In this document: positions 1 through 28,549 of the stretch, piece after piece
How positions within the stretch are numbered: position 1 is the first letter of the stretch
How the letters are laid out: each line of letters opens with the position of its first letter
DNA from: a virus
DNA length: 28,549 nt
Strand: one strand, 5' to 3'
Virus record (IMG/VR): IMGVR_UViG_3300049457_000003
Location: 1 to 28,549 of that record
Notes under the pieces: generated by a model
Told to the model about the DNA's origin: nothing
Databases searched by the model: none
What the model saw: only the letters and a program-made list of their open reading frames with translations
Made by a program: the position numbers and the translations under genes

Positions 1-444
1 AGAACAATTTGCATCATGCTCGTATTGGTCTAACAATTTCTCTATTTCCTCATCCATCGTATTTGCAGACACGTCATTTTTAATCGAGTAATAACACCAG
101 TTGCAGGAGGTCTCTTTGTCAGCCTGTTCATAGCGACCAACCGAAAAACAGGCGACTTCCATGTATGGAGCGCCGTTTGGCGTATAATTTGCCTCACAGG
201 GGGCGAATTCACGACAATCATCACCGAGCAATTCGTAAATCGCTGCCCGAGCCTCCTCCTCTGAGTCGAACTCTCCATGTGCGTGGTGAGACCAGTCATT
301 CGTTGTACCAAGCCAACCATTGGCGAGAATTTCGCCGCCCATATTGGTCCGTGGCGGTTCCGTCGTTATCGTGTATGTTTCAGAGTCACAGAATTGGTCG
401 CCATTGGGACCAACATAGTTTGTACTTACAATGTAGTAGCTCAT
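1..444 (-). CDS. Conserved phage protein of unknown function, 3' end cut by window edge
   Basis: The frame is open from the ATG at 444 to base 1 without a stop, 148 codons, so the C-terminus lies outside the window. The protein begins MSYYIVSTNYVGPNGDQF and contains an NGWLGTTNDWS segment, then an acidic FDSEEEARAAIYELLG helix and several cysteines (C at about 80, 85, 101, 115 and 118). I know similar short MSYYIV...WLGTTNDW proteins only as phage hypotheticals, so no function is assigned. It starts 9 nt after the stop of the upstream gene, with a GGATGG-like ribosome site. Two plus-strand frames and one other minus-strand frame of 90-120 codons overlap this region, but they have no ribosome sites and unnatural composition. 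Confidence 0.75.
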   Translation of the reverse strand, partial: MSYYIVSTNYVGPNGDQFCDSETYTITTEPPRTNMGGEILANGWLGTTNDWSHHAHGEFDSEEEARAAIYELLGDDCREFAPCEANYTPNGAPYMEVACFSVGRYEQADKETSCNWCYYSIKNDVSANTMDEEIEKLLDQYEHDANCS

Positions 445-453
445 TTTGCCATC

Positions 454-630
454 CTATTGAAGGGTATGGTGAAAGGCAAGGGCAAGTTCAATGGACGAAT
501 CGTCGGCGAATCCGAATGTGATGGATTCGTCCGATCGTTCAATCCAAATCGCTTCTGAATTGGCCATTTGGTACGCTTGATCTCCATAGCCGGCCTCTAT
601 AAGTTCTTCGATATTTTCTGCAATAGACAT
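454..630 (-). CDS. Small acidic protein of unknown function (58 aa)
   Basis: The reading frame starts at ATG 630 behind an AAAGGAG site with ideal spacing and ends at TAG 454-456, just ahead of the left-edge gene. The product begins MSIAENIEELIEAGYGDQAY and is acidic, with a predicted amphipathic N-terminal helix followed by a short beta-rich stretch (SITFGFADDSS). It is below a usual 60-codon ORF cutoff and is easy to miss. The pairing with the downstream gene (9-nt gap) suggests one transcript. I do not recognise the family. Confidence 0.7.
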   Translation of the reverse strand: MSIAENIEELIEAGYGDQAYQMANSEAIWIERSDESITFGFADDSSIELALAFHHTLQ

Positions 631-679
631 TTTGACTCCTTTGTGTTAAAATACTGATTGTTAAGGTGTTTTATTAGAT

Positions 680-723
680 AAAAGCCAGCCTGTCTTGGTG
701 GAATATAGTTCTGGCGGGCTTTT
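680..723. terminator. Bidirectional intrinsic terminator candidate
   Basis: On the plus strand AAAAGCCAGCC (680-690) can pair with GGCGGGCTTTT (713-723) across a 22-nt loop, with one internal mismatch. The stem is flanked by A tracts on one side and T tracts on the other, so it can act in either direction. It follows the minus-strand gene ending at 743 and precedes the 630 start, so it probably separates two minus-strand units. The loop is long for a classical terminator. Confidence 0.55.
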
Positions 724-742
724 GCCGGTAACGCGTCCATGG

Positions 743-946
743 TTATGGTTTATAGAGGCCGCCTTTTGGGCCTCGGACGAACCAATCATCTGCATGTATT
801 TGTGATCCAGCCTGTTTGGCACTAGTTAGTGATGTGTACTGATTGTTGGTAGCAGTAGCCCAACCATGGCCAGTCCAGTATCGTTCTATGCAACAATTTT
901 TTGACAGGTGGAATACTTTACATATCGCGTAACCACGTTTCTTCAT
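743..946 (-). CDS. Small basic cysteine-containing protein (67 aa), unknown
   Basis: The gene starts at ATG 946 with an AGAAAGGG site about 6 nt upstream and ends in front of the 680-723 terminator. The product begins MKKRGYAICKVFHLSKNCC and is rich in aromatic and basic residues (WTGHGWATATNNQY, DDWFVRGPKGGLYKP). The three cysteines (9, 18, 19) show no clear metal-binding pattern. I do not recognise it. The 75 bases upstream hold repeated CTAATG/CATTAG and CATGTGTC motifs that may be regulatory. Confidence 0.65.
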   Translation of the reverse strand: MKKRGYAICKVFHLSKNCCIERYWTGHGWATATNNQYTSLTSAKQAGSQIHADDWFVRGPKGGLYKP

Positions 947-958
947 ATTAGACCCTTT

Positions 959-1022
959 CTAATGTTGCACTGCATTACACATTAGTTTTCCTAATGCATG
1001 TGTCTGAAATCCGACATGTGTC
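959..1022. promoter_or_regulatory. Cluster of short repeats upstream of the 743-946 gene
   Basis: CTAATG occurs at 959-964 and 991-996 and its complement CATTAG at 980-985, so 980-996 is a 6-bp inverted repeat with a TTTTC loop. CATGTGTC is repeated directly at 997-1004 and 1015-1022, 18 bp apart. On the minus strand the second copy forms part of a TTGACACATG, a good -35 hexamer, although no convincing -10 lies 16-18 bp further on. This may be an operator/promoter for the 743-946 gene, by inference only. Confidence 0.3.
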
Positions 1023-1110
1023 AAAAATACAACACTCCTAATAGAACTCCGAGAGGATATGCGACTAAACAAGCACCTATAAGGTAGGTAAGTCGTTCAG
1101 TAATAGGCAT
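1021..1110 (-). CDS. Single-span membrane microprotein (29 aa)
   Basis: The ATG at 1110-1108 shares its A with the TAA stop of the upstream gene (TAATG), an arrangement that allows translational coupling. A G-run just before it could act as the ribosome site. The peptide starts MPITERLTYLIGACLVAYPL and ends GVLLGVLYF, so almost the whole length from about residue 9 is a hydrophobic helix with a short charged N-terminus. It resembles no named family that I know. Coding status rests on the coupling, the position in the gene run and the clean membrane profile. Confidence 0.5.
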   Translation of the reverse strand: MPITERLTYLIGACLVAYPLGVLLGVLYF

Positions 1111-1295
1111 TAATCCCCCCAATCGACAAAGGACCAATCCCAATAGGCGTGCTCGTCTATAGTCCTGATACAGTGTTGAGTGTGTCCTAAACGCAACATT
1201 TCATCGGCATATTCGCGCATTTCGGCTTCTGAACCGCTTAGTACGGCGACTCCCTGCTCGTCTATGAGGACGTGTGTGTCATTTGCGTGGATCAT
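1110..1295 (-). CDS. Small acidic protein of unknown function (61 aa)
   Basis: I chose ATG 1295 because an AAAGGA site lies 7-8 nt upstream. A start 12 codons earlier has no such site and would lengthen the overlap with the gene before it. The product begins MIHANDTHVLIDEQGVAVL and ends in DEHAYWDWSFVDWGD. It carries one helical stretch (SEAEMREYADEMLRLG) and an acidic, tryptophan-rich tail. It overlaps the upstream membrane-protein gene by 17 bp and the downstream microprotein gene by a shared TAATG, so the three are probably co-translated. Function is unknown. Confidence 0.65.
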   Translation of the reverse strand: MIHANDTHVLIDEQGVAVLSGSEAEMREYADEMLRLGHTQHCIRTIDEHAYWDWSFVDWGD

Positions 1296-1464
1296 GATGG
1301 TTTCCTTTGTCGATGACTTCGATGATAGCAAGACCGGACTTTTCGAATAAATCTCCTATTGTTACCCCTAGTTTTGAGAACACTGACAACAAGAAGCCTA
1401 TTGAAACAAGGACAAGTCCGATTGAACAAACAATGAAGTCCAAAATAAACATTAAGTTTTTCAT
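1279..1464 (-). CDS. Small membrane protein (61 aa), unknown
   Basis: The start ATG at 1464 overlaps the stop of the upstream gene as ATGA. One long hydrophobic segment spans about residues 4-30 (FILDFIVCSIGLVLVSIGFL), followed by a probable amphipathic helix and a polar tail, KGNHHDPRK. This suggests one inner-membrane span with a short C-terminal domain. It could be a holin-like or host-modifying protein, but nothing here proves that. Confidence 0.65.
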   Translation of the reverse strand: MKNLMFILDFIVCSIGLVLVSIGFLLSVFSKLGVTIGDLFEKSGLAIIEVIDKGNHHDPRK

Positions 1465-1658
1465 GCTGTTATCTTCTTGATTGAGGCGGCGTAATCTTTT
1501 ACGCGGGCGACATCTACGTCCGATGTGTCGTGCAGGTGAGTGTATTGGTCAGCTATTAAGTCATAGACACAGAGACGCCCTTTCTTGTCGATTAAGCACT
1601 TGTGTTGCTTGAGTTTTTCGCCCCTGAAGGCCCTGAAGCGGAAAGTTGGCACAAACAT
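1461..1658 (-). CDS. Small basic protein of unknown function (65 aa)
   Basis: A CAGGAGGG site sits 4-5 nt upstream of ATG 1658, one of the strongest in this arm, so this start is preferred over a TTG 15 codons earlier. The product begins MFVPTFRFRAFRGEKLKQHK and continues with KCLIDKKGRLCVYD, a pattern of short strands with basic loops, then an acidic stretch and a C-terminal helix (VARVKDYAASIKKITA). The stop overlaps the next start (ATGA). It is the first gene after the pentapeptide-repeat gene, with 118 bp between them. I do not recognise the family. Confidence 0.7.
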   Translation of the reverse strand: MFVPTFRFRAFRGEKLKQHKCLIDKKGRLCVYDLIADQYTHLHDTSDVDVARVKDYAASIKKITA

Positions 1659-1776
1659 ATTGCCCTCCTGTTGAGATGGTACTATAATCACGTTGTTAGT
1701 CAATTAAGCTCTACGATGTGGTGTCGAAGGACTAACAAACAGTAGCAGATGTATCGTAGTTTTGGGCCTATTGGCT

Positions 1777-2358
1777 CTATTTTCGTTCGTCGAAGTTTTT
1801 TGTCCATTCGACTAACAGTGCTGAGATTTGGTTATTGTCTGGCGTGTCGCCGCGTTCGATGCCTTTACAGAATGTCTCGATTGGGCATTGGTCGTCTGGT
1901 GTTATGTTGTCAAGTTCGTCATAACTACATTCACGCATAGACGCTATGGTCCCAATGATGCACGAGCATTCGCCGTAATAAGCGCGACCATCGAACAGAC
2001 CATCGTTCAGGGCAGAGATTAGGACGACGCGCTCTGTATCTGTGGTGTTATTGAGTATCCTATAGTAGTCGATTTTGATCTCGTCCAGGTAGGCATCGCG
2101 CAGATTGTCAATGTTCGCGTTTAGTCGCGCACAAGTCAGGACAGTGCCATTCAATTTTGTCCGTGATAGATTGGCACCTCGGAGATCCGCGCCAGTCAGG
2201 TCCTGATGACTAAGATCTACATCATTGAGGTGCAGGTTCCTCAAGTCAGCATCGCGCAGGCTCTTCCCTTCCTCAATAGCCGCCAGTACATCTAGCCTAG
2301 TCGTGCCAGACGTATCTCCATCATGTATCAGTCTCCCAGTCACTGTATATAAGCTCAC
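1777..2358 (-). CDS. Pentapeptide-repeat protein
   Basis: Residues about 35-82 (from the GTG start) hold nine consecutive five-residue repeats of the A(D/N)LXX class, including RDADL, NDVDL, SHQDL, TGADL and RGANL. This predicts a short right-handed quadrilateral beta-helix of a little over two coils. The C-terminal half (ALNDGLFDGRAYYGECSCII, then ECSYDELDNITPDDQ and ERGDTPDNN) matches a conserved domain I know from other phage and bacterial pentapeptide proteins, function undetermined. A GTG at 2358 follows an AGGAGG site and is preferred. An ATG 12 codons upstream (2394) has no ribosome site. Longer pentapeptide proteins mimic DNA and block gyrase, but this helix is too short to assume that role. 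Confidence 0.8.
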   Translation of the reverse strand: MSLYTVTGRLIHDGDTSGTTRLDVLAAIEEGKSLRDADLRNLHLNDVDLSHQDLTGADLRGANLSRTKLNGTVLTCARLNANIDNLRDAYLDEIKIDYYRILNNTTDTERVVLISALNDGLFDGRAYYGECSCIIGTIASMRECSYDELDNITPDDQCPIETFCKGIERGDTPDNNQISALLVEWTKNFDERK

Positions 2359-2378
2359 ACATCCTCCTGTTGTTTGCG

Positions 2379-2639
2379 CTACATACATATACATGCATCA
2401 GTCATGCCAAGTATTAACTCATTGATTTGTATGTGATTTAGTTTGACTGGTTCGGTAGATGTGACGCTCAGCGTCAACTTGTGACAGCCTTCGCCGTCAT
2501 CGAACGAATGTTCTTCTGGATAGATCGAGGGGTACTCTGTGCGCTGAGCTGACGTTCTCCTGATGGAGTTATGAGAGTACCGGGGGGGGTAAATTTCAAA
2601 ACCCGCGCAAAGTTCATATAGCCCACTTTCCCATTTCAG
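2379..2639 (-). other. Open frame without a canonical start, possible decapitated or frameshifted gene
   Basis: Minus-strand codons run open from just after a TAG (2640-2642) to a TAG at 2379-2381, 86 codons. The translation looks protein-like (WESGLYELCAGFEIYPP, then TEYPSIYPEEHSFDDGEG and LTLSVTSTEPVKLNHIQI). It ends 20 bp before the pentapeptide gene start, as an operon gene would. No ATG, GTG or TTG lies in frame over the first 58 codons. A different frame starts at ATG 2617-2615 and runs into the eight-C tract (2582-2589, minus strand). One extra C there would join that start to this frame. It could be a 5'-truncated remnant, a slippage-controlled gene, or chance. Confidence 0.35.
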
Positions 2640-2649
2640 CTATTTTTTC

Positions 2650-2668
2650 TATAATTCCATTTTGGAGG
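2650..2668 (+). promoter_or_regulatory. TATAAT box and strong ribosome site ahead of the packaging genes
   Basis: TATAAT at 2650-2655 is a perfect -10 hexamer. The -35 position 17 bp upstream reads TTTCCC, a poor match. GGAGG at 2664-2668 sits 4 nt before the terminase small subunit ATG. If the promoter is real, the leader would be only about 11 nt. Late transcription may instead depend on a phage-encoded factor or start elsewhere in 2640-2672. Confidence 0.3.
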
Positions 2669-2672
2669 CAAT

Positions 2673-3281
2673 ATGTTAGTGAAAAAAAGAGGAAAGCTTC
2701 TTCGTGACGGTAAATACAATACTGTCCCCGTTAACGTTATTGGCGGTAAGAGAATGCATGAGATGAGTGAGGATGAGTTACTTACTTGTGCTAGAGACTA
2801 TTATGTTACTGGTAACTTAAGTGAGATAGCTAGGAATAGGAAGGTTTGTTACAAAGATCTTTGTGAACTTATTAGAACTCCTTGGTTCCAGGAAGAGTTA
2901 AAGATCATGGAACGGGAGACGAAGGCTTTATTAAAGGTAAAGCTTACTAATATGTTAGGTAAGTCTTTAGAGGAGCTTGAGAATCGTTTAGATAATGGTG
3001 ATATGGTTTGGAAGGATAAGGAGTTAAGAAACGTACCTATACCTGCTAAGGACTTGGCTTTAATTGCTACGGCGATCTTTGCAAAGAAGAAAGAAATTGA
3101 AGAGAGTGAGACTGGTATAGTTTCGAATGAGGCGAAAAGGCTTTTAAATCTAGCAATCGCATTAAAGGCTAAGAACATTACTGACATGTCCAAAGATCCA
3201 ATAGATGTTGTTAATCAAAATATTATAGCAGAATCTTTAGATGATTCTTTAATTGAATCAAATAATTCTGAAGAAGAATAA
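2673..3281 (+). CDS. Terminase small subunit (putative)
   Basis: This is the first gene of the late operon, 202 aa, directly upstream of the terminase large subunit and joined to it by a TAATG overlap. Small subunits bind the packaging site and load the ATPase/nuclease. Residues about 37-66 form a plausible helix-turn-helix (YYVTGNLSEIARNRKVCYKD), followed by TPWFQEEL. The middle is helical and charged (residues 75-120), fitting an oligomerisation core. The C-terminus is acidic (SNNSEEE), as often seen where the small subunit touches TerL. Identity rests on position, size and the HTH. Sequence families of TerS diverge widely, so the exact family is not named. Confidence 0.75.
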   Translation: MLVKKRGKLLRDGKYNTVPVNVIGGKRMHEMSEDELLTCARDYYVTGNLSEIARNRKVCYKDLCELIRTPWFQEELKIMERETKALLKVKLTNMLGKSLEELENRLDNGDMVWKDKELRNVPIPAKDLALIATAIFAKKKEIEESETGIVSNEAKRLLNLAIALKAKNITDMSKDPIDVVNQNIIAESLDDSLIESNNSEEE

Positions 3282-4765
3282 TGGCTAGACCTCTTAAAAA
3301 GGAGCCGTTTAGGTTTGTCAATGAGAAGTATGACATTCCTTTTGATGCGGATATTTTAGAGGGTTTTGTAAAAGCTTTCTTACATGATAAGTTTGATAAC
3401 CCAAAACAAACTCCTGACTTCCATAAAGAGTTATGGAAACTCTGTTGTGAGAAACATCAATTCGTTGTTGTAGCTGCCCCTAGAGGTCATGCTAAAAGTA
3501 CAGCTGGAACGCTTTCTTATATATTGGCTTCTGTATGTTTTGGGTTCCATGATTTCGTAATGATAGTCTCTGCGACTGAAAAGCAGGCTATAGATCATCT
3601 TCAGGATATAAGAATTCAACTAACTGAGAATGATACTTTAATAGAGGCTTTTAATATCCATGGTTTAACTAAAGACAATGAAGCTGAGATAATTTGTCAT
3701 GTAGGTGAGCGGATTTTCAAGATCGTAGCGAAAGGTGCTGGGCAGAAATTACGAGGTATTAAATGGAGACAAAAGCGTCTTAACCTAGTTGTTATAGACG
3801 ACCTGGAAGAAGATGAAGCCGTTAGGTCTAAAGAACGCAGAGAGTCTTTATCTAACTGGTTCACCTCAGCTCTTTTACCAATAGGTTCTGATAAATGTTT
3901 ATTCAGAGTTTTTGGAACAGTTTTACACGCAGATTCTTTATTAAGTGGACTACTTAAAGATTCTACTTGGCTTTCTCGTTGTTATAGAGCTCATGCGGGA
4001 TTTGATGACTTTTCTAATATCTTATGGCCAGAAAAGTTTCCTGAAGAAAGACTGAGACTTTTAAGACAACAGTATACAAATAGGAATAACCCTAGCGGTT
4101 ACTCTCAGGAGATGTTAAACATTCCTATCGCTGATACTGATAAATACTTTAGACCAGAATGGTTTGTAGGTTGGAGAGAGGAAGATAGAGCAAAACCAAT
4201 GAAATTCTTTTCAGGTATAGATTTTGCTATATCTCAAAGTCAAAGAGCTGATAGGACGGCTATTTTAACAGCAGGTCTTTTAGAAGATGGAAGACTAGTT
4301 TTTGTAGATTGTAGAGCTGGTCGTTGGGATTCTTTAGATATAATAGAACAAATGTTCGATGTTCATTCGACTTTCCATCCAGAACTTTTTATCGCGGAGG
4401 ATGGAGCTATAAAGAAATCTATAGGACCATTTTTGAATTCTGAAATGTTCCGTAGAGGAATGTTTATAAACGTTATCGGAAGAACGCCTACAAAAGATAA
4501 ACAAGCAAGGGCTAGGTCTTTACAAGCTAGAATGCGTGCAGGTGGTGTTATCTGTGATAAAGATTCAGAATGGTATCCAGATTTTTTTGATGAAATGACA
4601 ACATTCCCTAGAGGTGAGCATGACGACCGTGTTGATGCAGCAAGTTGGATCGGACTGGAACTGGAGTCAATGTCATTACCTGATTCCTTGGAGTCTATGG
4701 AAGAGGATGATTATAAGACTCAGGAAGTAATGTTTGATGGTAGATGTGGTATAACTGGATATTAA
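3281..4765 (+). CDS. Terminase large subunit (packaging ATPase and nuclease)
   Basis: This is the motor that translocates DNA into the prohead and cuts the concatemer. The ATPase domain shows Walker A APRGHAKST at residues 66-74 and Walker B LVVIDDLEED at about 169-178, with a coupling-type SAT motif at 97-99. The C-terminal RNase H-like nuclease shows the expected acidic residues: D314 in SGIDFA, E373 in FIAEDGA, and D448/D449/D452 in HDDRVDAA. At 494 aa it has full family length. The start overlaps the TerS stop. One nucleotide separates it from the portal gene. Headful versus site-specific packaging cannot be decided from the protein alone. Confidence 0.95.
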   Translation: MARPLKKEPFRFVNEKYDIPFDADILEGFVKAFLHDKFDNPKQTPDFHKELWKLCCEKHQFVVVAAPRGHAKSTAGTLSYILASVCFGFHDFVMIVSATEKQAIDHLQDIRIQLTENDTLIEAFNIHGLTKDNEAEIICHVGERIFKIVAKGAGQKLRGIKWRQKRLNLVVIDDLEEDEAVRSKERRESLSNWFTSALLPIGSDKCLFRVFGTVLHADSLLSGLLKDSTWLSRCYRAHAGFDDFSNILWPEKFPEERLRLLRQQYTNRNNPSGYSQEMLNIPIADTDKYFRPEWFVGWREEDRAKPMKFFSGIDFAISQSQRADRTAILTAGLLEDGRLVFVDCRAGRWDSLDIIEQMFDVHSTFHPELFIAEDGAIKKSIGPFLNSEMFRRGMFINVIGRTPTKDKQARARSLQARMRAGGVICDKDSEWYPDFFDEMTTFPRGEHDDRVDAASWIGLELESMSLPDSLESMEEDDYKTQEVMFDGRCGITGY

Positions 4766-4766
4766 A

Positions 4767-6788
4767 ATGTTGATTAATTTAGATACTAAGTTAAATATAA
4801 AAGATATTATCGATGTTCCTAATATTGCAGATCTTTTAACAACTGAAGACTGTAATAGGATTGGCCATTGGGCAATGGAAGGATTCTCTTCTGATCTTAT
4901 GTCTAGATCTCAATGGGAAGATAGGATGAAAGAAGCCATGAAGTTGGCTCTTCAGTTAAAAGAAGTAAAGACTTTCCCATGGCCAGATGCTTCTAATGTT
5001 AAATTTCCTTTAATGACAGTAGCAGCTATTTCTTATCATTCTAGAATCTACCCTGCCCTAATTCAACAACCTGATATTATTAATTGCTGTATTTACGGGG
5101 ATGACCCTACAGGACAATTAAGTGACACTGCTGAATTAATCTCTCAACATATGTCTTGGCAAGTCTTTGAGGAAGACTCCGATTGGGAAGAAGAACAGGA
5201 TAAACTTTTCTTAGTTCAAGCAATTTTAGGATGCGCATTTAAAAAGACTTATTTCGACGTTGTTCAAGGACATAATAATAGTGATCTTGTGCTTCCTTCA
5301 GACTTAGTAGTCAATTATTGGACAACCAATCTCTCCTCGTCTCCAAGAACTACACATATTCAATATCATGATGAGAACTATTTAATAGAACAAGAGAGAT
5401 ACGGTTTATTCCTACATTCTGATGGTAATAATCAAAGACCTGAGCTTTTAGGTCCTTTAGCAATGGTTAGAAACCAATTACAAGGTGTAAATCCTGATCA
5501 AGATCAAGTTCAACCAATTATTCTTCTTGAACAGAACTGTTGGTTAGATTTAGATGATGATGGTTATAAAGAACCTTATGTCGCTACTTTACGACATGAC
5601 AACTCAAAACTATTAAGACTTAGAGCAGCTTACTTTGAAGAAGGAATAAAAAGAAGTTCTAAAGGTGTTGTTTGTATAACTCCAGAAAACCCTTATACGA
5701 AATATGAATTCATTCCTTCTCCTGATGGCGGATTTTACCCATTAGGTTTTGGAACTCTTTTAGGACCGGTGAATAAAGCTATTGATACGATGATCAATCA
5801 ATTAATCGACGCTGGAACAATGTCTAATGCCGGTGGTGGATTTTTAGGAAGAGGTATTAGAGTAAAAGGAGGAAGTTATTCTTTTACACCATCTGAATGG
5901 AAACGGGTTGATTCAACAGGAGAAGATCTTAATAAATCTATTTACCCTTTACCAGTGAGAGAGCCATCTCAAACCTTGTTTCAACTCTTGTCTTTGCTAA
6001 TTCAATATGGTGAAAGAATCGCAGGCTCTACAGAAACTACTGCTGGAGAGAACCCAGGACAGAATACTAAAACCGGGACAATGAATTCAATGATTGAACA
6101 AGGTCTTCAAGTCTTTTCAGGAATTTATAAAAGAACATATAGAGCAATGAGGGATGAGTTTAAAAAGATGTATCGCCTTAATCAGCTTTATATGAATAGC
6201 TCTCAGTCATTTAAATATGATGGAGAGAGAAAGAAGATTCTTTTAGAGGCTTACCAGATTCCTCAAACTACTATAGGTTTATCAGCAGATCCTAATTACA
6301 TGTCTGACACCCAAAGACAACAACAAGCCACACTTGTAAAACAAGGTTCTGTAAATAATCCTCTTTATAATCCTTTAGAGGTAGAAAGGATGTATTTAAA
6401 ATCTTTAAAGATTCCAGGAATAGATAAACTTTTGGTTAAAGAAATACCTCAATCTCCACCTCCTGTACAGATTCAAGTTGAACAGATGAGAATGCAAATG
6501 AAACAGATGGAATTAAATTCACAACAGATTCAAATGCAAATTAATGAAAAGATGAAAATTCTTGAACTTACAGCAGAAGCAGAACTTAATCAAGCGAAGA
6601 TTATAAATCTACAGGCTCAGGCTCTTTTATATACAGAACAAGCAGGAACGGCGAAGATGGATGAGGAAATTGCTTTAATAAATGCACAGATAGGTGCCGC
6701 GAAGATTCACCATGATAGTTTATTAAAATCTATAAAGCTTTTAAACGATGTAAGGAGTAATGAAATTAAAGGAAATACAAATGAATAG
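4767..6788 (+). CDS. Portal protein, P22-like long form
   Basis: At 673 aa this belongs to the large podovirus portals, which form the dodecameric DNA entry/exit ring. The N-terminal part (WEDRMKEAMKLALQ, then KTFPWPDASNVKFPLMT) is the typical start of the P22-type family. The central wing/stem part includes STETTAGENPGQ. From about residue 566 to 660 the chain is a long Gln/Met/Glu-rich helix (QMRMQMKQMELNSQQIQMQI), corresponding to the C-terminal helical barrel that in P22 extends into the capsid and senses packaging. It lies immediately after TerL and ends within the next gene. Together with the gp4-like and gp10-like genes downstream it defines a P22-type neck. Confidence 0.92.
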   Translation: MLINLDTKLNIKDIIDVPNIADLLTTEDCNRIGHWAMEGFSSDLMSRSQWEDRMKEAMKLALQLKEVKTFPWPDASNVKFPLMTVAAISYHSRIYPALIQQPDIINCCIYGDDPTGQLSDTAELISQHMSWQVFEEDSDWEEEQDKLFLVQAILGCAFKKTYFDVVQGHNNSDLVLPSDLVVNYWTTNLSSSPRTTHIQYHDENYLIEQERYGLFLHSDGNNQRPELLGPLAMVRNQLQGVNPDQDQVQPIILLEQNCWLDLDDDGYKEPYVATLRHDNSKLLRLRAAYFEEGIKRSSKGVVCITPENPYTKYEFIPSPDGGFYPLGFGTLLGPVNKAIDTMINQLIDAGTMSNAGGGFLGRGIRVKGGSYSFTPSEWKRVDSTGEDLNKSIYPLPVREPSQTLFQLLSLLIQYGERIAGSTETTAGENPGQNTKTGTMNSMIEQGLQVFSGIYKRTYRAMRDEFKKMYRLNQLYMNSSQSFKYDGERKKILLEAYQIPQTTIGLSADPNYMSDTQRQQQATLVKQGSVNNPLYNPLEVERMYLKSLKIPGIDKLLVKEIPQSPPPVQIQVEQMRMQMKQMELNSQQIQMQINEKMKILELTAEAELNQAKIINLQAQALLYTEQAGTAKMDEEIALINAQIGAAKIHHDSLLKSIKLLNDVRSNEIKGNTNE

Positions 6789-6993
6789 AGAAGAACTTTT
6801 AGAGTGGCAAAAACATCCAGTAACGATAGAATTTTTTAAAGATCTTCAACAAATGAAAGGAGATTTAATGGAGGCATGGAGTAATGGTGCTTTTACTGGA
6901 AAGGATATTGAGGAAACATCTCAATTGAATTCTAGGGCTTTAGGCAAGGTTCAACAATTAGCAGATCTTTTAGAAGGAGAATGGAATGAATGA
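6781..6993 (+). CDS. Small conserved phage protein between portal and co-chaperonin (70 aa)
   Basis: I place the start at ATG 6781, which has AAAGGA 8 nt upstream and overlaps the portal stop. A longer start at 6760 would sit deep in the portal gene. The product begins MNREELLEWQKHPVTIEFFK and is almost entirely helical and acidic (NSRALGKVQQLADLLEGE). Short helical proteins of this kind are common after P22-like portals, but their role is not known to me. It overlaps the co-chaperonin gene by 8 bp, suggesting coupled translation. Confidence 0.75.
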   Translation: MNREELLEWQKHPVTIEFFKDLQQMKGDLMEAWSNGAFTGKDIEETSQLNSRALGKVQQLADLLEGEWNE

Positions 6994-7306
6994 GTCAGGA
7001 TTATTTCCTTGTGGACATAGAGTATGCGTAAGAATGGAAGAAGTGGAAATGAAAACATCTGGAGGGATATTAATTCCAGAACAGATCGCAGAAAAGGAGG
7101 AAATGAAAGGAATAGTCGCAACGGTAGTATCTGTAGGTCCAAGCGCCTGGGCAGATCAAACTGTCGGAGGAAAATGGGCTTCTCCAGGGGATAAGGTAAT
7201 GATTGCCAAATTCGCTGGGCAAATTTGGAAAAATAAAGGTATTAAGTATCGAGTCATTAATGACCTCGATGTCATCGCTGTTTTAAATGAAGGAGATTTA
7301 CTATGA
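6986..7306 (+). CDS. GroES-like co-chaperonin (Cpn10 fold)
   Basis: The 106-aa product has the Cpn10 layout: an N-terminal strand (FPCGHRVCVRMEEVE), a mobile loop KTSGGILIPE at residues 23-32 containing the GGI-(L/I)-I type GroEL-contact tripeptide, a strand GIVATVVSVGP (42-52), then GDKVMIAKFAG (68-78) and a C-terminal strand with DVIAVL. Host GroES caps GroEL during protein folding, and phages T4 (gp31) and RB49 (CocO) encode their own for capsid folding. Its position between portal and scaffold suggests the same use here. An insertion of about 10 residues (SAWADQTVGGKW) lengthens the loop before GDKV. GAAGGAGA precedes the start. The gene overlaps the scaffold gene by ATGA. Confidence 0.88.
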   Translation: MNESGLFPCGHRVCVRMEEVEMKTSGGILIPEQIAEKEEMKGIVATVVSVGPSAWADQTVGGKWASPGDKVMIAKFAGQIWKNKGIKYRVINDLDVIAVLNEGDLL

Positions 7307-8145
7307 ATGAAAACCAAGTTGAAAACCAATTTGAAAATCAAAACCAAGTTGAAAATCAAGAAGAAGTACAACTAGACCCAATTATAGAAAAAGAAGCTCG
7401 TAATAATGGGTGGGTACCTAAAGAAAACTATAAAGGTGATCCTGAAGATTGGATGGATGCTCCTGCTTTCGTAAAGAAAGGTCGTGAGATAAATCCTATC
7501 TTACGAAAAAATAATGAGAGATTGCAAAAAGATCTCGATGCGGCGAAGAGAGAACTTGAAGAAGTTAAACTGACTACAAAACAGTTTGCTGAAGAGTTTT
7601 CGAAGATGCGTGAAAATGCCTACAAGAGAGCATTAACTGAGTTGAAAGAACAAAGAAAAGAGGCCACCAAAGAAGACGATCTTGATCTTGTTGATGAGAT
7701 TAATGATCGTATAGAAATTTTAAAACAAGAACAGGCAAATAAATCTGAACAAGCTAAAAAAACTGAACTCAAAGAACAACCAAAACCGGATATGACCATT
7801 TTTAATGAATGGCATCAGGACAATGAATGGTTTGACCAAAAGAAAAATCCAGAACTTTTTGAAATTGCAGAAGAGGTTGCTATTCGACTGAATCTTCAAA
7901 AATCTGGTTTAATTGGGAGAAGTTTTCTGGATAAAGTTACAGAAATAGTAAAAGAGCGACATCCTGAGAAATTCCAAAATCCAAAAAGGAATACATCTAC
8001 CTATAGTGGTAGTGGGAGTAGAGGTCAGTCTAAAAGTAAGACCTATTCTGACCTTCCGCAGGCAGCTAAAGATAAATGTGACAAATTTGTCAAGAGTGGT
8101 ATACTAACGCGAGAAAAATATGTTGAATTATATGAATGGGATTGA
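7303..8145 (+). CDS. Scaffold-like head assembly protein
   Basis: The 280-aa protein starts with a low-complexity Asn/Gln/Glu/Val stretch (residues 2-21, built from NQVEN/NQFEN units). A conserved block follows, EARNNGWVPKENYKGDP at about residues 31-47, then AFVKKGREINPILRKNNERL. A long charged coiled coil covers about 65-150. The tail contains the Ser/Gly-rich STYSGSGSRGQSKSK and ends LTREKYVELYEWD. The GWVPKE...GDPEDW...INPILRKNNERL block is common in proteins located just before phage capsid genes. Acidic coiled-coil make-up and position support a scaffold role, though this is inference rather than a diagnostic motif. Confidence 0.75.
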   Translation: MNENQVENQFENQNQVENQEEVQLDPIIEKEARNNGWVPKENYKGDPEDWMDAPAFVKKGREINPILRKNNERLQKDLDAAKRELEEVKLTTKQFAEEFSKMRENAYKRALTELKEQRKEATKEDDLDLVDEINDRIEILKQEQANKSEQAKKTELKEQPKPDMTIFNEWHQDNEWFDQKKNPELFEIAEEVAIRLNLQKSGLIGRSFLDKVTEIVKERHPEKFQNPKRNTSTYSGSGSRGQSKSKTYSDLPQAAKDKCDKFVKSGILTREKYVELYEWD

Positions 8146-8146
8146 T

Positions 8147-8692
8147 ATGAATGTTAATGTGGAGTCTAAGGATTCTAAATCTTCTTTTAAAGATTCTGAA
8201 GACACTGTAGTCCGCAGTGAACTCCAAAGAGCTGCCGAAAGGCAGCCTAGGGCAAGAATTCCTTTTGGAGTTCCTAGAGTAAAAACATCAGTTCTTGGCA
8301 ATATTCCAGGGTATGAAGTTTCTTGGATAAATGATATAGGATCTAGGATTCAAATGGCTCTCATGGGTGGATATGAATTCATTTCTCCTAGTGAAATTGA
8401 TCTTGCTGTTGGCGCTTCCGGGGTAACTCCGGACTCAAGTGATCTTGGAGATAAGATTTCCATGATCGTTGGGACTTTAGATAATGGAAATTCATTAAGA
8501 GCTTATTTAATGAAAATACCAATTGAATATAAAGAGGAAAACAGGGCTTATTTTGCTGAACAAAGAAATAAACGTCTTATGTCAATACAAAGACGCCAAA
8601 GTGAGGTTTCAGGAAGTAAATTTTATTCCGCAGATGGAAGTAATCCATTTAGTGGAAATGATAAATCCCCTCTTGTATTCACTAAAAAATAG
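8147..8692 (+). CDS. Conserved head-module protein of unknown role
   Basis: ATG 8147 lies just after the scaffold stop. An upstream in-frame ATG at 8120 would overlap the scaffold gene by 26 bp and is less likely. The 181-aa product carries PRARIPFGVPR, then NIPGYEVSWINDIGSRIQMA, GGYEFISPSEI, and LRAYLMKIPIEYKEEN. This order (a WxND segment, a GYEF segment, and RAYLMKIP) is one I associate with a conserved protein next to scaffold genes in short-tailed phages, without assigned function. The C-terminal third is basic and helical (AEQRNKRLMSIQRRQ). It could be a minor head or assembly protein. Confidence 0.7.
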   Translation: MNVNVESKDSKSSFKDSEDTVVRSELQRAAERQPRARIPFGVPRVKTSVLGNIPGYEVSWINDIGSRIQMALMGGYEFISPSEIDLAVGASGVTPDSSDLGDKISMIVGTLDNGNSLRAYLMKIPIEYKEENRAYFAEQRNKRLMSIQRRQSEVSGSKFYSADGSNPFSGNDKSPLVFTKK

Positions 8693-8701
8693 GAGCGCAA
8701 A

Positions 8702-9280
8702 ATGGCAAATTCTGATAGACCAACCGGGCTATCTCCTGTCAAACACTTAAGTGGTATGACATGGAATCAGACCGTTAATACTTATGTAATTCTTAGTACA
8801 GACACCGCTATTTATGGCGTTGGAAGTGTAGTAAAAAGTTTCGCTGGTGGAGATGCAAATGGAGTCTCTGCTGTTACGCTAGCTGCTGCTGGAAACGTTT
8901 GTAGAGGTGTAATAGTTGCGGTTGTTCCTCAAGATCAATCTAGTCCTCCTGGTCCAATTCCAGCAACTAAAACAAGAGATTACTATGTTCTTGTTGTTGA
9001 TGACCCTACTGTTGTTTTCGCCGTACAAGCAAATAATTCCTCAGATTTCCCAACTTCAGACCTTAATTCAAATGCAAATTTTGTTGTTGGTGCTCCTAGT
9101 GGGATTTCTCCATTCGCGTCTACAGAATTAAACGCTTCTACAACTGACACGACGAATTCTTTACAACTAAAGATTCTAGGTAAGGTTCCAGATCCTAGTG
9201 TTGATTTAACTGCAAATACTAAGCTTCTGGTTATGTTTAACCAACATGAATTAATGGGCGGCACAACCGCCGTTGCTTAA
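8702..9280 (+). CDS. Putative capsid decoration (cementing) protein
   Basis: The gene starts behind AGGAGCGC and encodes 192 aa rich in beta-forming residues, with small loops and no charged helices. Segments include GLSPVKHLSGMTWNQTVNTY, CRGVIVAVVPQ, DYYVLVVDDPTVVFAVQ, and near the end LQLKILGKVPDPS followed by LLVMFNQHEL. Proteins of this size and pattern directly upstream of a Mu gpT-type capsid gene are usually virion components that bind the shell surface. That assignment rests on position and strand-rich composition, not on a catalytic or fold-defining motif. Confidence 0.65.
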   Translation: MANSDRPTGLSPVKHLSGMTWNQTVNTYVILSTDTAIYGVGSVVKSFAGGDANGVSAVTLAAAGNVCRGVIVAVVPQDQSSPPGPIPATKTRDYYVLVVDDPTVVFAVQANNSSDFPTSDLNSNANFVVGAPSGISPFASTELNASTTDTTNSLQLKILGKVPDPSVDLTANTKLLVMFNQHELMGGTTAVA

Positions 9281-9295
9281 TAGAGGAGATATATC

Positions 9296-10216
9296 ATGCC
9301 TATCGGCGGAATAATTTCAACTGGTAATCATCCAAAAGCACTTTGGCCTGGAATAATGGCTTGGTGGGGTAGGGATTATAATGACTATCCTAAAGAATGG
9401 CCTGATATGTTCGATGAAGAACAATCAGAGAAGAATTATGAAGAAGAGGTAAAGATTACTTCTTTTGGCCTTGCACAATTAAAGTCGCAAGGGGCTCAAA
9501 TAATCTATGACTCTGAAGAGCAAGGACAGGTCACTCGTTATACCCATGCGACTTACGCCCTTGGTTACATAGTAACCATGGAAGAGCTTATGGATAATTT
9601 ATATGAAAAAGTTTCTCAGACTAGAGTTCAGTCCTTAGCAAGGAGTCATCGTATAACTGAAGAAATTATTTGCGCTGATGTTTACAATAACGCATTTGAT
9701 ACCAGTTTCCCAGGTTCTGATGGTGTTCCATTATTGAGTGCTTCTCATCCTAATGTAACAGGCGGGACGTTTTCTAACATTCTTTCATCTTCTTCTGATT
9801 TAAATGAAACAGCTTTAGAAGATATTATTACGCAAATGTCTCTTGCGACAGATGATCGCGGTTTAATCATCGCGTTAAAACCACAGAAGCTTATAGTTCA
9901 CCCGAGTAATTGGTGGAATGCAAATAGGATTCTGAAGTCTGTATTTCAAAATGACACTGCTAACAACGCCATTGGTGTTTTGAAAGCCACCAATGCAATT
10001 CCTGGTGGTGTGATGCAGTGTCATTATCTAGACGCTCCTAATTCTTGGTTTGTTCGTACAGATGCTCCAAGGGGACTACGTAGATACACCAGAATGAAGC
10101 CTGTTGTTGAGAAAGACAATGACTTTGGGACTAAGAATGCCTTGACTTCAGCTGTACAGAGGTTCTCTGTTGGTTGGAGTGACCCTCTGGGTCTTTTCGG
10201 ATCTGAAGGCCCTTAA
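9296..10216 (+). CDS. Major capsid protein (Mu gpT-like family)
   Basis: The 306-aa protein has the order typical of the gpT-like HK97-fold family: YPKEWPDMFDEEQSEKNYEE near residues 32-51, TRYTHATYALGYIVTMEELM at about 80-100, DGVPLLSASHPNVTGGTFSN at about 142-161, DDRGLIIALKPQKLIVHPSN at about 182-201, the WFVRTDAPRGLR strand, and a C-terminal FSVGWSDPLGLFGS. It starts after a GAGGAGAT site, as expected for a highly expressed gene. It is preceded by scaffold and decoration genes. There is no cleavable N-terminal delta domain, consistent with a separate scaffold. Confidence 0.92.
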   Translation: MPIGGIISTGNHPKALWPGIMAWWGRDYNDYPKEWPDMFDEEQSEKNYEEEVKITSFGLAQLKSQGAQIIYDSEEQGQVTRYTHATYALGYIVTMEELMDNLYEKVSQTRVQSLARSHRITEEIICADVYNNAFDTSFPGSDGVPLLSASHPNVTGGTFSNILSSSSDLNETALEDIITQMSLATDDRGLIIALKPQKLIVHPSNWWNANRILKSVFQNDTANNAIGVLKATNAIPGGVMQCHYLDAPNSWFVRTDAPRGLRRYTRMKPVVEKDNDFGTKNALTSAVQRFSVGWSDPLGLFGSEGP

Positions 10217-10229
10217 GAAAGGTGAAGAA

Positions 10230-10388
10230 ATGAAAGCGAAATTGGGAAGTGGTGCTAGATTTAAAACTTTGACAAAGAAACTTACCTCTAAGGTAACTAA
10301 TCCTAAAGCAGTAGCAGCTGTTATTGGTCGTAAGAAATACGGAAATACGATGATGGCTAAAATGGCAGCTAAAGGGAAAAAGAAATGA
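10230..10388 (+). CDS. Very basic small protein (52 aa), unknown
   Basis: ATG 10230 follows AAGAAAGGTGAAG. A start 20 codons earlier would lie inside the capsid gene and is rejected. The product is strongly basic, beginning MKAKLGSGARFKTLTKKLTS and ending MAAKGKKK. It could bind DNA or an acidic partner, by composition only. It is the first of three small genes chained by ATGA overlaps between the capsid gene and the tail genes. Confidence 0.65.
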   Translation: MKAKLGSGARFKTLTKKLTSKVTNPKAVAAVIGRKKYGNTMMAKMAAKGKKK

Positions 10389-10543
10389 AGCCCATAAAAG
10401 TAAAAACCACTTTGAAAGGTGTAGGAAATTTGAAAGGCGTAAGTGGTTTAAAGGAAACCGTTAGACGCGGTGGACCTAGGGCAAAAAGAGTCAAAGTGGT
10501 TTCTACTTCTCAATATAAAGTTAAACCTGGGAGTATGAAATGA
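10385..10543 (+). CDS. Very basic small protein (52 aa), unknown
   Basis: The ATG at 10385 overlaps the preceding stop (ATGA), with a GGGAAAAAGAA purine-rich site. The product starts MKPIKVKTTLKGVGNLKGVS and continues with RRGGPRAKRVKVVSTSQYKV. Like its neighbour it is lysine/arginine rich with no acidic patch. It contains a short internal repeat, LKGVGN/LKGVSG. Too short for standard ORF cutoffs. The overlap on both sides supports translation. Confidence 0.6.
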   Translation: MKPIKVKTTLKGVGNLKGVSGLKETVRRGGPRAKRVKVVSTSQYKVKPGSMK

Positions 10544-10659
10544 ATAAACAAAATCGTGGAGATTATGGTAATGCGCCTAATACCGTACCTGCAAAGGTTC
10601 CGGAAAAGCCAATTGCTGATCAACCTAAGGTTAAACCGATTGCACCTATAAAGAAGTAA
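10540..10659 (+). CDS. Proline/lysine-rich small protein (39 aa), unknown
   Basis: The start at 10540 overlaps the previous stop (ATGA) and the gene ends at TAA 10657-10659. The peptide begins MNKQNRGDYGNAPNTVPAKV and ends KPIAPIKK, with repeated Pro-Lys/Ala-Pro units, probably unstructured. GGGAG lies about 6 nt upstream. It is the last of the three chained small genes and sits 20 nt before the tRNA-like element. Confidence 0.55.
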   Translation: MNKQNRGDYGNAPNTVPAKVPEKPIADQPKVKPIAPIKK

Positions 10660-10679
10660 TTAAAGAAGTAAAACTTTAT

Positions 10680-10731
10680 GTGTCCCTGGCTAGGGTAAGC
10701 CGATGGTTCGAATCCTCGGGGCACTTTTTTT
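10680..10731 (+). ncRNA. tRNA-like element lacking an anticodon arm, followed by a T run
   Basis: GTGTCCC (10680-10686) pairs with GGGGCAC (10718-10724) as a 7-bp acceptor-like stem with one G-U pair. After one T, GGCT (10688-10691) and AGCC (10698-10701) form a 4-bp D-arm-like hairpin with loop AGGGTA. A T-arm follows at 10702-10717, with the exact consensus GGTTCGAATCC and a TTCGAAT loop. Its stem has one bulged T. There is no anticodon arm and no encoded CCA. Seven Ts (10725-10731) follow, so the fold may also terminate or pause transcription. It lies in the 83-bp gap before the beta-helix gene. A decayed tRNA or tRNA-derived terminator are the main alternatives. Confidence 0.5.
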
Positions 10732-10742
10732 AGGAGACTATC

Positions 10743-11708
10743 ATGGGATTTACTAATTTTCCAAATGGTATTACAAGTTTCGGAGTTCCGATTTTCGGTG
10801 GCAATTCTAAGTTAGTCAGTACTGGCCCATCACCAAGATCGTTTGGATATGGAAATACTTGGTTTGTAAATGCCTATGCCGGCGGTAATGGTTATGATGG
10901 TAAAAGCCCGCAGACTCCATTCCTCACTATGGAAAAGGCTTTTGAATTCGTTCAGTCTGGTGACGTGATTAACTTTTGCGGAAAAATTACTGAACAACTT
11001 GTAACTCCTATTAACATCTTTGATGTATGGATTAACGGTACTGGTAATCGTCCACGACATGCAGATGCCACACCAGTTGGCGGGAATTTTGCTGCTGCAC
11101 AATGGGCTCCTCCATCCTCTGGTGGAACTGCAGCGCAGGCTACTATTCGAGTTCTTCAGCAAGGCTGGCGTTTTACAAATATTCTCTTCACCTCAATTGA
11201 TGCAAATGCAGGATGTATTGAATTGGTCCGTAATGCTGCTTCCGGTGATGACGAGCGAGATGCATCTCATGCCGAGATTATCGGCAATCGTTTTGCTGGA
11301 ACAGGCATTGGGATAAAGATTGGAGCAACAAGTTTTACGGAAAATGTATTTAATGCCTTAATCGATGGCAATACTTTTAATAACATGTCACAAGGCATCT
11401 TTGCTACAAGTTGTCAGCCTAATGGAATACAGATACTTAACAATTATTTCTTCGCAAATACGAAGAATATAACCGCAAAGCTTCAAGGAAGTAGAGTTCA
11501 AGGAAATATCATAGGCCCATTTACTGCGGCATCTAGTAGTGGAGGTATAGACTTGACAGGAGGCGTAGCTGGGAATGTTATAACTCTTAATTATCTTTCC
11601 GGCACTTACTCTAATACTGGCGGTTATGTTGCTGCTGGTGCAGGAGATGAATGGGGTGCAAACATGAATGTCATTTCCGGTGGGTGGACTGCTGCTGATC
11701 CAGCATAA
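10743..11708 (+). CDS. Right-handed beta-helix virion protein
   Basis: The 321-aa product begins MGFTNFPNGITSFGVPIFGG, a common start for structural proteins following capsid genes in this phage group. WFVNAYAGGNGYDGKSPQTP and FLTMEKAFEFVQSGDVI form the pre-helix region typical of pectate-lyase-like proteins. From about residue 130 there are repeated short strands ending in Asn/Gly turns (AEIIGNRFAGTGIGIKIG, ALIDGNTFNNMSQGIFA, IQILNNYFFANTKNI, SRVQGNIIG), about 20-24 residues per rung. No catalytic residues are obvious. It may be a head fibre or surface protein rather than an enzyme. TAGGAG precedes the start. Confidence 0.72.
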   Translation: MGFTNFPNGITSFGVPIFGGNSKLVSTGPSPRSFGYGNTWFVNAYAGGNGYDGKSPQTPFLTMEKAFEFVQSGDVINFCGKITEQLVTPINIFDVWINGTGNRPRHADATPVGGNFAAAQWAPPSSGGTAAQATIRVLQQGWRFTNILFTSIDANAGCIELVRNAASGDDERDASHAEIIGNRFAGTGIGIKIGATSFTENVFNALIDGNTFNNMSQGIFATSCQPNGIQILNNYFFANTKNITAKLQGSRVQGNIIGPFTAASSSGGIDLTGGVAGNVITLNYLSGTYSNTGGYVAAGAGDEWGANMNVISGGWTAADPA

Positions 11709-11721
11709 TTAGGATACTGTT

Positions 11722-12117
11722 ATGGCCGATGCTGTTACAACGCAGATACTTGAAGAAGGTCCACGCTATGCCGTAATTAAGTTTACGAACGTAAGTGATG
11801 GAACCGGAGAGAGCGCTGTACTTAAAGTAGATGTTTCTACTCTCTCTGGTTTCAATGGACGACTTCCAACTGAAGTAATAATCGAAAAGATTATTTATAG
11901 TCTTGAAGGGATGCAGGTAGAGATCCTTTGGGACGCTACTACAGACGTTATATGTTGGGTTCTAACTCCTGGAGCTGGGAATCATATTTGTTTTGAAGAT
12001 GCTTTACTTAAAAACAACTCAGGGGCTGGAAAGACTGGAGATATTCGTTTTACGACCTTAGGGGCGAGTAATGGAGATGCTTATTCTATTATTCTAAAAA
12101 TGCGAAAAGTATATTAA
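11722..12117 (+). CDS. Conserved small virion protein (131 aa)
   Basis: The product contains YAVIKFTNVSDGTGESAVLK (residues 16-35), VEILWDATTDVICWVL (about 68-83) and NNSGAGKTGDIRFTTLG (about 98-114). This FTNVSDGTGES...LLWDATTD...GAGKTGDI pattern is widespread in phages next to capsid and neck genes. It is known to me only as an uncharacterised structural protein, probably beta-rich. It follows the beta-helix gene by 13 bp, and its stop shares bases with the next start (TAATG). Role in the particle is inferred. Confidence 0.7.
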   Translation: MADAVTTQILEEGPRYAVIKFTNVSDGTGESAVLKVDVSTLSGFNGRLPTEVIIEKIIYSLEGMQVEILWDATTDVICWVLTPGAGNHICFEDALLKNNSGAGKTGDIRFTTLGASNGDAYSIILKMRKVY

Positions 12118-12890
12118 TGAGCCATTTTAAGGATATAAATTATATCCAAATAAATAGAGATTTTTTTTCGGAGATTTCTTTAGGAAATATTCAAGCATGG
12201 CAAAGAGTGGCATTTAAGGGATTTCTTCCAAATGCAACAGCTGGGGCTTATATATGGACTGGCGGTAATTTTTCTTGGAGAACTAATCGTACAGCTGTTG
12301 AAATTCTATCAAGTTCTGCCAATGATACAGCTGCAGGAACTGGAGCGAGAACTGTTAACATAATTGGCGTTGGAGCACAGCATGCGCTTACTACGGAAAC
12401 TGTCACATTAAATGGGACAAATATTGTTCAATTAAAAAAAGATTACTTCCATATTAATCAAATGAATGTTTTAACTACTGGAAGTAGTCAAGTGAATGCT
12501 GGAAATATTACCGCTAGGGTATCCGGCGGTGGGGCCACATTGGCTCATATTGCTGTTGGGATCTCATTGAGTCAAAACTCTCAAATAATGGTACCTGCGG
12601 GATTTGCTTATTTAGTTCTTAAACAAACAATAGGAACCTCTAGCGCAACTAATCTTAATATTCATACTTTTACGCAAGAGATATTTTCATCGTCAGGTGT
12701 TTTATCAAGAGATAATATATTTCACATTTCTCCAAATGGTGTTACTCCATTTGTATTGCCTCATGATATTCCGATGATGATCCCGGAGAAAACCGGTTTA
12801 GCATGGAGAATTTCATCTATTGGTTCAGGTACCCCTGATGTTACTGCCAGAATTCAAGGAGCATTTGTAGATCTTTCTGGGAAATATTGA
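12117..12890 (+). CDS. Putative virion protein, beta-rich (257 aa)
   Basis: Translation is probably coupled to the preceding gene through the shared TAATG. The chain is almost all beta-type, with Thr, Ser and Gly turns. Segments include AYIWTGGNFSWRTNRTAVEI, TGARTVNIIGVGAQHALTTE, TVTLNGTNIVQL and MVPAGFAYLVLKQTIG. No cysteines, transmembrane segments or catalytic motifs stand out. The context between other small structural genes suggests a head or neck surface component. I do not recognise a named family. Confidence 0.6.
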   Translation: MSHFKDINYIQINRDFFSEISLGNIQAWQRVAFKGFLPNATAGAYIWTGGNFSWRTNRTAVEILSSSANDTAAGTGARTVNIIGVGAQHALTTETVTLNGTNIVQLKKDYFHINQMNVLTTGSSQVNAGNITARVSGGGATLAHIAVGISLSQNSQIMVPAGFAYLVLKQTIGTSSATNLNIHTFTQEIFSSSGVLSRDNIFHISPNGVTPFVLPHDIPMMIPEKTGLAWRISSIGSGTPDVTARIQGAFVDLSGKY

Positions 12891-12891
12891 T

Positions 12892-13170
12892 ATGGGATAT
12901 GACTATTATAAAGAAGGCGAGTGGAACGCCCTATGCGACCAATGCGGACAAAAGCGTAAATCTTCCATGTTAAAGCTTCAATGGGATGGCTTAATGACCT
13001 GCGAGAAATGCTGGGAACCTAGACAGCCTCAAGACTTTGTTCGTGGCGTTCCAGACCCATCCGGAGTTCCCTGGTCAAGACAACGAGGTGAACCACAGTT
13101 TGTAAACTCTGCAACTAGGCCGGATGGATCTACTCCGCCAGTAACTGATATTCCAGATGTAGATCAATGA
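12892..13170 (+). CDS. Zinc-ribbon-like small protein (92 aa)
   Basis: Two cysteine pairs, CDQC at residues 15-18 and CEKC at 37-40, are separated by 18 residues, a classic four-cysteine zinc-binding layout. They are followed by WEPRQPQDFVRGVPDP. The remaining C-terminal part is proline-rich and probably disordered. Proteins of the form CDxCG...CxxCWExRxPQDF are common between neck genes of short-tailed phages. Whether they are in the virion or help assembly is not known to me. One nucleotide separates it from the previous stop. Confidence 0.75.
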   Translation: MGYDYYKEGEWNALCDQCGQKRKSSMLKLQWDGLMTCEKCWEPRQPQDFVRGVPDPSGVPWSRQRGEPQFVNSATRPDGSTPPVTDIPDVDQ

Positions 13171-13180
13171 AAGGTAATTC

Positions 13181-14140
13181 ATGTCTTCATCGTTTGGTCT
13201 TACTTTTACCAGGAATGACCTGATAAAGGCAGTTCTTCGCGCTCTAGGGGAAATTGGGAAGACTCAAAATCCTTCTCCTGAAGATTACCAATTCTGTTCT
13301 GAGACTTTAAATCTCATGATTAAAGCCTGGATCAATAAAGGGGCAACTTTGTGGAAAATTCAAGAAATTGAAGTTCCTATGGTTGCCTCCATTCCGTCCT
13401 ACCCAATAGGTCCTACAGCAGGGTATTTATCAACCGCTGGAATTACAATTACCGACGGAGGATCAGGGACTAATGGGACTTATGCTTTAGGTATAACAGA
13501 CAGTGGAGGAACTGGAGCTACCGGGACTTATACTGTCAGTGGAGGAACAATCACCGCCGTAACGATTACCGCTGCTGGATCTGGTTATGTTTCTCCTACC
13601 TTATCTTTCCCATCAGGCGGAGTTTCCGGGGAAGACATCACTATTGTTCCTATCGGATTAACAACCTCAAGGGTTCAGAGAATTCTCGATCAGGGAAATT
13701 TTATACGAAATAACACGACCACTTATGATCAACCTATTTTCATGATCTCTCGTCAAGACTATAACCGTCTTGGTAATAAATCGACCAATGGGACTGTCCC
13801 TAGTCAGTTTTGGTATAACCCAGCTTTTGAAGTTGGGAATGATAATGGAACCTTATATGTTTATACAGTCCCTGGTGAGCAGATAGATAACACGATGCAT
13901 TTAATGGCGCAAGTCATTATAAATGATACTACTTCTGCTGTTGATCTTTTCGACTTCCCTCAAGAGTTTTTAAATGCTCTTAAATGGGGTTTAGCTTACG
14001 AAGTCTTACCAGATTATGGAGTAGACGATAGGACTGAACGTAGGGTTCAACAAAGATATGAACAGTATGTTTCGGAAGCATTCGCATTCAGTGTAGAAGA
14101 GGCAAGTACTTACTTCACTCACGATACGCGGAGTAGGTAA
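13181..14140 (+). CDS. P22 gp4-like head-tail adaptor with an inserted Gly/Thr-rich domain
   Basis: The N-terminal part (TRNDLIKAVLRALGEIGKTQ, PEDYQFCSETLNLMIKAWIN, residues 10-52) and the C-terminal half (DYNRLGNKSTNGTVPSQFWY at about 193-212, PQEFLNALKWGLAYEVLPDY at 260-279) fit the gp4-type adaptor that binds the portal and starts the tail. Between them, residues about 79-155 are a Gly/Ser/Thr-rich block (ITITDGGSGTNGTYALGITD, GGTITAVTITAAGSGYVSPT) not expected in the minimal family. P22 gp4 is about 166 aa; this is 319. An added beta domain could decorate the neck. The start has an AAAGG site. Confidence 0.82.
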   Translation: MSSSFGLTFTRNDLIKAVLRALGEIGKTQNPSPEDYQFCSETLNLMIKAWINKGATLWKIQEIEVPMVASIPSYPIGPTAGYLSTAGITITDGGSGTNGTYALGITDSGGTGATGTYTVSGGTITAVTITAAGSGYVSPTLSFPSGGVSGEDITIVPIGLTTSRVQRILDQGNFIRNNTTTYDQPIFMISRQDYNRLGNKSTNGTVPSQFWYNPAFEVGNDNGTLYVYTVPGEQIDNTMHLMAQVIINDTTSAVDLFDFPQEFLNALKWGLAYEVLPDYGVDDRTERRVQQRYEQYVSEAFAFSVEEASTYFTHDTRSR

Positions 14141-14247
14141 TGGATCAAAAAGGAATTGAATATTTAGAAAAACGAATCCAGCGAATAACTGAATCAGGAT
14201 GGAGAAATCTTTTTATTGAAGAAGAAAATGGAAACCAAGAGACTTGA
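14140..14247 (+). CDS. Very small charged protein between adaptor and hub (35 aa)
   Basis: The ATG shares its A with the adaptor stop (TAATG), and GGAGTAGG lies just upstream. The peptide begins MDQKGIEYLEKRIQRITESG and ends in EEENGNQET, one amphipathic charged helix followed by WRNLFIEE. It overlaps the start of the gp10-like gene by 20 bp. Coding is inferred from the coupling, the ribosome site and the closed gap. The function is unknown. Confidence 0.55.
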   Translation: MDQKGIEYLEKRIQRITESGWRNLFIEEENGNQET

Positions 14248-16792
14248 TCTATCTGCAATCCTAGCCAATAGAGATTCATCTATAAGTAAGGATGGACTTT
14301 TAGTTAATGCTTATTTGGAGAATACCCCATTAGGGAAGATGATCCAAAAAAGACCAGGGTTATTGTCTACATGGAATGCAGGTTTAGGTTGCGCAGAAGG
14401 GGCAATAACGTATAACGGGAAAGCTTTGGTAGTCGTTGGAGGTTCATGGGGTACTACGACCCAGGCACCGCCAACCTATTCTCCAGGCACTAGTTGGTCT
14501 TTGTTTGTTGCATCTCCGAATATGCCGGCGACCAATTCTTCTGTAGCTACAAATAACAATCCTTCCTTGGCTTCAGTATCAGGCCGCCTTCTTTCCATAG
14601 GAAATACAAGTACATTTGGGACAGGCCAGAATGTATATGCATCTGATGACAATGGTTCCACTTGGTCATCTATAGCTAGTTCAGTTACTGGCCCTCAAGG
14701 ATCACTTCTTAATACAGTAAATCTTACAGCCACCATAGGAACATCAGTTTATATATATCTAGTAGGAACATCTCCTGGTGTTTGGAAATCAATTGATAGT
14801 GGAGTAACCTGGACAAATGTCGCATCAGTAACGTTAGGCGGTGGAAGTAATCCTTCAGCATGGGTAGTTCACTCTGATGACAAAATTTATTCATTCAGCG
14901 CTAATGTTGTTGAATCTTCTCCAGATGGAGTAACTTGGACTACAGTAAACAATACTGCATTATGGTTGGGGCGATCTTTTTTTGCGGCCTGGAGTCTTGG
15001 GGCAAATCTTTATATTGGAGCCGGGTTCACGGCATCTGCGCTCAATGATGTTTGGAAGTCTACAGATAATGGTGTTACATGGACTCAAATACAAGCATCT
15101 GCAGCATTCTCTGCCAGGGGGGCTGTAGCGTTCTGGACATACAATTCTAAGTTATGGATAGCCATAGGGGCTACAGCCTCGAATCTTGTTTCATCATTCT
15201 CTGATCTTTGGTCTTCTGCGGATGGTATAACCTGGACGCTTGTTAATTCATCTATGGTTGGTGCGTCATATGGTTTTGCATCACATGTTGTTCATAACAA
15301 CACGATGTATATAGGTAGTGGTAGATACTTTAATTCCGGGACGAAATATCTTCGTGAGTCGTTCTTTGCTGCTGGAGCAACAAATCCCTCAGTCGGTACC
15401 ATCACCATGACTCCATTTTCTCCTACCGTAACTTCATGTGAGCCATTTTCTTTCACTCTTATTCCTGCAAGTGGATCTGTTCCTGTAAAGGTCTTTCTTA
15501 AGACTTCTTTATATGCGTGGGTCTACGATGGTACGACCATGACGCAAGTCACTGATGGTGATTATCCTGCACTGACAGTTCCAGGAGTTGTATACCTTGA
15601 TGGAACGATATACGTGATGAATTCACAAGGCGTAATATTTGGATCAGATTTGAATGATCCAACTTCCTGGAATGCATTGAACTTTATAACAGCAAACGCG
15701 GAAGCCGATGCAGCGATCGTATTGGCAAGGCAATTAAATTACATCGTAGCTTTTAAACAATACTCTACAGAGTTCTTTTACGACGCAGGGAATTCGCCAG
15801 GAAGCCCCCTAGGCAAAGTACAGAATGCGCTTTTAGAAATTGGATGTAGTAGTTCCGGTTCTCTAGCTTTCGCTGATAACACTATTTATTTCATGGCGAA
15901 CTCAAGGCAGAAGGGTAGATCGATTATGAAATTAGAAGGCTATACGCCTAAACTTATTTCAAATCCCTATGTAGACAGGATTTTAAATGGAGATAATTTA
16001 TCTTCAGTATTCGCTTTTGTTGTCAAGTCTAACGGGCATTTCTTTTATGTGTTAACTTTAGTTAACAGTGCCATTACTTTAGTTTACGATGAAGTAACAT
16101 CTGAGTGGCATACTTGGACGACAATGACAGCGGCGAGTCCTGCATCAGTAAGTTCTGCAGTTGTTCAGTCTGATGGGTCAATTTTAATAACCATGTCTTC
16201 CGCTCATGGACAGTCTGATGGAAACCCGGTTGTTATAGCAGGAGCTACGCCTTCTGCAGTGAATGGTTCATTTAATCTTCGATATGACTCAACCGTTAAC
16301 TCTACTTCACAATTTAGTTACTATCCTGCTAGTACGGTTACCGGTTCCATAACTGGAACGATAACAGCTGTATTTTATACAGAAACCTTCTTCCCTGGGG
16401 TATATTATGCCTATGGGGATGGAGTTGATTATCTTGTTGATAGGACTACTGGAGCTGTTTATACTTTTAGCCCATCGACTTATCAAGATAAGACTTACCC
16501 TATTGATGTAAAAATCAGAACGGCTATTCTTGATTTCGGGGTTATGTTTTCTAAACGATACTCAAGACTTGAACTTGTAGGGGATAAAGAAGTTACAAAT
16601 GTTCTAGTAAGATTTACAGATGACGACTATCAAACTTACAGTCTTTACCGAGGAATACCGATGAGTCAGAATAGAGCAAAAATATCATCTCTCGGTTCTG
16701 CTCGCCGAAGGGCGTTTGAGTTTCGAAATACGGGGAATACTGCATTGCGGTTGCTTGCCGCAGAGATTGATATCGACGTTGGTGCTTTTTAA
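14228..16792 (+). CDS. P22 gp10-like tail hub / DNA-stabilisation protein with an Asp-box propeller insert
   Basis: The start is ATG 14228; a TTG four codons earlier is unnecessary. Residues 20-45 (DGLLVNAYLENTPLGKMIQK then RPGL) and 407-635 (YAWVYDGTTMTQVTDGDYPA, DPTSWNALNFITANAEAD, LNYIVAFKQYSTEFFYDAGN) match the gp10-type protein that plugs the portal after packaging. The protein is 854 aa against about 472 in P22. Residues about 81-396 hold five Asp-box-like motifs (SDDNGSTW 139-146, SIDSGVTW 188-195, SSPDGVTW 230-237, STDNGVTW 278-285, SSADGITW 329-336), spaced 42-52 residues, a BNR-type beta-propeller. Residues about 650-720 form a further Ser/Thr-rich insert. It lies between adaptor and ejection genes. 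Confidence 0.83.
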   Translation: METKRLDLSAILANRDSSISKDGLLVNAYLENTPLGKMIQKRPGLLSTWNAGLGCAEGAITYNGKALVVVGGSWGTTTQAPPTYSPGTSWSLFVASPNMPATNSSVATNNNPSLASVSGRLLSIGNTSTFGTGQNVYASDDNGSTWSSIASSVTGPQGSLLNTVNLTATIGTSVYIYLVGTSPGVWKSIDSGVTWTNVASVTLGGGSNPSAWVVHSDDKIYSFSANVVESSPDGVTWTTVNNTALWLGRSFFAAWSLGANLYIGAGFTASALNDVWKSTDNGVTWTQIQASAAFSARGAVAFWTYNSKLWIAIGATASNLVSSFSDLWSSADGITWTLVNSSMVGASYGFASHVVHNNTMYIGSGRYFNSGTKYLRESFFAAGATNPSVGTITMTPFSPTVTSCEPFSFTLIPASGSVPVKVFLKTSLYAWVYDGTTMTQVTDGDYPALTVPGVVYLDGTIYVMNSQGVIFGSDLNDPTSWNALNFITANAEADAAIVLARQLNYIVAFKQYSTEFFYDAGNSPGSPLGKVQNALLEIGCSSSGSLAFADNTIYFMANSRQKGRSIMKLEGYTPKLISNPYVDRILNGDNLSSVFAFVVKSNGHFFYVLTLVNSAITLVYDEVTSEWHTWTTMTAASPASVSSAVVQSDGSILITMSSAHGQSDGNPVVIAGATPSAVNGSFNLRYDSTVNSTSQFSYYPASTVTGSITGTITAVFYTETFFPGVYYAYGDGVDYLVDRTTGAVYTFSPSTYQDKTYPIDVKIRTAILDFGVMFSKRYSRLELVGDKEVTNVLVRFTDDDYQTYSLYRGIPMSQNRAKISSLGSARRRAFEFRNTGNTALRLLAAEIDIDVGAF

Positions 16793-16803
16793 GGAGCATT
16801 CTA

Positions 16804-17721
16804 ATGACTTGGGGATTGGGAGCGGTTGGAGGAAGCGGGTATAACCCTAATAGGAGTTATGGGGAACAAGCTCCTGTAAACACTATACAGCAATTTCCGG
16901 CTGCTGTTCCTGGCTTGGCGGGATCTGTCGCGACACAGGCAGCTACTGCTGCTGATCCATTTGCTGAACAACGCGGACAATATCAAGGACTTCTACAAAA
17001 CCTCATGCAAGGCCCACAACAGGGACAAGTGAACTCCGATATAAGCTCAATGAGAGATGCCGCCCAAAAACCAATGGGCGGTCCTTATATGAGCATGCTC
17101 GAAAAGCTTATGACTGATAAGGACTCCATTACACAGACCCCAGGTTCTCAATTTGCGATGGAACAAGGACAGCAAGCCCTTGCAAGATCTAAAGCCGCGG
17201 GAGGATTTCTTGGTTCAGGGAATATTATGAGTGAGTTACAAAAGCAGGCTCAAGGGCAAGCTTCTCAAGATTATTCACAACAACTTTCCGACTTAAGAGC
17301 GGCGGCAGGATTGTCTCAAGGTATGCAGGGACAGGGATTTCAACAAGCAGCTGGAATCGCCGGAGCTTCCGGTGGGGCTTTACAAGATCAATACAGCCGT
17401 CTTGCACAATTAAGCGGGGCGAACACTGGAAGTCCAGGGGCTGCAGGATCACTTTTAGCTAAACAATTTGATTGGGCTAACCAAGGCGGTGGTGGTAGTG
17501 GAGGTGCTATGTCAAGTGGAGGTTCTGAAGTATGGGGAGGTGGAGTTAACGAGCGGAATGACCCGCTTGGTTCAACTAGATACGCTACCTCCGGGTTCTC
17601 TCTTCCTACTGGTTTAGTATCCCCTTATCTTGGAGGAAGTTCTAGTATGGTTAACCCTCAATTTAAAATCCTTGGTTCTGCTATGAATATGGGGACCAAA
17701 TTCACTCCTTCTACAAGGTAA
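16804..17721 (+). CDS. Ejection (DNA transfer) protein, P22 gp7-like
   Basis: The 305-aa product is Gln/Gly/Ala/Ser rich. Residues about 112-165 (TPGSQFAMEQGQQALARSKA, AGGFLGSGNIMSELQKQAQG, QASQDYSQQLSDLRAAAGLS) match the PGYxFxxxQGxQALxRSxAAxGGxLSG signature of the internal virion proteins ejected with the DNA. The C-terminal part is glycine-rich (NQGGGGSGGAMSSGGSEVWG) and probably disordered. AAGGAG precedes the start. It is the first of the three or four genes between neck and fibre, where P22-type phages place ejection proteins. Confidence 0.78.
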   Translation: MTWGLGAVGGSGYNPNRSYGEQAPVNTIQQFPAAVPGLAGSVATQAATAADPFAEQRGQYQGLLQNLMQGPQQGQVNSDISSMRDAAQKPMGGPYMSMLEKLMTDKDSITQTPGSQFAMEQGQQALARSKAAGGFLGSGNIMSELQKQAQGQASQDYSQQLSDLRAAAGLSQGMQGQGFQQAAGIAGASGGALQDQYSRLAQLSGANTGSPGAAGSLLAKQFDWANQGGGGSGGAMSSGGSEVWGGGVNERNDPLGSTRYATSGFSLPTGLVSPYLGGSSSMVNPQFKILGSAMNMGTKFTPSTR

Positions 17722-17723
17722 AT

Positions 17724-18617
17724 ATGTTAAGCAGATACACAGGAGCACCAGGGGGATCAGGAGATATTGAAAGCGACTCCTACCAGCGCCCAGATAACAA
17801 TATGCTTATAAGATTTTCTGGCGCAGGTCCGACTGACAATATTGAAAGTGCCATTGCGGAGTATCAAAAAGTAATGGCTCCTAAAAATAAACATCCATTA
17901 GAGAACTACCTTGGTTCAGTTAGTGATCAAGAATCATATCGCCCTGCAATACTTCAATATCTGGCAAATGGTGGTCGTTTACCACAATGGCATACTGGAA
18001 ATTATGAAGTTGATCAGCCGAATATTGAAGCGGCTATTGCTTCGACAATGACTCCAGAACAACAGATGAAAAGATCAGAAGTACAGGAGAAAAACAAAGA
18101 TTTAAAAGAAGCCAGAAATGCGCGTATTGCAATTGCGCAACAGACGCAAAAAGATAAGGAGCGTATGGATGCCGCAAAGCGCGAGGGAATGTTACAAGCA
18201 TTGAAGCCAAATAGAGAAGATAGAATTTCAGCACATAATGTTCTTAGTGGAATTCTTGGAAATGATTATTTAACTGTTCCGAAAGATACCGTTGATGCAA
18301 TATCTGAAAGAATTGCATCAAGAGCAAAAACAGCGATGTCAGATCCGGAGAATAAAGGTGTTGATTATGAATCATTAATGCAAGAAGAAGTTAATGATAT
18401 GATTCTCAATGGCGAACTCAAGATGCCAGATAAAGGATCATTTCTTGGAAATATAAGTTTTGGGGTTCTTGGTAAAGAATCTCAGAAAACTGAATTTAAT
18501 CCTCAAGGAACTAGTTCGCAGGATTGGATTGCTCGTGCTCAAGCGGACCCCCGTAATAAAGGCATTCCACTTGAAGTAATAATTGCTGAAGGAAAAAAAC
18601 GCGGGAAAATTAAATGA
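17724..18617 (+). CDS. Putative second internal virion / ejection protein (297 aa)
   Basis: The start is 2 nt after the previous stop. The central part (residues about 108-165) is a long charged helix (MKRSEVQEKNKDLKEARNAR, IAIAQQTQKDKERMDAAKRE). The C-terminus ends SSQDWIARAQADPRNKGIPL followed by EVIIAEGKKRGKIK, a pattern I have seen at the end of phage internal proteins. The N-terminal 100 residues are polar and Gly/Pro/Asn rich. Assignment rests on its place between the gp7-like gene and the very large gene, with which it overlaps (ATGA). Confidence 0.6.
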   Translation: MLSRYTGAPGGSGDIESDSYQRPDNNMLIRFSGAGPTDNIESAIAEYQKVMAPKNKHPLENYLGSVSDQESYRPAILQYLANGGRLPQWHTGNYEVDQPNIEAAIASTMTPEQQMKRSEVQEKNKDLKEARNARIAIAQQTQKDKERMDAAKREGMLQALKPNREDRISAHNVLSGILGNDYLTVPKDTVDAISERIASRAKTAMSDPENKGVDYESLMQEEVNDMILNGELKMPDKGSFLGNISFGVLGKESQKTEFNPQGTSSQDWIARAQADPRNKGIPLEVIIAEGKKRGKIK

Positions 18618-21600
18618 ATTTCTTTGACCCAGATGAGGAACCAACATCTATTGGTCAATCGTCTCCACAAATAAATCCAGCACCCATAGTTTCTCCTGCG
18701 GCTAAAAATCCGGCAGTCCAAAGTGTTGGTCCTACAGTAAATGTCACGGACAACTTTGGCGTCATGGAATCAGCAAAACAATTTGTCGATCCTGATGAGC
18801 AGGCACAGAAAGAATACGCATCTTCTGATCCTGTTGATGAACCGCAATTCGGTTCTCATTTGGAACGAGATTTCGGTAGTTATCCTGACACCCCATTAGG
18901 AAAAGTTCTTTCTGTCCTCGCTCCAAAAAATGAATTTAATCCGGTTATTCTATGGACTGAAAACTCAATGATTGCTCATGGAGTGAATGCTTATCGGAAA
19001 GGTGTTTTTAATAAGCCAATGAAGGAGCTTATTAATGATGGCAGAGAGTTTATGGGTAAGGAGGTTAAGAATTTCAGTCTTAAGAAACTTGTTAATTTCG
19101 CTGTATCAAAACCAAAAGTTTTTGCAAAGGAACTTTACAAATCTGTAGTTGCTGATCCTGAATTACTGCTTCCAATTTTCTGGGAATCACTTGGCGGGAG
19201 ACTAGGAATGATTGGCGCCAGGCTTGGCAAAGTTGGCGAAGCAACTGGAAAAGCAGCTGAGGTTGGGTTAACAGGCGCCGGTGTTGGAGGACTTATTTCA
19301 TCTGCGCAACAGTTGGATGAACAGGGATTCATTAATCCAGCAAAGCTTGCTCAAGACATGAAAATAAATGCAGGGTTTGCTGCATCGCTTAGTGTCCTTG
19401 GAAGTATTGCTGGTGCGATGAAAAAAGTCCCGCCGAAAGAGATAATGTCATCTGCTGATTATCACATGCAGGAAGGTGATGACATCATGACGGCAATGGG
19501 CAAGGCTATGGAAGAACATGGCGTCCCAAAAGATAAGGCTGATGAACTTACATCTCCTCTAAAGAATGTAGATCCTGATTCAGATAGAAACTTCCTAAAA
19601 CTTAGAAAAGAAGTACAGTTAATGCTTCCTCCAGAAGAATCTGCCGCAGTCATGACGCCAAAGCAAGCTCGTGCGGATCTTGGGCGCATGGCTAATGAAT
19701 TAAAAACCAAACGCGTATCTGGAGAAATTTCTGATTCAGATTTTGCAAAAATGACTGAAGACTTAAAGAAGTCTGAAGAGGTCAGAGTTGCAAAAGCAGA
19801 AGAGCCTATGCCATTTCATGACCCAGATATTCGTGATGAGTCTGTTCAAGAAGCGGCGGCAGCGAAAGAAAGAATACAAACAGGTGAAGCCAAGGCTGTA
19901 GGAGAAGAGCCATCAAGTCTTGCTGCTAGAGCAAAAGAATTAATGTCTAAAAAAACAATGAGCCCAAGTCAGGCAAAAGAATTGATTGACATCAAGACTT
20001 ACCTGGAAGTTCTTCCAGAGATGGGTGTTGCAACCAAAGAAGCAGCAGTCATGAACCCAAGTCAAGCTAAGGCTTTTGTGGAATCAAAACTTCCAGAAAC
20101 GTCTCTTGAGGTTGCTTCTAAGGTAGAAGAGCCACAATTGAAACTTGGGGAAACCTCATTAGGCATGCGACAACGCGGGGTAATGGACCCGGAAATGGCC
20201 AAGTGGATAGGACTTACACTTGGCGGGGCTGCTATTGGAGGCTACCTATCCGATGATAAGGCTAAGGGTGCAATGATTGGAGCTGCTCTTGTTCTTGGAG
20301 GTCCAATTGCTTTAAAGGCTGCTAGAGGTATGAGCAAGGCGGCAGATGAGGCAGCAGAAATAGGTTTAAAGAAGTTTGCATCACTAAAACGCGATCCAAG
20401 AATTGCAAAACAGGTTGACTCTATTATTTCGACACATGAAGGATTGCTTGCCACTCGTAGTCTACAGGCCGATCGTCATATGTACGCTATCAATAAACTA
20501 GTTCCCGACGCCGCAAGACAGGAAGAAGTAATTCGTGCTATTCAAGCAGGAAAGATTCACACGCTTAAACCAAATGAGCAAGCGGCGGCAGTTGCTCATC
20601 AGGAATTTGTGAAAGATATTGGTGATAGGGCATTGGCGAAGGGGTTAGTAGATTCTTTGATTGATGATGGTACTTATATAACCGGATTATGGAAAGATTC
20701 GGAAAAAGCAAAAGCTATATTCTCTGCAGCAAGCGCTGAGACAAGATTCGCCAAGAAAAAATTCATTCCTGACTACGATACAGGAATTGCTTTGGGATTG
20801 GAGCCAAAGACTCGCAATCTTGGAGAGATTGACAATATATACGCCAAAGCCATGGGCCGTGCAGAGTCTAATAAAGAACTTATTGATACTCTTAAAACAG
20901 TAAAAGTAGAGGGTATGAATGCAAAGCCTTTGATGACAAGGGCAGAGAATTCTGCGGCCATAGCAAAACTTGCAAACAAACCTAACCTCAATGCAGCTGA
21001 ACAAAATGAATTAACCACGCTTACAAAATATAAACCAAATCCCCATCCGCAACTTAGTGGGACACTAATTCATCCAGACATGGTTCCATCACTTAGCCAT
21101 GTTTTTTACTCAACAAATATCGCACCTTATTTAATGACCGCTCTTGCAATCAGCGCAGTTGCCAAAACAGGTCTTCTTTCGATGACATTGTTTCATGATA
21201 AGTCATTACTCGAAGTAGGTCTTGCAATGTCTCTCGGGATGGCATCAGCAAAATTATTACCCCGTATTCCTTCAATGTATAAGATGATCCGTAATGGATC
21301 AGCAGGTGACTTTGCCGAAAGAGCCGTAGGTAAAGGTTTGAAAATATCTCATGGCGGGTTCGATATGGACCCTGGCATGGTCTCAAAATTACTTAATACG
21401 GCATCTAGCTCAATTGACAAAATCCCTATAGCAGGCAAGGTACTTTCACTCCCTACGAAAGGTTTGGAGAAATTACAGGAAGGAAATACATGGTTGTTGT
21501 GGAATTTTCTCCACCCTTCGGCAAAACTGTCTACAACAAGTGTGGCTTATGAAAAAGCATTACTTAAGTATGCGAAAATTCAAGCCAAAGATCCGGCTGC

Positions 21601-22417
21601 AAAAGTTCCTAGTCCTGATCAAATTCTGGAAGAAGTTGTTCACGCGACGAATGATTTATTTGGCGGAATAAATTGGCGTAAAGTCACCGATGAGGTAAGT
21701 AACAGGTGGCTTCATTCACAACTTACTTCATTGACTAATCCAGAGGGGCAAAGGGCTTTAAGGGTTGCGCTTCTTGCGCCTGATTGGATTACTTCTTCAG
21801 TAAGAAGTGGTTACAAAGGAATGAAGGCTACTGTTAAAGGATTTATTCCGGGTTCAAAGATGAGTGTTGCTGATGACATGTATCGAAGGTATTTTCTTGG
21901 AGGGGCCTTAATGTCAGCTGTAATCATGGAAGGAATGCAGCAGCACTACACTGGAACGCATTTCTGGGATAATCCAGATCCTTTAAGCGTTGAGTATGGG
22001 GATGGTACTTCTATAAACCTATTCAAGCACTTTGGTGAAATATTTCACTTAATGGCAGATCCTTCACAATTTGCAATTAATAAGTTAGGGTACCTTCCTA
22101 AGGAAACAACTAATCAATTGCTTTCAAAGGAGTACGTGTCTACTAAAGGTATGCCGCCAATGCAGGATACTTCCATAACCGGAAGAGCGGCTCACGCCAT
22201 TAAGGGCATGAGCCCAATCGCTGTTCAAGAGATTGCTGCCGGTCATCCTGGCAGGGCTTTGAGTGGTACTTTAGGGTTGCCGACAAAGGGAGCTGCAAGA
22301 GAAGAACGAATTGCTAATAGGCAGGCAAGAGCCGCCGAAAGGAATTCCCCGGAAGGAAGAAAGCGTAGACAAGAAGCATCTGAGCGCCGTCGTAAAATGA
22401 GACAATTTGGCTATTGA
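18614..22417 (+). CDS. Large internal virion protein (1267 aa) with a polyvalent-protein-type C-terminal region
   Basis: The protein begins MNFFDPDEEPTSIGQSSPQI with a Pro/Ser-rich leader. A helical, charged region follows to about residue 520. Gly/Ala-rich hydrophobic segments lie at about 532-575 (GLTLGGAAIGGYL, GAMIGAALVLGGPIALKA) and about 835-885 (TALAISAVAKTGLLSMTLF). Residues about 1009-1060 contain ATNDLFGGINWRKV and LRVALLAPDWITSS. I associate this FGGxNW...LAPDW pairing with the domains that end large polyvalent and ejection proteins. The extreme C-terminus is very basic (GRKRRQEASERRRKMRQFGY). Position and hydrophobic segments suggest an ejected protein that helps DNA cross the envelope, like gp16 of P22. 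No lytic transglycosylase motif was seen. Confidence 0.7.
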   Translation: MNFFDPDEEPTSIGQSSPQINPAPIVSPAAKNPAVQSVGPTVNVTDNFGVMESAKQFVDPDEQAQKEYASSDPVDEPQFGSHLERDFGSYPDTPLGKVLSVLAPKNEFNPVILWTENSMIAHGVNAYRKGVFNKPMKELINDGREFMGKEVKNFSLKKLVNFAVSKPKVFAKELYKSVVADPELLLPIFWESLGGRLGMIGARLGKVGEATGKAAEVGLTGAGVGGLISSAQQLDEQGFINPAKLAQDMKINAGFAASLSVLGSIAGAMKKVPPKEIMSSADYHMQEGDDIMTAMGKAMEEHGVPKDKADELTSPLKNVDPDSDRNFLKLRKEVQLMLPPEESAAVMTPKQARADLGRMANELKTKRVSGEISDSDFAKMTEDLKKSEEVRVAKAEEPMPFHDPDIRDESVQEAAAAKERIQTGEAKAVGEEPSSLAARAKELMSKKTMSPSQAKELIDIKTYLEVLPEMGVATKEAAVMNPSQAKAFVESKLPETSLEVASKVEEPQLKLGETSLGMRQRGVMDPEMAKWIGLTLGGAAIGGYLSDDKAKGAMIGAALVLGGPIALKAARGMSKAADEAAEIGLKKFASLKRDPRIAKQVDSIISTHEGLLATRSLQADRHMYAINKLVPDAARQEEVIRAIQAGKIHTLKPNEQAAAVAHQEFVKDIGDRALAKGLVDSLIDDGTYITGLWKDSEKAKAIFSAASAETRFAKKKFIPDYDTGIALGLEPKTRNLGEIDNIYAKAMGRAESNKELIDTLKTVKVEGMNAKPLMTRAENSAAIAKLANKPNLNAAEQNELTTLTKYKPNPHPQLSGTLIHPDMVPSLSHVFYSTNIAPYLMTALAISAVAKTGLLSMTLFHDKSLLEVGLAMSLGMASAKLLPRIPSMYKMIRNGSAGDFAERAVGKGLKISHGGFDMDPGMVSKLLNTASSSIDKIPIAGKVLSLPTKGLEKLQEGNTWLLWNFLHPSAKLSTTSVAYEKALLKYAKIQAKDPAAKVPSPDQILEEVVHATNDLFGGINWRKVTDEVSNRWLHSQLTSLTNPEGQRALRVALLAPDWITSSVRSGYKGMKATVKGFIPGSKMSVADDMYRRYFLGGALMSAVIMEGMQQHYTGTHFWDNPDPLSVEYGDGTSINLFKHFGEIFHLMADPSQFAINKLGYLPKETTNQLLSKEYVSTKGMPPMQDTSITGRAAHAIKGMSPIAVQEIAAGHPGRALSGTLGLPTKGAAREERIANRQARAAERNSPEGRKRRQEASERRRKMRQFGY

Positions 22418-22448
22418 TCTTAATGTTAACAATCAAAAGGAAAGCGTG

Positions 22449-23060
22449 ATGAACTCCATTCCAACTATGTTGCAATATGTAATGGCTCAACAGAATAGAC
22501 AAACTCTCTCACCAGAGGAGCTTGCTTTATTACAAGCCTCTTCTGGAGAACCCGTCTCCGGTGGATATGTAGGCTATGACAATATAGCAGCTAATGACAA
22601 GCCGTCTTTATTACAAAGACTGTTCGGCAATAAACCTCAACCAACACAAACTCCAGCCGAGGCAGCTAAACCTGCGGAGGGTCTTTTTGAGCCTGGATCT
22701 ATAGGTGACCAAATCCGTCGCCGTCGAGAAGAGGCGGACAAGGCTACAAGAGATGTAAGCATGCTCCCTGAAGACATGCTTTACGCCGCTAACGATACTG
22801 GAACGCGTACAGACGCATACGGTGGCGTAAGTTCTCAAACACGTGCAGGTCTTGCTCAGTTGGGCGCTGAAGACCCTAATGGAGATCTGGGTGACATGGC
22901 CATAGGGAAACCTGCCGCTGCTGCTCCTGGTGGTTATGCAGCAAAAACTACAACAAGAGGCGCACAAACCAGCAAACAAGAGGACCAGTTAATAAAGATG
23001 CTTATGGGGCGCGGCATGAGCGAATCAGAAGCGAGAGCAAGGGCTAAGTCGATAAAATGA
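22449..23060 (+). CDS. Putative minor virion protein (203 aa), unknown
   Basis: I prefer ATG 22449, which has AAAAGGAAAG 5-6 nt upstream. A TTG at 22407 inside the previous gene has no such site, and a GTG at 22446 directly precedes the chosen ATG. The product begins MNSIPTMLQYVMAQQNRQTL, has Pro/Ala-rich spacers (QPTQTPAEAAKPAEG, GKPAAAAPGGYAAK), and ends KMLMGRGMSESEARARAKSI plus K. The disordered Ala/Pro make-up resembles small internal or connector proteins. No family is recognised. It lies in the same reading frame as the fibre gene that follows its TGA. Confidence 0.6.
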   Translation: MNSIPTMLQYVMAQQNRQTLSPEELALLQASSGEPVSGGYVGYDNIAANDKPSLLQRLFGNKPQPTQTPAEAAKPAEGLFEPGSIGDQIRRRREEADKATRDVSMLPEDMLYAANDTGTRTDAYGGVSSQTRAGLAQLGAEDPNGDLGDMAIGKPAAAAPGGYAAKTTTRGAQTSKQEDQLIKMLMGRGMSESEARARAKSIK

Positions 23061-23087
23061 TTATGTTCTAGATTAAAGGAGAATGTC

Positions 23088-25928
23088 ATAGCAAATTTTA
23101 ATTCATTACCACCTCCTCCAAATACACAGAAGATTGCGGATAAAGAAGGTAATACAAACTGGACTTGGCAATCCTGGTTTCTTCTACTTCGCCAAAAACT
23201 TCAAGAACTAACCATTCTTCCACCATTAGGAAGTTCTAATCAGCTTCTAGGTGTTAATAATACTGGAACAGACTTTGAGTTCAAGACGCTGGCCGGTGGA
23301 ACGGCTATTCAGATTGTTCAGGCACCAGGACTTATAACGCTTAACAACACTGGAGTTACTTCCCTAACCGGCACAGCAAACCAGATTATCGCCTCAGCAA
23401 GTACGGGAGCGGTAATAATAAGCCTTGGTGGACCACATAATTACACAACGCAAACAAATCACGGACTTCTATTAGGCCAAGGTACTTCTCCAATTATTGC
23501 CTTAGGAAATGCCACCAATGGCCAATTACCCATTGGCTCCACTGGAGCCGATCCTGTTCTTGCTGCTTTAACTGCTGGCTCGGGGATCAGTATCACCAAT
23601 GGTGCAGGAAGTATCACTGTCACGAATACAAGTCCAAGCTCAGGAGGTACTGTAACTTCTGTGGCTTTGGCTGATGGATCTTCAACGCCAATCTATAACA
23701 TCACAGGAAGCCCGGTAACTGGTTCCGGGACTCTTACCTTCACACTTGCTACGGAGACAGCCAATAAGATATTTGCCGGGCCTACATCTGGCGGAGCAGC
23801 ACAGCCTACTTTCCGATCACTTGTTGCTGCTGACATAAGCTTCAGTGTTCCTCCTAACGGCGCTGCTGGTGGCGATCTTTCAGGAACATACCCAAATCCA
23901 ACGGTAGCTAAGATCAATGGGGCCACTCTAGGAACAACAACAGCAACGTCCGCAAATATTCTCATCGGAGACGGGTCGGCGTGGCAAACACAATCTGTTA
24001 GTGGGGATGCCACATTATCATCAACAGGTGTTACAACTTTAGCTACAGTCAATGCGAACGTTGGTTCGTTTGGCTCAACTACGCAAGTTGGAACATTTAC
24101 GGTAAATGGAAAGGGTCTAATTACTACCGCTGCTAATGCTTCAATCGCGTTTCCGGTTACAAGCGTATTTACGCAAACTGGCGCTGTTCCAAATCTCTCA
24201 GGAGACATTTCAACGGCTGGAAGCAGCGCTACTACGTTAGCTACTGTTAATTCAAATGTTGGAACCTTCGGTTCAACAACTCAAGTTGGCCAGTTTACAG
24301 TTAATTCCAAAGGATTAATAACTGCAGCACAGAACGACACCATTGCATTTCCAGTAACGAGCGTTTCAGGAACAACCAATCAAGTCACAGTTAGCCCTAC
24401 AACTGGAGCCACTATAGTTAGTCTTGCCGGACCGCATAACTTCACTTCACTTACTGCGCACTCACTGGTTTTAGGTCAAGGCACTTCTGCACAGACAGCT
24501 CTTGGCGCTGCAACAAATGGCCAATTACCCATTGGCTCCACTGGAGCCGATCCTGTTCTTGCTGCTTTAACTGCTGGCTCGGGGATCAGTATCACCAATG
24601 GTGCAGGATCAATAACAATTGCTGCAACAGGGTCCTCTCAGGCGCAAATTCAATTCCAAGATGAAGGGTCGGATCTTGGAGCAACTGGTACTGTCGATAC
24701 TGTCAATTTTACAGGATCAGGAGTAACCGCTAGTCGCGCATCAAATACGGTAACGGTGAATATTCCTAACGCTGGTACTGTAACTAGCGTCGCATTTACG
24801 GCCTCACCGTCTTCTGTTTTCGATGTTAGCGGCTCACCTATTACCTCTTCCGGCACAATAGCATTGTCAATGGACAATCAAAATGCTAATACTGTATTAG
24901 CTGGTCCGACAACCGGTGCAGCGGCTGCGCCAGCTTTCCGCGCGCTCGTAGCGGCAGATTTACCTGTTACTTTTGGTGCTGGGTTATATAACGCTAGTAA
25001 TGTACTTTATTCCAATGCAGGCTATCCGGCTAATGGCAGGGTGACTTTATCTTCTAACGTCCCTGTAATGGTTTCAGACGTAACCGGAAGTACTTCTATT
25101 TATTACACACCTTACAATGGGGACCATATAGCTCTTTATGACGGTACCGGTTGGGTGGAGTACTCATTCACTCAGTTAACCAATACAACAACGGACAGTA
25201 CAAAGAATCCAGCAGCGGTAGCGGCTAATAAAGGCTACGATTTATTTGTATGGAATGACTCTGGGACGTTACGCTTAGGACGTGGACCTGCTTGGTCAAC
25301 AGATACATCTAGAGGGACAGGCGCCGGGACTACTGAAGTAGAATATGTTAATGGCGTCAGAGTAAATAAATACGCCATTACAAACGGGCCTGGAGCTCAG
25401 CGTGGCCGTTTAGTCGGGTGGTGGAGGAGTAATGGTTCTTCGCAGATGGACTGGAAGCTTGGAAGCTTAGCTTCTGGAGGTGGAGAAGCGACGTTATTCG
25501 GAGGCAATGAAAACAATCGTGTGGCCTTTGGTCCATTAGTTAGAGACTCTGCTGATTCGTGGACTTACAGTACAGCGACTTGGCGTGCTGCGAATTCTAA
25601 TAATACAATGCGTATCTCAGTTTTCCGGGGCGCAGATGAAGATACTTGTCAGATTGTTTACTCGGCGTTAATGCTTGCCAACGCCGTTGTAAACGGTTCT
25701 GTAGCAGTTGGATTGGACTCTACCTCTGGTGGATTTTTACTCGCAGCTGCTTCTGGTAATGTGATAGGAACATTTAGTCCGGCAGTGGCTTTTTACGAAG
25801 GCGCCCCTGGACTTGGGTATCATTACTTTCAAGCATTAGAGTATGCCACAGGAGCATCTGTTAATTTTTATGGCGATGCCGGGGCGGCATATATTCAAAC
25901 TGGTTTATCTGGATTAATTTTGGCATGA
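23088..25928 (+). CDS. Tail fibre / tailspike protein (946 aa) with apparent AUA start
   Basis: The frame is open from the previous TGA (23058) to 25928. No ATG, GTG or TTG occurs before GTG 23661, yet coding sequence clearly continues upstream. AAGGAG (23076-23081) sits 6 nt before ATA 23088, and translation from there gives ANFNSLPPPPNTQKIADKEG, a typical particle-binding N-terminus. Residues about 45-620 are Gly/Ser/Thr-rich repeats, such as GTVTSVA, FGSTTQVG and LPIGSTGADPVLAALTAGSG. From about 630 a distinct domain (ALYDGTGWVEYSFTQLTN, GYDLFVWNDSGTLRLGRGPA, RLVGWWRSNGSSQMDWKLG) matches a C-terminal region common in tail fibres. It likely binds the host surface. Confidence 0.82.
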   Translation: MANFNSLPPPPNTQKIADKEGNTNWTWQSWFLLLRQKLQELTILPPLGSSNQLLGVNNTGTDFEFKTLAGGTAIQIVQAPGLITLNNTGVTSLTGTANQIIASASTGAVIISLGGPHNYTTQTNHGLLLGQGTSPIIALGNATNGQLPIGSTGADPVLAALTAGSGISITNGAGSITVTNTSPSSGGTVTSVALADGSSTPIYNITGSPVTGSGTLTFTLATETANKIFAGPTSGGAAQPTFRSLVAADISFSVPPNGAAGGDLSGTYPNPTVAKINGATLGTTTATSANILIGDGSAWQTQSVSGDATLSSTGVTTLATVNANVGSFGSTTQVGTFTVNGKGLITTAANASIAFPVTSVFTQTGAVPNLSGDISTAGSSATTLATVNSNVGTFGSTTQVGQFTVNSKGLITAAQNDTIAFPVTSVSGTTNQVTVSPTTGATIVSLAGPHNFTSLTAHSLVLGQGTSAQTALGAATNGQLPIGSTGADPVLAALTAGSGISITNGAGSITIAATGSSQAQIQFQDEGSDLGATGTVDTVNFTGSGVTASRASNTVTVNIPNAGTVTSVAFTASPSSVFDVSGSPITSSGTIALSMDNQNANTVLAGPTTGAAAAPAFRALVAADLPVTFGAGLYNASNVLYSNAGYPANGRVTLSSNVPVMVSDVTGSTSIYYTPYNGDHIALYDGTGWVEYSFTQLTNTTTDSTKNPAAVAANKGYDLFVWNDSGTLRLGRGPAWSTDTSRGTGAGTTEVEYVNGVRVNKYAITNGPGAQRGRLVGWWRSNGSSQMDWKLGSLASGGGEATLFGGNENNRVAFGPLVRDSADSWTYSTATWRAANSNNTMRISVFRGADEDTCQIVYSALMLANAVVNGSVAVGLDSTSGGFLLAAASGNVIGTFSPAVAFYEGAPGLGYHYFQALEYATGASVNFYGDAGAAYIQTGLSGLILA
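23517..23609 (+). repeat. 93-bp exact direct repeat, copy 1 (in the tail fibre gene)
   Basis: Bases 23517-23609 are identical to 24516-24608. The two copies are 999 bp apart, exactly 333 codons, so both encode the same peptide, including LPIGSTGADPVLAALTAGSG. Recombination between them would delete or duplicate 333 residues in frame. Confidence 0.95.
24516..24608 (+). repeat. 93-bp exact direct repeat, copy 2 (in the tail fibre gene)
   Basis: Second copy of the repeat at 23517-23609. The flanking protein sequence is also similar (LGQGTS before it, GSIT after it) but diverges at DNA level, so the exact identity of the 93 bp points to recent duplication or gene conversion. Confidence 0.95.
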
Positions 25929-26290
25929 ATATACTTCAAGTACTTAACGATAGAATTATCTCAGTATGTCCTATCGACGGCGTATCTATTGGTAACTGGA
26001 ATGACAAGTCTACATGGCGCATTTCTTTTGCAAAAGATGTCACCGATGCACAAAAAACTTCTGCTAATATAATTCTACGTAACTTTGATCCAGCTATCGA
26101 ACAAGCTATTATTGATAATTACACAGCGTCTGAAATTAATTATATTAATAATCTAAAAAAAGATAATACATTTAAATCTCCAGAACAAGCCAAAGCTTGG
26201 GTTCAGGCTAATATTAATAATCTTTCAGACGCTAAGTCATTGTTGGCCACAATGGCAGCGGCTTTATGTGTACTTATACGAAAACTTTAA
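25925..26290 (+). CDS. Small protein downstream of the tail fibre (121 aa)
   Basis: The ATG overlaps the fibre stop (ATGA), so expression is probably coupled. The product begins MNILQVLNDRIISVCPIDGV, then NWNDKSTWRISFAKDVTDAQ, and a helical C-terminal half (KSPEQAKAWVQANINNLSDA, LLATMAAALCVLIRKL). Genes in this place often encode fibre chaperones or tail accessory proteins. The W-R-I-S-F...T-D-A-Q pattern resembles small proteins found after fibres, but I cannot name a family. A chaperone role is only inferred from position. Confidence 0.6.
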   Translation: MNILQVLNDRIISVCPIDGVSIGNWNDKSTWRISFAKDVTDAQKTSANIILRNFDPAIEQAIIDNYTASEINYINNLKKDNTFKSPEQAKAWVQANINNLSDAKSLLATMAAALCVLIRKL

Positions 26291-26299
26291 GGGGGAAAC

Positions 26300-26539
26300 G
26301 TGACGGCAGAGAAAATTATTGGTGCTATTATTGTTATTCTATTAGCTTGGGTTGGAACGTCTATTATAAATCTAGAAAAAACTGTCGCCGGTCTTGCTGA
26401 AAAATACGCTCTTAGGACAGAGGTAGAAAGCGTTAGACAAGACTTGTCCCTTCTCAGAGCAGAGGTACAAAGGATAGCACAAGAACAAGCTAGAAGAACA
26501 GCTCTGTTCCCACAATTTAATCAAGGATATTCGAGATGA
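26300..26539 (+). CDS. Single-span membrane protein with coiled coil (79 aa), lysis cassette
   Basis: The start is GTG 26300 behind AAGGGGG. A hydrophobic helix covers residues about 6-23 (IIGAIIVILLAWVGTSII), followed by a charged coiled coil at about 25-65 (RTEVESVRQDLSLLRAEVQR). N-terminal anchor plus periplasmic or cytoplasmic coil resembles a small holin-like protein or a short inner-membrane spanin. At 79 aa it is short for lambda Rz-type spanins, and no lipobox protein was found in an overlapping frame. It overlaps the endolysin start by 4 bp (ATGA), supporting a lysis role. Confidence 0.6.
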   Translation: MTAEKIIGAIIVILLAWVGTSIINLEKTVAGLAEKYALRTEVESVRQDLSLLRAEVQRIAQEQARRTALFPQFNQGYSR

Positions 26540-26979
26540 TAAATAGCAGAAGTCTTGACGATTTACTCCCCAGAGTGCGCGCTTTAGCAGAGTTATTTTT
26601 GGCTAAATGTCATAGTCAGGGGATAGATATTATTATCACATCAACATACCGTGATAATGCATCGCAAGCCGAACTTTATGCCCAGGGAAGAACAAAACCA
26701 GGGAGAAAAGTAACAAATGCTATGCCTGGACAATCATGGCATAACTGGAAATGTGCATTTGATGTTGTTCCACTTAGACAAGGAAAGCCTGTATGGGGAA
26801 CTACAGAAGAAGATGATTATAAATTATGGAATAACATAGGGTCTATTGGAGAATCTGTAGGGCTTACTTGGGCTGGAAGATGGAGTACTTTTAAAGAATT
26901 TCCTCATTTCCAATTCACTGCCGGTTTGACAATTGAAGACTTCAAGGAGGGAAAAACTTTGCCTCCAGTTTCTAAATAG
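26536..26979 (+). CDS. Endolysin, M15-family L-Ala-D-Glu type peptidase
   Basis: The 147-aa protein matches the VanY/CwlK/T5-type peptidase layout. TSTYRDNASQAELYAQGRTK at residues 35-54 is the substrate-side helix block. SWHNWKCAFDVVP at 67-79 supplies zinc ligands H69 and D76, and EFPHFQF at 121-127 supplies H124. These enzymes cut the peptide stem of peptidoglycan. Compared with the usual SxHxxGxAxD signature, the glycine is replaced by lysine (K72). No signal peptide or SAR anchor is visible, so it should depend on a holin for release. It is flanked by two membrane-protein genes. Confidence 0.88.
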   Translation: MINSRSLDDLLPRVRALAELFLAKCHSQGIDIIITSTYRDNASQAELYAQGRTKPGRKVTNAMPGQSWHNWKCAFDVVPLRQGKPVWGTTEEDDYKLWNNIGSIGESVGLTWAGRWSTFKEFPHFQFTAGLTIEDFKEGKTLPPVSK

Positions 26980-26991
26980 AAAGGTTACATT

Positions 26992-27543
26992 ATGGACCCT
27001 ATAACGATAGCAATGGGTTTAGCTCAATTTGTTCCGCAACTTGTTAAATGGATAAGTGGAAGTGATAAAGCCGAGCAGGTCGCGCAAAAGGCAATTGATA
27101 TTGCGCAATCTGTTACCGGTCAGCAAAGTGGAGATGCAGCACTGAAATCTTTACAGGATAATCCTGATTTAGTGATTAAATACCGTCAGGCAATTCTTGA
27201 GCAGGAATTAGAATTTCAGAAACTTGCTATTCAGAATGCATCTGATATTAATAAGACGATGCAATCTGAAGCTGGTGCTGAGCATTGGCCTACATATAGT
27301 TGGCGTCCTGCAATCGGATTTGCAGTAGCCATTAATCTAACCGTCTCTGTGGTTGTTGTGGCCATAGCATATATTGGAGTCATGTTTTTTCAAACAAAGA
27401 CAGAAACTCTTTCATACCTTCCAGCAATGCTCGGTTCTATGGCTGCATTAATCGGCGTAGCTAGTCCAATCTTGGGGATAGCTAGCTGGTTCCGTGGAAA
27501 GATGCAAGCTGATCCTAAAATTAATACAGATAATAAAGGTTAA
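26992..27543 (+). CDS. Holin, 3TM GTA-release type
   Basis: The 183-aa protein has a helical N-terminal half, then QSEAGAEHWPTYSWRPAIGF at residues 91-110, the hallmark junction of the GTA_holin_3TM family. Hydrophobic segments lie at about 106-133 (AINLTVSVVVVAIAYIGVMF) and about 143-166 (LPAMLGSMAALIGVASPILG), and the chain then ends with the typical ASWFRGKMQ motif. It is proposed to open the inner membrane for the endolysin. It is the last gene of the late operon, ending 13 bp before the palindrome. Confidence 0.82.
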   Translation: MDPITIAMGLAQFVPQLVKWISGSDKAEQVAQKAIDIAQSVTGQQSGDAALKSLQDNPDLVIKYRQAILEQELEFQKLAIQNASDINKTMQSEAGAEHWPTYSWRPAIGFAVAINLTVSVVVVAIAYIGVMFFQTKTETLSYLPAMLGSMAALIGVASPILGIASWFRGKMQADPKINTDNKG

Positions 27544-27556
27544 ATTAATAGCAATC

Positions 27557-27588
27557 TGACCATTTTCGTGGCGCCACGAAAATGGTCA
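27557..27588. terminator. 32-nt perfect palindrome between convergent operons
   Basis: The half-site TGACCATTTTCGTGGC is followed directly by its exact complement, with no spacer. It lies 14 bp after the holin stop and 6 bp after the stop of the convergent minus-strand gene, the expected place for a bidirectional terminator. There is no T run next to the stem on either strand, so an intrinsic mechanism would be atypical. A factor-binding site is an alternative. Confidence 0.65.
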
Positions 27589-27594
27589 TCTCCA

Positions 27595-27822
27595 TTATTT
27601 GAAACTAGATATAAATTTTCTCATGCTATCTTCTCCATGATCTCCACTCATATACCATTCTATTTCTCTTGCTTTTTCTGAGAGAGAATCAAGTTGCTTA
27701 GCAACTGACAGCATGAATTCTTTAATGTCTGATGGGATTTCTCCACTAACGCAATCATCTTCTATTTCTTCCGCAAGAGAGGAAAGTATTTCATACTTGT
27801 AATCATAGTGTCCGCCACTCAT
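27595..27822 (-). CDS. Conserved small phage protein (75 aa), unknown
   Basis: The product begins MSGGHYDYKYEILSSLAEEI and ends EWYMSGDHGEDSMRKFISSF plus K. The opening MSGG-YDY, followed by a helical AxEIE segment and a closing EWxMSGDxGED motif, defines a family I know as hypothetical proteins in phages and prophages. The start overlaps the stop of the upstream microprotein gene (ATGA). It is strongly acidic and helical. Function is not known. Confidence 0.75.
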   Translation of the reverse strand: MSGGHYDYKYEILSSLAEEIEDDCVSGEIPSDIKEFMLSVAKQLDSLSEKAREIEWYMSGDHGEDSMRKFISSFK

Positions 27823-27932
27823 TCTTCATCATCCTCTTCGCCAAAAAAAGCAAAAAACAAAAACAAAAACAAAAATATTACTGAAAGAAATTGTGCCGGC
27901 CTATATCTAAGCCAAAGCATTGCTTTTTTCAT
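27819..27932 (-). CDS. Membrane microprotein with acidic tail (37 aa)
   Basis: The frame starts at ATG 27932, overlapping the upstream stop (ATGA), and its TGA overlaps the next start (ATGA). The peptide has a basic head (MKKAMLWLRYRPAQ), a Phe/Leu stretch (FLSVIFLFLFLFFAFF, residues 15-30) and the tail GEEDDEE. This predicts one membrane span with a cytoplasmic N-terminus. The ATGA links on both sides make translation likely despite the short length. I do not recognise it. The plus strand here looks like a simple A/C repeat, which hides the gene. Confidence 0.62.
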   Translation of the reverse strand: MKKAMLWLRYRPAQFLSVIFLFLFLFFAFFGEEDDEE

Positions 27933-28120
27933 ACATCTTCAAGAGACTCTTCTAAAGTTTTAATTGCCCCTGAGATAGGCAGTGCAACTTTGTCTACATG
28001 ATTCCGTAGATTACATAATAATGATACATACAAATTATAATCAGTATCTTTTTTGTATACTTCATCATGAATATTATTCATTATTGTTGAAATAACTGTA
28101 ATTCTTAGGTATGAGTTCAT
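27929..28120 (-). CDS. Small helical protein of unknown function (63 aa)
   Basis: ATG 28120 lies 2 nt after the stop of the upstream gene. An AGGAAAG site is present but about 14 nt away, so coupling may matter. The product begins MNSYLRITVISTIMNNIHDE and ends AIKTLEESLEDV, mostly helical, with a mixed hydrophobic and acidic pattern. No family is recognised. It overlaps the microprotein gene (ATGA). Confidence 0.55.
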   Translation of the reverse strand: MNSYLRITVISTIMNNIHDEVYKKDTDYNLYVSLLCNLRNHVDKVALPISGAIKTLEESLEDV

Positions 28121-28122
28121 AT

Positions 28123-28335
28123 TTAATCAGGCACTTTCCTGTTTGGCCACGCTTCCATTTCCTCAGCACACTTCAGGGCTTCTCTAACCTTTTCTGGCGG
28201 GCAACCGGCCATTAATGCTCTTGATGCCCAATCCCTAACTGCTTTAGCTGCGAGAACATCTTGTCCTCTCAGTACAAAAATAGGCTCTTGTGGATCAATT
28301 TTTGGTAACGTTTTGCAAGTAATCACCGTAGCCAT
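28123..28335 (-). CDS. Conserved small phage protein (70 aa), PxEPxFVLRxQD...WPxRKxPD type
   Basis: The start has an AGGAGAAAG site 3-4 nt upstream. DPQEPIFVLRGQDVLAAKAV at residues 14-33, then DWASRALMAGCPPEKVREAL, and a terminal MEAWPNRKVPD form a recognisable pattern seen in phage and prophage hypotheticals. Its function is not established. It may bind a partner through the helical repeat. The gene overlaps the NinB-like gene by 41 bp, unusually long for this phage, but the ribosome site clearly supports the start. Confidence 0.75.
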   Translation of the reverse strand: MATVITCKTLPKIDPQEPIFVLRGQDVLAAKAVRDWASRALMAGCPPEKVREALKCAEEMEAWPNRKVPD

Positions 28336-28549
28336 TTCTTTCTCCTATAATTAACTCAGCACCAAGCTCAATTGCATCGTATTCAATCTTATCACAGTAC
28401 TCCGAGAATTCTTTCACTGAAAGTGTTGTAGTAGAAATGCCCTGTATCCCTCCAGGAATCTCTTCTATGCCAATGAATTTTCTTTTGTAATGTTCGTGCC
28501 ACGCGTCTTGTGAATATTGCTTTCCATCTATCCACACTGTATATGCTAT
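28295..28549 (-). CDS. ninB: NinB-like recombination protein, 5' end cut by window edge
   Basis: The frame is open to the right edge, so the N-terminus is missing. A GTG at 28537 is in frame but upstream codons remain open. The visible part reads VWIDGKQYSQDAWHEHYKRK, then GISTTTLSVKEFSEYCDKIE and an acidic end. This matches the C-terminal half of NinB-type proteins (W-x-D-x-x-x-W...STSxLxVxEFxEL...). NinB/Orf takes part in lambda recombination by binding single-stranded DNA and mediating loading of recombinase. Its presence implies that the right arm is the early/replication-recombination side. The call would need the missing half to be firm. Confidence 0.68.
   Translation of the reverse strand: MAYTVWIDGKQYSQDAWHEHYKRKFIGIEEIPGGIQGISTTTLSVKEFSEYCDKIEYDAIELGAELIIGERNGYGDYLQNVTKN

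Follow-up and report, generated by a model that had tools for sequence, protein, structure and literature searches.

A naturally permuted three-stem RNA upstream of a class of virion genes near the major capsid gene in uncultured phages

Natural circular permutation of structured RNAs is best known from ribozymes. Among the described systems that resemble the locus reported here, the nearest by place is Mu-gpT-DE (RF03012), a structured RNA whose name places it downstream of Mu gpT-like major head genes and whose model ends in a Shine-Dalgarno sequence and an ATG. Likeness of form is found in the T-arm of tRNA (RF00005), with its seven-nucleotide T-loop on a stem of 5-6 bp stacked directly on the next helix, and in the T-loop RNA module, whose loop reads U-N-N-R-A-N-U. 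Hammerhead and twister ribozymes are small multi-stem-junction RNAs with natural permutations, and an enrichment of bacterial ribozymes near Mu-like phage genes has been reported (PMC10085705). According to the same paper, natural circular permutations are known only for the hammerhead and twister ribozymes, 5S rRNA and group II introns, and ten other candidate motifs were assayed, none of which cleaved (PMC10085705).

In this paper, we report a computational analysis of an RNA element of 45-70 nt located in a virus contig of 28.5 kb (28,549 nucleotides; hereafter, the window) and in related phages. A first-pass annotation of the window, made from its letters, had described at 10680-10731 a 45-nt tRNA-like element, with an acceptor stem, a D-arm and a T-arm but no anticodon arm, followed by a run of seven T's, and the letters at 10680-10724 are as described. 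The capsid gene of the window matches PF10124, so the element lies downstream of a Mu gpT-like gene, as the name Mu-gpT-DE specifies; three small genes separate the two. The gene that follows the element encodes a product for which an AlphaFold2 model gives beta-helix-like strands from about residue 170 and an N-terminal part of low confidence. Searches against solved structures with the capsid protein, a neighbouring cement protein and a small downstream protein did not find a convincing relative. By sequence resemblance, a GroES-like co-chaperonin gene is located upstream of the capsid gene (6986-7306), and several related named phages have annotated co-chaperonin genes at the equivalent position.

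Alignment of the same gap in related phages, which had been suggested as a check, revealed conserved pairing with covariation, and the proposal of a structured, conserved RNA with a T-arm-like hairpin within the late operon is borne out by these relatives. Across the metagenomic phage relatives (loci are designated here by L numbers), the consensus is a three-stem junction consisting of P1, a GUAAG joiner followed by P2, and P3 of 2-5 bp. P1 is formed by RGCA paired with UGUY and contains one G-U pair kept without exception in both of the types described below. P2 comprises 6 bp of any sequence and is usually capped by a tRNA-like T-loop, U-[UG]-N-R-A-N-U, which in several members (L171, L220, L230) is replaced by a longer inserted hairpin. 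P3 reads GG/CC and, in three majority-type sequences, GU/AC; its covarying pair is A-U in L122 (type A) and U-A in three type B sequences. Type A, to which the window belongs, is open at P1, which carries both ends, and its P3 forms a small hairpin. Type B, the majority, has the UGUYCC strand on its 3' side; here the ends are in P3, and P1 is closed as a hairpin. As the two types share their pairs and their conserved letters, A and B are circular permutations; a third permutation, with P2 open, was not found among the leaders collected.

Table 1. Coordinates of the element, its parts and the neighbouring genes in the window
Feature	Position	Strand	Evidence or remark
Major capsid protein gene, Mu gpT-like	9296..10216	+	Pfam Phage_capsid_4 5.7e-08, Mu-like_gpT 5.1e-06; PHROG 371 major head protein
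P1 5' strand GUGUC	10680..10684	+	U10683 in the invariant U-G wobble; U-G in 21/21 type A sequences, neighbours covary
P3 5' strand CC	10685..10686	+	pairs with 10693-10694
P3 hairpin loop UGGCUA	10687..10692	+	length and sequence vary among relatives; site of the earlier D-arm call
P3 3' strand GG	10693..10694	+	covariation, type A and type B alignments
Joiner GUAAG between P3 and P2	10695..10699	+	UAAG invariant in 33 + 21 aligned sequences
P2 5' strand CCGAUGG, U10704 bulged	10700..10706	+	six-pair helix, double changes in relatives
T-loop UUCGAAU	10707..10713	+	consensus of relatives U-[UG]-N-R-A-N-U
P2 3' strand CCUCGG	10714..10719	+	covariation, type A and type B
P1 3' strand GGCAC	10720..10724	+	covariation, type A and type B
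T7 spacer, private to the window copy	10725..10731	+	no such run in 17 type A relatives
Shine-Dalgarno AGGAG of the 10743 gene	10732..10736	+	sequence
Gene with the element as leader; MGFTNFPNGI... N-terminus, right-handed beta-helix body	10743..11708	+	weak Beta_helix and NosD matches below cut-off

The covariation alignments held 54 sequences, i.e. 33 of type B and 21 of type A including the window (Table 1). In type B, standard pairs make up 99.7% of pair cells. Changes on both sides affect 84 cells, against 16.8 for shuffles and no more than 14 for slid controls; because the variable P1 loop was excised and the 3' strand of P1 and P3 was chosen by motif, the counts for P1 and P3 lean somewhat towards structure, whereas the P2 count is unaffected. 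In type A, 95.2% of cells are paired and 40 are double-changed, against 12.9 in shuffles. The double changes in P2 involve all six pairs in type B and five of the six in type A, and RNAalifold, run unguided on the type A alignment, predicted the identical structure. When sequences were collected by TAAG/RGC spacing with pairing ignored, a six-pair helix without mismatch, unrelated in sequence between members, was present in nearly all, and most of the few exceptions were off-register matches. One parsed leader, L159, has UAAA instead of UAAG, and at the 5' side of the element no conservation was seen beyond P1 or P3 in the aligned relatives. An extra conserved P1 sub-motif, RTGCATGAGA...GACAGGGC, was observed in the permuted elements of L035, L113, L178, L193, L219 and L255 and in the first copy of L226, and in part in L253.

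If judged from the window alone, the case for the element would be weak, and evidence beyond chance is comparative. Its folding energy is ordinary (z -1.1; 26 of 200 shuffles equally good). An exact T-arm core, GGTTCGAATCC, occurs once in the window, although such a site, with one mismatch allowed, is expected in 28% of shuffles. The seven-pair closing stem of the first-pass annotation (GTGTCCC/GGGGCAC) can be drawn with one U-G pair, but the comparative data reduce it to 5 bp, 10680-10684 with 10720-10724; its last two C's pair with the GG of P3 and the remaining G's belong to P2, a helix of 6 bp in the window with T10704 bulged. The D-arm (GGCT/AGCC) is likewise drawable in the window but can be formed in only 4 of 21 type A sequences, the window included, and is therefore no conserved feature. 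The T7 run is present, yet at least five T's occur there in none of the 17 relatives tested, and the proposal of a tRNA-derived terminator fails because the relatives lack the run. As an intrinsic terminator the element was rejected as well, the T run being found in the window alone and the element not being among the terminator-like sites found there.

The T-arm core and T7 run of the window are what a decayed tRNA gene or a transcription terminator would offer in its support. Against decay, more than 60 relatives have the conserved, covarying structure and none of them has a tRNA at the site, nor was a full-length tRNA, which would have marked this copy as a relic, present at the same place in 45 relative records. 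The alignments thus refute both possibilities for the family and we regard them as scarcely credible, while a T-run terminator private to the window phage may remain. Tools for tRNA detection gave a consistent picture. ARAGORN returned 0 tRNA genes in the window, the RF00005 covariance model had no match in the window and none up to E 10 on 10600-10800, and the proposed tRNA and tmRNA model searches gave nothing above threshold at the site; the L194 element scored 14.9 bits in the tRNA model, below the cut-off of 29. Identity as a tRNA was rejected, there being no anticodon arm and the joiner from P3 to P2 being UAAG in all aligned members. The idea of a tRNA with its anticodon arm deleted is not sustained either: relatives do not keep the D-arm, no more than 2 of 21 window-type members have CCA after the stem, and most relatives are permuted.

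A role as a tRNA mimic, the leading idea of the first-pass annotation and taken here as that of a substrate of EF-Tu, a synthetase or the CCA enzyme, would draw on P2 and its loop, which as a T-arm are well formed (6 bp, UUCGAAU) and stack directly on P1. The second base of the T-loop is U, as in tRNA, in 18 of 20 type A sequences but in 12 of 34 of type B (Fisher p 1.5e-4, uncorrected for phylogeny). This bias in type A, in which the P3 hairpin lies beside the T-loop, keeps a weak link to tRNA architecture and could reflect a contact of the D-loop/T-loop kind, with shared ancestry uncorrected. Mimicry is nevertheless highly improbable: apart from the rarity of the CCA and of the D-arm pairing, an anticodon arm is found in no member and the tRNA model misses the element. 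Furthermore, most relatives have P1 as a closed hairpin, and aminoacylation or recognition by RNase P therefore cannot be the shared role. In the opposite direction, the family model gave true tRNAs no more than 20.6 bits, for the most part over the T-arm alone, with model positions 26-42 matching T-arms; the likeness to tRNA is therefore real but essentially that of one hairpin.

Covariance models recovered the element independently of the window. A type A model built from 15 type A sequences, from which the window and, with its nearest relative among them, L021, L120, L112, L122 and L235 were held out, recovered all left-out members at 33-65 bits, and its sole match in the window was at 10675-10726 (40.2 bits, E 7.6e-12). 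A model of type B sequences only, with zero sequences of the window type, also detected the window element (24.5 bits, E 4.9e-5). Loci encoding relatives of the downstream protein have similar letters at the same place, and their other genes are distant.

Searches beyond these loci were largely negative. An exact pattern of the 3' half of the element had no match in viral contigs, and a DNA similarity search of the gap in named phages gave short chance matches only. The element was not found in the named phages with a related capsid, namely Alcaligenes QDWS535, Planktothrix Pag-Yong1, Pelagibacter HTVC023P and HTVC027P, Roseobacter CRP-901 and CRP-902, Caulobacter RLK, DSL-LC04 and others; the single weak match among named phages (L278, 17.4 bits) lies inside a coding region and was rejected. 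In bacterial genome contigs most matches of the pattern were tRNAs or of unrelated sequence; a single real element (L153) was found, on the same contig as L083, and the permuted model found nothing in 398 and 369 bacterial genomes in searches run without a positive control.

The position of the element is fixed with respect to one class of genes. All 64 matches of the type B model (E <0.002, 908 kb of loci) immediately precede a gene whose product starts M-x-[LF]-T-x-[FY]-P-x-G, and in L226 two copies each precede their own such gene. As the loci were chosen for containing such a gene, 64/64 describes placement within loci and not independence from the gene, and independent support for the placement comes from RNA-only patterns. 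Two such patterns, one of them GGTAAGC followed by the T-loop core, found elements directly 5' of M-x-[LF]-T-x-[FYL]-P-x-G genes, amid true tRNAs and chance matches, in L049, L053, L075, L076, L083, L084, L085, L106, L112, L113, L114, L120 and L122. Conversely, a scan by gene start alone, using no RNA letters, showed the element in most leaders among the matches listed. The element ends 8-20 nt ahead of the start codon in type A (n=19; 18 nt in the window) and 11-23 nt ahead of it in type B (n=51), giving an overall range of 8-23 nt.

L001 and L002, whose capsid proteins are 82% and 78% identical to that of the window, have similar small genes, a different next gene and no element, indicating that the element belongs to the downstream gene. 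Among the matches listed, 63 of 100 loci with such a gene carry the element and about a third are without it; it is therefore not essential for expression of the gene in all phages. Other leaders were observed in this gene class. In L170, L202 and L244 a GGGGG/CCCCC hairpin, frequent in elementless genes and possibly related to Mu-gpT-DE, takes the place of the element; in L170 and L244 it is flanked by CCUUG and CAAGG, the latter overlapping the Shine-Dalgarno. The leaders of L223, L233, L246 and L259 share a recurrent motif, CTCCGGCTGC (CGGCTCCGGCTGC in two). In the named phages L268, L270, L271, L272 and L278 the next gene after the capsid gene starts MA[TN][ST]TF.G and is preceded by a long, partly similar gap, which may hold a different structured leader.

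The fixed position of the element beside the Shine-Dalgarno in both permutations points to translational control of the downstream gene, and we consider it somewhat more probable than its opposite that the element is a cis-acting structured leader RNA governing translation of the virion gene next to the major capsid gene. The three-stem junction lies between the cistrons of the mRNA, immediately ahead of the ribosome-binding site, and the compact fold, alone or bound by a phage virion protein or host factor, would alter 30S access to the adjacent Shine-Dalgarno and so set or switch translation of the downstream gene. Hiding of the Shine-Dalgarno by the element itself, as in a riboswitch or leader that sequesters it in an alternative fold, was not seen in computed pairing (0.45 vs 0.48 shuffled for type A, 0.47 vs 0.42 for type B). 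Purely by analogy, the conserved N-terminus of the downstream protein may be an arm that binds the capsid, with the RNA perhaps adjusting the amount of this protein to that of the capsid.

The same location, between the capsid gene and the next genes, would also suit an RNA-processing or mRNA-stabilising site at which a host enzyme or RNA-binding protein parts the capsid mRNA from the downstream message, and in several loci, e.g. L053 and L028, terminator-like hairpins stand just upstream. Such a site is quite unlikely, since recognition by RNase P or RNase Z requires an acceptor whose end is free, and in type B that end is closed, and the 5' side of the element is unconserved beyond its outer helix.

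Permutation itself, being best known from ribozymes, fits a catalytic RNA better than it fits a translational leader. The element would then be a small self-cleaving ribozyme of a new kind, cutting the late mRNA just 5' of the gene, with the two architectures as permutations of the ribozyme type; the three-stem junction with its strictly conserved unpaired UAAG and invariant G-U pair, and the Mu gpT-like nature of the capsid gene given the reported enrichment (PMC10085705), agree with this. We nonetheless hold cleavage to be unlikely, because it would not need the narrow spacing to the start codon, no known ribozyme family was matched in the Rfam scans, and the candidate motifs tested elsewhere did not cleave (PMC10085705). 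It is similarly only a minor prospect that the T-loop and UAAG junction define, at virion gene starts, a new permuted class of small self-cleaving ribozyme or ligand-sensing RNA.

With the leader reading preferred, the tie of the element to one virion gene class beside the capsid gene suggests control of virion protein dosage at the RNA level. The window and 13 relatives were scanned against Rfam at the gathering threshold, and smaller sets at E-value thresholds; these scans yielded no family for the element and returned only group I introns elsewhere and sub-threshold chance matches. Group I introns were noted near late genes of two element-bearing phages, L106 (5010-5212, minus strand) and L164 (582-775 and 1843-2080). 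A description of the element was not found in the literature covered, and as subscription journals and preprints fell largely outside that coverage, the novelty of this widespread, apparently undescribed structured RNA is likely but not certain.

In comparison with the known systems, the element shares its place with Mu-gpT-DE but differs from it in structure: none of 47 records reaches the gathering score of 49 bits (best, 17.1 bits), and the sole alignment to the window, at the SD-ATG end (12.7 bits), has no counterpart of the GUAAG, the T-loop P2 or P1. With tRNA it shares a T-arm, P2 and UUCGAAU fitting the T-loop consensus, whereas the anticodon arm, a conserved D-arm and the CCA are lacking and most members are permuted. 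It has no Rfam match to the hammerhead or twister ribozymes and no common core with them was recognised, and its T-loop, unlike other instances of the module, caps the P2 of a three-stem junction absent from Rfam. The element is thus a compact and strongly supported RNA, covered by no Rfam 15 family and common in uncultured phages, and it presents a case of natural circular permutation outside the few RNA classes in PMC10085705.
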